A stretch of DNA of 64,000 nt from Sulfuricaulis limicola (GTDB lineage: Bacteria > Pseudomonadota > Gammaproteobacteria > Acidiferrobacterales > Sulfurifustaceae): contig NZ_AP014879.1 of the NCBI RefSeq assembly GCF_002355735.1, positions 1,674,001 to 1,738,000 on the forward strand, given 5' to 3'. The notes beneath the pieces are model-generated. The model was not told where the DNA came from, ran no database searches, and saw only the letters and a program-made list of their open reading frames with translations. A program made the position numbers and the translations under genes. Below, piece after piece: positions 1 through 64,000 of this stretch. The stretch's first letter is position 1. Every line of letters starts with the position of its first letter.

Positions 1-1313
1 GTCAGCACATCACCCATGCCGCCGCTGGCCATGCCCGGGTTGCCGCGGTCACAGACCGAAACCACGCCATCATATAAGGATGCAATCAGGGTGCCCGCCC
101 CCTTCAACACGCAAACCCCGCCGAAACTCGCATTGAGCTCACGCACCGCCGCGAAGCGGTCGGCTTGTATCTGTTCCGTGGTCATGCCCAGCATGCGCGC
201 CGCCTCGCCGGGATGGGGCGTGAGTATCCAGTCCGCATGCATCAGCGGGTCGGTCGCCAGGGTATTCAGCGCGTCGGCGTCCACCACCATGGGCAGCTTG
301 GTGTCGAGCGCCGCGCCAAACAGGGCATCGCCCCACGCGCCCTGCCCCAGCCCCGGTCCCGCGGCAATGACATCGGCGCGCGCCAGCAGGGGCCGCAACT
401 CTTCCGGAGTGGCCACGCCATGAACGATCAGTTCCGGGCACGCGGTGCTGATGTGAGCGGCATGTTCCGGATGCGTGGCCAGCATCACCAGGCCGGCCCC
501 GGCGCGGTACGCCGCCTCGCCCGCCAAACGCGCCGCCCCGGGCATGCCGCGGTCACCGCCGATCACCAGCACATGTCCGGCATCGCCCTTGTGCATGTCG
601 CGCCGGCGTCCCGGCATGAGCCCATGAAGCGATGTTTCTGTCAGGCGCCGCACCAGGGCCGGAACCCCGGCGTAAATGTCCGGCGGTACATTGAGATCGT
701 TGAAAAAAATCTCGCCGGCATGTTCGCGCCCGGCACCGGTGAACAGGCCGGCCTTGAGGCCGATGAAACTCATGGTGGCGTCCGCGCGCACCGCCGCGCC
801 CATGACATGGCCGGTGTCGGCGTTCAGGCCGGAAGGCACGTCCACGGCCAGTACCGGAATCCGGCTGGCGTTGATGGCTTCGATGGCCGCGCGCCATTCG
901 CCTTCCACTTCGCGCTCCAGCCCGGTGCCGAGCATGGCATCAATAATGATGTCGTGACCGGCGAGCAGATCAGTTTGAAAATTCCGGATGGCAACACCGG
1001 CGGACTTGCATTGCTTGCGCGCGGCGGCGGCATCGCCCCGCATTTTCTCCACCGCTCCCAGACTCAGCACGTTAACCGTCAAACCAGCCGCGCGCGCCAA
1101 ACGCGCCATCACATAGCCATCACCGCCGTTATTGCCGGTACCGCACAGCACCGCGACGCGACGCGCCTGCGGCCAGCGCGTGCGCAGCAGCTCGAATGCC
1201 GCCGCCCCCGCGCGTTGCATCAGCTTCGCCCCGGGAATCCTGCGTTCTTCGATGGCCAGGCGGTCGAGTTCCCGGACCTGGGCGGCGGTGTAGAGGGCTT
1301 CGGGTAATCTCAC
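1..1313 (-). CDS. nnr: Bifunctional NAD(P)H-hydrate repair enzyme (epimerase + ADP/ATP-dependent dehydratase), 3' end outside the window
   Basis: The minus strand is open from 1313 to the window edge (about 437 codons, no stop). The enzyme repairs hydrated NADH and NADPH: an N-terminal epimerase domain interconverts R and S forms and a C-terminal ribokinase-like domain dehydrates the S form. The epimerase half carries GTGNNGGDG (residues about 58-66) and a DVPSGLNADTG segment. The dehydratase half has GDAGHVLVIGG, AAGPGLGQG, VVDADALN and, at the edge, NPGMASGGMGDVL, the family nucleotide-binding signature. I chose GTG at 1313 because GGAG lies five bases upstream; GTG at 1319 is the alternative. 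It is divergent from queG, and nnr and queG are also neighbours in E. coli. Only the last few dozen residues should be missing. Confidence 0.93.
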   Translation of the reverse strand, partial: MRLPEALYTAAQVRELDRLAIEERRIPGAKLMQRAGAAAFELLRTRWPQARRVAVLCGTGNNGGDGYVMARLARAAGLTVNVLSLGAVEKMRGDAAAARKQCKSAGVAIRNFQTDLLAGHDIIIDAMLGTGLEREVEGEWRAAIEAINASRIPVLAVDVPSGLNADTGHVMGAAVRADATMSFIGLKAGLFTGAGREHAGEIFFNDLNVPPDIYAGVPALVRRLTETSLHGLMPGRRRDMHKGDAGHVLVIGGDRGMPGAARLAGEAAYRAGAGLVMLATHPEHAAHISTACPELIVHGVATPEELRPLLARADVIAAGPGLGQGAWGDALFGAALDTKLPMVVDADALNTLATDPLMHADWILTPHPGEAARMLGMTTEQIQADRFAAVRELNASFGGVCVLKGAGTLIASLYDGVVSVCDRGNPGMASGGMGDVL

Positions 1314-1328
1314 AGTCACTCCAATGAA

Positions 1329-1593
1329 TGGACAGGATTAAGCAGGGCGAGCCGGAAACAGACGAAGACACTTAACGTGTCTTCGTCCCGGCGAGCGCCC
1401 CGCCAAGGATGGCGGGGCCGAGTGTATCGAAGCCTCCGTAGTTGCGCCAAGGACGGCAGGCATGCCTTCCCTGGCGCCGCGACAAGGGCTTCGATACGCC
1501 CCGGCCCGCACATCCCTGTGCGGGCGCTCAGCGGCGCCGATGCCCGTTAAGGGCATCGGCGACTACCCCGCTTCGCCCTGTAAATCCTGTCAA
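1329..1593. repeat. Large composite inverted repeat filling the nnr-queG gap: two head-to-head triple-hairpin copies inside terminal inverted repeats
   Basis: Outer imperfect inverted repeats (TGGACAGGATTAAGCAGGGC at 1329 and the complement of CCTGTAAATCCTGTCAA ending 1593) enclose two copies of a structured unit in opposite orientation. Plus copy: hairpin A 1361-1387 (11-bp stem, TTAAC loop), hairpin B 1398-1417 (8-bp stem, AGGA loop), a TATCGAAGCC segment, then a central palindrome 1444-1477. Minus copy: hairpin A 1535-1561 (11-bp stem, TTAAC loop), hairpin B 1505-1524 (8-bp stem, GGGA loop), then TATCGAAGCC. The A stems of the two copies differ in sequence but both pair perfectly. A third copy is at 15435-15549. 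No protein is encoded. I do not know a family name for it. Confidence 0.85.
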
Positions 1594-1616
1594 TTTTTCT
1601 CTTATGATAGGGCCTG

Positions 1617-2690
1617 ATGCGCACCGCACGAAACAATAATATTGACCTAGCCCGTCTCGCCACCGACATCAAGGCCTGGGGACGGGAGCTGGGTTTTCAG
1701 CAAATCGGTATCGCGGATACCGATCTCGGCGCGGCCGAAACCCGCCTGCTGAACTGGCTCAAACTGGAGCGACACGGGGAAATGCATTATATGGAATCCC
1801 ACGGCACCCGCCGCAGCCGGCCGCAGGAATTGCAGCCCGGCACGCTGCGCGTGATCTCGGCGCGCCTGGATTATCTGCCGGGGCAGGCTGCCGACAGCGA
1901 GGCCGTGATGCGCGACCCGCAGCGGGGCTTCGTGTCGCGCTACGCGCTGGGAAGGGACTATCACAAAGTCCTGCGCTCGCGTTTGCAAAAGCTGGCCGAA
2001 CGCATCGAAGCGCGGGTGGGGCCGTTTCAATACCGGGCCTTCAGCGACAGCGCCCCGGTACTGGAAAAGGCGCTGGCGGAAAAGGCCGGGCTGGGATGGA
2101 TCGGCAAGCACACCAACCTGATCGACAAGCAGGCCGGCTCGTGGTTTTTTCTCGGCGAGCTGTACACCGACCTGCCGCTGCCGGTGGACACGCCCGCCGA
2201 GAATCATTGCGGCACCTGCCATGCCTGCATCGACATCTGCCCGACCCGGGCCATCGTCGCCCCCTACGAACTCGACGCGCGCCGCTGCATTTCCTACCTC
2301 ACCATCGAGCTGCGCGGTTCCATTCCCGGGGAACTGCGCCCCCTGATCGGTAACCGCATCTATGGCTGCGACGATTGTCAGCTCGTGTGCCCGTGGAATC
2401 GCTTCGCCCGCCCGGGCGCGGAGCCCGACTTCGCCCCGCGTCACGGCCTCGATGCGCCGGAACTGGTCCGGCTGTTTTCCTGGACCGAAGACGAGTTTCT
2501 GAAATACACCGAAGGCTCCGCCATCCGGCGTATCGGCTACGAATGCTGGCTGAGGAATATTGCCGTGGCACTAGGCAACGCATCAACGAGCGAGACGGTC
2601 GTTAATGCACTCAAGGCACGGCAAGAACATGCTTCGGAACTGGTGAAAGAACACGTGAGCTGGGCACTGGAACGTCACTACGAACAATAA
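1617..2690 (+). CDS. queG: Epoxyqueuosine reductase QueG
   Basis: This 357-residue cytoplasmic iron-sulfur, cobalamin-dependent enzyme performs the last step of queuosine synthesis, reducing epoxyqueuosine to queuosine in the wobble position of GUN-anticodon tRNAs. Two [4Fe-4S] motifs are visible: CGTCHACIDICPTRAI near residue 199 and CDDCQLVCPWNRF near residue 250, with an additional Cys in RRCISYLTIELRG between them. The catalytic-domain segments SDSAPVLEKALAEKAGLGW and IGKHTNLI match the family. The start ATG follows AGGG by four bases. It lies just after the composite repeat, so any promoter must be inside or at the edge of that repeat. Length is normal for the family. Confidence 0.96.
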   Translation: MRTARNNNIDLARLATDIKAWGRELGFQQIGIADTDLGAAETRLLNWLKLERHGEMHYMESHGTRRSRPQELQPGTLRVISARLDYLPGQAADSEAVMRDPQRGFVSRYALGRDYHKVLRSRLQKLAERIEARVGPFQYRAFSDSAPVLEKALAEKAGLGWIGKHTNLIDKQAGSWFFLGELYTDLPLPVDTPAENHCGTCHACIDICPTRAIVAPYELDARRCISYLTIELRGSIPGELRPLIGNRIYGCDDCQLVCPWNRFARPGAEPDFAPRHGLDAPELVRLFSWTEDEFLKYTEGSAIRRIGYECWLRNIAVALGNASTSETVVNALKARQEHASELVKEHVSWALERHYEQ

Positions 2691-2709
2691 ACTTTTCTGT
2701 GAATACCAA

Positions 2710-4293
2710 TCAGGGCTGGATGGTAATCGCCAGCTGTGGCGGCTGACTGACACCGCAACATGAGTCTTCTGCATCCGTGTATTGTACGTGGTCTGAAGCG
2801 GCATCACCGTTGATCTCCAGAGGAGAAAAGCGCAATCGATATTGTGAGCGGCTGCGCATGTTCGTGACATCGCTGTTCACTCGCGCCGTGACATCAAGCG
2901 TCCGGTAGCCGATCGTATCGCTGGTGGAAAATATGCCCAGCAATGCAAGCAACCCGCCTTCATAGTCGCCCGGACTGTTATCCAGAGTAGCCCCGTAACT
3001 AACGTGATCAACAACCACACTTCCCAAATCATTGAATGGTGTACCTACCTGAGACGCCTGATACAACCTCAAAATTGCAGCGCCTACAGTGGCCGTCGTT
3101 GGGATATTCGAAAGATCAAAACTGAATAACTGACGGGCGCGAGAACCGGTAAATAACGACGGCTCATCGTCACCGGTCCGGGGAGAACCTCCATTTGAGA
3201 TTGCCGTATAGGCACTACCATCAAACTCTATGAATCCAGCCAAAGAGGACGTGCTGCCAACTACAATCGGTGTAACATCGACATAAATCCCCCAAGGACC
3301 GGTCGAGGCCGTCAGGCTCAGATTACGATCAGGCGCGGTACTGCCATTAACGATGCTGGCGTTGTTAAAAACTAGGACCGAATTGCCACCGAAATTGGCA
3401 ACGTATAAACGGTCGGTGCCAGTGTCCACAAATATGTCCCGTGGTTGGTTCAGCATGCTTCCTCCACCGGTAATTGTGCGGTTGGGAGTCGAACCACTAT
3501 TTGCTCTACTGGCCCCATCAAAAATAAGAACCGAGTTCGCTGACGCGACATACAAACGATCCGCCATAATATCTACAAAAATTCCCACGACGCCGCTTGA
3601 AATCGGAATCGATCTGAGCGGTGCAATGTCATTGCTGCTCGCCACGATGGCAGCATTATTGAAAACAAGAATCTGACCATTGCCATTGGCCACATACACC
3701 AGATTTCTGGTGGCGTCGGCGCAAACATCTATTGGCGCATTCAGGGTGGTCATTGCTCCAGTCAATGCCCGAGTCGGCGCTACATTGCCGTTCAAAGCGC
3801 TTGCGTTGTCATAAATCAGAATGGAGTTGCCATTAGTGTTTGCCACGAATAGCCGGTTATTCACCACGTCCACGAATAACGCAGACGGCCCGTCCATAGT
3901 AGCGCCGGTAATCATGCGATCCGGGGCATCACCACCGGTGACAATGCGCGCATTGTGGAAAACCAGAATGGAATCATTCAGGAAATTGGCGACGTAGATC
4001 TGATCGTGCGCCATGTCTACCGCAATGCCGCGCGGACCACTCAGGGTGGTGAGACCACCCGATACGACGCGATTTGGTAGCGTGCCGCCGGAGACGGTAT
4101 TGGCGTCGTTATAGATCAGCAGTCTGGGGCTGGTGTTGCCACTGACATAAAGCTGACTGCCTGTCCCTGAGGTGGGCGGCGGTACAACGGTTCCACCACC
4201 CCCTCCCCCGCCATTACAAGCCGCGAGCAGGAACGCCACAAGAAATATGGTGCCGGTCAGGACGGAAACACGAACAGCGGAGGTTAAGGGCAT
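2710..4293 (-). CDS. Lipoprotein with NHL/YVTN-like beta-propeller and a C-terminal DNRLRE-like module
   Basis: The predicted product is 527 residues. A lipoprotein signal peptide ends at FLLAAC (Cys26) and is followed by a run of glycines and a Pro/Thr linker. Six to seven repeats of about 47 residues follow, each with the pattern P..I.VD...D.LYVAN...NSILVFNNA, typical of a surface beta-propeller. The last 170 residues, with FSFDLSNIPTTATVGAAILRLY, resemble DNRLRE-type modules found at the ends of secreted proteins. I chose ATG 4293 because GAGGTG lies just upstream; a start at 4365 would add a non-signal N-terminus. The DNA is visibly less GC-rich than the flanking queG and orn, which suggests recent acquisition. 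Function and ligand are unknown. Confidence 0.85.
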   Translation of the reverse strand: MPLTSAVRVSVLTGTIFLVAFLLAACNGGGGGGGTVVPPPTSGTGSQLYVSGNTSPRLLIYNDANTVSGGTLPNRVVSGGLTTLSGPRGIAVDMAHDQIYVANFLNDSILVFHNARIVTGGDAPDRMITGATMDGPSALFVDVVNNRLFVANTNGNSILIYDNASALNGNVAPTRALTGAMTTLNAPIDVCADATRNLVYVANGNGQILVFNNAAIVASSNDIAPLRSIPISSGVVGIFVDIMADRLYVASANSVLIFDGASRANSGSTPNRTITGGGSMLNQPRDIFVDTGTDRLYVANFGGNSVLVFNNASIVNGSTAPDRNLSLTASTGPWGIYVDVTPIVVGSTSSLAGFIEFDGSAYTAISNGGSPRTGDDEPSLFTGSRARQLFSFDLSNIPTTATVGAAILRLYQASQVGTPFNDLGSVVVDHVSYGATLDNSPGDYEGGLLALLGIFSTSDTIGYRTLDVTARVNSDVTNMRSRSQYRLRFSPLEINGDAASDHVQYTDAEDSCCGVSQPPQLAITIQP

Positions 4294-4401
4294 AAAACAC
4301 CTCGCAGGCTGCTGACTTCTCCGCCATTCTAAATGCACGGTGGATATGCTGTCACCCATCGCCATTTTACGATTTCGTTTAAGTGACTTACCTAAAGCTG
4401 A

Positions 4402-4965
4402 CTATTTCGCGAAGAAATGCTCGCGGTAGTATTTCAGTTCCTCAATCGACTCGCGAATGTCGTCGAGCGCCTTGTGAGTGTTCTTCTTGACCAAGCCGCT
4501 GCACAGCGCCGGCTTCCAGCGCTTCACCAGTTCCTTGATGGAGCTGACGTCGAGATTGCGGTAATGAAACCAGGCTTCGAGTTGCGGCATGGTGCGCGCC
4601 AGAAAACGCCGGTCCTGGCAGATGCTGTTGCCGCACATGGGCGATTTGTTTTTCGGGACATGCCGCTGGAGAAACTCGAGCGTCATGCGTTCGACATCCG
4701 CCTCGGCGCAGGTTGACTGCTTCACGCGCTCGATCAGGCCGGTGCCCGCGTGGGTGCGCTGGTTCCAGTCGTCCATGGCCGCCAGGACCGCATCGGACTG
4801 GTGCACCACCAGCACCGGTCCTTCCGCGACGACATTCAGCTCGCTGTCGGTGACGATCGTGGCGACTTCGATGATCCGGTCGGTATCCGGGTTTAACCCT
4901 GTCATTTCCATGTCTATCCAGATCAGGGCGTTACTGTCCTGCGCCCCGTTGGGTGATTGCGCCAT
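4402..4965 (-). CDS. orn: Oligoribonuclease
   Basis: This 187-residue DEDDh 3'-5' exoribonuclease degrades 2-5 nt RNAs, including the linear pGpG left by c-di-GMP phosphodiesterases, which is relevant because two c-di-GMP enzymes lie further along this window. Exo I is [20 protein letters not shown] (Asp and Glu ligands), Exo II lies around [14 protein letters not shown], and Exo III is [15 protein letters not shown]. Length and motifs match E. coli Orn. The start gives a short extra N-terminal tail ([12 protein letters not shown]) before the conserved core. The gene is divergent from the protease at 5043, and orn close to queG also occurs in E. coli. Confidence 0.96.
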
Positions 4966-5042
4966 GCGTGGTCTCCGGATGCTGGGCGGGAATTTTCCGC
5001 GTTCACTACTGTCTCTTCACTCGTCCTGTCATAATACCACCT

Positions 5043-6284
5043 ATGAATACCTTCACGGTCATATTTATCGGCCTGCTCGGCCTGTCGCTGCTGGTGGAAC
5101 TGTGGCTCGCCAACCGCCACATACGTCATGTCAGCACCAACCGCGACGCGGTGCCGCCAGTCTTCCGCCGCCGGATCTCGCTGGAGGATCACCGCAAGGC
5201 CGCCGAGTACACCATCGTGCATACCCGCTTCGGACGCCTGGAGGATATCTACGGCACGGCGCTGCTGTTGGTCTGGACCGTGGGCGGCGGACTGGAGTGG
5301 CTGGATCGGCTCGTTCGCAGTCTCGGCCACGGCGAGCTGGTAACCGGCACCGTGTTCATCCTGGCTGCCTTCATCATCATGGGCCTGATCGAGCTGCCGG
5401 TCAGCGTGTACCAGGTCTTCGTGATCGAAAACCGTTTCGGGTTCAACAAGACCACTCCCGGCCTGTTCATCGCCGATCTCGTCAAGAAGACCCTGCTGCT
5501 CGGGATTATCGGGGTGCCGCTCGCCATGACCGCGCTGTGGCTGATGCAGGAAACCGGCGCGCTGTGGTGGGTGTATGTGTGGCTGTTGTGGAGCGGCTTC
5601 ACGCTGTTCCTGGTGTGGGCCTATCCCGCGTGGATCGCGCCGCTGTTCAACAAGTTCACGCCACTCAAGGACGACTCCGTGCGCGAGCGTATCCAGGCGC
5701 TGCTGGAACGCACCGGTTTCCGCTCGCGCGGCATCTTCGTCATGGACGGCTCGCGTCGCAGCGCGCATGGCAACGCCTACTTCACCGGCTTCGGCAAATC
5801 CAAGCGCATCGTCTTCTTCGACACCCTGCTGGAGCACCTGGGCGAAAAGGAGATCGAGGCCGTGCTCGCGCACGAGCTCGGACATTTCAAGCTCCGGCAC
5901 GTCGTCAAGCGCATGCTGCTCACCTTCGGAATGAGCCTGCTTGGCCTGGCCCTGCTCGGATGGCTGATCACGCAACCCTGGTTCTACGCCGGCCTCGGCA
6001 TGACGCAGCCCTCGACCCACGCCGCCCTGATGCTCTTCATGCTGGTCATTCCGGTGTTCACCTTCTTCCTGCAGCCACTGCTGGCATGGAGCTCGCGCCG
6101 TCATGAATATGAGGCCGACAGTTTCGCCGCCGAGCAGACCGACGCGAAGGATCTCGTGAATGCGCTGGTGAAACTCTACCGGGAAAATGCCAGCACCCTC
6201 ACCCCCGACCCGCTGCATTCCGCTTTTTACGATTCACATCCGCCGGCGGCGTTGCGCATCGCGCACCTGGCGGGCAAAACCTGA
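5043..6284 (+). CDS. M48 family (Ste24/CAAX-like) membrane zinc metalloprotease
   Basis: This 413-residue inner-membrane protease begins with a hydrophobic segment (FTVIFIGLLGLSLLVELWL). Further transmembrane stretches lie around residues 100-125, 145-195 and 295-345. The zinc site HELGH is at residues about 276-280 and the third ligand is in RRHEYEADSF. Other family signatures are ENRFGFNKTTPGLF, SRRSAHGNAYFTGFG and the terminal YDSHPPAALRI. The start is ATG 5043; an upstream ATG at 4953 would add 30 residues antisense to the beginning of orn and give no signal. Bacterial Ste24-like proteases are thought to act in membrane protein quality control; the substrate here is unknown. Cytochrome and phhB genes follow on the same strand. 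Confidence 0.9.
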   Translation: MNTFTVIFIGLLGLSLLVELWLANRHIRHVSTNRDAVPPVFRRRISLEDHRKAAEYTIVHTRFGRLEDIYGTALLLVWTVGGGLEWLDRLVRSLGHGELVTGTVFILAAFIIMGLIELPVSVYQVFVIENRFGFNKTTPGLFIADLVKKTLLLGIIGVPLAMTALWLMQETGALWWVYVWLLWSGFTLFLVWAYPAWIAPLFNKFTPLKDDSVRERIQALLERTGFRSRGIFVMDGSRRSAHGNAYFTGFGKSKRIVFFDTLLEHLGEKEIEAVLAHELGHFKLRHVVKRMLLTFGMSLLGLALLGWLITQPWFYAGLGMTQPSTHAALMLFMLVIPVFTFFLQPLLAWSSRRHEYEADSFAAEQTDAKDLVNALVKLYRENASTLTPDPLHSAFYDSHPPAALRIAHLAGKT

Positions 6285-6305
6285 CGTAGTACACAAGGAG
6301 GATCC

Positions 6306-6593
6306 ATGCTCAAGTCATTCGTTGTATTTCCGTTTGCCGCCGTCCTTTCCGTATCCGCCCAGGCCGCGTCCCTGCCGGGGGACAGCGCCAGCGGCAAAAA
6401 ACTGTATGAGGCCAATTGCATGTCGTGTCACAAAGACGACGTGCATACGCGCAAGGATCACACGGTCAAAAACCTCAAGGGATTGACCGAGCAGATCCAC
6501 AATTGCGAACACATGACCGATATCAAGCTGGGAAAGAACCAGGTGAACGATCTGGTGAAATACCTGAACGATACCTACTACAAGTTCAAATAA
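6306..6593 (+). CDS. Small periplasmic c-type cytochrome
   Basis: The product is 95 residues. A Sec signal peptide ends at VSAQA-A, followed by one haem-binding motif CMSCH (Cys38, Cys41, His42). A downstream Met in NCEHMTDIKLG could be the sixth ligand. It is a class I-like single-domain cytochrome of about 75 mature residues ending in a conserved LVKYLNDTYYKF helix. An AAGGAGG sequence precedes the ATG by four bases. It sits 21 bases after the M48 protease and 11 bases before phhB, so the three are probably co-transcribed. Its redox partner cannot be inferred from the window. Confidence 0.9.
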   Translation: MLKSFVVFPFAAVLSVSAQAASLPGDSASGKKLYEANCMSCHKDDVHTRKDHTVKNLKGLTEQIHNCEHMTDIKLGKNQVNDLVKYLNDTYYKFK

Positions 6594-6604
6594 CCGGGGG
6601 CGTC

Positions 6605-6940
6605 ATGTCCGACCTCACGCGCAAGTCCTGCAAGCCCTGCGCGCCGGGCACGCCGCCGCTGTCGCGCGACCAGGCCAGGGCGCTGCTGGAGCAGACGCCG
6701 GGCTGGTCGCTGAACGACACCGCCACGGAGCTCAGCCGCAGCTTCAAGTTCAAGAATTATCATGAAACCATGGCTTTCGTGAACGCCCAGGCCTGGATCG
6801 CGCACCGCGAGGATCATCATCCCGATATCGAGGTGGGTTACAACCGCTGCCACGTGCGCTTCAGCACGCACAGCATCGGGGGCCTGTCGGAAAACGACTA
6901 CATCTGCGCCGCCAAGATCAACGCCCTGCTGGGCGAATGA
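6605..6940 (+). CDS. phhB: Pterin-4a-carbinolamine dehydratase
   Basis: The 111-residue protein carries the active-site signature EDHHPDIEVGYNRCHVRFSTH, with the His-His-Pro triad that dehydrates 4a-hydroxytetrahydrobiopterin. In bacteria it recycles the pterin cofactor of phenylalanine hydroxylase or acts in other pterin/molybdopterin routes; no hydroxylase gene is in the window. The ATG at 6605 follows GGGGGCGTC and fits the family N-terminus (MSDLTRKSCKPCAPG). It is probably co-transcribed with the cytochrome gene just upstream and converges on the epimerase gene at 6959. Confidence 0.93.
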   Translation: MSDLTRKSCKPCAPGTPPLSRDQARALLEQTPGWSLNDTATELSRSFKFKNYHETMAFVNAQAWIAHREDHHPDIEVGYNRCHVRFSTHSIGGLSENDYICAAKINALLGE

Positions 6941-6958
6941 CGGCGCGGTCCCCGGGGT

Positions 6959-7849
6959 TTACCCGCAGCGGTCAAAACACGAGGGCAGGCCGGCCGCCAG
7001 GTCCGGGTACATCAGCTCCACGCCCAGCTCCTCGCGCAGGCGCCGGTTGTCGATGCGCTTGGACTCCGCCAGATAGGAAAGCATGCCCTCGCCCAGCTGC
7101 CGGCGCGCCTGTTCCAGCGTGATCGCCGGCGGGCGCGGGATACCGAGCACATCGGCCACGCGGTAGAAAAAATCCGTCATGGTCGTGGGATGTCCGTCGC
7201 TCACGTTATATAAGGCGCCGGGGTTTGCATGATGCCCGGCAACGAAACAGGCCCGCGCCAGATCGTCGGCATGGATGCGGTTGCTGAACGGTGATTCCTC
7301 TTCTCGCAGCACCGGCTCACGCGCACGCAGGCGTTCCTCGGGCAAATAACCGCGACCATAGATCCCCGGCACGCGCAAAATCACAATCGGCACGCGACTC
7401 TTCTCGCTCCAGTGCCGCAGGCTGCTCTCCGCCGCGAGCCGGCGCCTGGCCCGGTCCACCTGCGGATTCGGCGGCCGATCCTCGGTCACCCATTCGCCCC
7501 GGCAATCGCCATAGACACCGGTCGTGCTGATCAGGACCACGCGTGTCGGCAGCCTGGAAGTATCGAGGATGGAAACAAACGCTTCCATGCGCGGGTCGGT
7601 CACGCCCTTTCCCGGCGGCGGCGCGAAGTAATAAATGAGCGCATTCTTGACGGGGAGATCATGCAAAAACGCCGGCACATCGAGATCGGCCGCGATCGGC
7701 TGGATGCCGGCCGCGCGCAGGCGTTGCGCAGATGCCTCGGAGCGAATCAGGCCCGAGACATGGCGTCCCGCGGAACGCTCGAGCCCGCCCACGCGCTCGC
7801 CGATGTCACCGCAACCCACGATCAGGACATCAGTGGCGGCGGGACTCAT
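6959..7849 (-). CDS. NAD(P)-dependent epimerase/dehydratase family (extended SDR)
   Basis: The product is 296 residues with an N-terminal Rossmann fold (VLIVGCGDIGERV). It also has the SDR segments LISTTGVYGDCRGEWVTED and RVPGIYGRG, and a conserved C-terminal substrate region (RIHADDLARACFVAG, YNVSDGHPTTMTDFF). The usual YxxxK catalytic pair is not obvious: after STTGVYG the chain reads RARRRLAAESSL. The enzyme may therefore be atypical, as in the YeeZ-like branch of the family. Substrate unknown. It stands alone between convergent phhB and recR. Confidence 0.82.
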   Translation of the reverse strand: MSPAATDVLIVGCGDIGERVGGLERSAGRHVSGLIRSEASAQRLRAAGIQPIAADLDVPAFLHDLPVKNALIYYFAPPPGKGVTDPRMEAFVSILDTSRLPTRVVLISTTGVYGDCRGEWVTEDRPPNPQVDRARRRLAAESSLRHWSEKSRVPIVILRVPGIYGRGYLPEERLRAREPVLREEESPFSNRIHADDLARACFVAGHHANPGALYNVSDGHPTTMTDFFYRVADVLGIPRPPAITLEQARRQLGEGMLSYLAESKRIDNRRLREELGVELMYPDLAAGLPSCFDRCG

Positions 7850-7896
7850 CGCACACCATTATCGGCACCGGATGGCATCAAGCTGTCATGCAGCAA

Positions 7897-8493
7897 TCAT
7901 GCCTCGCGTCGCCCGGCCAGGGCGCGCGCGAGCGTATTGCGGTCAGTGTATTCCAGCTCGCCGCCGATGGGGACGCCGTAGGCGATGCGCGTGGCCTTGA
8001 TATGACGGGCGCGTACCAGGTCGCTGATGTAATGCGCGGTCGCCTCGCCTTCCACCGTCAGGTTGGTGGCGAGCACGACCTCCTTGATGCTGCCCTCATC
8101 GAGCAGTGCTTCGAGGCGGGGGATGCCGATTTCGTCCGGGCCGATGCCGTCAAGCGGCGACAACCGTCCCATGAGCACGAAATACATGCCGTTGTAGACG
8201 CCGGACTGGTCGAGCGAGACGAGGTCGGACGGCGATTCGACCACGCACAGCAGTGATTTGTCGCGCCGGTTCGACGAACAGATCGGGCACAGCTCGGTTT
8301 CACTCAGATTATTGCAGCGCTTGCAATGAACGATGCGCTCGACGGCGTCGGTCAACGCCCGCGCGATGGTGCGCGCACCCTCGCGGTCGCGCTCGAGCAG
8401 ATGATAGGCCATGCGGCTGGCGCTCTTGGGACCGACGCCCGGAAGCCGGCGCAGAGCCTGCTTGAGCGCTTCGAGGACGGTGATGTCGTTCAT
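7897..8493 (-). CDS. recR: Recombination mediator protein RecR
   Basis: The 198-residue protein has a helix-hairpin-helix ([20 protein letters not shown]), a four-cysteine zinc finger ([16 protein letters not shown]) and a Toprim domain ([17 protein letters not shown]). RecR works with RecF and RecO to load RecA on gapped DNA. I placed the start at ATG 8493; its upstream TGAGGATC supplies both the ybaB stop and a ribosome site, so translation is coupled to ybaB. It is the last gene of the dnaX-ybaB-recR operon, a widely conserved order. Confidence 0.97.
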
Positions 8494-8498
8494 GATCC

Positions 8499-8819
8499 TC
8501 AGAACGGCAGTTTCATTCCGGGGATATTGAGCCCGGCGGTCAGCCCCGACATTTTTTCCTCGGTGGTCTTCTCGACCTTGCGCACCGCGTCGTTCACCGC
8601 GGCGGCGATCAGGTCCTCCAGCACTTCCTTGTCGTCTTTCAACAGGCCGGGGTCGATCTGCACGCGCTTGATGTCGTGGCGGCAAGTCATGGTCACGCTG
8701 ACCATGCCGCCGCCGCTGCTGCCGGTGACCTCGATCGTCGCCAGCTGTTCCTGGGCCTTGCGCAGATTCTCCTGCATCGCCTGCGCCTGCTTCATGATGT
8801 TTCCCAATCCGCCTTTCAT
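8499..8819 (-). CDS. ybaB: YbaB/EbfC family nucleoid-associated protein
   Basis: The 106-residue protein begins [19 protein letters not shown] and carries the family core [18 protein letters not shown] and [15 protein letters not shown]. YbaB proteins are small dimeric DNA-binding proteins regularly encoded between dnaX and recR. The correct start is ATG 8819, preceded by GAGAGGAGAAT. An in-frame ATG at 8888 would add 23 residues that derive from the repeat element at 8871-8951 and are not real protein. Confidence 0.95.
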
Positions 8820-8870
8820 ATTCTCCTCTCCCGATGTCGGAGGTCTGCAAAAAAAAGTGAATAAGATTTT

Positions 8871-8951
8871 GAACCGCCAAGACGCCAAGGTCGCCAGGAA
8901 AAACTATTTTAAAGAATAAAAACTTGGCGTTCTTGGCGTCTTGGCGGTTAA
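8871..8951. repeat. Inverted repeat of 9-bp units (CGCCAAG family), copy 1, between dnaX and ybaB
   Basis: The left arm 8871-8901 (AACCGCCAAGACGCCAAG and so on) pairs with the right arm 8921-8951 (CTTGGCGTTCTTGGCGTCTT and so on) around an AT-rich loop of about 19 bases. Each arm is built from approximate 9-bp tandem units of CGCCAAGAN. Five further copies lie at 19728, 27789, 29691, 35513 and 37861, each between adjacent genes within an operon. Confidence 0.9.
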
Positions 8952-8968
8952 TTTCAATATTTTAAACT

Positions 8969-10591
8969 CTAAACCTTCGGCCGGATCGAAGCCGGGTTGA
9001 CCCGGGCGCCGAATTTTTCCTGCAGCGCGCGCACGTTGGGGTCCTCCACGATGGCCTGTACCGCGGCCTGCTGCCGCTCATCCTGCAGCCGGCTCCGCTC
9101 TTTCGCCGGCGTTTCCGCGCTCGGGCGACCCAGGTTCATCTTCAGGCGAACCGTCGCGCCGTAATATTTTTCCAGCGCCTGACGCAGCTCTTCCTCGCGT
9201 TCCTTGTTGAGCAGCTTGGCGTGCGTTTCCTCCAGCGTCAGCGTCAGCATGTCGCCTTCACGGGATTCCAGCGTCGTGTTGCTGGCCAGCTCGCGCAACA
9301 GACCGGCGAGCCCGAGCCGGGCCACCACGTCTCCCCACTTCGCCTCCGGCGCGCCGGGGCTTTGCGGCGCAACGGCCGCGGCCGGTGCAACCGGGACAGG
9401 GTCCGTCCTGGGCGTCATGGAAGGCGCGGCGTGCGGCGCTGGCACTGATGTGGTCGGCGCCGCCGTTTTGGGTGCCGGCACGGCGGCGGGAACGGATGAG
9501 CGTACCTCGCCCGCTTCCGCCGGACGGAACGCCACCATGCGTAGCAGGATCATTTCCAGGCCGCTGCGCGGATCGGGGGCATAGGGCAGGTCGCGTTGCC
9601 CTATAGCGCCGATCTGGTAGTAAAGCTGCACATCCTGCGGCGACATGGCGCCCGCGTGTGCCAGCACGTCGCCGCCCGCTTCGCCCGCCAGCGCCGGATC
9701 GGCCTGTGCCAGCGCAATCCGGTGCAGCCAAAGCAGCAGATCCTTCAGCACCGCCTCGTAATCCAGACCGAATTCGGCGGCCTCGGATACGACCCTGAGC
9801 AGACCGGCCACGTCGCCGGCTTCCAGGCCCTGCAGGATGTTTTCGATCAAATTCTGGTCAATCGTGCCGAGCATGGCGCGCACTTCCGCCTCGGCGACCT
9901 GACCGCCGCCGTAGGCGATCGCCTGATCGAGCAGCGACAGGCCATCGCGCATGCTGCCATCGGCGGCACGCGCCAGCAGCCTGATGGAGGCGGCGTCATG
10001 GACAATGCCTTCCGCGTCGAGGATCTTCTGGATCTGCGCGCCGATCTGCTCGGGCGGCAGGCGCTTGAGGTTGAATTGCAGGCAGCGCGACAGCACCGTC
10101 ACCGGGAGCTTCTGCGGGTCGGTGGTGGCGAGCAGGAACTTGACGTGCGGCGGCGGCTCTTCCAGCGTTTTCAGCAGCGCATTGAAGCTGTGGCCGGAGA
10201 GCATGTGCACTTCGTCAATGAGATAGACCTTGTAGCGGCCGCGTGACGGTGCGTACTGCACGTTGTCGAGCAGCTCGCGCGTGTCGTCGACCTTGGTGCG
10301 CGAGGCCGCGTCCACCTCGATCAGATCGACAAAACGGCCCTCGTCCACTTCCAGGCAGGCGCTGCACTGGCCACAGGGCTTCGACGTAACGCCGGTTTCG
10401 CAGTTCAGCGATTTCGCGAGGATGCGGGCGATGGTGGTTTTACCGACACCCCGGGTGCCGGTAAAAAGAAAGGCGTGATGCAGGCGGCCGTGGTCCAGCG
10501 CGTTGACCAGCGGCTGCACCACGTGTTGCTGGCCCACGAGTTCGGCGAAGTTGCGCGGGCGCCATTTGCGCGCCAGAACCTGGTAACTCAA
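8969..10591 (-). CDS. dnaX: DNA polymerase III subunits gamma/tau
   Basis: The 540-residue clamp-loader ATPase begins MSYQVLARKWRPRNFAELVGQ. It has Walker A GTRGVGKTTIAR, a zinc-binding CGQCSACLEV, Walker B DEVHML, sensor 1 LLATTDPQKLPVTVLSRC and an arginine-finger region. A Pro/Ala-rich linker near residues 370-415 leads to the C-terminal tau domain that binds polymerase alpha. At 540 residues it is shorter than E. coli tau (643). I see no obvious A-run frameshift site, but I did not examine every position. The 4.5S RNA gene lies just upstream on the same strand. Confidence 0.97.
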   Translation of the reverse strand: MSYQVLARKWRPRNFAELVGQQHVVQPLVNALDHGRLHHAFLFTGTRGVGKTTIARILAKSLNCETGVTSKPCGQCSACLEVDEGRFVDLIEVDAASRTKVDDTRELLDNVQYAPSRGRYKVYLIDEVHMLSGHSFNALLKTLEEPPPHVKFLLATTDPQKLPVTVLSRCLQFNLKRLPPEQIGAQIQKILDAEGIVHDAASIRLLARAADGSMRDGLSLLDQAIAYGGGQVAEAEVRAMLGTIDQNLIENILQGLEAGDVAGLLRVVSEAAEFGLDYEAVLKDLLLWLHRIALAQADPALAGEAGGDVLAHAGAMSPQDVQLYYQIGAIGQRDLPYAPDPRSGLEMILLRMVAFRPAEAGEVRSSVPAAVPAPKTAAPTTSVPAPHAAPSMTPRTDPVPVAPAAAVAPQSPGAPEAKWGDVVARLGLAGLLRELASNTTLESREGDMLTLTLEETHAKLLNKEREEELRQALEKYYGATVRLKMNLGRPSAETPAKERSRLQDERQQAAVQAIVEDPNVRALQEKFGARVNPASIRPKV

Positions 10592-10632
10592 GGGATTTGC
10601 CTCTTCTCCAAATCAGGCCGTTCGAAACGGGT

Positions 10633-10745
10633 GGCGGTTCGAGCCAACCACACCCCAGTACCCGAAATACCTGCTGCGGCTGCTTCCTTCCGGACCTGAC
10701 CGGGTTCACAAGCTTCCGTCGCCGAGGGGACCGGCTCTCACCGCC
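10633..10745 (-). ncRNA. ffs: 4.5S RNA (bacterial signal recognition particle RNA, small type)
   Basis: The minus strand contains the invariant SRP core GGTCAGGTCCGGAAGGAAGC followed by AGCC, the asymmetric internal loop and GGAA tetraloop of helix 8. The ends pair: GGCGGTGAGAGCC at the 5' side with GGCTCGAACCGCC at the 3' side, which sets the limits to about 113 nt. It binds Ffh to target nascent membrane proteins. Its position directly upstream of dnaX is seen in many bacteria. Exact ends are inferred from the pairing. Confidence 0.93.
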
Positions 10746-10864
10746 ATAATCAATTTGAGGGTTGAAAGTGTATCACGGCGTGGTGGTGGCGGTAAGCCAA
10801 GGGAGATGTCGTGCCAAACGCGGATGCCCCGCAAACCGCCGGGTCATGGACGATGCGGTTTGGT

Positions 10865-13800
10865 TCAGGCTTGCGTCGCGGCGTGCCGGGCGACGCGTGT
10901 CTCGCCGTGCACCAGCCGGGCATGACTGCCATGCTTGCCCTTGGTGATTTCGAGCCGTGCCGGAACCAGCTCGGTAAGCTCGGCCACGTGGGAGATGAGG
11001 CCGACCAGCCGTCCGCTCTTCAGCAGCTCGCCCAGCGCCTGGAAAGCGAGCTCGAGGGTCTCGGGGTCGAGCGAATCGAAGCCCTCGTCGATGAAAATCG
11101 TCTCGAGCCGGATTCCCCCGGCGTATGACTGAACCACGTCGGCGAGGCCCATGGCCAGTGACAGCGATGCCAGAAAGCTCTCGCCACCGGAGAGCGTCTG
11201 CACCGGCCGCGTCGTTCCCGTGTGGGCATCGTACACCAGCAGATCGAGTCCGCCGGCGGCCCGCAGATCCACTCGCTCCGTCGCGCGCTGCAGGTCGAAC
11301 CGGCCCCGGCTCATGAGACGCAGACGGTGGGAGGCCGCGGCGAGCACGTCCTCCAGCAGCGCCGCGAGCACATAGCGCTGCAGCGTGATGCCATAAATAT
11401 TCTTCCCGTTGGCCACCTCCGCCACGCGCCCCACGATGGCGAGTTGCGCCTCCATTTGGGCCTGTTCCCCTTGCAGAAATTTCAGCTCGTTGACCGAACT
11501 GTCGATCTGCCGGCTTTGCTCCCCGGCGCGCGCCCGCTCTTCGAGCAGGCCGTTCACTTCGGTCTGGGCGTTCGCCGCGTCGGTCTCGAGCGCGGTCAGA
11601 TCGGGTCGCACTTTCCCGCGCGCGGCATCGGCGACGTGATCAAAGCGCGCCTTGGCGGCCACCTGCCCATTACGGAAGGCGTGGATCTCCTGCTCGAGCC
11701 GTGCGCATTCCTCCTGCCCGAGCCTGGCTCCCTGATAAGCCGCGTCGTCGGCAAACCCGGCCTCCCTGAGGCGTTCCATAAAATCCTCAACGGCCGTATC
11801 CATGCGCGCACGGGTTTCATTGACCTCGCGTTCCGCGCCATCGAGCTGTGCCTGGCAGGCCTGCCACGCCGTCACGACCGTGTCATGGTTTTGGCTGGCA
11901 TGTTCGAACGCGGTTTTCAGCGCCTCATGCCGCGCCCGTGACATCGCCAGCGCCGCGCTCAGGGCCTCGAGCGAGCGCAGCGTCGTGGGGATGTCCTTCT
12001 CAAGACCGGCAATGCGTTCCTGCAAGCGGCCGTGCGCGGTGCTCGCCTCGATGAAGATTTCCTCCAGCCGGGGCAACTCACCGGCAAGCCGGGTTTCGGT
12101 TGCCTGCAAATCGACGATCGTCCGGCGCAAGTCGCCCTGCTCCTCCGAGGCGGCCTTGGCCTTGTCGAGTTCGGCCTGCGCCTCCCCGAGTCGCTTCGCC
12201 AGCACCGCGGGAGATGTCTTGCGCTGTGCACCAAGATCCTCCAGGCACTTGGCGATACGCTCCTTCGTGATGGCGACGCGCTGCGCCACCTGGCCGGCTT
12301 CCTGCACGGCGGCGTCCTGGGTCTTTTCGAGACGCGGCAACTCCTCCTGCAATGCCGCAATCTCCTGCTCATCCGGCACCGCGGTTCGAAAATGCGCCGG
12401 CGCCGGGTGCCGCGTGGAGCCGCATACCGGGCAGGGCTGCCCGCGCTCGAGCTGTTTCGCCAGCACCGTCGACTGCGCCTTCACTCGCTGCTCTTGCAGG
12501 CGTTCGAATCTTTTCTTGGCCTCGTTGAGGGATTTCTTCGTTTCCCGCATCAACACCTCGGCACTCTCAAGCGCGTGTTCCTGCATCTTGAGTCGGCCCT
12601 GATGTTCCGCCAGATCGTCGGCGATCTTGTGCAGCCGTTGCAGTTCCTTGACCTGCGCCCTCCACTCCGCGGTTTTACCCGACAACTCGATCATTCTCAC
12701 GAGATCCTTCTGGTGCTGGCGCAGCGCGCGGCTGCACTCGCGCAGTTCCTCCTGCGCCCGGTTCCGGTCATGAGTGACCTGCGTGACACGCTGCGCATGC
12801 CCGGAGAGATCCCTGGTCCCCTGTTCGAGTTCCCCGATCTTGCCGGTCAGCGCTTCCAGACGCGCGATCTCCCTGCGGACCAGCTCGTGTTCCGCTTCCC
12901 GGGCCTGCTCGGCCGCCAGCGCGCGCTCCGCGGCAAGCTTTGCCTCCAACACCCGTTCCTGTTGTGCGGCGAAGTTCGTCCTTTTGAGAAGGGCGGCTTC
13001 ATGTTCCTGCCGGCGCTGCCGGCAATAGGTCTCGGCATCGCGCAGCGCCTCGGCGCGCCGGGCCTGATCGAGGCGCTGTTCGAGCATCTCGATTTCGACA
13101 CGGCGCGTCTCCGCCTCGGCATATCTGACCTGGGCCTCCGTCAATTCCGCGAATACCTTGTCGACCTGATGCGCCTCGCGCAATTGCCGGTCGACCAGTT
13201 CCCGTCGCGCCGCCGCGGCGGTCAGACCGGTATCGACCTCGCTGGCGCGCCGGCGCAGCGTCTCCTGCCGGCCGAGGAGTTCCTCGACGGTCTCCGCCCC
13301 GGCCTGCGCCAGGACAAAGCCGGTCCTGCCGGCGAGATCCTCGCAGCGGCGGCGAACGTCGACCGCCGATTGCTTGAGCGCCTCCTCGATCTGGCGGTAG
13401 AACCCGGTCGAGAACAGCACTTCAAGGATCCGCTGGCGCTCCGTCGAATTCGCCATCAGAAAGCGCTGGAACTGATACTGCGGCAGCATCACGACCTGGC
13501 GGAACTGATCGCAACGGAAACCGAGCAGTTGCTCGACCTGCTCGGTAACGTGCATCCACTGGGTTGCCAACACTGTCCCGTCGTCCGCGTCATCGTCGAT
13601 ATCGCTGCGGCGCCAGAGTGTCGCCTCGGGCGGCACGCGCGTCATGCCCTCACCCTTTTTCCTGGGTCGCTCCTGCTCCGGCGTGCGCTTGATGCGGTAG
13701 CGCTCGGCGCCCACGGAAAAATCGAAGACGACCTCCGTGGGCACGTCAGGGGGCGCGTGATCGCTGCGCAGGGTGCGCGGCTCGCGAAAGGATCCGGAGG

Positions 13801-13966
13801 ATTCTCCGTAAAGCGCGAAACAGATGGCATCCAGAATCGAGGTCTTGCCCGCGCCGGTCTGGCCGTGGATCAGGAACAGCGAGCGCCCGCCGAGCTGACG
13901 AAAATCGATCTCCTGCCTGTCGGCGTAAGGCCCGAAGGCCTGCATCACGAGGCGCAGCGGTTTCAC
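10865..13966 (-). CDS. sbcC: Exonuclease SbcC (Rad50-like SMC ATPase)
   Basis: The 1033-residue protein has Walker A GQTGAGKTSILDAICFALYG at the N-terminus and long coiled coils on both sides of a central zinc hook PCPVCGSTRHP (about residue 510). The C-terminal ABC half carries signature LSGGESFLASLSLAMGLAD and Walker B ETIFIDEGFDSLDPET. With SbcD it forms the nuclease that cuts hairpins and cruciforms in DNA. That is worth noting in a window with so many long palindromes. Its ATG overlaps the end of sbcD by four bases, indicating coupling. Confidence 0.96.
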   Translation of the reverse strand: MKPLRLVMQAFGPYADRQEIDFRQLGGRSLFLIHGQTGAGKTSILDAICFALYGESSGSFREPRTLRSDHAPPDVPTEVVFDFSVGAERYRIKRTPEQERPRKKGEGMTRVPPEATLWRRSDIDDDADDGTVLATQWMHVTEQVEQLLGFRCDQFRQVVMLPQYQFQRFLMANSTERQRILEVLFSTGFYRQIEEALKQSAVDVRRRCEDLAGRTGFVLAQAGAETVEELLGRQETLRRRASEVDTGLTAAAARRELVDRQLREAHQVDKVFAELTEAQVRYAEAETRRVEIEMLEQRLDQARRAEALRDAETYCRQRRQEHEAALLKRTNFAAQQERVLEAKLAAERALAAEQAREAEHELVRREIARLEALTGKIGELEQGTRDLSGHAQRVTQVTHDRNRAQEELRECSRALRQHQKDLVRMIELSGKTAEWRAQVKELQRLHKIADDLAEHQGRLKMQEHALESAEVLMRETKKSLNEAKKRFERLQEQRVKAQSTVLAKQLERGQPCPVCGSTRHPAPAHFRTAVPDEQEIAALQEELPRLEKTQDAAVQEAGQVAQRVAITKERIAKCLEDLGAQRKTSPAVLAKRLGEAQAELDKAKAASEEQGDLRRTIVDLQATETRLAGELPRLEEIFIEASTAHGRLQERIAGLEKDIPTTLRSLEALSAALAMSRARHEALKTAFEHASQNHDTVVTAWQACQAQLDGAEREVNETRARMDTAVEDFMERLREAGFADDAAYQGARLGQEECARLEQEIHAFRNGQVAAKARFDHVADAARGKVRPDLTALETDAANAQTEVNGLLEERARAGEQSRQIDSSVNELKFLQGEQAQMEAQLAIVGRVAEVANGKNIYGITLQRYVLAALLEDVLAAASHRLRLMSRGRFDLQRATERVDLRAAGGLDLLVYDAHTGTTRPVQTLSGGESFLASLSLAMGLADVVQSYAGGIRLETIFIDEGFDSLDPETLELAFQALGELLKSGRLVGLISHVAELTELVPARLEITKGKHGSHARLVHGETRVARHAATQA

Positions 13967-15114
13967 GGCTGGGATTCCCGTTCCAGCGCGTGCAGCCGTT
14001 CAACGACGCCGAGGTAGGCATTGATCTCATCCTCGGACGCGGCTTCGCCCTTCACTGTCTGAAAGAAGGAAGTAAAAATCTCGCGATCGCTCAGGCTGCG
14101 GTAGTCCACGCGCGACGCCGCCTGATCGCCCCGGCCGAGCCGCTCCATCCGCTTCAGCTCAAGCACGTTGGGATACTTGGAGCGCAACCGTCCGATGGGA
14201 TCGAACACCGGGCCCTTGTCGAGCAGCGTCACCGACAGGTAGTCGTCGGCGTCGTTTCCGGCCGGCGCGCTCAGCAGCGCTTCCAGCGTCCCGGTGACAC
14301 AGCGCACGGCGTGGCGCGGCGTGAGCGGGATCCGCTCGAGATGGCATCGACCCGCGGCATCGAGTTCCACCAGGTTGACCGACTTTATGTGGGCGGCCTC
14401 GGAGAAGGAGTACTGCAGCAGCGACCCCGAGTAGTGAATCCGGTCGTTGCCGGCCCGCTGCGGGCGATGCAGGTGGCCGAGCGCGACGAAGGAAAAACCG
14501 TCGAACACCGACGGCTCGACCGCGCCCGTGCCGCCCACCGACAGCGGGCGCTCGGACTCGGATTCCTCGCTGCCGATGACCAGGGCATGGGCCACGAGCA
14601 CCGAGCGCGTGCCGCGCGGGCGCGTCTCGCGCGCCTTCGCGATGACGGCGCGCATCGCGGCGGCGTGATCGGGAAGGTCCGGGTTGCCGAGACGTTCGCG
14701 CACCAGGGCGGGCTCGGCATAAGGAATCGTGCAGAAGCTCACCGTGCCGTGAGCGTCCGGGATCGTTGTCCACACGGGATCAAGGCCGACGCGCCCCGCC
14801 ACGTGCAGACCGCTCTGGGACAGCAGCCGCGTGCCAAACCCAAGGCGCTCGGGGCTGTCGTGGTTGCCGGCGATCAGGATCACCCGCGTCCTGAGATCGA
14901 TGACGAGCCGCGACAGGGTCTCATCGAGCAGGCTCACCGCCTCGGGCGGCGGGACGGCGCGATCGTACACGTCTCCCGCGATGACCACGGCGTCCGGTTT
15001 CGCCTCGCGGACCAGGTTAATGAACTGGTCCAGCGCATAGGCCTGGTCCTGTATCAGGCGTACGCCGTAAAAGATCCGGCCGAGATGCCAATCGGCGGTA
15101 TGAATTATTCGCAT
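13963..15114 (-). CDS. sbcD: Exonuclease SbcD (Mre11-like metallophosphatase)
   Basis: The 383-residue nuclease subunit begins MRIIHTADWHLGRIFYG. The phosphodiesterase motifs DxH, GDVYDRA, GNHD (LIAGNHDSPERLGFG) and GHLHRPQ are all present. It forms the SbcCD complex that processes hairpins and blocked ends. I chose ATG 15114, where the conserved sequence begins; an in-frame ATG at 15168 adds 18 unconserved residues. The ribosome site is weak (GGCAGG immediately before the ATG, GGGG further up). It is transcribed ahead of sbcC. Confidence 0.94.
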   Translation of the reverse strand: MRIIHTADWHLGRIFYGVRLIQDQAYALDQFINLVREAKPDAVVIAGDVYDRAVPPPEAVSLLDETLSRLVIDLRTRVILIAGNHDSPERLGFGTRLLSQSGLHVAGRVGLDPVWTTIPDAHGTVSFCTIPYAEPALVRERLGNPDLPDHAAAMRAVIAKARETRPRGTRSVLVAHALVIGSEESESERPLSVGGTGAVEPSVFDGFSFVALGHLHRPQRAGNDRIHYSGSLLQYSFSEAAHIKSVNLVELDAAGRCHLERIPLTPRHAVRCVTGTLEALLSAPAGNDADDYLSVTLLDKGPVFDPIGRLRSKYPNVLELKRMERLGRGDQAASRVDYRSLSDREIFTSFFQTVKGEAASEDEINAYLGVVERLHALERESQP

Positions 15115-15366
15115 CCTGCCAACCCCGAGTCCTTGCGCGATGATTTCGTAGTGTCCGAAATTCCGCACGGGACTTCAATGTGCCCCGGCTTACCAACGGA
15201 TAACGCGAACAGACGAATGGCAGAATATTATCGGATGCCGCTTCCCTTGCCTGTTGTGATCCCTGAAAAATTACTGCGGGGTGCTTTCTGCGACACGGCG
15301 TTCAACACGGCTTCGTCGCGTTGTCGAACCATTACCGAGGGCTGGAATCTTTCTGTTTACTGGTCA
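15115..15366. other. Intergenic stretch with no gene recognised
   Basis: This 252-base region holds the upstream region of sbcD. I see no convincing open reading frame, RNA fold or repeat in it. A long plus-strand open frame crosses it but is antisense to sbcD for most of its length and has no recognisable product. Confidence 0.5.
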
Positions 15367-15399
15367 AATAAAAATGGGGCCTTTGGCCCCATTTTTATT
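15367..15399. terminator. Bidirectional rho-independent terminator
   Basis: A perfect 15-bp stem with a TTT loop: GGGGCC/GGCCCC core flanked by A-rich and T-rich arms, so it ends in T-runs in both directions. On the minus strand it lies downstream of the tRNA-Ser genes and is the likely end of their transcript. Confidence 0.88.
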
Positions 15400-15403
15400 T
15401 GAC

Positions 15404-15419
15404 TGGCGGAGAGGGAGGG
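15404..15419 (-). repeat. 16-bp duplicate of the tRNA-Ser 3' end
   Basis: TGGCGGAGAGGGAGGG is identical to the CCA/acceptor/T-arm end of the complete tRNA-Ser(GGA) at 15550-15565. No other part of a tRNA is present here. The two copies are direct repeats bracketing the triple-hairpin element at 15435-15549. This resembles the attachment-site duplication produced by insertion at a tRNA 3' end, or it is the relic of a decayed tandem tRNA. Confidence 0.8.
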
Positions 15420-15434
15420 GTGAGGCGGAGTTTT

Positions 15435-15640
<206 letters not shown>

Positions 15641-15743
15641 AAACTGTAACGATCTGAAACCTGAGCCGGTGAAAAAACCGGTAAAACGAATCCCATCAAA
15701 TACACGAGGGAGAGATGTACTCGGTACACCCCCGGTTCTAAAT

Positions 15744-15832
15744 TGGCGGAGAGGGAGGGATTCGAACCCCCGTGGCGTTTCCGCCCATCTGATTTCGAGT
15801 CAGCGCCGTTGTGACCGCTTCGGTACCTCTCC
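15744..15832 (-). tRNA. tRNA-Ser (anticodon CGA)
   Basis: This 89-nt class II tRNA has acceptor GGAGAGG/CCTCTCC, encoded CCA, anticodon stem CTGA/TCAG with loop CTCGAAA (anticodon CGA, reads UCG), and variable arm GGCG/CGCC. A TATAAT box lies just upstream. A damaged second copy is at 15883-16048. Confidence 0.97.
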
Positions 15833-15842
15833 GGGAAAAGAA

Positions 15843-15848
15843 ATTATA
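15843..15848 (-). promoter_or_regulatory. Probable -10 box of the tRNA-Ser transcript
   Basis: TATAAT on the minus strand lies 10 bases upstream of tRNA-Ser(CGA). No strong -35 box is visible. The same context (GCTGGTATAAT versus GCTGATATAAT) precedes the damaged tRNA copy, at 16060-16065, so the duplication appears to have included the core promoter. Confidence 0.55.
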
Positions 15849-15882
15849 TCAGCATCCGTACCATGGATTTAAATTTACCAGC

Positions 15883-16048
15883 GGGAGGGATTGCTCGGCC
15901 CGTCCCTGGGCCTCGCCCTCGCCGCTTGGCGGCGAGGGCCGCGCTGCGCGCGTCCAAATTCGCTCCCGGCGAATTTGTCGAACCCCCGTGGCGTTTCCGC
16001 CCATCTGATTTCGAGTCAGCGCCGTTGTGACCGCTTCGGTACCTCTCC
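15883..16048 (-). pseudogene. tRNA-Ser(CGA) pseudogene interrupted in the T arm
   Basis: Bases 15978-16048 repeat the 5' part of tRNA-Ser(CGA) exactly, from acceptor GGAGAGG through anticodon, variable arm and half of the T arm. The remaining T-arm bases (complement of GGGAGGGATT, 15883-15892) appear only after an 85-base insertion. The 3' acceptor strand is damaged (AGCGG instead of GGCGGAGAGG), so a mature tRNA could not form. A TATAAT box is kept upstream at 16060-16065, so it may still be transcribed. Confidence 0.88.
15893..15977 (-). repeat. 85-base hairpin-rich insertion in the tRNA-Ser pseudogene
   Basis: Read on the minus strand it has three stem-loops: CAAATTCGC/GCGAATTTG with loop CGGGA, CCCTCGCCGC/GCGGCGAGGG with loop CAA, and GGCCC/GGGCC with loop AGGGAC. 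Two of the three loops contain GGGA. It resembles the triple-hairpin family at 1361-1561 and 15435-15549 in style, but lacks the TTAAC loop, so I treat it as a separate or diverged type. Confidence 0.7.
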
Positions 16049-16128
16049 GGAGGGGCGGGATTATACCAGCACGCGTCCTTTCAGCCACACCAAAGCGACG
16101 TGACAAGGGCTTTCCGCTGCACTAGTTT

Positions 16129-17583
16129 ATGCCTATGGATCGCAAGCTGCCCGGACAATGGATTGGACGGTTTCATGCCGTATCGCGACGTCTCCGCACC
16201 GTTCTGCTCCTGACCCTGCTCGCGCCCGCCTTTCTGTCGTGCACGTTCTTTGAGAAAAACAAGCTCCAGTCCGTCATCGCCGCCGGCGAGCTGGTGGTGC
16301 TGACGCGAACCAGCCCGACGACTTATTATGAAACACCGGAAGGGCCGGCCGGCTTCGAATACGACCTGGTCAAGGGCTTCGCCGATTACCTCGGCGTGAA
16401 TCCCCGCTTCATCGTCGTCCCCAAATTCAGCGATATCCTGCCGCGCTTTCTCGAGGGCGAGGGCGACATGGCCGCGGCCGGCATCACGGTGACCGAGGCG
16501 CGCGCCCGGCTGGTGCAGTTCGGGCCACCCTACCAGGAAATCCGGCAACAGGTCGTCTACCGCCTGGGAACCCCGCGCCCCGCCGACGTCCCGGCGCTGG
16601 TCGGGCGGCAGATCGAAGTACAGGCCGGCACCAGCTACGTCGAACGCCTCCATGAACTCAAGCAGGAATACCCGGAACTCAAATGGGCCGAGGTGGACCG
16701 GGAAACCGAGGAACTGCTGGTGACCGTGTGGGAAGGCCTGCTGGAACTCACCATCGCCGACTCCAATATCGTATCGATCAACCGGCAGTATTTTCCCGAT
16801 CTCCAGGTGGCTTTCACGCTTGCGAAACCCGAGTCCTTGGCCTGGGCTTTTCCCCGGGGCGAAGACCAGAGCCTGCACGAGGCGGCCGTGAAATACCTGG
16901 CAGAGACCCGCGCCTCGGGCAAGCTTGCCCAGCTGGTCGACCGCTATTACGGCCCGGCCAGCCGGTCGAATTTCATCAACCTCAGCATCTATCGGGTGCG
17001 TATCCGCGGGCTGCTGCCGCATTATCAGATGCTGTTCGAGAACGCCGGCAAAAAATACGGTCTGGACTGGCGGCTGCTCGCCGCCATCGGCTACCAGGAA
17101 TCCTTCTGGAACCCCGATGCCGTCTCGCCGACCGGCGTGCGCGGAATAATGATGCTGACGCAGGAAACCGCCGGGCATCTGGGCATCGCGGACCGTCTCG
17201 ACCCCACCGAGAGCATTGACGGCGGCGCGCGGTATCTGCAGGGGCTGATCACGCGCATGCCGCCCGGCATCACCGAACCGGACCGGTTGTGGATGGCGCT
17301 CGCGGCCTACAACGTCGGCGTCAGCCACCTGGAAGACGCGCGCATCCTCACGCAGAAACAGGGGCGCGACCCGAACAAGTGGAACGACGTGAAGAATTAC
17401 CTACCTTGGCTGGCCGACGAGGCCTGGTATCCCAAAACCAAATACGGCTATGCCCGCGGAATGGAACCGGTACTATTCGTCAATCGAGTGCGCACGTATT
17501 ACGACGTGCTGGTCAAGATTGACGAGGAAGAAAAGGCCAAAAGCAAACCGGAAGCGCTCGACCTCAAGGCACCTGCGATTTAG
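16129..17583 (+). CDS. mltF: Membrane-bound lytic murein transglycosylase F
   Basis: The 484-residue protein has an N-terminal hydrophobic signal ending near FLSC, probably a lipidation site. A periplasmic solute-binding-like domain follows (VLTRTSPTTYYETPEGPAGF through SGKLAQLVDRYYG), then a C-terminal SLT lysozyme-like domain. The catalytic Glu is in GYQESFWNPDAVS, followed by TGVRGIMMLTQETA and AYNVGVSHLEDAR. It cleaves peptidoglycan to 1,6-anhydro products. ATG 16129 and ATG 16135 are both possible and neither has a clear ribosome site. It converges on tadA, as in E. coli. Confidence 0.95.
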   Translation: MPMDRKLPGQWIGRFHAVSRRLRTVLLLTLLAPAFLSCTFFEKNKLQSVIAAGELVVLTRTSPTTYYETPEGPAGFEYDLVKGFADYLGVNPRFIVVPKFSDILPRFLEGEGDMAAAGITVTEARARLVQFGPPYQEIRQQVVYRLGTPRPADVPALVGRQIEVQAGTSYVERLHELKQEYPELKWAEVDRETEELLVTVWEGLLELTIADSNIVSINRQYFPDLQVAFTLAKPESLAWAFPRGEDQSLHEAAVKYLAETRASGKLAQLVDRYYGPASRSNFINLSIYRVRIRGLLPHYQMLFENAGKKYGLDWRLLAAIGYQESFWNPDAVSPTGVRGIMMLTQETAGHLGIADRLDPTESIDGGARYLQGLITRMPPGITEPDRLWMALAAYNVGVSHLEDARILTQKQGRDPNKWNDVKNYLPWLADEAWYPKTKYGYARGMEPVLFVNRVRTYYDVLVKIDEEEKAKSKPEALDLKAPAI

Positions 17584-17587
17584 TTAA

Positions 17588-17671
17588 CGTAGGTCGGGGT
17601 GAGCAAAGCGAACCCCAACGAAAGATTGTCAAACAACTGTTGGGCTTCGCTATCGCTCAGCCCAACCTACA
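17588..17671. repeat. Palindromic repeat between mltF and tadA
   Basis: The arms GTAGGTCGGGGTGAGCAAAG and the complement of CGCTCAGCCCAACCTAC form an inverted repeat of about 33 bases per arm around a short AT-rich centre. Each arm also contains its own small hairpin (GGGGT/ACCCC and TTGGGC/GCCCAA). The GTAGGTTGGGCTGAGCG type is a dispersed palindrome I have seen in proteobacterial genomes. It sits between the ends of two convergent genes and may also help termination. Confidence 0.75.
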
Positions 17672-17679
17672 TTCAGTTA

Positions 17680-19712
<2,033 letters not shown>

Positions 19713-19727
19713 GATTTAAATCTTCTT

Positions 19728-19831
19728 GAACCGCCAAGGCGCCAAGAACGCCAAGAAAAACACTGGGAATAATCGACAACCCACAAAAAGCCGTATTTGT
19801 TCTTCTGGCGTTCTTGGCGCCTTGGCGGTTT
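19728..19831. repeat. Inverted repeat of 9-bp units (CGCCAAG family), copy 2, between guaB and guaA
   Basis: The left arm (GAACCGCCAAGGCGCCAAG, 19728 onward) pairs with the right arm (TTCTTGGCGCCTTGGCGGTT, ending 19831) around a loop of about 40 bases. Here the second unit reads GGCGCC in both arms rather than GACGCC, a paired change relative to other copies. It occupies nearly the whole gap within the guaBA operon. Confidence 0.9.
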
Positions 19832-19836
19832 AAAAA

Positions 19837-21300
<1,464 letters not shown>

Positions 21301-21518
21301 TTATAGTTATCTGCCCGGCGCCCGTAAACTGGTGCGGCGACGGGCGCCACGCGCTTATTCCCGGCGGCCGTAAACCCCCTGTGACGCTGACGGCGATGCT
21401 GTTGACCTTGCCGGGAATGTATTTTACCGTGGCAGCGTCTATTACCAGTCCGGCAAGAAACGTCACGGATTCATGCCGCCACCATTACTGGGCACTGTCA
21501 GACACAGGAGGAATAAGG

Positions 21519-21845
21519 ATGAAACAAACGCTTATTTTGTGCGCAATAACCCTGGTATCCGTCGGCTGCGCCAGCGGCATCAACAAGGACGAATACAACA
21601 AGCTGGTCATGGAGGCGGAAAACGAAATCAAGCTTGCCAACAAGACCGGCTTTCTGTGGACCAGCACCGAAAAGTCCCTGACGGAATCGAAGGAAGCCAT
21701 GGAGGCCGCCACCGCGGCGACCGATAAAACCACGCGCGAAAGCGAGTATAACAAGGCCATGAAACTGGCGAAGAAGGCCTTGTCGGAAGCGAAACTGGCG
21801 CAACAACAGGCGAAGGACAACGCCAACCCCGCCGTTCATTTCTAG
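21519..21845 (+). CDS. Small helical lipoprotein of unknown function
   Basis: The 108-residue product has a lipoprotein signal MKQTLILCAITLVSVGC (Cys17). A polar, largely helical chain rich in Ala, Glu and Lys follows, with repeated KxAxxEAxxA-type heptads suggestive of a coiled coil. The start is ATG 21519, preceded by AGGAGGAATAAGG, a near-ideal ribosome site. It is a single-gene unit ended by the terminator at 21864. I do not recognise a named family. Confidence 0.82.
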   Translation: MKQTLILCAITLVSVGCASGINKDEYNKLVMEAENEIKLANKTGFLWTSTEKSLTESKEAMEAATAATDKTTRESEYNKAMKLAKKALSEAKLAQQQAKDNANPAVHF

Positions 21846-21863
21846 CAAGGCATTAACTGTCAT

Positions 21864-21893
21864 AAAAAAGCCGGGCAATGCCCGGCTTTTTTT
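21864..21893. terminator. Rho-independent terminator after the small lipoprotein gene
   Basis: GCCGGGC/GCCCGGC stem with an AAT loop, flanked by six A on one side and seven T on the other, so it can work in both directions. It separates the lipoprotein gene from xseA. Confidence 0.92.
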
Positions 21894-21930
21894 GTTTTAA
21901 ATTTCCCCAAAATGAGGTTATGTTCAGGGA

Positions 21931-23289
21931 ATGGAACAGTCGTCGTTCGCCATAACCCCGTTGCGTGACATCTACACGGTCTCGCGCCTGAACCGCGAGG
22001 CCAAGGCGGTGCTGGAGGGGGGATTTCCGCCGATCTGGATCGAGGGCGAGCTTTCCAACCTGTCCCGGCCCGCCTCGGGCCATGTCTACTTCTCGCTCAA
22101 GGATGCGCAGGCCCAGGTGCGCTGCGCCTTCTTTCGCCAGCATCAACGCCTGCGCGGCCTGGCACTCAAGGACGGATTGCACGTGCTGGCGCGCGCCCGC
22201 GTCAGCCTGTACGAGGGGCGCGGGGACTATCAGCTCATCGTCGAATACCTGGAAGAGGCCGGCGAAGGCGCCCTGCGGCGCGCCTTCGATGCGCTCAAGC
22301 AACGCCTGTTGCAGGAGGGATTATTCGATGTCGCGCACAAGAAACCCCTGCCGAGGCTTCCACGGCGTCTCGGCGTCATCACCTCCCCTTCCGGCGCGGT
22401 GCTGCACGACATCCTGACGACCTTGCGCCGCCGCTTCCCGGGAATCGCCGTGCTGGTGTATCCGGTGCCGGTGCAGGGCGAAGGCGCGGCGGAAAAAATC
22501 GCCGGCGCGATCCGGCTGGCAGGCAGGCGCGGCGATTGCGACGCGCTGATTCTGGCGCGTGGTGGCGGTTCGCTCGAGGACCTGTGGGCCTTCAACGAAG
22601 AGAGCGTGGCGCGCGCCATTTATGCCTGCCCGGTTCCCATCGTCAGCGGCGTCGGGCATGAAACCGATTTCACCATCGCCGACATGGTGGCCGATGCACG
22701 CGCGCCGACGCCCACGGCGGCGGCGGAAATGCTGAGCCCGGACCGGCAGGAATGGCTGGCGCAATTCACGCGCCTCGGGACACGCTTGACCACGGCCATG
22801 CAGGGTCGCCTGCGCAGCCGGCAACAACATCTCGACTGGCTGGGTGCGCGCCTGGTGCATCCGCGCAACCGGATTGTACTGCTGCAGCAAAGTCTCCAGT
22901 CACTGGCCCAGCGGCTTTACCTGTCACAGACGGCGAGCCAGCGCCAGGCGCGGTCGGAACTGCAGGCACTGATGGCGCGCCTGCACCAGCATTCGCCACG
23001 ACCCCGAATACAGGCGCTGATGCTGAACCACGGTCACTTGTACTCGCGGCTTGTCACCGGCATGAAACGCCGGCGCGAACTGGCCGAGTCGCGCCTGCAA
23101 CAACTCATGCAAAGCCTGCATACGCTGAGTCCGCTGGCTACGCTGGAACGCGGCTACGCCATCGTGCAACGCCCGGAGACCGGCGCGGTCGTGACGGATG
23201 CCGGCAAAGTCAGGCCGGGTGAACGCGTGCGGGCGCGACTGGCGCGCGGCCGGCTGGATTGTCTGGTGGAAAAAACCCGTGAAGATTAG
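21931..23289 (+). CDS. xseA: Exodeoxyribonuclease VII large subunit
   Basis: The 452-residue single-strand DNA exonuclease subunit has an N-terminal OB fold (IWIEGELSNLSRPASGHVYF). The conserved core includes GVITSPSGAVLHDILTTLRR, RGGGSLEDLWAFNEE and PIVSGVGHETDFTIADMVAD, followed by a long coiled-coil region and TLERGYAIVQ at the C-terminus. The small subunit gene xseB is not adjacent. It overlaps the following peptidase gene by 11 bases. Confidence 0.97.
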   Translation: MEQSSFAITPLRDIYTVSRLNREAKAVLEGGFPPIWIEGELSNLSRPASGHVYFSLKDAQAQVRCAFFRQHQRLRGLALKDGLHVLARARVSLYEGRGDYQLIVEYLEEAGEGALRRAFDALKQRLLQEGLFDVAHKKPLPRLPRRLGVITSPSGAVLHDILTTLRRRFPGIAVLVYPVPVQGEGAAEKIAGAIRLAGRRGDCDALILARGGGSLEDLWAFNEESVARAIYACPVPIVSGVGHETDFTIADMVADARAPTPTAAAEMLSPDRQEWLAQFTRLGTRLTTAMQGRLRSRQQHLDWLGARLVHPRNRIVLLQQSLQSLAQRLYLSQTASQRQARSELQALMARLHQHSPRPRIQALMLNHGHLYSRLVTGMKRRRELAESRLQQLMQSLHTLSPLATLERGYAIVQRPETGAVVTDAGKVRPGERVRARLARGRLDCLVEKTRED

Positions 23290-24121
23290 GAATTGGCCGT
23301 TGCTGGCCCTGCTGTTCAGTGTGCCGGTTCAGGCGCAGATCCTGCCGCGCGAAAGCCCGGTGCCGGGCGGCATCGCTGTCGTGCCGGTGGCAGCGGAGAC
23401 CGAACCCGCGCCCGAAGTGTATTTCGACGACCAGCGTGTCCTGGTCGTGCCGCACGCCGGAAAATGGCAGGCGGTGGTCGGCCTGCCGTTATCGCTCAGT
23501 CCCGGGCCGCAGGCAGTGCAGGTCAACGACCGCAATGGGCAACGGCGTGAATTTTCATTCATCGTACAACCCAAGGACTATGCCGAGCAGCGTTTGGTCG
23601 TCAAAGACAGACGCATGGTCGAGCCTTCGGCGAAAGACCTGGCGCGTATCGCGCGTGAAACGGAAATCATCCGCAAGGTGTTCGCTACCTGGAGCGATCG
23701 GCCGCTGACATCGCTGCAATTCGCGCCACCGGCGCGTGGACGCATCAGCAGCGTGTTCGGGCTGCGGCGCTATTTCAACGACCAGCCGCGCCAGCCGCAC
23801 AGCGGTATCGACATCGCCGGGCCCGTCGGCACGCCCGTGACGGCGCCGTTCGCGGGTATCGTGGCAAACACCGGGGAATATTTCTTCAATGGCAGGACCA
23901 TTTTCATCGATCACGGGCAAGGGCTGATCAGCATGTTCAACCACCTGAGCCGCATCACGGTCAAAAGCGGCGCGCGCGTGGCCGCGGGCGATAAAATCGG
24001 GGAGATCGGCATGACCGGACGCGTCACCGGCCCGCACCTGCACTGGACCGTCAGCCTCAACAACAGTCGTGTCGACCCGGCGCTGTTTCTGCCGCAAGAC
24101 GCCGTCGACAACGGCAATTAA
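23279..24121 (+). CDS. Periplasmic M23 family metallopeptidase (LytM-like)
   Basis: The 280-residue product has a signal peptide (RNWPLLALLFSVPVQAQ). An N-terminal domain of about 130 residues has an immunoglobulin-like character, and the C-terminal M23 domain carries the zinc ligands in HSGIDIAGPVGTPV and HLHW. All ligands appear present, so it is probably an active peptidoglycan endopeptidase. I chose GTG 23279, inside the end of xseA, because it gives a clean signal peptide; no ATG fits. Confidence 0.88.
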   Translation: MKIRNWPLLALLFSVPVQAQILPRESPVPGGIAVVPVAAETEPAPEVYFDDQRVLVVPHAGKWQAVVGLPLSLSPGPQAVQVNDRNGQRREFSFIVQPKDYAEQRLVVKDRRMVEPSAKDLARIARETEIIRKVFATWSDRPLTSLQFAPPARGRISSVFGLRRYFNDQPRQPHSGIDIAGPVGTPVTAPFAGIVANTGEYFFNGRTIFIDHGQGLISMFNHLSRITVKSGARVAAGDKIGEIGMTGRVTGPHLHWTVSLNNSRVDPALFLPQDAVDNGN

Positions 24122-24124
24122 TTA

Positions 24125-26278
24125 TCAGGGGTTTTTGGCTTTCCACAGCCGCAGGGTCTTGTCACGGCTGCCGGAAATCAGCAAGGAACCGTCGGGGGAA
24201 AATGCCAGCGACTGGACGTGATCCTGATGCCCGTTCAACGCCTGCATCAACGCGCCATCGCCGGCGTCGAACATCTGAATGGTTTTGCTCGCCAGACCGG
24301 CGGCAAGCCAGCGACTGTCCGGCGAGAAGGCCAGCGCCAGGACGGCCTGATTGTTTGTCATGGTCCTTATATACGTACCGGTGGCGGCATCCCATAGACG
24401 TATCACCTGTCCGGCATCGCCGGAGGCCAGCCATTTCCCGTTCGGCGACCAGGTCAGCGCCAATATCTTGTCCTTGTGGCCGGACATGCGCAGCGATTCC
24501 AGTCCCTGGCTCACGTTCCAGACGAGAATGGTCTTGTCGGCGCCGGCGGCGGCGAGGAACTTCCCGTCCGGCGAGAAGGCCAGCGAATAGATATCCCCCG
24601 TGTGCCCTTCCAGCGTTTGCACACGCCGACCGTCATTCACGTCCCACACGAACACCAGCCGGTCCTTGCCCGCGGCAGCCAGGAGTTTCCCGTCCGGGGA
24701 AAAAGCCACGGCATAAACCGCATAACCGGGACCGCTAAGCGCGCCGCGCGGCGTTCCTGATTTCGCTTCCCACAGCCTCACGGTGCCGTCATCGCCGGCA
24801 GAGGCCAGCCACAGGCCGGTGGAAGCAATGGCGATGGCATTCACGGCATAACTCTGGCGCAGCGTGCCCAACGGCGTAGCCGTGGCCGTCACCCAGAGCC
24901 GGATGGTCTTGTCGAGACCGGCCGAGGCAAACCACTTTCCGTCCGGCGCGAACGCCACGGACTGCACCCAGTCCCGATGCTCGCTAATCGTTTGCACCAA
25001 CACCGAAGGGAAAGTTCTGGCATAGGTCACCGGTTTGGACGCCGGTACCGCGACAGGCGCCGTTGCCGGCCGGGCAACAGTCGCCGGTACCGGGGCCTCG
25101 TGCCGGGTCGCCGGACCTGGAGCCGGTTTATCCGTGATGCCGGACGCTGCCGGCGTGCCGGCCGGCTGGCTGTCAAATCCATCCAGTTGAACCTTGATGT
25201 CCGACCAGTACACCAATCCCGCCACGGTCAGACTGGCTACCATCAGGCCCGCCGCCATCCAGCCGACAGCGGTGGAGCTGGAATCCCGTTTTGACTGGCG
25301 TGCCGCGGCCGGCGGCCGGCGGTAGGCGGCGGTGGAGGTCGGACGCTTGAATGTCGCGGGCTGGCTGATACTGTTGGAACGCGAGCGGCTGCCCCTCCCC
25401 ATGAGGGCATCCTGGAATTCACGCGCCGATTGCGGCCGGTCGCGGGGATAGACCTGCATGGCCCAGTCAATGCATTCCAGAATATTGCGTTGATAGGAAT
25501 TTCCTCCGGCCTTCACGGCCGGCACCAGCGGATCCACCTGATACTTCAGCACCGCCTCATAACGGTCCAGCGCCTCGTCCGGTTTCTTGCCGGTGACACA
25601 ACGGTACATGGAGGCGCCGATGGCATAAACGTCGGTCCAGGGACCCGGCGTGCCCTTGTCCGGATACTGCTCCATCGGGGCATAGCCATGGGTCAGCGCA
25701 ATCTTGTGCATGTGGGCCGTGCCCTGACGCGCCGAACCGAAGTCGATCAGCATCGGGTTGCCGTCCTTGCGCAGATAAATATTTTCCGGCTTGATGTCGA
25801 GATGCAGCATCTCGGCCTGATGCACCGCGTGCAGGCCGTTCAGGATCGGGATGAAAACACGCAGCAACATCTGCTCGTCGAGGCGCGGGCCGTTGCGCTT
25901 GAGATAATCCGCGAGGCTCTGCCCCGCCTCGTACTCCATGACCACGTAGGCGGTGCCATTGGCCTCGAGGAAGCGCAGCACGCGAACAATATTGGGGTGC
26001 TTGAATTTCGCCAGCGCCCGCGCTTCCTTGACGAAGTTTTTCAGGCCGGTCTGGTAATCGCGCACGGCCTCGCGCTCGGGATTCGGCAGCACCTGGGTCT
26101 TGTCTTCGCGATTGGCGATCTCGTGCGGCAGGTATTCCTTGATGGCCACCTGCGCGCCCAGCGCCGTGTCGTGCGCAAGGTAAGTGATTCCGAAACCGCC
26201 ATGGCCCAGAACCGATTCAATCTTGTATTCCGCCAGCCGGAACCCTGACCGGAGGGCACTCTTGTGAAACGCGCTCAC
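24125..26278 (-). CDS. Membrane Ser/Thr protein kinase with C-terminal WD40 propeller
   Basis: The 717-residue protein has a kinase domain (about 15-290) with glycine loop GHGGFG (25-30), Lys47, catalytic loop HLDIKPEN (159-166) and DFG (179-181). The residue before the catalytic Asp is Leu rather than Arg, so it is a non-RD kinase. A linker and one transmembrane helix (WMAAGLMVASLTVAGLVYW, about 343-361) lead to about seven WD40 repeats with SPDGK turns and terminal LW/VW. Kinase inside, propeller outside is the expected topology, suggesting a sensor of periplasmic signals. No phosphatase or obvious substrate gene is adjacent. Confidence 0.92.
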   Translation of the reverse strand: MSAFHKSALRSGFRLAEYKIESVLGHGGFGITYLAHDTALGAQVAIKEYLPHEIANREDKTQVLPNPEREAVRDYQTGLKNFVKEARALAKFKHPNIVRVLRFLEANGTAYVVMEYEAGQSLADYLKRNGPRLDEQMLLRVFIPILNGLHAVHQAEMLHLDIKPENIYLRKDGNPMLIDFGSARQGTAHMHKIALTHGYAPMEQYPDKGTPGPWTDVYAIGASMYRCVTGKKPDEALDRYEAVLKYQVDPLVPAVKAGGNSYQRNILECIDWAMQVYPRDRPQSAREFQDALMGRGSRSRSNSISQPATFKRPTSTAAYRRPPAAARQSKRDSSSTAVGWMAAGLMVASLTVAGLVYWSDIKVQLDGFDSQPAGTPAASGITDKPAPGPATRHEAPVPATVARPATAPVAVPASKPVTYARTFPSVLVQTISEHRDWVQSVAFAPDGKWFASAGLDKTIRLWVTATATPLGTLRQSYAVNAIAIASTGLWLASAGDDGTVRLWEAKSGTPRGALSGPGYAVYAVAFSPDGKLLAAAGKDRLVFVWDVNDGRRVQTLEGHTGDIYSLAFSPDGKFLAAAGADKTILVWNVSQGLESLRMSGHKDKILALTWSPNGKWLASGDAGQVIRLWDAATGTYIRTMTNNQAVLALAFSPDSRWLAAGLASKTIQMFDAGDGALMQALNGHQDHVQSLAFSPDGSLLISGSRDKTLRLWKAKNP

Positions 26279-26386
26279 GTAACAGCCTCGCCGTGCCCCA
26301 GGTTCAAAAGCCCTGTTTTCTGCACCGGCATGTATATGGTTTTGCCTGGTATTTCACTGCACGTTTTTAGTATAGATCACGGGATT

Positions 26387-27772
26387 TCACGGGCGGCGGC
26401 GTTTTGTCCGGCGTCCGGCCCTGCCGCTGGCGGTCTTTTTGCCCTGATACGGATTTTCCTCCTGGCGACACTCGATAAGCACCGGCGTGCCGATCAGGTG
26501 AAACGCCTTGCGAAAGGTATTGGCGAGATAGCGACGGTAGGATTTGGACAATGAAGCCACCTGATTACCGTGGATCACTATTCGCGGCGGGTTCTTGCCG
26601 CCCTGGTGGGCGTACTTGGGGCGGGCGCGCCGTCCCCGTACCAGGGGCGGCGGCGTGGCCGTGACCGCCGCCTGCAGGACACGGTTCAGCTTGGGGGTCG
26701 CCATCGCCCGCTGGGCCGAGGCATGCGCCTCGTCCACCGAGCGAAACAGCCCGCCCACCCCGGTCCCGTCGCGCGCCGAAATGAAATGCATCCGGGCAAA
26801 ATCCAGAAACGGCAATTTCCTCTCGAGTTCACGCTTGGCCCAGTCACGGTCGGACGACTCCACGGCGTCCCATTTGTTCACCGCCACCACCAGCGCCCGG
26901 CCGGCCTCCAGTGCGTAGCCGGCCAGCGAGGCATCCTGTTCGGCCACGCCGACCTGGGCATCGATCACGAGAATGGCCACATTGGCCTGGTCAATCGCCT
27001 GGAGCGTCTTGAGTACCGAGAATTTTTCCAGCAGGTCGTCGATGCGCGCGCGTCGGCGCACCCCGGCGGTGTCAATGAGCACATAGCGCCGGCCGGCGCG
27101 CTCGACCGGTACGTGAATGCTGTCGCGCGTGGTGCCCGGCTCATCGCACACCACCACGCGTTGCTCGCCCAGCAACGCATTCACCAGCGTGGACTTGCCC
27201 ACATTGGGTTTACCGATCACGGCGATGCGCGGGACACTCTGGTCCGGCTCGATTTCTTCTTCTACCGGCAATTTTTCCAGCACGCGCCGGATCAGTTCTT
27301 CGACGCCCTCGCCATGCGCGGCGGAGATAGCCGCCGGTTCGCCAAATCCCAGGGCATAAAATTCCCCCGTGACCGTGGCCGGGTCGCGCCCCTCCGTCTT
27401 GTTCACCGCGAGCCACACCGGCTTGCCCAGCCGGCGCAGATCCGCGGCCAGCACGCGGTCGACCGGGTGAATACCCTCGAGCGCATCCACGATAAGGATG
27501 ACGGTGTCGGCCTCCGTCAACGCGGTGCGCACCTGGGTGGCGACGCCGGACGTCACGTCCTCACGATCCTTCGCCGTGGCCAGGCCGGTCACGACACCGC
27601 CGGTGTCCACGACAAAATAGGGGCGATCGCCGATGCGGCCATCGCCGTACTGGCGGTCGCGCGTCAAGCCCGGCGCGTCGGCGACCAGCGCGCTGCGGCT
27701 GCGGGTCAACCGGTTGAACAGCGTGGATTTACCGACGTTGGGCCGGCCGATGAGAACGACGACGGGTTTCAT
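26387..27772 (-). CDS. der: Ribosome-associated GTPase Der (EngA)
   Basis: The 461-residue protein has two tandem GTPase domains (GRPNVGKSTLFNRL and GKPNVGKSTLVNALLG, with DTGG and DTAG switch motifs and NKTE/NKWD specificity motifs) and a C-terminal KH-like domain. It is required for 50S subunit maturation. The basic tail ends GRAGRRTKRRRP. It is the last gene of the rlmN-to-der operon and is separated from bamB by a repeat. Confidence 0.98.
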   Translation of the reverse strand: MKPVVVLIGRPNVGKSTLFNRLTRSRSALVADAPGLTRDRQYGDGRIGDRPYFVVDTGGVVTGLATAKDREDVTSGVATQVRTALTEADTVILIVDALEGIHPVDRVLAADLRRLGKPVWLAVNKTEGRDPATVTGEFYALGFGEPAAISAAHGEGVEELIRRVLEKLPVEEEIEPDQSVPRIAVIGKPNVGKSTLVNALLGEQRVVVCDEPGTTRDSIHVPVERAGRRYVLIDTAGVRRRARIDDLLEKFSVLKTLQAIDQANVAILVIDAQVGVAEQDASLAGYALEAGRALVVAVNKWDAVESSDRDWAKRELERKLPFLDFARMHFISARDGTGVGGLFRSVDEAHASAQRAMATPKLNRVLQAAVTATPPPLVRGRRARPKYAHQGGKNPPRIVIHGNQVASLSKSYRRYLANTFRKAFHLIGTPVLIECRQEENPYQGKKTASGRAGRRTKRRRP

Positions 27773-27788
27773 GAGAAATGCTTTTTTT

Positions 27789-27869
27789 CACCGCAAAGAC
27801 GCAAAGAACGCAAAGGTTTTTCTGAAAAATATTTGCCTTTCTTTGCGTCCTTTGCGTCTTTGCGGTGAA
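27789..27869. repeat. Inverted repeat of 9-bp units, CGCAAAG variant, copy 3, between bamB and der
   Basis: The left arm (CACCGCAAAGACGCAAAG, 27789 onward) and right arm (CTTTGCGTCCTTTGCGTCTT, ending 27869) pair over about 30 bases. Compared with the other copies every CGCCAAG unit reads CGCAAAG, and the change is present in both arms, so the stem is preserved. It occupies the bamB-der gap in an otherwise compact operon. Confidence 0.88.
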
Positions 27870-27889
27870 TGATCATTAAAATACGCAGT

Positions 27890-29032
27890 TCAGTTTTTCT
27901 CCAGCCGCAAGGCGGCGAGATTGCCCGCCTGGTTGCTGACATAGAGCATGTCGTGGCCTGCCAGCACCTGGGACCGGACGGCCTTGCTGCCGACCCGGTA
28001 GCGTGCGACGAAATGGCCGTCATCGCTCGACAGCCAGTGCACATATCCCTCGAAATCGCCGACTGCCACCAGGCCGTCCACGCAGCGCGGTGCATTCAGC
28101 TGGCGCGCGCGCAGCTGTTCCTGTTTCCACACGCTGGCGCCGGTGCGCTGGTCGAAGGCCATGACGTTGCCGCGATCGTCGGTAAGATAAATGTTGTTCG
28201 CATCCGCATCCATGCCGGAATAAGTGGACACGTCGCGCGACCAGAGAATACGGCCGGTCTGTGCGTCCAGCGCGATGATCTTGCCCTGATAGCTCGCGGC
28301 ATACAGCACGTTGCGCACCACCACCGGCGAAACATCGACATCCACCAGGCGCTCGACCTCGTTGCGTCCCTGCGGTTGCGCCACCGGCAATTCCCACAGA
28401 AGCTTGCCGGTCTGGACATGAATGGCGGCCACCTTGCCGCTGGCGAAACCCGTCAATACCGCGTCGGCGACGATCACGGGCCTGGCCGTGCCGTACAGGC
28501 TGAGTGGCGGCTCGGTGCGCTCGTAGCGCCACAAACGTTTGCCGTCCTTGGCCGACAGGCCTGTGAGCTTGCCATCCACCGACTGCACCACGACGACGCC
28601 GGCACCAATCGCCGCCGGCGCCAAGGCCTGACTCGATATGCCGCTGGTCCAGAGCCGGTGCCCGTCGGCCCGGTCGAGCGCGATGACCTCGCCCTTCTTG
28701 GTGGCAACCACCACCAGACCGTCACCGGCGGCCGTCGCTCCCGTCACCAGTTGCTTCACACGCACCTGCCACAGGCGGCGACCGCTGTTCGCGGCAAAGG
28801 CGCGCACCTTCCCCTTGGGATCGGAGGTATAAATCACATCGCCATCGAGCGCGGGCGACAGCGTAACGGCCAGCTTGGCCGCGCTCGCGCCGCTGTCGGC
28901 CGTCCATATTTCCTGCACCCGCCTCTGGGCGGAAAACTCCTGGAGTTTGGCAGGCTCCTCACGCACCGCCTTGCCGCCGCCACAAGCGGACAGCATGCCC
29001 AGGACACACAAGACGGCAACGAGCTGTTTCAT
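27890..29032 (-). CDS. bamB: Outer membrane assembly lipoprotein BamB
   Basis: The 380-residue lipoprotein (LSACGG lipobox, Cys17) folds as an eight-bladed PQQ-like propeller, with repeated A.DA.TG..LW and VY..S..G...ALD motifs (for example YQGKIIALDAQTGRILW). It is the BamB component of the complex that inserts beta-barrel proteins in the outer membrane. Its start overlaps the end of yfgM by four bases. Gene order yfgM-bamB-der matches E. coli. Confidence 0.96.
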   Translation of the reverse strand: MKQLVAVLCVLGMLSACGGGKAVREEPAKLQEFSAQRRVQEIWTADSGASAAKLAVTLSPALDGDVIYTSDPKGKVRAFAANSGRRLWQVRVKQLVTGATAAGDGLVVVATKKGEVIALDRADGHRLWTSGISSQALAPAAIGAGVVVVQSVDGKLTGLSAKDGKRLWRYERTEPPLSLYGTARPVIVADAVLTGFASGKVAAIHVQTGKLLWELPVAQPQGRNEVERLVDVDVSPVVVRNVLYAASYQGKIIALDAQTGRILWSRDVSTYSGMDADANNIYLTDDRGNVMAFDQRTGASVWKQEQLRARQLNAPRCVDGLVAVGDFEGYVHWLSSDDGHFVARYRVGSKAVRSQVLAGHDMLYVSNQAGNLAALRLEKN

Positions 29033-29667
29033 GGGGCCTGCTCCAGACCCAGATCGTCGAGCTTCATATTAAGTATCGGGGCATAGGAGGACCCGGCAGG
29101 GAGATACTTGATCGCCTCGCGATACGCTGAACGCGCGGCTTCGCGCTGGCCCTGGGCGGCATGAATATCGCCCTTCAGTTCCTCGTATTCCGCCTCGAAG
29201 CCCGCACGATCCTTCACATCCAGCAGCGCCAGAGCCGCCTCTTTGTCACCACTGTCCAGCTGAATGCGCGCCAGACGCAGGCGCGCGGCGTGCTGCACCG
29301 CGGCCGCGTCCGCGTTTTTCAGCACCCACTGCAGGCGTTCGCGCGCCTTGGGTGCGTCACCGGCCTCGAAATCCAGACGCGCGAGCAGCAGGCCGGCCAT
29401 GCCGGCGTAAGGCGTGGACGAATAGTCGTTCATCAGCGATTCGCCCAGTTGGCGCGTGTCCGCGGATTTTTTGGCGTGAAAATTCTGGAACATCCGGTCA
29501 TAAAGCACGGCGGCGCCATGCCGCTGCTGCTCCGTATGCTGGGTCCAGTAGCGAAAACCGACCAGTATCGCCGCACCCAGCGCGATGCCGAAGATCACGG
29601 AATTGCCGTAATTCTTCCACCAGGTTTTGAGTCGATCCAGATCTTCCTGTTCTTCGTATGCAGCCAA
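29029..29667 (-). CDS. yfgM: YfgM family membrane-anchored TPR protein
   Basis: The 212-residue protein has a cytoplasmic N-terminus (AAYEEQEDLDRLKTWWKNYG), one transmembrane helix (VIFGIALGAAILVGFRYW) and a periplasmic TPR-like domain. In E. coli YfgM works with the SecYEG-associated chaperone PpiD. I place the start at TTG 29667, preceded by GAGGG at good spacing and giving the family N-terminus. An ATG at 29718 would add 17 residues encoded by the repeat at 29691 and is unlikely to be used. Confidence 0.9.
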   Translation of the reverse strand: MAAYEEQEDLDRLKTWWKNYGNSVIFGIALGAAILVGFRYWTQHTEQQRHGAAVLYDRMFQNFHAKKSADTRQLGESLMNDYSSTPYAGMAGLLLARLDFEAGDAPKARERLQWVLKNADAAAVQHAARLRLARIQLDSGDKEAALALLDVKDRAGFEAEYEELKGDIHAAQGQREAARSAYREAIKYLPAGSSYAPILNMKLDDLGLEQAP

Positions 29668-29690
29668 GACGCTACCCTCGTAAAGAAAAT

Positions 29691-29772
29691 TTAACCGCCA
29701 AGACGCCAAGAACGCCAAGTTTTTACTGTTTAAAAAATAGTCTTTCTTGGCGCCTTGGCGTCTTGGTGGTTC
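29691..29772. repeat. Inverted repeat of 9-bp units (CGCCAAG family), copy 4, between hisS and yfgM
   Basis: The left arm TTAACCGCCAAGACGCCAAG (29691 onward) pairs with the right arm TCTTGGCGCCTTGGCGTCTT and so on, ending 29772, around an AT-rich loop of about 20 bases. It lies immediately upstream of the yfgM ribosome site and so will be in its leader. Confidence 0.9.
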
Positions 29773-29787
29773 AGAATCATATTCATG

Positions 29788-31047
29788 TTAAAGGCTCTTG
29801 GTCAGCAAATCGACCAACTCGTTCTGCGCGACCGCGCGCTGGCCACCATCGCGCAAATCCTTGATCGTGATCGAGCCCTGGCGGACCTCTTCCTCGCCGA
29901 GCAGCAATGCATGGCGCACCCCGCTGCGGTCGGCGCGTTTGAGCTGCGCCTTGAGTCCACCGCCGCCGCAATTGCATTCGATGCGCAGGCCCGCGTTACG
30001 CAGGTTTTCAGCAAGCCTCAAACCCTGCTTCTCCGCCGCTTCGCCCAACAGGATGAGGTAAGCGTGCGGTCGAAGCACTTGAGGTGCATCACCCTGCAAG
30101 GCCAGCAGCTCGGCCAGACGCTCCATGCCGATGGCAAAACCGGCTGCCGGGGTAGACTTCCCGCCCAGCTGCTCCACCAGGCCGTCATAACGGCCGCCGG
30201 CGCAGACGGCCGATTGCGCGCCGAGCCGGTCAGTGGTCCATTCGAACACAGTGCGGGTGTAATAGTCGAGACCACGCACCAGACGCGGATTAATGGTGTA
30301 GCTTACGCCAGAGTCTCGCAGATATTCGCCGACGCGCACAAAATGGGCGCGCGATGCCTCATCCAGATGATCGTGCAGGCTCGGCGCGCCGGCAATAACC
30401 TCGCGCATCGCGGGATTTTTGCTGTCGAGTATGCGCAGCGGATTTTTCTCCAGCCGCCGCAGGCTGTCCTCATCCAGCCGGTCGTGATACGCCGCCAGGT
30501 AGCGCATCAGTTCCTCGCGATAGGCCGCGCGCGATTCCGGCGTACCCAGCGAATTCAGCTCCAGGGTCAGGCCATCGAGCCCGAGCGTGCGCCACAGGCG
30601 CGCGCACATCAATATGATCTCGGCGTCGAGGTCCGGGCTCTCGATACCGAAGGCTTCCACGCCAATCTGGTGAAACTGCCGGTAACGGCCCTTCTGGGGC
30701 CGCTCGTGGCGAAACATCGGACCGGCATACCACAGGCGTTGAATCTGGTTATGCAGGAACCCGTTCTCGATGCCGGCGCGGACACAGCCGGCCGTACCCT
30801 CGGGTCGCAAGGTGAGATTCTCGCCATTGCGATCCTCGAAGCTGTACATCTCCTTCTCGACGATGTCCGTCTGGCTGCCGATGGAGCGCGCGAAGAGTTC
30901 GGATTTCTCGACGATGGGCAGGCGAATTTCGCGGTAACCGTAGGCCGCGAGCACGTCGCGCGCGGCAGTCTCGATTCGCTGCCAGTGTTCCACGGCGTCC
31001 GGCAGCAGGTCATTCATGCCCCGTACGGCCTGTATGGCCTTGCTCAA
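29788..31047 (-). CDS. hisS: Histidyl-tRNA synthetase
   Basis: The 419-residue class II synthetase begins [17 protein letters not shown]. Motif 2 ([18 protein letters not shown]-type segment, here [19 protein letters not shown]), the His-A motif [15 protein letters not shown], motif 3 around [14 protein letters not shown] and the C-terminal anticodon-binding domain are present. It lies between ispG and yfgM, the E. coli order. Confidence 0.98.
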
Positions 31048-31057
31048 TGGAGCCCCC

Positions 31058-32194
31058 TCAACCGGTCTGCTTGATGGGGAAAACTTTCTTGTCCGGCGCC
31101 GTATCGCCTTGTTCGCGGCGTCGCTGCAATTCGGCGCGGATCACGCGCTCGATCTCGTCCACCAGATGTTCGTTGCCAAGCTTGTGATCCGGCTTGCCAT
31201 TGATGTAAAGCAGGTTCGGGCTGCCGCCCGCCAGGCCGATCTGCGCCGCCCTGGCCTCGCCGGGCCCGTTCACGCAGCAGCCGATGACGGCGACATCGAG
31301 CGGTTCCTTGATGTCCTCGATGCGCTGTTCGAGCGCATTCACCGTGGCGATGACATCGAATTCCTGGCGCGAGCAGGAGGGACAGGCGATGAGATTGATG
31401 CCCTTGCTGCGGATGTGCAACGCCTTGAGGATATCGAAACCCACCCGCACCTCTTCCACCGGATCAGCCGCGAGCGACACGCGGATGGTATCGCCGATGC
31501 CTTCCGCCAGCAGCATGCCGAGACCGATGGCGGACTTGACCGCGCCGGAGCGGAAACCGCCGGCCTCGGTGATGCCGAGATGCAGCGGCTGTTCGATCTG
31601 CGTCGCCAGTTGCCGGTAGGCCGACACGGCCATGAACACGTCCGAGGCCTTGACGCTCACCTTGAAATCACGGAAGTCGAGCTTGTCGAGCATTTCGATG
31701 TGACGCAGCGCCGATTCCACCAGCGCCTCCGGCGTGGGCTCGCCGTATTTCTTCTGCAGTTCCTTTTCCAGCGAACCGGCGTTCACGCCGATGCGGATCG
31801 GAATGCCGCGATCGCGCGCGGCATCCACCACGGCGCGCACGCGGTCCTCGCGTCCGATGTTGCCCGGGTTGATGCGCAGACAGTCGGCGCCCAGTTCGGC
31901 CACGCGCAGCGCTATCTTGTAGTCGAAGTGGATATCCGTCACCAGCGGCACGGCGACCTGCTGTTTGATCTTGCCGAAGGCCTCGGCGGCGTCCAGGGTC
32001 GGAATCGACACGCGCACGATATCGGCGCCGGCGTTTTCCAGTGCCTGAATCTGGGCCACCGTCGCGGCGACGTCCGTGGTCTCGGTGTTGGTCATGCTCT
32101 GCACGCTGACCGGTGCATCGCCGCCAACGGCGACCCCGCCGACCATGATGCGCCGGCTGTGGCGGCGCTTGATGGGGTTTTCGCTGAACATCAA
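31058..32194 (-). CDS. ispG: 4-hydroxy-3-methylbut-2-en-1-yl diphosphate synthase
   Basis: The 378-residue [4Fe-4S] enzyme of the MEP isoprenoid pathway (GcpE) has an N-terminal TIM barrel ([20 protein letters not shown] through NPGNIG). The C-terminal Fe-S domain has its three Cys ligands in [10 protein letters not shown] and CCVNGPGEA. Length matches the family. Its start overlaps the rodZ stop by four bases. Confidence 0.98.
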
Positions 32195-33198
32195 TTGTTC
32201 ACCGCCGTTTCTCCGCCAAGCGTAAAACGCGCCACCTGGCCGCGCTTGTGCCGGCTGACGTCGTAGTCTTGTCCGTTGAATTCTACCCGCACCCCGTCGG
32301 CATTGCCGACAAAAACGCTGAACGGCGGCACGCCCTCTATGCTGATGCGCCGTCCGGCCGGAACGTTTTCGTACAACAGCCGGTTGTCGCGCGCATCGCG
32401 AATATCCGCCCAGGACTCCTGAATGGCATGCAAGACCATGCGCGCGCGCGGAACACCCGGAGGGATGTCCGCTGCCCGTCGCGTGCGCGTCGTGACACGC
32501 TCCACCGGCACCGCATCCGCACTGGCCGGCTTGGGCGCCGACGCGACGTTGAGCGTCATGCCGGATACCGCCAACTGCCCGCTGGATGATGCCGACGGCG
32601 TGGCGGCATTCTGGGTCGGTGCTGCACCGCCGGACCCGGCCGGCGCGGCAGCTTCCCTGGCGCCATTGCCAGGCAAACCGGCTGGCGCGGCAGCAAGATT
32701 GGTGTCGCCCGTGACATCCGGGCCCAAACGGTGCTCCACGAGCGTTTCTGCCGCCCCCGGTGTCAGGGCAACCTGATCCTGCGACTCATCTCCGCTTTGC
32801 CACCACAGATAAACCAGTGCGAGCAGGATCGCCGCGACGCCCCAGGTCGCCGCCTTGACGACATGGTCGCTGCTCGTGATTTGCGGCGGCGGTGCCGATT
32901 GCGGCAACGTGATCGGTTTGGGGGCAATCGTGAGACTGTTGTAGGCCTCAACCACCTGTTCCGGCGAGAGTCCCAGCAATTGCGCATAGCTGCGAAGATA
33001 GCCACGGACATAAGTCGGCCCCGACAAGGCTTTGTAATCGTCTGCTTCGAGCGCAATGATCTGCTTCGACGACAGGTGCAGGATCTGCGCCACGTCCTCC
33101 GGCGCCAGGCGCAGATCCAGACGCGCCTGCTGCAACAATTTCCCCGGGCCGGTACGTGGCGCGCCGGTTTCGGGATTTTCCGGTTTTATGTTTTCCAT
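32191..33198 (-). CDS. rodZ: RodZ-like cytoskeleton protein (HTH + TM + DUF4115)
   Basis: The 335-residue protein has a cytoplasmic helix-turn-helix ([19 protein letters not shown] to [14 protein letters not shown]), which binds MreB in the family, and a transmembrane helix [20 protein letters not shown] (about 113-132). An Ala/Pro-rich periplasmic linker leads to a C-terminal DUF4115 beta domain ([20 protein letters not shown] and so on). It helps set rod shape. It is placed between pilW and ispG, as in E. coli. Confidence 0.93.
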
Positions 33199-33201
33199 GG
33201 G

Positions 33202-33975
33202 CTACTTCTTCCTCGCCCCCGACAAGGTCTGTAACTGTCCGGCCTCGGGCGACGTCGGGAATTTGCCGCGCAAACGCAGCGCATAACTCGCTTCGGCATT
33301 CTTGTTATACAGGGCGCGCTCGATTTTGACGGCCAACAGCAGGCTCTCCGGCGTATCCTCCGCGGCCTGGAAATAACGCTCAATAAAACCACGCGCCGAC
33401 AACACCTGGCCTGAATCCAGGCTGATTTTGGCCAGCTGATACAACGCACCCGGCAGCCTGGGATTGATACGCAAAGCCTCGCGGAAATATTTTTCGGCGA
33501 CGGTCGGAGCCGGTTTTTTCATCAGGCAAACGCCGGCGTTCAGATTGACCTCTTCGGGCGTCCGGTAAAACGCATTGGCAGCCGCCTTCTGAAACCAGGT
33601 CAGCGCCTCGTCAATCTTGCCGCGCTCGCACAGGAATACACCATAATTATTCCACGCTTCGGGATTTGGCGGTTCCGCAGCGACTGCCTTGCGGAAATGC
33701 CGCGCCGCCTCATCGGGATTGTTTAACCGCCATTGCAGCAGCGCCATCATGCTGTTGACCTGCGAATTGTTCGGCGCCAGGTCGTAGGCCTTGTCCAGTT
33801 CCTGTTTGGCCACGTCCAGCTGGCCGCGTCGCATATAACCAGAGCCAAGCAGGACATGGGTTTCCGCGCGCCTGATCAGTTTTTCCTGTTCCGCCTGCCG
33901 TTCCGCAGACGAAGCGCAGCCGGCAAGCGCAGCACACAGCAGCATCGCCGCCGGTAACAGGAAACGCGCGCTCAC
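33202..33975 (-). CDS. pilW: Type IV pilus biogenesis/stability lipoprotein PilW (PilF)
   Basis: The 257-residue lipoprotein (LAGC lipobox, Cys20) has about six TPR repeats ([39 protein letters not shown] and so on). This is the pilotin that helps the PilQ secretin assemble. No other pilus gene is in the window; the position between rlmN and rodZ is the usual one. It overlaps rlmN by four bases. Confidence 0.93.
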
Positions 33976-35072
33976 GCCCGGCCCGCCCTGAGCGCCAGGC
34001 GTTCACGCCGGCGCGTACGATCCTGCACACGTCCGGCGAGCTGGCCGCAGGCGGCGTCAATATCGTCGCCGCGGGTCTTGCGCGTGATCGTGGTCAACCC
34101 CGCCGCGATCAATACGTCACGAAAGCGGTCAATGACCTGCTTCGAGGAACGCCGGTATTGCGTCTGTGGAAAGGGATTGAACGGGATCAGATTCACCTTG
34201 GATGGCACGTCGCCCAGAATTTTTACAAGCTCATGCGCGTGTTCAATGCTGTCATTGACGCCTTCCAGCATCACATACTCGAAGGTCACGCGGCTGCGCG
34301 GCGAATCGGCGCAGTAGCGCCGGCAGGCCTCGAGCAGTTCCTGAATGGGATATTTTTTGTTCAGCGGGACCAGCTGGTCGCGCAAGGCGTCGCTCGGCGC
34401 GTGCAGGGACACCGCCAGGCTCACCGGACATTCCTCGCGCAGATGATCCAGCATCGGCACGACGCCCGCCGTCGACAAGGTCACGCGCCGGCGCGAGAGG
34501 CCATAGGCGTAATCGTCCAGCATCAGACGCATGGCCGGCAGGACGTTGTCGAAATTCAGCAGGGGTTCGCCCATGCCCATGAGCACGACATTGGTAATGA
34601 TACGGTCGCCCTTGGGATCGCGCCCCAGGGCGCGGTTGGCGACCAGCAACTGCGAAATGATTTCGGCCACGGTCAGGCTGCGGTTGAAACCCTGATGGCC
34701 CGTGGAACAGAAGGAACAGTTGAGCGTGCAGCCGACCTGCGAGGACACGCACAACGTGCCCCGGTCCTCTTCCGGGATGAATACCGTCTCAATGGCGTTG
34801 CCGTCGTTCAGCCGCAACAGCCACTTGCGCGTGCCGTCCACAGCGGTCTGATCCTGGATGATTTCCGGCACGCGAATTTCGGCGGTTTCCCGCAGACGCG
34901 CGCGCAATTCCTTGCCCAGGTTGGTCATGGCATCGAAATCGTCGACGCCATACTGGTGAATCCACTGGATGACCTGGGTGGCGCGAAACGGTTTTTCGCC
35001 GATGCCGACGAAAAATTCCTGCATCGCCGCGCGATCCAGGTTGAGCAAATTGGTTTTTTCAGCAGCTGACAA
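33972..35072 (-). CDS. rlmN: Dual-specificity 23S rRNA/tRNA adenine C2-methyltransferase RlmN
   Basis: The 366-residue radical SAM enzyme methylates A2503 of 23S rRNA and A37 of several tRNAs. The radical SAM motif [15 protein letters not shown] is near residue 112. [14 protein letters not shown] and a late Cys in [11 protein letters not shown], the methyl-carrying residue, are also present. It is the first gene of the seven-gene operon ending at der. The ndk gene that often precedes it in gammaproteobacteria is absent here. Confidence 0.97.
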
Positions 35073-35211
35073 GGCCTATCCTCAACAAACACTCGCACCG
35101 GTGTCCGGCTTGCGGGCAGCTTCTCCCCGGCCATGACATCTGCGGTGCTTCACAAAAATAATGACGCAACCTGTGGAAAAAACGGGATTTTTACAGCCAT
35201 CCCAGACGTAT

Positions 35212-35240
35212 AGTGTAGCGTCTGATGGCGGGTCCGACAA
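35212..35240 (-). promoter_or_regulatory. Possible sigma-70 promoter of the rlmN operon
   Basis: On the minus strand TTGTCG (35235-35240) is separated by 17 bases from TACACT (35212-35217), each four of six matches to consensus. It lies about 140 bases upstream of rlmN in the only sizeable gap before that operon. Confidence 0.4.
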
Positions 35241-35280
35241 CGAAAACGGGCTGTTTTGGCGGGAAAGCCCGGCCCGGACC

Positions 35281-35484
35281 TCAGGCGCCGTGCTCGTCCA
35301 TCCAGGCCATCTGGATGGCCTCGAGGATTTTTTCGCCGGAATGCTCGGGCATATCGTCAAAATCCTCCAGTTCCATCACCCACTGGTGCAAGTCCGTGAA
35401 ACGCACGGACATCGGGTTCACGTCCGGGAACTTTTCGCTCAGCTCGATGGCGATCTCGCGGGTATCGGTCCATTTCAGGCCCAT
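35281..35484 (-). CDS. iscX: Fe-S assembly protein IscX
   Basis: The 67-residue acidic protein begins [20 protein letters not shown] and ends [14 protein letters not shown], the family pattern. IscX binds IscS and acts as an iron-dependent regulator or adaptor of cluster assembly. A strong AAGGAGG ribosome site precedes the ATG. It is the last gene of the isc operon, separated from fdx by a repeat. Confidence 0.95.
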
Positions 35485-35512
35485 GGGTAGACCTCCTTAA
35501 ATTATTTGATTT

Positions 35513-35595
35513 TGAACCGCCAAGACGCCAAGAACGCCAAGTTTCTCTGCAAAATGGTTTTTCTTCCTTGGCGGCCTTGGCGTCTTGGCGGTTAA
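35513..35595. repeat. Inverted repeat of 9-bp units (CGCCAAG family), copy 5, between fdx and iscX
   Basis: The left arm GAACCGCCAAGACGCCAAG (35513 onward) pairs with the right arm CCTTGGCGGCCTTGGCGTCT and so on, ending 35595, around a loop of about 21 bases. It fills the gap inside the isc operon just upstream of the iscX ribosome site. Confidence 0.9.
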
Positions 35596-35609
35596 TTTCA
35601 TAGGTGTTC

Positions 35610-35948
35610 TTAGTGCTGCTCGGAAACGAGATTGATCGTGTATTTGGGGATCTCCACCACCAGGTCCTGGTCGCCGACCTTGGCCTGGCAACTGAGCCGC
35701 GACTCGGGCTCGAGGCCCCAGGCCTTGTCGAGCAGGTCCTCTTCCTTTTCCTCCGCGGCCGCCAGGCTGTTGAAGCCCTGGCGCACCACCACGTGACAGG
35801 TAGTGCAGGCGCAGGCCTTTTCACAGGCATGCTCGATGGGGATGCCGGCGTTCAGGGCGGCGTCGCAGATGCTGATGCCAGGCTCCACCTCGATGGTTTT
35901 TCCCTGTGGGCAAATTTGCGGATGCGGCAGAAAAGTCAGTCGCGTCAT
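35610..35948 (-). CDS. fdx: [2Fe-2S] ferredoxin of the isc operon
   Basis: The 112-residue adrenodoxin-type ferredoxin has cluster ligands in [12 protein letters not shown] plus a fourth Cys in RLSCQAKVG. It supplies electrons for Fe-S cluster assembly on IscU. Its start overlaps the hscA stop by four bases. Confidence 0.96.
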
Positions 35949-37840
35949 GGCGGGGATTTCTCCCGGGAGACATCGAACTCGTCGAGCTTGTGTCCCGCCA
36001 GGGCCTTGCGGATGTTCTCGTCCATGCGACGCTGGGCGAATGTCTGGGTGGCCTGATCGAGCTTCTTGATGGCACGTTTGATGGAGGCTGCGTCATTTGC
36101 ATCACGCACGGCTTGCAACTCTGCAAGACCGTTCTCGATCTCGGCACGCTCATCCGTGTTCAGCAATGCACCATCCACCGTCAGCGCCGCGCGCACCGCT
36201 TCCAGCAGGCGACTGGCATCAACCTGCTCCTCGCGTAACTTGCGTGCGGCATCGTCCTCGCGCGCATGCGCGATTGAATCGCGCAACATGCGTTCGATTT
36301 CGTTGTCCGTGAGACCATAAGACGGCTTGACCGTCACGCTGCTCTCGACGCTGGTCGTCTGCTCGCGGGCCGATACGCTCAGCAATCCGTCGGCATCGAT
36401 CTGGAAAGTCACCCGTATGCGCGCCGCGCCGGCCGTCATTGGCGGAATGCCGCGCAGCTCGAAGCGCGCCAGCGAACGGCAGTCGGAAACCAGCTCGCGC
36501 TCGCCCTGCAGCACGTGGATCAGCAAGGCGGTCTGCCCGTCCTTGTAGGTGGTAAAGTCCTGCGACTTCGCCACCGGGATCGTTGTATTGCGCGGAATGA
36601 CCTTTTCCACCATGCCGCCCATGATCTCCAGGCCCAGAGACAGGGGGATGACATCCAGCAGCAGCATCTCCTCGTCGCGCTTGTTGCCGATCAGGATATC
36701 GGCCTGCAAGGCCGCGCCGATGGCGACCACCTTGTCGGGATCGATGTTGGCCAGCGGCTCGCGCCCGAAGAATTGCGACACTCTCTCGCGCACGCGCGGG
36801 ATGCGCGTGGCGCCGCCCACCAGCACCACGCCGTCGATTTCACCGGCGCGAATGCCGGCATCGCGCAGCGCGCGTTTGCAGGGGGCGAGCGTGCGCTCAA
36901 TCAGGGAATCGATCAGGGTATTCAGCGCATCGCGTGTCAGCTCGCCTTGCCAGTTTTTCCCGTCGCCAAGATCGACATGCAGCGGCGCCCGTTCCGCCTG
37001 GGTCAAAGCCTCCTTGGCGGCACGCGCATCACGCAACAGGCGACGCATCTGCCGGTGCCCGGCGTCGTCCCGGATTCCGGCTGCGCGCATGATCCATTCG
37101 GCGATGGCGTGATCCATGTCGTCGCCGCCGAGTGCGGAATCTCCCCCCGTCGCCATGACCTCGAACACGCCCCGGTTCAGGCGCAGCAATGAAATATCAA
37201 AAGTGCCCCCGCCCAGGTCGTAAACGGCGTAAACGCCCTGAGGATTACTGTCGAGACCGTAGGCAATCGCCGCCGCCGTGGGCTCGTTCAGCAGACGCAA
37301 CACGTTCAGGCCCGCGAGGCGCGCCGCGTCCTTCGTGGCCTGCCGCTGGGCGTCGTCAAAATAGGCCGGCACGGTGATGACAGCATCGTTGATCTCCGTG
37401 CCCAGCGTTTGCGTGGCGCGTTGCTTGAGCGTTCTCAGGATATCGGCGGAGATTTCCACCGGGCTGCGCTCGCCGGCGGCGGTGCGCAGGCGCGGCATGG
37501 CCGAGTCACCCTGGGTAAATTCATAAGGCAGGGATTTGCCGAGCGCGCGCACATCCTCGATGCCGCGCCCCATGAGACGTTTCACCGAGGCGATGGTATT
37601 GAGCGGGTCTTCGTGCGCTACTGCCATGGCCTCGTGGCCCACGACCGGCTCGCCCTGCGGCAGGTAGCGCACCACCGAGGGCAGCAGATGCCGCCCCTGC
37701 CCGTCCGGCAGCGTCTCGGCCACGCCGCTGCGTACACAGGCGACCAGCGAGTTGGTGGTGCCGAGATCGATGCCCACGGCGTAACGGCGCTCGTGGGGAG
37801 CGGGGGTTTGTCCCGGTTCGCTGATCTGAAACAGTGCCAT
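35945..37840 (-). CDS. hscA: Hsp70-type chaperone HscA
   Basis: The 631-residue protein has an ATPase domain with [25 protein letters not shown] and [11 protein letters not shown], and a substrate-binding domain starting near [14 protein letters not shown]. It acts with HscB on the IscU LPPVK motif to release clusters. It is slightly longer than E. coli HscA (616). It is followed directly by fdx and preceded by a repeat. Confidence 0.97.
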
Positions 37841-37860
37841 GCTAATTCATTCGACTATAT

Positions 37861-37960
37861 TAAACCGCCAAGACGCCAAGGTCGCCAAGGTCGCCAAGGT
37901 CGCCAAGAAAACATCGGATATCTTCAAAAACTTGGCGTTCTTGGCGTCTTGGCGGTTCAA
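37861..37960. repeat. Inverted repeat of 9-bp units (CGCCAAG family), copy 6, expanded left arm, between hscB and hscA
   Basis: The left arm contains AACCGCCAAGACGCCAAG and then three successive 9-bp units of GTCGCCAAG (37879-37907). The right arm (CTTGGCGTTCTTGGCGTCTT, ending 37960) has only the usual three units. The extra units leave the arms unequal in length, unlike the other copies, and look like tandem expansion. Confidence 0.9.
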
Positions 37961-37982
37961 AAATAAATTAATCAGATTTTCC

Positions 37983-38522
37983 TTAATTCAACTCTTCCTC
38001 GAGATTGTCGATCTCGTGCCGCATCTTCTCCAGAAACTGCATCTCGCGCACGATGTTGCGCGCCTTGCCGGTTGCCTCCGGCCCGTCTTCGCCGATGGCC
38101 TGCCGGAACTGCCCGATCTTGTCCTGCATGCCCTGCTCGATGCGGTTCGCCAGCTCCGCCAGCCGCTTGTGCGGGTTGTCTGCCTGCCGCATCTCTTCGA
38201 GATTCTCGCGCCACTCCATCTGCTCCATGAGGAACGCGGGGTCCATGGCCGTATCGGTCTCCTCGTCGATATCAACGCCGCGCAGGCTCAGGAGATAACG
38301 TCCGCGTCGCACCGGATCCTTGAGCGTCTGGAACGCTTCGTTGACCTGCGCCGTCATTTGCAGGGACAGGCGCCGCTCCTGGTCGGAGGCGTTGGCAAAC
38401 TTGTCGGGATGAACGCGACGCTGAAGTTCGCGGTAACGCGATGCCAGATCGCCGGCATCGATATCGAATGCCACCGGCAGACCGAAGAGTTCGAAATGAT
38501 TTTTTCCCGGTGCGGCGCGCAT
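37983..38522 (-). CDS. hscB: Co-chaperone HscB (J-domain)
   Basis: The 179-residue protein has an N-terminal J domain (YRELQRRVHPDKFANASDQE with the HPD triad) and a C-terminal helical domain that binds IscU. It stimulates HscA ATPase. It starts 19 bases after the iscA stop. Confidence 0.95.
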   Translation of the reverse strand: MRAAPGKNHFELFGLPVAFDIDAGDLASRYRELQRRVHPDKFANASDQERRLSLQMTAQVNEAFQTLKDPVRRGRYLLSLRGVDIDEETDTAMDPAFLMEQMEWRENLEEMRQADNPHKRLAELANRIEQGMQDKIGQFRQAIGEDGPEATGKARNIVREMQFLEKMRHEIDNLEEELN

Positions 38523-38541
38523 GCCGGTGGCATCCGCCGTC

Positions 38542-38865
38542 TCAGGTATTGAAGCTTTCCCCGCAGCCGCAGGAGTCCTTCACATTGGGGTTGTTGAACT
38601 TGAAACCCTCGTTCAGGCCTTCGCGGGTGTAATCGAGTTCGGTGCCGTCGAGATAGATCAGGCTCTTGGGATCCACGATCACCTTGGCGCCGTGGCTCTC
38701 GTAAACAAGATCGTCGGGCTCGATCTTGTCGGCGTACTCGATGACATACGCCTTGCCCGAACAGCCGGACGTACGCACGCCCAGGCGCAGCCCCTCGCCC
38801 TTGCCGCGCTTCTCGATGAATTTCCGCACGCGTTCCGCGGCGGCCTGGGTCATGGTAATTGCCAT
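38542..38865 (-). CDS. iscA: A-type Fe-S carrier IscA
   Basis: The 107-residue protein has the three conserved cysteines in [14 protein letters not shown] and [10 protein letters not shown]. It carries iron or clusters between IscU and target enzymes. It lies between iscU and hscB. Confidence 0.96.
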
Positions 38866-38893
38866 ATCCGTTTCGCTCCGTAACCCGTCAGAC

Positions 38894-39298
38894 TCAGGCG
38901 GCGTCCGCCTTCGAGCCCTTGCCGGTTTTCGTCTGGTAATCCGCGATCGCCGCCTTGATGGCGTCTTCCGCCAGCACCGAGCAGTGAATCTTTACCGGCG
39001 GCAACGCCAGCTCCTCGGCGATCTGGGTGTTCTTGATCCTGCCCGCCTCTTCGATGCTCTTGCCCTTGACCCATTCGGTCAGGAGCGAGCTCGAGGCGAT
39101 GGCGCTGCCGCAGCCATAGGTCTTGAACTTGGCGTCCTCGATGATGCCCTGCTCGTTCACCTTGATCTGCAGTTTCATGACGTCGCCGCAGGCCGGCGCG
39201 CCGACCATGCCGGTACCCACCTGCGTGTCATTCTTGTCGAACGATCCGACGTTGCGCGGATTTTCGTAATGATCCAGTACCTTGTCACTGTATGCCAT
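38894..39298 (-). CDS. iscU: Fe-S cluster scaffold IscU
   Basis: The 134-residue protein starts [20 protein letters not shown] and has ligands in [25 protein letters not shown] and [11 protein letters not shown], with the HscA-recognition motif LPPVK. It is the scaffold on which IscS sulfur is assembled into clusters. ATG 39298 gives the canonical N-terminus. Confidence 0.97.
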
Positions 39299-39335
39299 GG
39301 CTTGTACCCCCGAAAATAATAATATGTTTACCTGT

Positions 39336-40550
39336 TCAATGCGCGGCCCACTGCACCTTGCTGAGGTCGATGCCTTCCTGATGCATTTCCCACAGCGGTG
39401 ACAGCTCACGCAGCTTCGCAACCTTTTCCCGCACCAACCCCGCGGCGTAGTCGATTTCCTCCTGCGTAGTGAAGCGCCCGATGGTGAAACGGATCGAGCT
39501 GTGCGCCAGTTCGTCGTTGCGGCCCAGTGCCCGCAGCACATAGGAAGGTTCCAGACTCGCCGAAGTACAGGCCGAACCCGAGGACACCGCGATGTCCTTG
39601 AGCGCCATGATCAGCGATTCGCCTTCCACGAAATTGAAACTCATATTGAGATTGTGCGCCACGCGATGCTCCAGGTCACCATTGACATAGACCTCGGGCA
39701 TGTCCTTGAGCGTGTTCAGCAGCCGGTTGCGCAGGCCGCGAATGCGCTCGTTTTCGGCGGCCATCTCTTCCCGGGCCAGGCGGAACGCCTCGCCCATGCC
39801 GACGCACTGGTGCGTGGCCAGCGTGCCGGAACGCATGCCGCGCTCGTGCCCGCCGCCGTGCATCTGGGCCTCGAGCCGGACCCGTGGCTTGCGCCGCACG
39901 TACAGCGCGCCCACGCCCTTCGGGCCGTAGGTCTTGTGCGCCGACATCGACATCAGATCCACGTTCATGGCATTGACGTCGATCGGCACCTTGCCGGTGC
40001 TCTGCGCCGCATCCGAGTGGAACAGCACGCCGCGTTCGCGCGTGATCTTGCCGATCGCCGCGAGATCCTGGATCACGCCGATCTCGTTGTTCACGTGCAT
40101 GACCGAAACCAGGATCGTGTCCGGGCGGATGGCGGCCCTGAGCTTGCCCAGATCAAGCAATCCGTTCGGCTCCGGATCGAGATAAGTAACCTCGAAACCT
40201 TCGCGTTCGAGCTGGCGGCAGGTGTCGAGCACCGCCTTGTGCTCGGTCTTGCAGGTGATGATGTGTTTTCCCTTCTTGCCGTAAAAGCTGGCCACGCCCT
40301 TGATGGCGAGATTGTCGGATTCGGTCGCGCCCGAGGTCCAGACGATTTCCTTCGGATCCGCGCCGATCAGCGCCGCCACGTTGGCGCGCGCCTCCTCGAC
40401 CGCCTCCTCGGCATGCCAGCCGAACGGATGCGAGCGCGAGGCCGGGTTGCCGAATTCGCCATCGGGCGTCAGATATTTGCACATCTTGTCCGCCACGCGC
40501 GGGTCCACCGGCGTGGTGGCGGAGTAATCAAGATAAATCGGTTTTTTCAT
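39336..40550 (-). CDS. iscS: Cysteine desulfurase IscS
   Basis: The 404-residue PLP enzyme has Schiff-base lysine in [19 protein letters not shown] and the persulfide Cys loop [21 protein letters not shown] near residue 328. The C-terminus ends [21 protein letters not shown], the tail seen in housekeeping IscS. It donates sulfur to IscU, tRNA thiolation and other acceptors. A second desulfurase gene lies just upstream. Confidence 0.97.
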
Positions 40551-40585
40551 GTGTTGCCATCATCTCCATTTCATTCTTTGCGTGC

Positions 40586-41734
40586 TCACCCGACGGCCCG
40601 ACCCGCCATGCGCCGCAACTGGCGCATCTGCGCGGTCAGCGCCGCGATAAAAGCCTCGACATCCTGCGCCGTGTTGCCGGCGCCGAAACTGACCCGGATC
40701 GCGCTCAGCGCCACCGCCGGATCAACGCCCATCGCCTGCAACACCGGACTCGGTTCGCGATGACTGCTGGCGCACGCCGAACCGCTCGATACCGCGATGC
40801 CGGCCCGGTCCAGGTTGAGCAGCAGCGTCTCGCCATCCACGCCCTGCGTGCCGAAACAGACCGTGTTCGGCAGGCGGTTCGCCTGCGCCCCAAAAATCTC
40901 GATATCACCGAGCGCCTGCAACTCCGACTCCAACCGGTCGCGCAATGACCGCATGCGCGCACCGTAACCAGCCAACTGCGCTTTCGCCAGACTGGCGGCA
41001 GCGCCGAAACCGGCGATGCCGGCCACATTCTCGGTACCGGAACGCTGGCCCTTTTCCTGTCCGCCACCTTGCAGCAACGGCATCAGCTCCACCGACTTGT
41101 CCGCGATCAGCGCGCCCACGCCCTTCGGCCCGTTGAGCTTGTGCGCCGACAGGCTCATCAGATGCGCCCCGCTCGCGGAAAAATCAACCTCGATCTTGCC
41201 CGTCGCCTGCACCGCGTCGGTGTGCATCACGCCGCCGTTCGCGCGCACCCTGGCGGCCAACGCCGGGGTGTCCTGGATCACGCCGGTTTCGTTGTTGGCC
41301 CACATGACTGAAACCATTTGCGGGCGAAGTTTCAGCAGCGCTTCTGTTTCCGTTTCGATCAGGCGGCCTTGCCCATCGACCGGAAGGACTGAAACATGCC
41401 AGCCGGATTTTTTCAGCGACTCGGCCGGTTCCGCTACCGAGGGATGCTCCGTGGCGCCGATAACAATTCGTCCCGGCGGCTGGAGCGCCGCGAAACCCTT
41501 TATCGCGAGATTGCTGGCCTCGGTGCCGCCACCGGTGAAGATCACCTGCGTCGGATGCGCGTTGACCAGTTCGGCCACCTGCTCGCGCGCCCGGTCGACG
41601 GCGGCGCGCGCCGCGCGGCCATAGCGATGCACGCTCGAAGGGTTGCCCTGCTGCTCCGTCAGATACGGCAGCATCGCTTCCAGCACCCGCGCGTCGAGCG
41701 GCGACGTCGCGTTATGGTCCAGATAGACCGGCAT
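40586..41734 (-). CDS. Second cysteine desulfurase (NifS/IscS-like) inserted between iscR and iscS
   Basis: The 382-residue PLP enzyme has all catalytic parts: HTDAVQATGKIEVDF, Lys in [19 protein letters not shown] and the Cys loop SSGSACASSHREPSPVLQAMG. It is clearly distinct from the neighbouring IscS in sequence and lacks the [15 protein letters not shown] tail, so it is an older paralogue rather than a fresh duplication. It sits in the same operon (23 bases from iscR, 35 from iscS). It may be NifS-like or serve a dedicated acceptor. Confidence 0.93.
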   Translation of the reverse strand: MPVYLDHNATSPLDARVLEAMLPYLTEQQGNPSSVHRYGRAARAAVDRAREQVAELVNAHPTQVIFTGGGTEASNLAIKGFAALQPPGRIVIGATEHPSVAEPAESLKKSGWHVSVLPVDGQGRLIETETEALLKLRPQMVSVMWANNETGVIQDTPALAARVRANGGVMHTDAVQATGKIEVDFSASGAHLMSLSAHKLNGPKGVGALIADKSVELMPLLQGGGQEKGQRSGTENVAGIAGFGAAASLAKAQLAGYGARMRSLRDRLESELQALGDIEIFGAQANRLPNTVCFGTQGVDGETLLLNLDRAGIAVSSGSACASSHREPSPVLQAMGVDPAVALSAIRVSFGAGNTAQDVEAFIAALTAQMRQLRRMAGRAVG

Positions 41735-41757
41735 CGAAAACTCCGCGGCGATCAGGA

Positions 41758-42213
41758 CTAGCGTGCCGCGATTTGCATCCTGCCTTCCTGACGCGAGGCC
41801 ACTTCCTGCACATGCGGCTTGGTGACCAGATCGCCCAAGGTGATCCCGTTGAGGAATTCATGAATGCGGGTGCTCAGGTCTTCCCACAGCTGATGCGTCA
41901 GGCAGGTCTCGTCGCCATGGCAGTTTTTCTCACCACCGCAGCGCGTCGCGTCGATGTTCTCATTGATGGCCACAACGATCTCGGCGACCGAGATTTTATT
42001 GGGTTCCATGGCGAGGGTGTAGCCGCCGCCGGGACCGCGGACGCTGTCCACCAGTCCGCTGCGGCGCAGTTTCGCGAACAGCTGTTCAAGATACGACAGC
42101 GAAATGCCCTGGCGCTTGGCGATGTCGGCCAAGGTTACCGCGCCCTTGTCATAGCGCAGCGCCAGATCCAGCATGGCTGTCACGGCATAACGACCTTTGG
42201 TAGTCAGTTTCAT
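41758..42213 (-). CDS. iscR: Fe-S cluster regulator IscR
   Basis: The 151-residue Rrf2-family repressor begins [20 protein letters not shown] with the winged HTH ([29 protein letters not shown]). The [2Fe-2S] ligands are in [19 protein letters not shown]. It senses the cell's cluster supply and represses the isc operon when loaded. I prefer ATG 42213, the canonical family start; GTG 42228 is upstream in frame. A type 1 IscR site precedes it. Confidence 0.96.
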
Positions 42214-42255
42214 AGGATATATTCCCACACGGTTTATATACCCTTGCCATTCTAC

Positions 42256-42280
42256 TTACTTGATAGTTTTAGTCAACTAT
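42256..42280 (-). promoter_or_regulatory. IscR type 1 binding site upstream of iscR
   Basis: On the minus strand ATAGTTGACTAAAACTATCA followed by AGTAA matches the E. coli type 1 consensus at 22 of 25 positions by my count, including TTGACT and TCAAG. It lies 43 bases upstream of the iscR ATG and indicates autorepression of the operon. Confidence 0.8.
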
Positions 42281-43067
42281 TCTCTTTAGGCTTATCTCTT
42301 TGCGGATATACAGCGGCCGGAGGGTCTTCGAGGTTGCCGACTTCAATATCTGGCATGTCCAGATTGACCTTAACCCCGGTCTTTTCCAGCGCAGCGGAAA
42401 TAACTTTCATTTTTTTATCAACGAGATGCATGTGATCCAGGATCAGATCGATCGCATGCGCCACAGGGTCCGGCATATCCGGGCTCTGGCCGTAGGCATC
42501 GAAACCGATTTTCTTCGCCATGGCCTCCCGTTGCTGGTACTTGGCATCGGCCTTTTTCGGGCCGATGACCCGCCCCGGAATACCCACTACCGTGGCCCCG
42601 ACCGGGACATCCTTCACCACCACGGAATTGGACCCTACACGGGCATTATCGCCTATGGTAATCGGGCCGAGAATCTTGGCGCCCGCTCCCACGACCACGT
42701 TATTTCCCAGCGTGGGATGGCGTTTTTCCTTGTGCCAAGAGGTCCCACCGAGTGTGACCCCGTGGTACAGGGTAACGTCATCCCCAATCTCGGCGGTCTC
42801 GCCGATGACCACGCCCATGCCGTGATCAATGAAAAAGCGCTTGCCGATTTTGGCTCCCGGGTGGATTTCAATGCCGGTCAGCCAGCGGCCCAGCTGCGAG
42901 AGCATCCGCGCCAGCCAGCGCAGCTGCCAGCTCCACAGACGATGCGAAAGGCGGTGCAGCGCGAGCGCATGCACACCCGGATAAGCCGTGAGCAATTCCA
43001 GCATCGATCGCGCTGCCGGGTCGCGCTGGAAAATACTGTTCAGATATTCGCGCAGATTTTTAAACAT
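42273..43067 (-). CDS. cysE: Serine O-acetyltransferase (short-form)
   Basis: The 264-residue enzyme makes O-acetylserine for cysteine synthesis. The left-handed beta-helix hexapeptides carry [40 protein letters not shown] and [20 protein letters not shown]. The N-terminus ([21 protein letters not shown]) is the short form lacking about 70 residues of the E. coli enzyme, while the C-terminus has an extra tail. It is co-oriented with iscR, linking cysteine supply to the desulfurases. The last eight bases overlap the iscR-upstream IscR site. Confidence 0.95.
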
Positions 43068-43100
43068 AACGAATAATTTATTGATTTAAATATGATATAT

Positions 43101-43125
43101 ATTCTTGATTATTTTAGTCAATTTT
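43101..43125 (-). promoter_or_regulatory. Second IscR type 1-like site, upstream of cysE
   Basis: On the minus strand AATTGACTAAAATAATCAAG and flanks match the type 1 consensus at 21 of 25 positions by my count. It begins 34 bases upstream of the cysE ATG and overlaps the last bases of trmJ. The surrounding AT-rich DNA could hold the cysE promoter. Confidence 0.7.
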
Positions 43126-43849
43126 TAGGAAGGCGCTGTTGTATGGCCGTTAGTATGCCACGTAATATGTTCATCTCGTTATCGTCCAGACTGGCGCGAT
43201 TAAACAAGCGCATCAGGCGGCGCATCAGGTAGCGCGGGTTGTCCGGGTCCAGGAAGCCGATCTGTTGCAGCACCTCTTCGAGATGCTGATAGAAGCGCTG
43301 CATGTCCTCGCTGCTCGCCAGCCTGCCCTCACGCAATTCCATCACCTCCACCGGCCTTCCAGCCAGGACCGCCCGGTATATCTCGTATGCCAGAATCTGT
43401 ACCGCGCTGGCCAAATTCAGGGACGAATACGCCTGATCGGCCGGAATGGTGACCACGAAATGGCAGCGGTCCAGTTCTGAATTGAGCAGGCCGGTGCGCT
43501 CCTGACCGAACAGCAATGCCACCGGGCCCTGTTGCGCCCCCTCCACCAGACGGCCGGCGCCGGCTGCGGGATCGAGCGTGGGCCATTCGATGCGGCGCGG
43601 GCGCGCGCTGGTGCCAATGACGAGATGGCAATCCTTGAGCGCCTCATCGAGCGAGGCGCAGATCATCGCGGAGTCCAATAGATCATCCGCGCCGGCGGCG
43701 CGGTCCGTGGCTTCGGGACTGGGAAATCTTTCGGGCTCGACCAGGTACAAACTGCGCATGGCCATGTTCTTCATGGCCCGTGCGGTCGCGCCCACGTTGC
43801 CCGGGTGGGTGGGGCGGACGAGCACGATACGGATGTTCGCTGGGACCAT
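43118..43849 (-). CDS. trmJ: tRNA (cytidine/uridine-2'-O)-methyltransferase TrmJ
   Basis: The 243-residue SPOUT methyltransferase modifies position 32 of tRNAs. The knot motifs are IRIVLVRPTHPGNVGATARA, LLFGQERTGLLNSELDRCH and SLNLASAVQILAYE. It is divergent from suhB and upstream of cysE-iscR, an order shared with pseudomonads and, without cysE, E. coli. Confidence 0.95.
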   Translation of the reverse strand: MVPANIRIVLVRPTHPGNVGATARAMKNMAMRSLYLVEPERFPSPEATDRAAGADDLLDSAMICASLDEALKDCHLVIGTSARPRRIEWPTLDPAAGAGRLVEGAQQGPVALLFGQERTGLLNSELDRCHFVVTIPADQAYSSLNLASAVQILAYEIYRAVLAGRPVEVMELREGRLASSEDMQRFYQHLEEVLQQIGFLDPDNPRYLMRRLMRLFNRASLDDNEMNILRGILTAIQQRLPKN

Positions 43850-43989
43850 GAACCGGCCTGTGAGGATGAGCGGCGATCATTCTACAGGCTTGGCCGGCAC
43901 GTTTCTGCTTTCAACACCCTGCCCGGCCGATTACAATGCCGGCCCTCATCAGCGCAGCTTCGTTCTCTTACATTATCCGGGAAAACCAT

Positions 43990-44787
43990 ATGCATCCCAT
44001 GCTTAACATGGCGGTCAAAGCCGCGCGTAACGCGGGCAATATCATCATGCGCCACATGGACCGGCTGGAGCGCCTGACGGTGGAGACCAAGGGCCTCAAG
44101 GATTACGTGAGTGAAGTGGACCGGATGGCGGAGAACGAAATCATCCGCGTGCTGCGCGCCGCCTATCCGTACCACGGCTTTCTCGGGGAAGAATCCGGCG
44201 CCCAGGCCGGCGATGATTATGTCTGGATCATCGACCCGCTCGACGGCACCACCAATTTCCTGCATGGCTTTCCGCACTTCGGCGTATCCATCGCGCTCAA
44301 ATACAAAGACCGGCTGGAACAGGCGGTGGTGTTCGATCCCTCGCGCAGCGAACTCTTCACCGCCTCGCGCGGCGGCGGCGCGCAACTGAACGACCGCCGC
44401 ATTCGCGTAAGCCGCATCACCGAACTCGAATACGCCCTGCTCGGCGCCGGCTTCCCGTTCCGCTCGCACGATCACATGGATGCGTGGATCGGCACGCTGA
44501 AGGAATTCATGCTGAGCACCAGCGGCATCCGCCGCCCCGGCTCGGCGTCACTCGATCTCGCTTATGTCGCCTGCGGCCGCTATGAAGGTTTCTGGGAGAT
44601 TGGATTAAGCCCCTGGGACATGGCCGCCGGCGCGCTGATCGTGCAGGAGGCCGGCGGACTGGTCACCGACTTCGCCGGCAATCACGGTTATCTGGAAAGC
44701 GGCAATATCCTCGCCGGCAATCCGAAAATCCACGCCGAAATGCTGCGCCGCATCCAGCCGCACCTGACGGAAGATTTGCGGCGTTAA
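43990..44787 (+). CDS. suhB: Inositol-1-monophosphatase SuhB
   Basis: The 265-residue Mg-dependent phosphatase has metal/substrate motifs GEESGAQAGDDYVWIIDPLD, DGTTNFLHGFPHFGVSIAL and WDMAAGALIVQEAGG. SuhB also joins the rRNA antitermination complex in E. coli. I chose ATG 43990, where the conserved MHPMLNMAVKAARNAG begins. It is divergent from trmJ. Confidence 0.95.
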   Translation: MHPMLNMAVKAARNAGNIIMRHMDRLERLTVETKGLKDYVSEVDRMAENEIIRVLRAAYPYHGFLGEESGAQAGDDYVWIIDPLDGTTNFLHGFPHFGVSIALKYKDRLEQAVVFDPSRSELFTASRGGGAQLNDRRIRVSRITELEYALLGAGFPFRSHDHMDAWIGTLKEFMLSTSGIRRPGSASLDLAYVACGRYEGFWEIGLSPWDMAAGALIVQEAGGLVTDFAGNHGYLESGNILAGNPKIHAEMLRRIQPHLTEDLRR

Positions 44788-44788
44788 C

Positions 44789-44842
44789 TTAAAACGCAGG
44801 ACGCGTGATGCGCACCTTGCGCTTGCCGGAGATCATGCGCAA
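44789..44842 (-). pseudogene. Possible 3' remnant of an unidentified gene
   Basis: An open minus-strand frame reads GELRMISGKRKVRITRPAF and stops at 44789, immediately after the lipoprotein gene ends. Its basic, ordered sequence and higher GC look like the C-terminus of a real protein cut off by the lower-GC lipoprotein segment. It is too short to identify and could be chance. Confidence 0.3.
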
Positions 44843-44843
44843 T

Positions 44844-45368
44844 TCACCATCCCCTCTCTAACGACGGACATTGGCGATTGCCGTCCTGGATCCATTGTTT
44901 CAGCGGGTCGGCAATCTTGTCTCTCGACGCATGATAGATGTCGACTTTGGTTTTGTTATTTCCAGCCGCACGGAATTCGGCTACCAATGTAAAAATTCCC
45001 CCAGGCGGTGCTCCGCTTTGAGCCCGATCATTATATTTTTCCTGCACCGAAAGAGCTGTCGCGCCGCTACGGGTTGTTTCGATTTTTGGAAGATACGTCG
45101 TCGACCCACCGGCCTCCTTGTACTTGTAGCTTGGTCCGTGCGTCACCCGTACCTTGAGGCACTTGTTGGCGTAATCCGCCGCATCGGCAACTACCGCCTT
45201 AACTGAGCGGTTGATAACAACATGCTCGGCATTCCGGAACATGCCTCCGGATTTATACGCTGACACGAACTCGTCTCGGGTCTGTGGTACACCAACGTTA
45301 GTGGCACAACCAACGAGAATAAAAAGAAAAGCTGACGTTAAGACAACCATTCGTCCAAATCGAATCAC
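44844..45368 (-). CDS. Hypothetical lipoprotein in a low-GC segment
   Basis: The 174-residue product has lipoprotein signal MIRFGRMVVLTSAFLFILVGC (Cys21) and a soluble domain containing AEHVVINRSVKAVVADAADY, NKCLKVRVTHGPSYK and a C-terminal CPSLERGW. I prefer GTG 45368, nine bases after AGGGAG; ATG 45350 and ATG 45392 are alternatives. Base composition is visibly lower in GC than suhB or the downstream gene. Family not recognised. Confidence 0.7.
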   Translation of the reverse strand: MIRFGRMVVLTSAFLFILVGCATNVGVPQTRDEFVSAYKSGGMFRNAEHVVINRSVKAVVADAADYANKCLKVRVTHGPSYKYKEAGGSTTYLPKIETTRSGATALSVQEKYNDRAQSGAPPGGIFTLVAEFRAAGNNKTKVDIYHASRDKIADPLKQWIQDGNRQCPSLERGW

Positions 45369-45414
45369 GATTAATATCTCCCTGATTATCATTCCGGCCA
45401 AAGAACTGCTGATG

Positions 45415-47145
45415 TCATCCCCGCTGCTCAGGGATAACATCGGCAAATACCAGCAACTCGAAAACATTCGTGTACTCCAGCCGCTGCAACAGCCGCACGG
45501 TGCGGATGGCTTCCGTTTCTTCCGCCAGCAAAAGACTGCTGCCGGGCGCGTAAACGCCGCGCGGCAGCAGCAGCGTCGCCGGGCGCTTCAGGGCTTCGAT
45601 GGCCGGCAGCAGCAGCGCGGGCTGATAATCGCTGTTACCGGTGCCGCGCACCGGGGCGATCGCCACCGGCTTGACGCCGGAGGCCAGCAGCTCGACACCC
45701 ATTTCGAGACTGTTGGCCTCGGGGCTTTTCATCCAGCGCACCACACCGGCACTCCAGCGACCGATTTCATCCAGCTGCTGAATGCCGATGACATCACCGA
45801 CCCGCACGTAAGTATGCGAGCTGCCATAGCGCACCAGTTGCAGGCCCTTGGGCGCGGCGTCCTTGATCTGCCAACGATCCACACGAAAGGCCTCGCCGAA
45901 CGTGACTGAAACCTCCCTGGGTTCTCGCCGTGGCATCGGACCCACCACCGGCTTGTCGAGCACGATGAAGTCCTCGTCCGTTTTAGCCTCACTGGCAATG
46001 TCTTCCTCGATATGCGCCGGCAGGACAATGCGATCGTCTGATGTCTCAGTGCGCGTCTTCGCCGCCGGCGCCACAAAAGCTTTCTGGCCGCTGGCAAAAA
46101 AATGCAGCGCCGGAATGCCGGCGCATACGAAGGCCGGCCCGCTGCGCCGGATGCGCGAGTATTGCCGCCGTGGCGACTGGCCCCAGGCGCGCATCATGCG
46201 TTGCAACATGTCGAGACAGACGGAATCCAGGCACTCGAAACCGAGTGACAGCGTGCGCGCGCTGTCGCCCTTTTGCAGGCGCTGGATGAAAAACTGGATC
46301 GAGCCCAGCAGTTCCAGGGCGTCCAGCACGCGCAGCCCTTGACCCGGCTGGAACTCCACGCCTCGCGGAAACGGTACCGGCGGCGCATCGGTCACGGGAT
46401 CGATGAGAAAATATCCGGCCGCCGGCGCGGCCTCGAGATTGTCCCGCAACACCGCCTTCCCGCCCCACTGATGCAGGAAGCGCTGCACCTGCCGGCATTC
46501 GTTCTGCGGCAGCTGGTAGGGATTGCTCAAACCCAGCAGCAGGATGCGAATGTATTCCTGGTTGAGCGTGGTTTTCGCGGCCACGGGGGCGGGCGTGTCG
46601 AGCACTTCCTGTGTCAGCTCGTGTTCGGCGGCATACTGATAGATCGCATGCAGCTCGCGCCACACCTCCGGAGGATACGGCATGTACACCTGGTACGAAT
46701 GCAGCAACACCTCGCCGAGATAATGCAGGGCACGCACCAGCGCCTGTGCCCGCAGGGATTTCCGGCCCCAACGCAGCCGCTGCTTTTCCAGGTCCTGCAG
46801 GCAACCCTTGTAGCCGTAGGCCATTTCCATGTGCAGCTGGCGGATGAACTCTGCCAGTTGGCGCTTCTTCGGCGTCAGCGGCAGCGCGGCACGGGTGAAG
46901 TAGGATTCCAGCGCCGCCGTGACGGAGGCCACCGGCGAGTTGTACAGCTCCATCAGCTCGAAGCGGCGCGCGGCGTCCAGCTCCTGGCGATTGAGCGTGT
47001 AAAGCGCCTGGTAGATTTCGCGCGCGGTCTCGGCGCTGTCGGCGAGCGGCAGGGAAGCCAGCCACGCTTGCGCGTACTTGGGATCGGTTTCGGCCATCCA
47101 GGCCGAAACGCGCTTCACGGGCATCGAAAGGGCGAGTCCGGTCAC
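45415..47145 (-). CDS. Large conserved-looking cytoplasmic protein of unknown function, possible PilZ-like C-terminus
   Basis: The 576-residue protein has no signal or transmembrane segment. The N-terminal 380 residues are helical (for example YNSPVASVTAALESYF, PLTPKKRQLAEFIRQLHME, LGEVLLHSYQVYMPYPPEVW). The C-terminal 150 residues look like small beta domains (VRVGDVIGIQQL, RWSAGVVRWMKSPEANSLEMGVELLASGVKP), reminiscent of PilZ-type folds but without a clear RxxxR motif. No function is assigned. It is read toward the lipoprotein gene. Confidence 0.75.
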   Translation of the reverse strand: MTGLALSMPVKRVSAWMAETDPKYAQAWLASLPLADSAETAREIYQALYTLNRQELDAARRFELMELYNSPVASVTAALESYFTRAALPLTPKKRQLAEFIRQLHMEMAYGYKGCLQDLEKQRLRWGRKSLRAQALVRALHYLGEVLLHSYQVYMPYPPEVWRELHAIYQYAAEHELTQEVLDTPAPVAAKTTLNQEYIRILLLGLSNPYQLPQNECRQVQRFLHQWGGKAVLRDNLEAAPAAGYFLIDPVTDAPPVPFPRGVEFQPGQGLRVLDALELLGSIQFFIQRLQKGDSARTLSLGFECLDSVCLDMLQRMMRAWGQSPRRQYSRIRRSGPAFVCAGIPALHFFASGQKAFVAPAAKTRTETSDDRIVLPAHIEEDIASEAKTDEDFIVLDKPVVGPMPRREPREVSVTFGEAFRVDRWQIKDAAPKGLQLVRYGSSHTYVRVGDVIGIQQLDEIGRWSAGVVRWMKSPEANSLEMGVELLASGVKPVAIAPVRGTGNSDYQPALLLPAIEALKRPATLLLPRGVYAPGSSLLLAEETEAIRTVRLLQRLEYTNVFELLVFADVIPEQRG

Positions 47146-47364
47146 GCTAATTCCCTGTCCATGGTTTCAGAGTATTTCCGAATACTATCAAGTGATTATA
47201 TAGCACACGCCACACGCGCCTGATCCGGAGCGCGGCGTGCACGTAAACGAATTCCCGCGTTTTTTGCCGATTTATATCGAATATAAACAAGGGTTTCGCT
47301 GTTTCCACGCACCGGCCCACGCGTGTATCATTCGGCGCGTTCTTGAAAATCACGGAGAAGGTCA

Positions 47365-47688
47365 ATGACGTACGTGGTCACGGAAAACTGTATCCGCTGC
47401 AAATACACGGATTGCGTGGAAGTCTGCCCGGTGGATTGTTTCCATGAAGGCCCGAATTTCCTGGTCATTGACCCCGACGAATGCATCGATTGCACCCTGT
47501 GCGTGCCGGAATGCCCGGTAAATGCCATTTTTGCCGAAGACGACCTGCCGGAAGATCAGAAGCAATACACTGCCCTCAATGCCGAACTGGCCAAGAAATG
47601 GCCGGTGCTGACCGAGAAAAAACCCGCGCCCGCGGACGCCGCCGAGTGGGAAAACAAGCCCGACAAACTCAAGTACCTTGAGCGCTGA
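47365..47688 (+). CDS. fdxA: Seven-iron ferredoxin FdxA
   Basis: The 107-residue Azotobacter FdI-type ferredoxin has [3Fe-4S]/[4Fe-4S] ligands in [17 protein letters not shown] (Cys9-25) and [12 protein letters not shown] (Cys40-50). The C-terminal extension ([19 protein letters not shown]) is typical. An AGAAGG ribosome site precedes the ATG. Its last bases overlap the AddB-like reading frame, so the two may be co-transcribed. Confidence 0.95.
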
Positions 47689-50587
47689 CGCACCGGTCAT
47701 CCTGGTTCCCTACGGAGACGATCCGCTACGCCATCTCGCCACGCTGCTGCTGGAACGGCATAAAGACCGACTCCCCGACTTAAGTCGCCAAACCGTACTG
47801 CTGCCGCACACGAGCGCGGTGCCGCGCTTCCGCCGGCTGCTGCGCGCGCAGGCGGAACAAAAAGATTTCCCCGCCCTGCTCCCGCCCGTCACCGGCACAC
47901 TGACTGCCTGGGCGGGGCGTTTCGCCGGCGACGATCAACACCATCTGAGTTCCACTGCGCGCCAGATCCTGCTGCTCGACCTGTTGCATGACTATCCGCG
48001 CTGGCTGCGCCAATACGGCGACTGGCCGCTGGTGGACAGCCTGCTGACCCTGTTCGACGAGCTGGCCCTGCATGCAGGCCGGCATTCCAGCAGCGCCGAT
48101 TCGATCCGGCATGTCCTTGCAGGGCACGACGTGGACACGGATGACTATTCGCCCTTCAGCGATGAAGCGCAACTGGTACAGGAACTGTGGAACGCCTGGC
48201 ACGAGCGTCTCGCGAAAAACAATCTTCAGGATCCGGTGCGGTGCTATACGGATGGTCTGGCGCACAGCCTCGAACGGCTGCCGGCGGGCACGAATATTTA
48301 TCTCGCCGGTTTTGCTGATTTCGCGGACGTGGAGATCGCCTGGATCAGGACACTGGTGGCACGCGGCGGTATGACTCTGCTGCTGCACGGTTCAGCCGAT
48401 AACGCCATGGAAAATCCGGCGGCGCGTCTTCTGAGCGCATTAACGACAAAACCGCATGCCATCGCGTTGGCCGATGCCTACGCGGATTTTCTTGATCGTG
48501 TCTTTGCCGCTGACGCGGGTCATTTGCATGAACGCGCGCGACAGCAGGCGGCGGCCGCGCCGGTCAGCCCCGCACGCGGGCGCCTGACGCTGCACGAGGC
48601 CGCCGACGCGGAATCCGAGGCACGCGCCATCGATCTGCAGGTACGGCGCTGGCTCACCCAGGGCCGGCGCGACATCGGCATCGTCACCAACGACCGCAAG
48701 CTGGCGCGGCGCGTGCGCGCCCTGCTGGAACGCGCCAACGTCGGTCTGGTGGACGCGGGCGGCTGGGCGCTTTCGACCACCAGCGCTGCCACGGCGCTGG
48801 CGCGCTGGCTCGAATGCGTGGAGCAGAATTTCTCCCACGCGCCCCTGCTCGATCTGCTGAAGTCACCGTTCCTGCAACCCGGCGTCGCGCGCGCCGAACT
48901 CGACCGTATGGTGCCGCTGTTCGAGCAGAGTGTCGTGCGGGCGCGCAACATCACTTCCGGGCTCGAACATTACCGTCATGGCCTCGAGCGCGCCGGCGCG
49001 GATGGGAGCGATGGGATTGGCGAAGCGCAACAGGCGCTGACACAGCTTCTGGAACGGCTGGAAAATGCCGCCGCGCCGCTGATCCCTCTGCTGGCGGCGC
49101 GCGCGCGACCGTCGCTGGAATTCCTCGAAGCGCTGCAAACGAGCCTGGAAAAGCTGGGCCTGGCGGCCGGATTCGAGAACGACGACGCCGGCCGCGAATT
49201 GCTGCACGTGCTCGAGGAAATGCGCGCGGCGGCCGCGCACAGCTCACTGCGCCTGGCGTGGACCGGTTTTCACCAGTGGCTGCGGCGCGGCATGGAACAG
49301 CGGCGTTTCCACCCGCCGATGCAGGGCGGCGGCGTGGAGCTGATGAGCTTTGCGGAAGCGCGGCTCTACCGCTTCGACGCACTCATCATCGCCGGTGCCA
49401 CGCGTGAGCATCTGCCGGGACAGATCGGCGCGCCGCCGTATTTCAATGACAGCGCGCGCAGCGAGCTGGGGCTGCCCTCGCTGGCGCGGCGATACGCCGT
49501 GCTGTTCCAGGATTTCCGTCGTCTGCTCGAGGCCGCGCCGCAGGTCATGGTCAGCCTGCGTCGCGAACAGGATGGCGAGCGTCTGGTGCCGAGCCCGTGG
49601 GTGGAACGGATTCGCACGTTTCATTCCCTCGCCTGGCGTGAATCCCTGGGCGATCCCGAACTGGAATGGCTGGTGCAACAGCCCGCCGCCGTCATCGCGC
49701 AACGCGATGCGCCGTTGCCGGCACCGGTTACGCCACCGGCCGCGCATCTGCCGCCGGCCATGCTGCCGGCGGCGTTCACCGCCACGGACTGCCAGCGTCT
49801 CATGGATTGTCCCTACCAGTTCTTCGCCGCCCGCGGCCTAGGCCTGGCGCCGGAAGACGAGGTGCGCGAGGAAATCGAAAAAGTGGATTACGGCATCCAT
49901 GTGCATCGCATCCTGCAGGCGTTTCATACCGGCGTTCCCGGGCTGCCCGGTCCATGGCGGGAAAAACTCGATGACGGTACGCGCGCGCAAGCCGAAGAAC
50001 TGCTGCGCCAGATTTCGGAACAGGTGTTCGCCCGGGACCTGCGCCGGCGTTTCCTGGCACGCGGCTGGGTGCATCGCTGGGAGCAATGCATTCCGGCTTA
50101 CCTGGACTGGGAGCTGAATCGCGCCGCGGACTGGAAGGTCGAGGCGACCGAACTAAAAAAGGAGCGCGTCTACAGGGATGGCGTCACGCAAATCGCCCTG
50201 ACCGGGCGCATCGACCGCCTCGACCGCGGCCGCGACGGTTACGCTATCATCGATTACAAGACCGGCGCGGTGCCGGCGCGTGATCCGGTGCTGCGGGGAG
50301 AGAAAATCCAGCTCCCGTTTTATGCCCTGCTGCTGGAGCAGGACAATATTGCCGGCGCGGCGTTTCTGACGCTGGATGACGAAGAAGCAAAGGAAAAGAC
50401 GGCTCTCGATGGCGAAACGCTGGCCATGCTGCGCAGCGCGATCCGGGAACGCTTGCTGCTGCTCAAGCAGCAACTCGACGCCGGCGCGCCGCTGCCTGCG
50501 TGGGGCGACATGGAAACCTGCCGGATTTGTGAAATGGAAGGACTGTGCCGCCGGGAAATGTGGACCGAACCGGATGCGACGACATGA
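47678..50587 (+). CDS. AddB-like PD-(D/E)XK nuclease with Fe-S staple
   Basis: The 969-residue protein has an inactivated UvrD-like N-terminal region ([20 protein letters not shown]) and a C-terminal RecB-family nuclease with the motif [21 protein letters not shown] near residue 840. Four cysteines fit an AddB-type [4Fe-4S] staple: one in [14 protein letters not shown] (about 711) and three in [10 protein letters not shown] (about 946-953). It should partner the AddA-like helicase 281 bases downstream in resecting double-strand breaks, replacing RecBCD. The start is uncertain: TTG 47678 inside fdxA is the only in-frame candidate before conserved sequence. Confidence 0.88.
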
Positions 50588-50598
50588 TGAATAGCGAT

Positions 50599-50744
50599 AA
50601 AAAAAAGAGGCGGCCGTTCATGGCCGCCTCCGGTATTTCCACTGATCACTTGCTTCCGGAATGCATCCTTGCATCCCTTAAGACTTCCCTGCTTACGTCC
50701 GATGTCGTCAGCTTCGATATGTCCCTATCGGGCTTCCCTTCCTC
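50599..50744 (-). ncRNA. Candidate CsrB/RsmZ-type regulatory RNA
   Basis: This 146-nt unit is antisense to the addB-addA gap. Ten GGA trinucleotides occur on the minus strand (at 50740, 50735, 50722, 50698, 50686, 50674, 50666, 50655, 50638 and 50629, low coordinate of each). Several lie in hairpin loops: CGATA-GGGACA-TATCG, ATGCA-AGGA-TGCAT and a GCTGACG/CGTAAGC stem with loop ACATCGGA. A sigma-70-like promoter lies just upstream and a perfect 9-bp stem (GAGGCGGCC/GGCCGCCTC) with eight T ends it. Dense GGA in loops plus this size are hallmarks of RNAs that titrate CsrA/RsmA. No csrA gene is in the window, so the assignment rests on sequence pattern. Confidence 0.75.
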
Positions 50745-50749
50745 TTCAA

Positions 50750-50777
50750 ACTATAGGTGCCGGGACTGAAGTTGCAA
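50750..50777 (-). promoter_or_regulatory. Promoter of the candidate CsrB/RsmZ-type RNA
   Basis: TTGCAA (50772-50777) and TATAGT (50750-50755) are spaced by 16 bases on the minus strand, four and five of six matches to the sigma-70 boxes. The RNA should start near 50744. I see no TGTAAG-type GacA box upstream. Confidence 0.65.
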
Positions 50778-50868
50778 GCCGCCCATCCCGATCCATGACC
50801 AAAAAAATGTCATTGATATACATAGGTTTAGGTTTGCAGCAGCCGGCATTCATGGGACGGTCGCAACC

Positions 50869-53800
50869 ATGATGGACGTATCGCGCGCCACCGCCCCGGA
50901 AAACAACGTGGTGGTTCAGGCTGCCGCCGGAACCGGCAAGACCTGGCTGCTGACCAGCCGCATCATTCGTCTGCTGCTCCAGGGGACCGAACCCGGCGCC
51001 ATCCTGGCCCTCAGCTTCACGCGCAAGGCCGCCGGCGAGATCCACGAACGCGTCACCGAGCGTCTGCTGGCACTGGCCGCGAGCGACGAAGACGCGCTCG
51101 TTAAACAGCTAGAGGAGATCGGGGCCGGCACCGATCCGGCCAGCCGCGAGGCCGCGCGCGGGCTTTACGAAAAACATCTGAGCGCGATCCATCCGCTGCG
51201 TACCACCACGTTTCACGCCTTCTGTCAGGAAATCCTGCGGCGCTTTCCGCTCGAAGCCGACGTACCGCCGGGATTCGAGCTGGTCGAATCAACGGCTGAA
51301 CTGGAGCAGGCTGCCTGGCTCGCGCTCGACAGAAAGGCCGCGCGCGACAGCGGAGGCACGCTGGCCAATGCGCTCGACACGCTGTTGCGGGAATGCGGCG
51401 GTGTCACCGGCACGCATTCGGCGCTGGATGATTTTCTGGCGCATCGCAGCGACTGGTGGGCCTATACCGAAAATGAATCGAACCCGGTGGATTTTGCCGC
51501 CACGCAGCTCGGACAAATGCTGGACGTGGCAGAAGACGCCGATCCGCACGCGTCCTTCATGCGCGATCCCGCCGTGCGCGAACATATCGCGCGTTACGCC
51601 GAGCTGCTGGCCGGTCACCCTACGGCAACGAATCAGGAATACATCGCGAACCTGACGCGGGCGCTGGCGGACACGCAAGCTTCATCGCGAAGCTTTGAAT
51701 GGGTTCGCGGCGTGGTGCTGACCAACATGGATGAGCCACGCAAACTGAAACGTTCAGACGCCCTCGAGAAAAAGCTCGGCACCGACCGAACCGATGAGAT
51801 CATCCGCCTGCACCAGGAGATCGCCTCGCGGTTGCTGGCGGCGATAGCCGGGCACAAGCGCCGCTGGACCTTCATGGTTTCGCGTGCCTGGTATGTCTGC
51901 GGTGTGGCCCTGCTCGAGGAATACCAGCGACTCAAGCTGGAGCGCGGCGTGCTCGACTTCGCCGACCTGGAATGGAAAACCTATCGCCTGCTGAACCGCA
52001 GCCGCCATGCCGAGTGGGTGCAGTACAAACTGGATCAGCGCATCGATCATCTGCTGGTGGATGAATTCCAGGACACCAACCCGACCCAGTGGCGGCTGCT
52101 GCTGCCGTTGTTGCAGGAGATCGTGGCCGGCGATCCGGAGCGCCGCCGCAGCGTGTTTCTCGTCGGTGACGAGAAACAGTCGGTGTACCGCTTCCGCCGC
52201 GCCGACCCGCGCCTGTTTCATGCCGCGCGTCACTGGCTGCAACAGCACGCGCAGGCGCACACCCTGACCCAGCACCTGTCACGGCGCTCCTCGCCCGCCA
52301 TCATCCGTTTCGTAAATCTGGTGTTTCATCGGTCCAGCGACGTTGAACCCGAAACTGACAGTGATTACCCGTTGCAGGATTTCCAGCCGCATGACACGCA
52401 CCACCGGCAGCTATGGGGCCGGGCCGAACTGCTGCCGCTGGTGCGGCGCGGCGACAAAACCGGCGAAAAAGCGGCGCCGGCATGGCGCAATCCGCTGGAA
52501 CGGCCGCGCCAGGTGGATGAGGACCAGCGGCATCGCCAGGAGGGCGATCTGATCGCCGGAAAAATCCGGGAAATACTGGGCCGGCTGATCGCCGAGGGCG
52601 AACGGGTGCGGTCCCTGACCGGCGACGACATCATGATCCTGCTGCGCGACCGCACTCACGCACGCTTCTACGAGGAGGCCCTGCGACGCGCTGGCATACC
52701 TTATATAGGAACGGGGCGCGGAGCCTTCATGCAATCGCTGGAGGTGCGCGACCTTGTACATCTGCTGCATCAGCTGGTCGAGCCCTATAACGACCTGGCA
52801 CTGGCCTCGGCCCTGCGCTCCCCGCTGTTCGCCGCCACCGAGGACGACCTGCTGCGTCTGGCGCAAAGCCCGCCGGGCACGTGGCGCATGCGCCTTGAGC
52901 GACTGGCAATGGGGCAGACGCCGGACGGCGCGCTTGCGCGCGCACGGCAACTGCTGCCGCGCTGGAGCAGCTATGTCGGCCGCGTGCCGGTGCACGACCT
53001 GCTCGACCGCATCTACTGCGAAGGCAACGTGGTGGCGCGCTACCTGGCCGCGGCGGTGCCGCATCTGCGGCCGCGCGTGGAGGCCAATCTCAACCACTTT
53101 CTCGAACTGGCACTGGAGGTCGACAGCGGGCGTTATCCGAGCCTGTCGCATTTTCTCGCCTGGCTCGAAAGGCAGGCGGAGCATGACGACAAGTCGCCGG
53201 CGGAGCCGGCCTGGAACCGCGCGCCGCGCGTGCGCGTCATGACCATCCATGCCGCCAAGGGGCTGGAATCGCCCGTGGTGTTTCTTGCCGACGCCGCGCG
53301 CAGCACCGACAACCGCGATCGCGGACTGCGCCCGCTGGTCGACTGGCCGGTACAGGACTCGCGACCGCGGTATTTTCATCTTGGCGGCGCCAGTAAGGAA
53401 ATCGACGATATCAGCCAGGCGCTGCGTACCGAACAGCAATGGCCGGCCCGTCGCGAGGAGGCCAACCTGTTGTACGTGGCGCTCACGCGCGCACGCCAGA
53501 TGCTCTATGTCTCGGGTTGCGAACCCGGCCACGGCGGGCGCGGCTGGTACGGCTTCGTCGAAAAGCGCCTGCGTCACGCCGGCGATTCCGGCGAAGCGGC
53601 ACGCGCTGGGCTCCAGCTTGACAACATTTCCCTGGACGACGGCAAAACCGTGTTTAACACCTGCGCCTGGCTGGAATTCGGCCAGCCGCCATCGACACAG
53701 CCAATGGAGCCGCCGATATCCATGACGGGATTCCGTGTCGATCCACGGCTGACGCAGCCGTTTCCCGAGCTGCCGGAAACCGGAATCCTCAACCCGAGCC

Positions 53801-54345
53801 GCTCTGCACAGCCGGAAGACGATTATCCGGACGAGGCCACCGGCTTCACGGAGGCCCGTACGCCGCAGCAACGCCGCGGCAAAGTGATTCATCGCATGCT
53901 GGAACGACTGACAAACGGCGAGACGCACGCGACGGTCGAAAAAACGATATGGCAGGAATTCGGCGAGTGGCTGGAGGAAAAGGACTTCAACCAGTGGTGG
54001 CGCGAGGCCTGTGCCGTGCCGGATCAGGCGGATTTTCGCGAGTTTTTCGATCCCGCCCGCTACCAGGAGGCGCGCAATGAGATCCCGATTCTCTATCGCG
54101 ACGGCGGGCGCGATGTCTATGGCGTCATCGACCGGCTCGTCATCCGACAGGAAGAAATCGTGCTCATCGACTACAAGACCCATGCGCGCGCCACCCGGGA
54201 CAACGTCGCTCGGCTGGCAGAGGATTTCCGGGAACAGATGCGCCAGTACGGCGAAGGCGCGCGCCGGCTGTGGCCGGGTAAAAAATTGAGGCTGGTGCTG
54301 CTCTTCACCGCCTGCGGCGAGATGGTGGAACTGGAGAAAATATAA
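50869..54345 (+). CDS. AddA-like UvrD/Rep helicase-nuclease
   Basis: The 1158-residue SF1A helicase has Walker A AAAGTGKTWLLTSRI (about 18-32), LSFTRKAAGEI, Walker B VDEFQDTNPTQW, the GDEKQSVYRFRRADP motif and a motif V/VI pair (VMTIHAAKGLESPVVFL, LLYVALTRARQMLYVSG). A C-terminal PD-(D/E)XK nuclease carries GVIDRLVIRQEEIVLIDYKT (about 1084-1103). It pairs with the AddB-like protein for double-strand break processing. ATG 50869 or 50872 may start it. Confidence 0.9.
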   Translation: MMDVSRATAPENNVVVQAAAGTGKTWLLTSRIIRLLLQGTEPGAILALSFTRKAAGEIHERVTERLLALAASDEDALVKQLEEIGAGTDPASREAARGLYEKHLSAIHPLRTTTFHAFCQEILRRFPLEADVPPGFELVESTAELEQAAWLALDRKAARDSGGTLANALDTLLRECGGVTGTHSALDDFLAHRSDWWAYTENESNPVDFAATQLGQMLDVAEDADPHASFMRDPAVREHIARYAELLAGHPTATNQEYIANLTRALADTQASSRSFEWVRGVVLTNMDEPRKLKRSDALEKKLGTDRTDEIIRLHQEIASRLLAAIAGHKRRWTFMVSRAWYVCGVALLEEYQRLKLERGVLDFADLEWKTYRLLNRSRHAEWVQYKLDQRIDHLLVDEFQDTNPTQWRLLLPLLQEIVAGDPERRRSVFLVGDEKQSVYRFRRADPRLFHAARHWLQQHAQAHTLTQHLSRRSSPAIIRFVNLVFHRSSDVEPETDSDYPLQDFQPHDTHHRQLWGRAELLPLVRRGDKTGEKAAPAWRNPLERPRQVDEDQRHRQEGDLIAGKIREILGRLIAEGERVRSLTGDDIMILLRDRTHARFYEEALRRAGIPYIGTGRGAFMQSLEVRDLVHLLHQLVEPYNDLALASALRSPLFAATEDDLLRLAQSPPGTWRMRLERLAMGQTPDGALARARQLLPRWSSYVGRVPVHDLLDRIYCEGNVVARYLAAAVPHLRPRVEANLNHFLELALEVDSGRYPSLSHFLAWLERQAEHDDKSPAEPAWNRAPRVRVMTIHAAKGLESPVVFLADAARSTDNRDRGLRPLVDWPVQDSRPRYFHLGGASKEIDDISQALRTEQQWPARREEANLLYVALTRARQMLYVSGCEPGHGGRGWYGFVEKRLRHAGDSGEAARAGLQLDNISLDDGKTVFNTCAWLEFGQPPSTQPMEPPISMTGFRVDPRLTQPFPELPETGILNPSRSAQPEDDYPDEATGFTEARTPQQRRGKVIHRMLERLTNGETHATVEKTIWQEFGEWLEEKDFNQWWREACAVPDQADFREFFDPARYQEARNEIPILYRDGGRDVYGVIDRLVIRQEEIVLIDYKTHARATRDNVARLAEDFREQMRQYGEGARRLWPGKKLRLVLLFTACGEMVELEKI

Positions 54346-54350
54346 TATTT

Positions 54351-54436
54351 TTGGAACGCAGATGAACGCAGATCAGAAAAATTTATGTTTTATCTGCGTT
54401 CATCATTAAATATGAATCTGCGTTAATCTGCGGATA
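54351..54436. repeat. Inverted repeat of CGCAGAT units between convergent addA-like and diguanylate cyclase genes
   Basis: The left part GGAACGCAGATGAACGCAGAT pairs with ATCTGCGTTCAT and with AATCTGCGTTAATCTGCGG on the right. The unit (ACGCAGATN) again has a period of about 9-10 bases inside palindromic arms, like the CGCCAAG family, but the sequence is unrelated. It may serve as a terminator between the convergent genes. Confidence 0.75.
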
Positions 54437-54446
54437 ATTTTCTTAC

Positions 54447-55532
54447 TCAAGACACCACGGCCTGAATCACGCGGTTGCGCCCCGCTTCCTTGGCCTGGTA
54501 CAGCGCGGCGTCCACCTGCTTGAACAGCCAGACGGCCGGATCGGGCCCGTAGGAATCCACGCCCGGCTGCAGGCAGGCCATACCGATGCTCACGGTGACG
54601 TCCAGATCGATCCCTTCCGGAATCACGAAGGCGCTGTGCTCGATGCGGCTGCGCAGGCGTTCGGCGATGGCCGCGCCCTGGACGGGCGTGGTGCCCGGCA
54701 ACAACAGCACGAACTCCTCGCCGCCATAACGCGCCAGCACATCGCTGCCACGCAAGTCCTGGCCGAGCAGGCTGGCGATCTGACGCAGCACGCGGTCGCC
54801 GACCTGGTGACCGTACTGGTCGTTCACCTGCTTGAAGAAATCCACATCCACCAGCATGCACACCAGCGGCCCGGCCCGGCGCGCCCAGCGCTCCACCTCC
54901 TCCGCCAGGCGGCGTTCGAAGAAGCGCCGGTTGGAAATCCCGGTCAGGGGATCGGTGAGGCCGTCGAGCTTGAGACGTTCATGATTGATGGAGTTGTCGA
55001 TGCACATGGCCGCCACTGCCGCCAGGTGTTCCAGCAGATCCGTGGCGATGCCCGGAATGAAATGACGCGGATCGCGGCTGCCCTGGTTGAGGCTGCCGAT
55101 GAGTTCGCCGCGCCGGACCAGCGGCGTGACTGCCACTGAACCCGAGGCGCAGGGATGGTTGGAGAACAACAGCGCATGCAGGCGCTCATCGACCGGCCCC
55201 AGGCGCGGACGCCACGGCCTGGTAAAAAGCCCGTCCAGTGTCTCGCGCGGAATGGCGACAAAACTGCGCGCCCCGGAATCCGGCGCGCCACCGGCCTCGA
55301 TCAGACGCGTCATTTCGTATTCGGGATCGGCGCAGGCAACCGTGACGCAGTCGATGCCCGGAAAAGTCTCGGGAATACCCAGTGTGATGATGTCGATCAG
55401 GTCGGGAAGCGAAGGTGAACCGATCATGCGCACTTCGATCTGGCGAAAACCGGACCAGATGCGCTCGTTGTCGCGCAGTTGTTTGCTAAGCCTGATCCAC
55501 TCCCGCTCCTGCGTCGTGCTTGCCTGGTCCAT
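54447..55532 (-). CDS. Diguanylate cyclase (GAF-like/DUF484 sensor + GGDEF)
   Basis: The 361-residue cytoplasmic protein has an N-terminal coiled coil and a GAF-like domain (residues about 30-190). The C-terminal GGDEF domain has active site GGEEF (about 267) and an RxxD inhibitory site five residues before it (RGSDVLARYGGEEF), so it should make c-di-GMP with product inhibition. No membrane segment is visible. It reads away from dsbC and converges on the AddA-like gene. Confidence 0.93.
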   Translation of the reverse strand: MDQASTTQEREWIRLSKQLRDNERIWSGFRQIEVRMIGSPSLPDLIDIITLGIPETFPGIDCVTVACADPEYEMTRLIEAGGAPDSGARSFVAIPRETLDGLFTRPWRPRLGPVDERLHALLFSNHPCASGSVAVTPLVRRGELIGSLNQGSRDPRHFIPGIATDLLEHLAAVAAMCIDNSINHERLKLDGLTDPLTGISNRRFFERRLAEEVERWARRAGPLVCMLVDVDFFKQVNDQYGHQVGDRVLRQIASLLGQDLRGSDVLARYGGEEFVLLLPGTTPVQGAAIAERLRSRIEHSAFVIPEGIDLDVTVSIGMACLQPGVDSYGPDPAVWLFKQVDAALYQAKEAGRNRVIQAVVS

Positions 55533-55571
55533 GCCTCCGTCTCGCGGTCGCTGTCCCGGTAGCTCCGGCGA

Positions 55572-56288
55572 TCAGCTCTTGAGGCCAAGTATAGCGAGCA
55601 ATCGCGACGCCGGGACATAACCCGGCAGCACTTTACCATCATCGAGGAAAATGGCGGGGGTTCCGCCGATATCCAGGCGCTGGCCCAGCTGGTAATGGCT
55701 TTCCACCGGATTGGTGCAGGTTTTCATGTCGATCTTGCCGCCGGCCTTGGCGATGCCGATGGCCTTGGCGCGATCACCGGCGCACCACACCGCCACGGCA
55801 CGCTTGTAACTCGCCGAGCCGATGCCGGCGCGCGGATAGAACAGGTAGCGCACCTTCACGCCCTGCTGGTTGAGTGTGGGCACGTCGAGATGAAACTTGG
55901 CGCAGTAGCCGCAATCCACGTCAGTGAACACCGTGAGCGTGCGCTTGGGCTTGTCGGGTCCGATCACGATCATGTTCTGCTCACCCACCTCGTCCAGCAG
56001 ACGCTTGCGGATCGCCCCGCGCCGGGTCTCGGTGATATTGCTCTTTGCGTGCAGATCCATGACGTCGCCCATGAAGAGATACTTGCCGTCGCTCGTGGTG
56101 TAGAAAATCTTGGAGTCAAACTCGACTTCATACATCCCGGTAACGGGAGAAGGTTTGATGCTCGCCGCCTTGAGCTCGGGGAAAGCACGGGCAAGCTCCG
56201 CCCTTATCTGCTGCTCTTCCTGTTCGCCCGCAACGGCGGAAAACGGCATGGCGAGACAGACCAGACTGAATATAAAGAATCGCAACAT
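55572..56288 (-). CDS. dsbC: Thiol:disulfide interchange protein DsbC
   Basis: The 238-residue periplasmic isomerase has a signal peptide (cleavage after FSAVA), an N-terminal dimerisation domain and a thioredoxin domain with CGYC at 126-129. A second pair is represented by VWCAGDRA and KTCTNPVESHYQLG. GGTPAIFLDDGKVLPGYVPA is the cis-Pro region. It repairs wrong disulfides. It is upstream of the cyclase gene by 39 bases. Confidence 0.95.
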   Translation of the reverse strand: MLRFFIFSLVCLAMPFSAVAGEQEEQQIRAELARAFPELKAASIKPSPVTGMYEVEFDSKIFYTTSDGKYLFMGDVMDLHAKSNITETRRGAIRKRLLDEVGEQNMIVIGPDKPKRTLTVFTDVDCGYCAKFHLDVPTLNQQGVKVRYLFYPRAGIGSASYKRAVAVWCAGDRAKAIGIAKAGGKIDMKTCTNPVESHYQLGQRLDIGGTPAIFLDDGKVLPGYVPASRLLAILGLKS

Positions 56289-56400
56289 TGGATTGTTTCT
56301 CGCTGATGGGAAGTTTCAGGTCGGAATTGCGCCAGCCATCATACTGGCCGGTGGCGGTCCACGCCAGCATTAGACGGTGCCGGACGAATTCGGTTCGCGG

Positions 56401-58794
<2,394 letters not shown>

Positions 58795-59015
58795 GCCGAG
58801 GGCACAAAATAACCCATGCCCCGTGGATTTCCAATGAAACTCTCAAGTCGGGGCGCTCCGGCGCTAACCGCCGAATTGATCAAAAATATGTGCTTGTAAA
58901 CAGCAAGTTATAAAAATATACCAAGTCCAAAGTGCGCCCGAATCCCGGCCATGGCGGCAGGCATGATCTATGCTTGCATCTTGGACATCAAAATCGGGTC
59001 GTACCTTTAATCTGA

Positions 59016-61523
59016 ATGCACAGCGCCGTTAATTCATCCACAACATCGTCTCAGAAGCCCACACTCACGATACGGATCCTGGAAACGCTGGGGTTGGGCA
59101 GTTTTCGCGGCCGGATGCTGTACATCGCGGCGTTTTCCATCGGGTTCATGCTGGCCACCTCCTGGATGGCGCAAACACGCGTCAGCGAAGCCACGCGGCA
59201 GGGGATTTCCAATGCCATCGACCAGCAGGAAATCTTGCGCGTGTTGCGTGACGTCTCCGGCGACATCTGGCTGGCGGAAAACAGCCTCCACCATCTCCCG
59301 GAATCGAGCATGACGCGCGGCGTCATCGCCCTCAAACATCTGAAAAACGCGCTCGACAAAACCGGCCTGCTGGCAGAGGTGGCGAAAAGACAGCATTCAG
59401 CGATCCTGCAACAGGAAACGCAGGAATTCATCGTCAGCCTCGACCGGTTGCACCGGGAGGTGACGGCCGTGAACACCGCCGGACCGCTGACCACGTTGCA
59501 TGCCCGTGCTGAACCCCTTCTCGAGAAAGCTCGGGTCACCATGTTCAGGCTGGAAAAAACCCTCGCCGGCCGCAGCATCGATGACATGCACCTGCTGACA
59601 CAGGCCATCGAGCGCCAGTTGCAATTGCTCTGGATTGCGGCGCTGGTGGGTATCGCCGCCATCGTCGCGTGGCTGCTGCTGTTCGAATACTCCATCCGCA
59701 AACCGGTGGCGCGCATCACCGGAGCCCTCAAGGCCGAGGCGGAAGGTTCCCGGCAGGTCATGGTATCTCCCACGTGGACACAGGAAACGGGAAATCTCGT
59801 ATCCGCCTTCGGCCACATGCGCCAGCAGGTGCGGGCGCGCCAGCAGCGCCTGGAAACCATCCTGGACAACGCCGCCGAAGGCATCATCACCTTCGATGCC
59901 GACGGTTACATCGAGAGCGTCAACAAGGCAGCCGAAAAACTGTTCGGTTACAGCCAGGGGGAAGTTGCCGGAAAGGACCTGCGGCTCATCCTGCCGGCGC
60001 AGTCACGCGAAAATCGCGAGGATTACCTGAAGCATTTCCTCCGCACCGAAATCCAGCGCCTGATCGGCCATGAGGGCGAGGTGACCGGGCGTCACAAGGA
60101 TGGCACCACTTTCCCGATGGCGCTCAAGATCAGCGCCATGATGCTGGAGGGAAAACAGCTGTACACCGGTCTGGTGGCGGACATCAGCGAGCGCAAGGCC
60201 ATGGTCGAGAACCTCAAAAACATGGCCGAGCATGACGGACTCACCGGGCTTTATAACCGCAGTTACTTCCAGCAGGAACTGGAGCGCGTCGTGGAGCGCG
60301 TCAAGCGTGCCGGCGGCATCTGCTGTTCCCTGCTTTATATCGACCTGGACAACTTCAAATACATCAACGACACGCTGGGACATGCCGCCGGCGACCGGCT
60401 GATCATCGAGGTCGCCGGCATCCTGAACAAGCGCGCGCGCAAAAGCGACCTGATCGCCCGTATCGGCGGCGACGAGTTCACCGTGCTGCTGTTCGACACC
60501 ACCCCCATGCTGTCGATCCAGGTCGCTGAGTCCTTCCGCGCCAGGCTGGCCGACTACCTCTTCAAACACAGCGGCGAGCAGATCGACATCGGCTGCTCCA
60601 TCGGCGTAACCAGCATCAGTCCGGGCACGACGTCCGCCGCCGAAGTCCTGTCGCAGGCCGACCTCGCGTGCCACCTGGCCAAGCGCGGCGGCCGCAACCG
60701 CGTGCACCTGTATAATACCGAGGACGCCGAAAGCGCCGCCGCCATGGCCATCGACATGGGCTGGTCACGCCGTATCAAGGAGGCCATCGAAAAGGATCGC
60801 TTCGTGCTCGCCTGCCAGCCGATCGTCAATACCGCCACGCGCGAAATCGAATCCTACGAGGTGCTGATCCGCATGCTCGACGAGCGTGACGAGCTGATCA
60901 TGCCTTCGGGATTCCTGGCCACCGCCGATCGTTTCGGGCTAGCGGCAGAAATCGACAAATGGGTCATTCGCCACGCCATCGAAGGCCTGGCCCGGCAGCG
61001 TGTCACCACTCCCCGCCTGCGCTATGCCATCAATCTGTCCGGACGTACCCTGACCACGCCCGGCATTTGCGAACTGATCCAGGACAAACTCAAGGACACC
61101 GGCCTGGAACCGTCAGCCCTGACCTTCGAGGTGACCGAAACCGTGGCCATCGCCGACATGGTGGCGGCGGATCTTTTCCTGTCGCGCCTGCGGTCGATGG
61201 GCTGTCAAACCGCCCTGGACGACTTCGGTTCGGGGATGGCCTCGTTCGCCTACCTCAAGGACCTGCCCGTGAACAGCGTCAAGATTGACGGGCGCTTCGT
61301 GAAGAACCTCGCGACCAGCCCGGTGGATCAGGCGATGGTCAAGGCCATGAACGAGATTGCCCACGCGCTGGGCAAACAGACCATCGCCGAGTTCGTGGAA
61401 AACGAGGAGAGTTTCAAACTGCTCGCCGCCTATGGCGTGGATTTCGCCCAAGGCTATCACCTGGGAAGACCGGACGTGACGCTGCCCTGCTCCGCCCTCA
61501 CCAAGGGACGCTGCGCCTCCTGA
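59016..61523 (+). CDS. Membrane PAS-GGDEF-EAL c-di-GMP signalling protein
   Basis: The 835-residue protein has two transmembrane helices (MLYIAAFSIGFMLATSWMA and LLWIAALVGIAAIVAWLLLF) bracketing a periplasmic helical sensor. A HAMP-like segment and PAS domain (LDNAAEGIITFDADGYIESV) follow, then GGDEF with intact RIGGDEF and RxxD (RKSD), and EAL. The EAL box reads EVL (YEVLIRM), but the other metal and catalytic residues (INLSG, FEVTET, DDFGSG, VKIDG, EFVENEE) look intact. It may be bifunctional. No operon partner is obvious. Confidence 0.93.
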   Translation: MHSAVNSSTTSSQKPTLTIRILETLGLGSFRGRMLYIAAFSIGFMLATSWMAQTRVSEATRQGISNAIDQQEILRVLRDVSGDIWLAENSLHHLPESSMTRGVIALKHLKNALDKTGLLAEVAKRQHSAILQQETQEFIVSLDRLHREVTAVNTAGPLTTLHARAEPLLEKARVTMFRLEKTLAGRSIDDMHLLTQAIERQLQLLWIAALVGIAAIVAWLLLFEYSIRKPVARITGALKAEAEGSRQVMVSPTWTQETGNLVSAFGHMRQQVRARQQRLETILDNAAEGIITFDADGYIESVNKAAEKLFGYSQGEVAGKDLRLILPAQSRENREDYLKHFLRTEIQRLIGHEGEVTGRHKDGTTFPMALKISAMMLEGKQLYTGLVADISERKAMVENLKNMAEHDGLTGLYNRSYFQQELERVVERVKRAGGICCSLLYIDLDNFKYINDTLGHAAGDRLIIEVAGILNKRARKSDLIARIGGDEFTVLLFDTTPMLSIQVAESFRARLADYLFKHSGEQIDIGCSIGVTSISPGTTSAAEVLSQADLACHLAKRGGRNRVHLYNTEDAESAAAMAIDMGWSRRIKEAIEKDRFVLACQPIVNTATREIESYEVLIRMLDERDELIMPSGFLATADRFGLAAEIDKWVIRHAIEGLARQRVTTPRLRYAINLSGRTLTTPGICELIQDKLKDTGLEPSALTFEVTETVAIADMVAADLFLSRLRSMGCQTALDDFGSGMASFAYLKDLPVNSVKIDGRFVKNLATSPVDQAMVKAMNEIAHALGKQTIAEFVENEESFKLLAAYGVDFAQGYHLGRPDVTLPCSALTKGRCAS

Positions 61524-61652
61524 GCCGCACACCGGCCAAAAGCGCCAGGCAAGCGCGGCGGGATATCATAAATAAATGGCTGGAAAAATAATCAGAATAT
61601 GGCAGGATTGGCGGCTTAATCTGCGCCAACCGGAAACTGACTGCCTCTCCAC

Positions 61653-62669
61653 TTGCGCCACACCAATTTCTTCCGCGCCTTCCTGTTTCTGTGCGTGACG
61701 GCCCTGACTGGCGGCTTATCCCGGGCCGAAACGGTCTCCCCGCCGCCACGACCGCTCTACAGTTTTAACCAGAGCCCCCTGATACAGATATACGGCCTGC
61801 CGGCGCTGGGGGAGTCACATGTTATGGGTCCGGAGGAATCGACCCTGGCAGTCCATCTGCAGATTGCCAATCATTTCACCGGCGCCAGCACCAGTTCCGA
61901 AACCCTCAGCCTGGACGGAGAAACCCGGCGCCTGACGCTGCACTGGCGTCAGGGCCTGCCCGGAAACCGCGAATGGGGTTTTGAACTGCCCTACGTCTCG
62001 CATAACGGCGGGTTTCTGGACATGTCCATCGAAGAATTCCATGATTTATTGGGACTGCCCCAGAATGGCCGCACCGACCTGCCGCGCAACCGCATCGATT
62101 ACCGTTATGCCCGTCAGGGCGTGAATCTGGTCGACCTCAACCATGCCGTCAGCGGCGTGGGCGACGTACGCCTGTCTGCCGCCATCCCGGTAACCATGGA
62201 GGGAGCATCCAAGGGCTACACCGCTGCCTGGCGCGCGAGTCTCAAGCTTCCCACCGGCGATGCTGCCGAGCTGCTCGGCAGCGGAAGCACCGATCTGGCC
62301 GGCTGGCTGAGTGCCGCCACGACACGCCCGCCGGACAAGTGGAACCTGTACGGTGGTGGCGGCTTGCTGCTGATGAACGAAGGCAATGTTATGCCGGCGC
62401 AGCAGCGCCAGTTCGTCGCCTTCGGTACCCTGGGGTTGAGGTTAAAATTTCTGCCGCGGCTGTCCGTCAACGGCCAGCTCGACATGCATAGCCCGTTTTA
62501 CAGTGACAGTGAACTGCGGCAATTGGGCAGATACGCCGTACAGGGATTGCTGGGTTTGGACTGGGAATTCGCACCGCGGACATTCCTGGCGATTTCGATC
62601 TCGGAGGACATGGTGGTCGGCGCAGCACCCGACGTGGCGTTCAACCTGTCCCTGGCCATGCCCTTGTGA
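61653..62669 (+). CDS. DUF3187-like predicted outer-membrane beta-barrel protein
   Basis: The 338-residue protein has a signal peptide ending GGLSRA. Alternating beta-strand patterns follow (LAVHLQIANHFTGAS, LTLHWRQGLPGNREWGFELP, AWRASLKLPTGDA, FVAFGTLGLRLKFLP) and the chain ends in a short hydrophobic strand (FNLSLAMPL). It resembles DUF3187 proteins, a barrel-like family of unknown role. TTG 61653 is the only suitable start before the signal peptide. It converges on the epimerase gene. Confidence 0.75.
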   Translation: MRHTNFFRAFLFLCVTALTGGLSRAETVSPPPRPLYSFNQSPLIQIYGLPALGESHVMGPEESTLAVHLQIANHFTGASTSSETLSLDGETRRLTLHWRQGLPGNREWGFELPYVSHNGGFLDMSIEEFHDLLGLPQNGRTDLPRNRIDYRYARQGVNLVDLNHAVSGVGDVRLSAAIPVTMEGASKGYTAAWRASLKLPTGDAAELLGSGSTDLAGWLSAATTRPPDKWNLYGGGGLLLMNEGNVMPAQQRQFVAFGTLGLRLKFLPRLSVNGQLDMHSPFYSDSELRQLGRYAVQGLLGLDWEFAPRTFLAISISEDMVVGAAPDVAFNLSLAMPL

Positions 62670-62681
62670 CAAGGGCGCGCT

Positions 62682-63605
62682 TCAATCGCCGAGAGACTCG
62701 AGCAGTTTTTTCAGGCCTTGCTGAAAGGGCGTCGCCGGCACGTTGCCGAAGCCTGCCATGAGGCGCGCGACATCGGCGCAGGAATCCCGGATATCGCCGG
62801 CGCGCGCCGGTTCGTATCGCCGCTCGATTTTTTTCCCGGATATTTTTTCGAGAGAAGCCAGCAGGTCCAGCAGCGAATTCTGCCGGCCGGTGCCGACGTT
62901 GAAAACACCGCCGTTGCCTTCCATGCCGCGCGCGGCGCGCGCCAGCAGATCGGCCAGATCGGCGACGTAAACGAAATCGCGTGTCTGTTTTCCGTCCCCG
63001 TACACTGTCACCGGCAGATTCCGCTTCAGGCGCTCGACGAAAATGCTGATGACGCCCGAATAAGGCGAGGACGGATCCTGGCGCGGGCCGTAGATGTTGA
63101 AAAACCGGAACGACGTGGCAGCGAGGCCGTGGACCCGGTGGTAGTGCAGCAGGTAATGCTCGCCGGCCAGCTTGTCCACGGCATACGGCGACAGTGGCCG
63201 GGTTGCCGCCTCCTCCGACACCGGAATGGCGGCGGCATCGCCATACACCGCGGCGGAGCAGGCATAGACAAACCGCTTGATGCCGTGCCGGCGTGAGGCC
63301 TCCAGCAGATTGAGCGTGCCATCGAAATTGACCTGGTGCGTGCGAACCGGATCATCCATGCTCGCCTGCACCGAGGCCACGGCGGCCAGATGCACCACGG
63401 CATCCATCCCCTGCGCGCTGCGGTCAACCAGTCCGGCATCGCGGATATCTCCCTCGATAAATTCCAGCGCCTCGTGGCGAGGAAGGTTCTCCCGCTTGCC
63501 GGTGGAGAGATCGTCCAGCACGCGCACGCGTTCGCCCGCGGCCAGCAGCCGTTCCGCCAGATGCGAACCGATAAACCCGGCGCCGCCGGTAACCAGTATT
63601 TTCAT
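62682..63605 (-). CDS. NAD-dependent sugar epimerase (UDP-glucose/GlcNAc 4-epimerase type)
   Basis: The 307-residue extended SDR has an N-terminal GGAGFIGSHLAERLL Rossmann motif, catalytic YxxxK in SPYAVDKLAGEHYL, and the substrate loop RFFNIYGPRQDPSSPYSGV. It probably interconverts UDP-hexoses for polysaccharide or LPS. ATG 63605 follows GAGGGG; an in-frame ATG at 63644 is upstream. No other sugar gene is visible. Confidence 0.92.
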   Translation of the reverse strand: MKILVTGGAGFIGSHLAERLLAAGERVRVLDDLSTGKRENLPRHEALEFIEGDIRDAGLVDRSAQGMDAVVHLAAVASVQASMDDPVRTHQVNFDGTLNLLEASRRHGIKRFVYACSAAVYGDAAAIPVSEEAATRPLSPYAVDKLAGEHYLLHYHRVHGLAATSFRFFNIYGPRQDPSSPYSGVISIFVERLKRNLPVTVYGDGKQTRDFVYVADLADLLARAARGMEGNGGVFNVGTGRQNSLLDLLASLEKISGKKIERRYEPARAGDIRDSCADVARLMAGFGNVPATPFQQGLKKLLESLGD

Positions 63606-63898
63606 ATCCCCTCGGTTTTTTGTTTGCGTTGCCCGGTGCCGCACATGCCTTGGCGGATCAAACAGTCGTCCAGGCTACCGTTGATCCGGTCACTGGCCCC
63701 GAATATCCCCAATGTTTTAAGTTTTACTCTAAAACTGCGTAGCATGTATGGATATAGACTCTAACTGACTCAAATATAAGGGAAGTCCGGTCCGGTTGGG
63801 CTCGATGAAAGACCCGATCAAGCGTCGGGAAAAACAGTATTCAAGCAGGTGGGCGGAAGCAGGGAAAGCAATAATGGAAAAAAGTTTACCACAGCTGC
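63606..63898. other. Intergenic region with no gene recognised
   Basis: About 290 bases between the epimerase and the terminal lipoprotein start. One small hairpin (CCCGA/TCGGG near 63811) is visible. A 15-codon frame starting ATG 63874 with a good GGGAAAGC ribosome site runs through and stops just past the lipoprotein ATG. I see no riboswitch or repeat I can name. Confidence 0.4.
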
Positions 63899-64000
63899 AT
63901 GCGAATCGTCAGTTCATTTAAAGCTGCGATTCTGTCCCTGGCGCTCCCCGCGCTGCTAACCGCCTGTGGTGGCGGCGCAGAAAGTCCTCCGTCCGCGACT
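63899..64000 (+). CDS. N-terminal fragment of a lipoprotein, cut by the window edge
   Basis: ATG 63899 opens a frame to the edge (34 codons) encoding MRIVSSFKAAILSLALPALL followed by TACGGGAESPPSAT, a lipoprotein signal with Cys at position 23 and a Gly/Pro/Ser linker. The linker resembles that of the propeller lipoprotein at 2710-4293. The short frame 63874-63921 overlaps its start and could couple translation. Function cannot be judged. Confidence 0.65.
   Translation, partial: MRIVSSFKAAILSLALPALLTACGGGAESPPSAT

Follow-up and report, generated by a model that had tools for sequence, protein, structure and literature searches.

A candidate CsrA-sequestering RNA in the addB-addA gap of Sulfuricaulis limicola shares its fdxA-facing position with pseudomonad rsmZ

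The addB-addA gap and its minus-strand RNA gene

The window analyzed here is a stretch of 64,000 nucleotides from Sulfuricaulis limicola. On its plus strand, the ferredoxin gene fdxA (47365–47688; NCBIfam FdxA_Protbact, 168.9 bits against a cut-off of 135) is followed by an addB-like gene for a PD-(D/E)XK nuclease (47678–50587; PF12705, and TIGR02786 at 227.1 bits, below its cut-off of 486.5) and by an addA-like helicase-nuclease gene (50869–54345; PF00580, and TIGR02784 at 614.7 bits, below its cut-off of 860.75). A GGDEF gene on the minus strand (54447–55532; PF00990) is, by synteny, the conserved neighbor on the far side. The gap between addB and addA measures 281 bases and holds a candidate sponge RNA on the minus strand (50599–50744); because both flanking genes lie on the plus strand, the RNA opposes them. 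It is faced by fdxA, a conserved neighbor, with addB intervening in the window. A 576-aa protein encoded beside fdxA (45415–47145, minus strand) is syntenic in many relatives of the order and has no match in Pfam or NCBIfam. The window's small SRP RNA (10639–10736) and two tRNAs (15553–15640 and 15747–15832), all on the minus strand, are ordinary.

The RNA gene is preceded by a sigma-70-like promoter (minus strand, 50777–50750), in which the -35 hexamer TTGCAA (50772–50777) and the -10 hexamer TATAGT (50750–50755) are separated by a 16-base spacer. This is the sole promoter-like site in the 601 bases scanned (shuffles: mean 0.4), and nine aligned sequences retain TTG in the -35 element and TATA(G/T)T in the -10 element. 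Transcription is predicted to start near 50744, and ten GGA motifs were counted in 50600–50744. The hairpin CGATA-GGGACA-TATCG (50715–50730) presents a GGA in its loop and folds at -6.8 kcal/mol within a 33-nt piece, although relatives conserve its stem poorly. Among the candidate CsrA sites, conservation is best for a further hairpin (50658–50677) with the loop AGGA, or AAGGAU if the inner A-U pair opens; a 23-nt piece with GATGCA-AGGA-TGCATT folds at -4.6 kcal/mol, and the hairpin has eight pairs in the whole-RNA fold, which is itself more stable than shuffles (z -2.6, 2 of 200). The terminator stem GAGGCGGCC/GGCCGCCTC (50607–50630) is a perfect 9 bp closing the loop ATGAAC, lengthened to 10 bp by the scan tool, and runs into eight T (50599–50606). 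Thus the promoter, the roughly 146 nt with ten GGA, both GGA-loop hairpins, and the terminator with its T run, all described in the earlier note, are present in the sequence. CsrB/CsrC and RsmY use the same mechanism and GGA-in-loop design as we propose for this RNA.

The ten GGA compare with 6.1–6.2 in shuffles (p 0.02, 200 shuffles), and in a separate set of 500 shuffles, ten GGA were reached by 6 and five ANGGA by 10. For this RNA taken alone, the number of GGA in loops lies within chance (2 against 1.2 expected, p 0.3). A background scan covering the window and sixty stretches (1.264 Mb, 44% of the genome) contained 1243 terminator-like sites, among which the window RNA, with 10 GGA and 5 ANGGA, ranked first on both counts. 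The sites ranked second to fifth by GGA (8–9) lie wholly within frames of at least 100 aa; outside such frames, the best other site by ANGGA, the 329246 stretch (6 GGA, 3 ANGGA), has a GGA count matched by 116 of 500 shuffles.

Elsewhere in the genome, a terminated stretch on the minus strand (L014:1501–1633, corresponding to C1:2287396–2287528) follows a 74-aa frame that we take to encode a TusA/SirA-like sulfur carrier. It contains 6 GGA in 133 nt, one of them ANGGA, and a strong hairpin, GGGCATCATC-TGGA-TGATGCCC. Six GGA were reached by 50 of 500 shuffles and hence do not exceed them, so we regard this stretch as no more than a weak candidate for a second sponge. In another genome (G032, L011:1501–1530), 30 bases near the start of a response-regulator-like frame match the middle of the window RNA, which reflects either chance or another sponge.

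Conservation of the RNA and of its position

BLASTN recovered the RNA block in 7 of 9 genomes of the genus, S. limicola included; in the other genomes no match begins ahead of 50780 on the minus strand, so each starts in the -35 region or beyond it, and the matches extend as far as the T run (50600, in one case 50594). Among the 57 genomes of the order, a covariance model built from nine sequences (R1) matched 21, including 8 of the 9 in the genus, where the one missed is 77% complete (G002); the model had no match in the other 36 order genomes. We judged 20 of the 21 matches to be real and dropped one (G017) with 1 GGA in 88 nt. All 20 accepted RNAs lie at one locus, facing fdxA, and because R1 was run against whole genomes, this shared position was not built into the search. 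The order fdxA-addB-RNA-addA is found in ten genomes (S. limicola, G001, G003, G004, G005, G006, G008, G013, G016, and G028), and in nine others fdxA and the RNA are directly adjacent and addBA is absent at the locus (G009, G011, G015, G024, G029, G033, G037, G053, and G055), one of which (G011) has no addA match anywhere. The GGDEF gene comes next in the order loci wherever the sequence extends far enough. In G007 (L025:417–6598), the RNA persists although addBA has given way to a different RecB-like helicase together with a partner on the opposite strand from fdxA.

As the earlier note expected, GGA positions and terminator are conserved in relatives. Six genomes of the genus retain 42 of 54 GGA cells, where random triplets average 34.8, a difference that is modest taken alone because 373 of 5000 random sets reach 42, and two distant members keep 5 of 9 GGA against 0.16–0.17 of other triplets. 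Covariation is weak, with compensatory change in 2 of 28 pairs.

Over the class, R1 matched 6 of 274 genomes, S. limicola included; two matches (G180 and G256) adjoin addA, and three (G159, G306, and G259), with 0–3 GGA, look false and were rejected. We also surveyed 80 fdxA loci, for which the first automatic scan, requiring a strict terminator, missed RNAs later found by eye. At four loci (L066, L068, L071, and L080), the gap that follows addB contains GGA-rich minus-strand stretches. These form hairpins with GGA in the loop, for example GTCAAGGATTGAC, and a terminator-like stem whose loop includes GGGA; a good T run comes after this stem only in L071 and is lacking in L066, L068, and L080. 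At L069, L118, and L121, addB and addA are close together and no GGA-rich RNA is seen. Another terminated RNA-like stretch with 5–6 GGA lies directly after fdxA on the minus strand at two loci (L073:10330–10482 and L116:1407–1561); the two stretches have the core GACCTCTRACG-RRTGACCATCGTA in common and were left out of the RNA count.

An addA match was present in 71 of 369 class genomes, 68 of which were surveyed (in G199 and G366 the match lies close to a contig start and in G324 it is partial, and these three were omitted) and 67 scored, G377 being too short. In 21 of the 67, a long frame, identified as addB in 19, ends less than 100 bases from addA, and in 46 the distance is at least 100 bases. 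Among these 46, a terminator opposite to the addA strand is preceded by at least 6 GGA in 15 (S. limicola and 14 other genomes, from 10 families), while on the addA strand, used as a control, none of the 46 reaches 6 GGA and the maximum is 3. In each of the 15, the observed GGA count was matched by 0 of 30 shuffles. Upstream of addA, addB was identified in nine (seven, together with G266 and G145 at a looser limit) and was not identified in the remaining six. Inspection by eye showed three further genomes (G179, G177, and G355) to be rich in GGA, but they did not satisfy the terminator rule and stand outside the 15. These class RNAs resemble the window RNA in position, strand, and GGA-in-loop hairpins, and the 14 counted also have the terminator, but their sequences are not alignable with it by eye or by model. 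In the addB-addA gap of one genome (G389, L173), the minus strand has 28 GGA in about 577 bases and the plus strand 2, a density more like that of CsrB than of RsmZ.

When 29 RNAs of the locus were pooled (12 of the 20 order RNAs, 14 class RNAs chosen by GGA count, and 3 of the 4 found by eye), GGA numbered 214 against 127.5 expected, ANGGA 133 against 32.0 in shuffles, a fourfold enrichment, and GGA in loops closed by 4 bp 80 against 27.3, a threefold enrichment.

Rfam models, the pseudomonad rsmZ locus, and GacA

The earlier note had likened the RNA to CsrB, CsrC, RsmY, and RsmZ, but membership in these families was not borne out at Rfam cut-offs: at gathering scores, no sponge family matched anywhere in the window. 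In a permissive search of 401 bases around the RNA, the best match was RF00166 (PrrB_RsmZ), full length, at 25.7 bits (E 0.00038) against a gathering score of 44, and CsrB (RF00018), CsrC (RF00084), and RsmY (RF00195) gave no match at E up to 10. We regard the RF00166 match as weak evidence because other terminators of the genome reach 20–22 bits (21.9, 20.7, and 20.1), and in a 68.8-kb search with this model the window RNA did not fall below E 0.01. An RF00166 search of the S. limicola genome returned twelve weak matches, none above cut-off, and at first passed over the window RNA; when six own-genome matches were recounted on their own strand, five proved to have 1–3 GGA each and were rejected, and the sixth is the L014 stretch with 6 GGA. 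None of the relatives' RNAs tried matched the RsmZ model. One relative gave a CsrC match at its terminator (14.5 bits, E 0.031) and one an RsmY match (15.5 bits, E 0.14), both far under cut-off. Across the 369 class genomes, RF00166 scored above cut-off once, in the family of G217, which we take to be pseudomonads; five weaker matches have 0–3 GGA and no fdxA at their loci and were discarded.

Within that presumed pseudomonad family, RF00166 is above cut-off in 15 of 20 genomes. Of 24 pseudomonad RF00166 loci, 12 carry rpoS (found with a query that is RpoS by family) upstream and codirectional with the RNA, and in 9 of the 12 an oppositely oriented fdxA follows downstream. The fdxA side of this arrangement recurs in the window, with addB in between, and in the nine addBA-less members, where the two are directly adjacent. 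A match to rpoS was found neither in the window nor in the order loci L026, L185, and L188. The location that the earlier note found unfamiliar is therefore partly explained: its fdxA side is that of the pseudomonad rsmZ locus, whereas the rpoS side is not shared and addBA surrounds the RNA. The window RNA thus resembles RsmZ/PrrB in size, GGA repeats, terminator, fdxA-facing position, and a weak full-length model match; it differs in scoring under the gathering score, in having no rpoS in the window and addBA around it, and in belonging to an order whose tested genomes have neither GacA above cut-off nor a GacA box.

A study of Alcanivorax dieselolei describes CsrR2, an RNA antisense to a neighboring ferredoxin gene and predicted, among sequenced sRNAs, to be CsrA-related, and its authors point out the fdxA-rsmZ organization of Pseudomonas (PMC9788540). 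As described there, CsrR2 is like the window RNA in being GGA-rich and antisense to a ferredoxin gene and in having a possible sigma-70 promoter, and its expression is steady; it belongs, however, to another genus, and its neighbors are named hpt and fdx rather than addBA (PMC9788540). CsrB/CsrC and RsmY, as outlined in PMC7652899, have the mechanism proposed here and a GGA-in-loop design, but the models of these families do not match the window's 401 bases.

GacA was sought with NF007018 at a cut-off of 280 bits, which three pseudomonads exceed at 318.7–321.6. None of the 12 order genomes tested reached it (best 190.6 bits), and in S. limicola the best response regulator scored 161.2 bits and uvrC is not preceded by a response regulator gene. 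Outside the order the RNA-bearing genomes differ in this respect, 12 of the 16 tested being above the cut-off and a thirteenth at 270 bits; G266, G214, and G371 have no GacA above it. Similarly, GacA-like boxes (TGTARG-N6-CYTACA, 0–1 mismatch) precede the RNA in G090, G111, G145, and G214 (0 of 60 shuffles), and none beyond chance was seen in the 12 order RNAs examined of the 20. The best box in S. limicola has 4 mismatches, is equalled by 50 of 60 shuffles, and none lies near the RNA. The addB-addA gap of G111 (L162) contains two tandem GGA-rich terminated RNAs with a perfect TGTAGG-N6-CCTACA box between them. An element TGTARG....TTCTGAA lies 61–232 bases upstream of the RNA segment in G180, G127, G256, G291, L066, and L080; it was noticed after the fact, with a box fit equalled by 1 to 23 of 60 shuffles, and is possibly a variant GacA box. 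Because GacA above cut-off and its box are missing where tested, activation of the sponge in the window's order probably differs, and the order probably keeps it under control other than GacA, although a diverged GacA scoring below these values is possible.

CsrA and the probable function of the RNA

The earlier note had looked to csrA elsewhere in the genome, and the gene is present, with one match at 91.4 bits against a cut-off of 27. The protein reaches 113.6 bits as equivalog CsrA, above NCBIfam cut-offs, begins MLILTRRIGETLNIG, and carries L4 and R44, which are named key CsrA residues in PMC7652899. Among the 37 genomes that carry such an RNA, including three in which it was seen only by eye, 36 have csrA, as do all 28 carriers with completeness of 90% or more and contamination of 5% or less; csrA was not found in G005 (350 contigs, 94% complete). 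A genome of the same family (G016) has 16 CsrA-family matches (at C67:23136–23399, C55:12629–12895, and C69:10338–10604, for example), several of them tandem within single frames of 128–170 aa, which look as if they were fused CsrA domains.

We conclude, with a probability of roughly 0.88, that the window RNA is a CsrA-sequestering sRNA, the local counterpart of Pseudomonas RsmZ. The sigma-70-type promoter would direct synthesis of a terminated RNA of about 145 nt. The repeated (A)NGGA sites on it, some of them in hairpin loops and the AAGGAU loop (50677–50658) being the best candidate, would bind CsrA dimers and draw them off mRNAs; as a consequence, we propose, CsrA-repressed genes would be translated. 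The RNA has the features of the sponge class, namely many GGA and ANGGA, partly in hairpin loops, and its own promoter and terminator, with the loop-GGA part beyond chance for the set of RNAs rather than for the window RNA alone. Since the Rfam score and the rpoS side failed, we file it under the Csr/Rsm sponge functional class, of which it is most probably a new member working like RsmZ. The CsrA-antagonist function predicted in the earlier note is accordingly supported, by the kept GGA sites and terminator and by the presence of csrA.

Other explanations account for parts of these observations. A cis-antisense RNA could tune addA (or addB), either through colliding transcription or by annealing to an addBA read-through transcript, and in keeping with this the RNA opposes addBA between both genes in ten order genomes, S. 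limicola included, and in other genomes of the class is found ahead of addA on the opposite strand. That the RNA is kept in the nine order loci that lack addBA and beside the different RecB-like pair of G007, and that what class members have in common is GGA density rather than alignable sequence, makes antisense action improbable as the main function; the RNA may have it as a second, minor role. Still less probable is a genuine GGA-repeat sRNA that works chiefly through base pairing to mRNAs rather than through CsrA. Such pairing could explain why the GGA-free GCTGAC and GTGATCAGT are kept in 6 of 7 aligned genus members, but the fourfold ANGGA enrichment across unalignable RNAs and the locus in common with rsmZ both favor CsrA. 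Finally, the signal might come from an overlapping frame, in a protein-coding or leader element: a 74-aa plus-strand frame spans the RNA, and minus-strand frames of 109 and 59 aa start in its last ~50 nt and continue past the terminator. Against this, no minus-strand frame of at least 20 aa lies within 50599–50744 and the RNAs of distant relatives differ by insertions and deletions, and we consider a coding origin highly improbable.

An older computational prediction of CsrB-like RNAs was reportedly made by Kulkarni in 2006. Literature searches combining CsrB/RsmZ with addA/addB, and combining Sulfuricaula, Acidiferrobacter, and CsrA, found no report, although earlier mention of single members is possible.

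For the CsrA-sequestering RNA proposed here, we tentatively envisage, at somewhat below even odds, that throughout the class the sponge has long resided at the fdxA/addBA locus, first arranged as fdxA-addB-RNA-addA, and that rsmZ, CsrR2, and the window RNA are remnants of one ancestral gene. This gene would have persisted when addBA was lost and also, in the window's order, when GacA disappeared, passing to new or constitutive control. Because Csr sponge RNAs evolve faster than sequence models can follow, little is known of their history. With a fixed address, either facing fdxA or ahead of addA on the other strand, such RNAs could be located in genomes that yield no Rfam match, and this address suggests a single common locus for RNAs beyond alignment. 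In the window's order, nature would then provide a test of sponge function in the absence of GacA, the usual activator.
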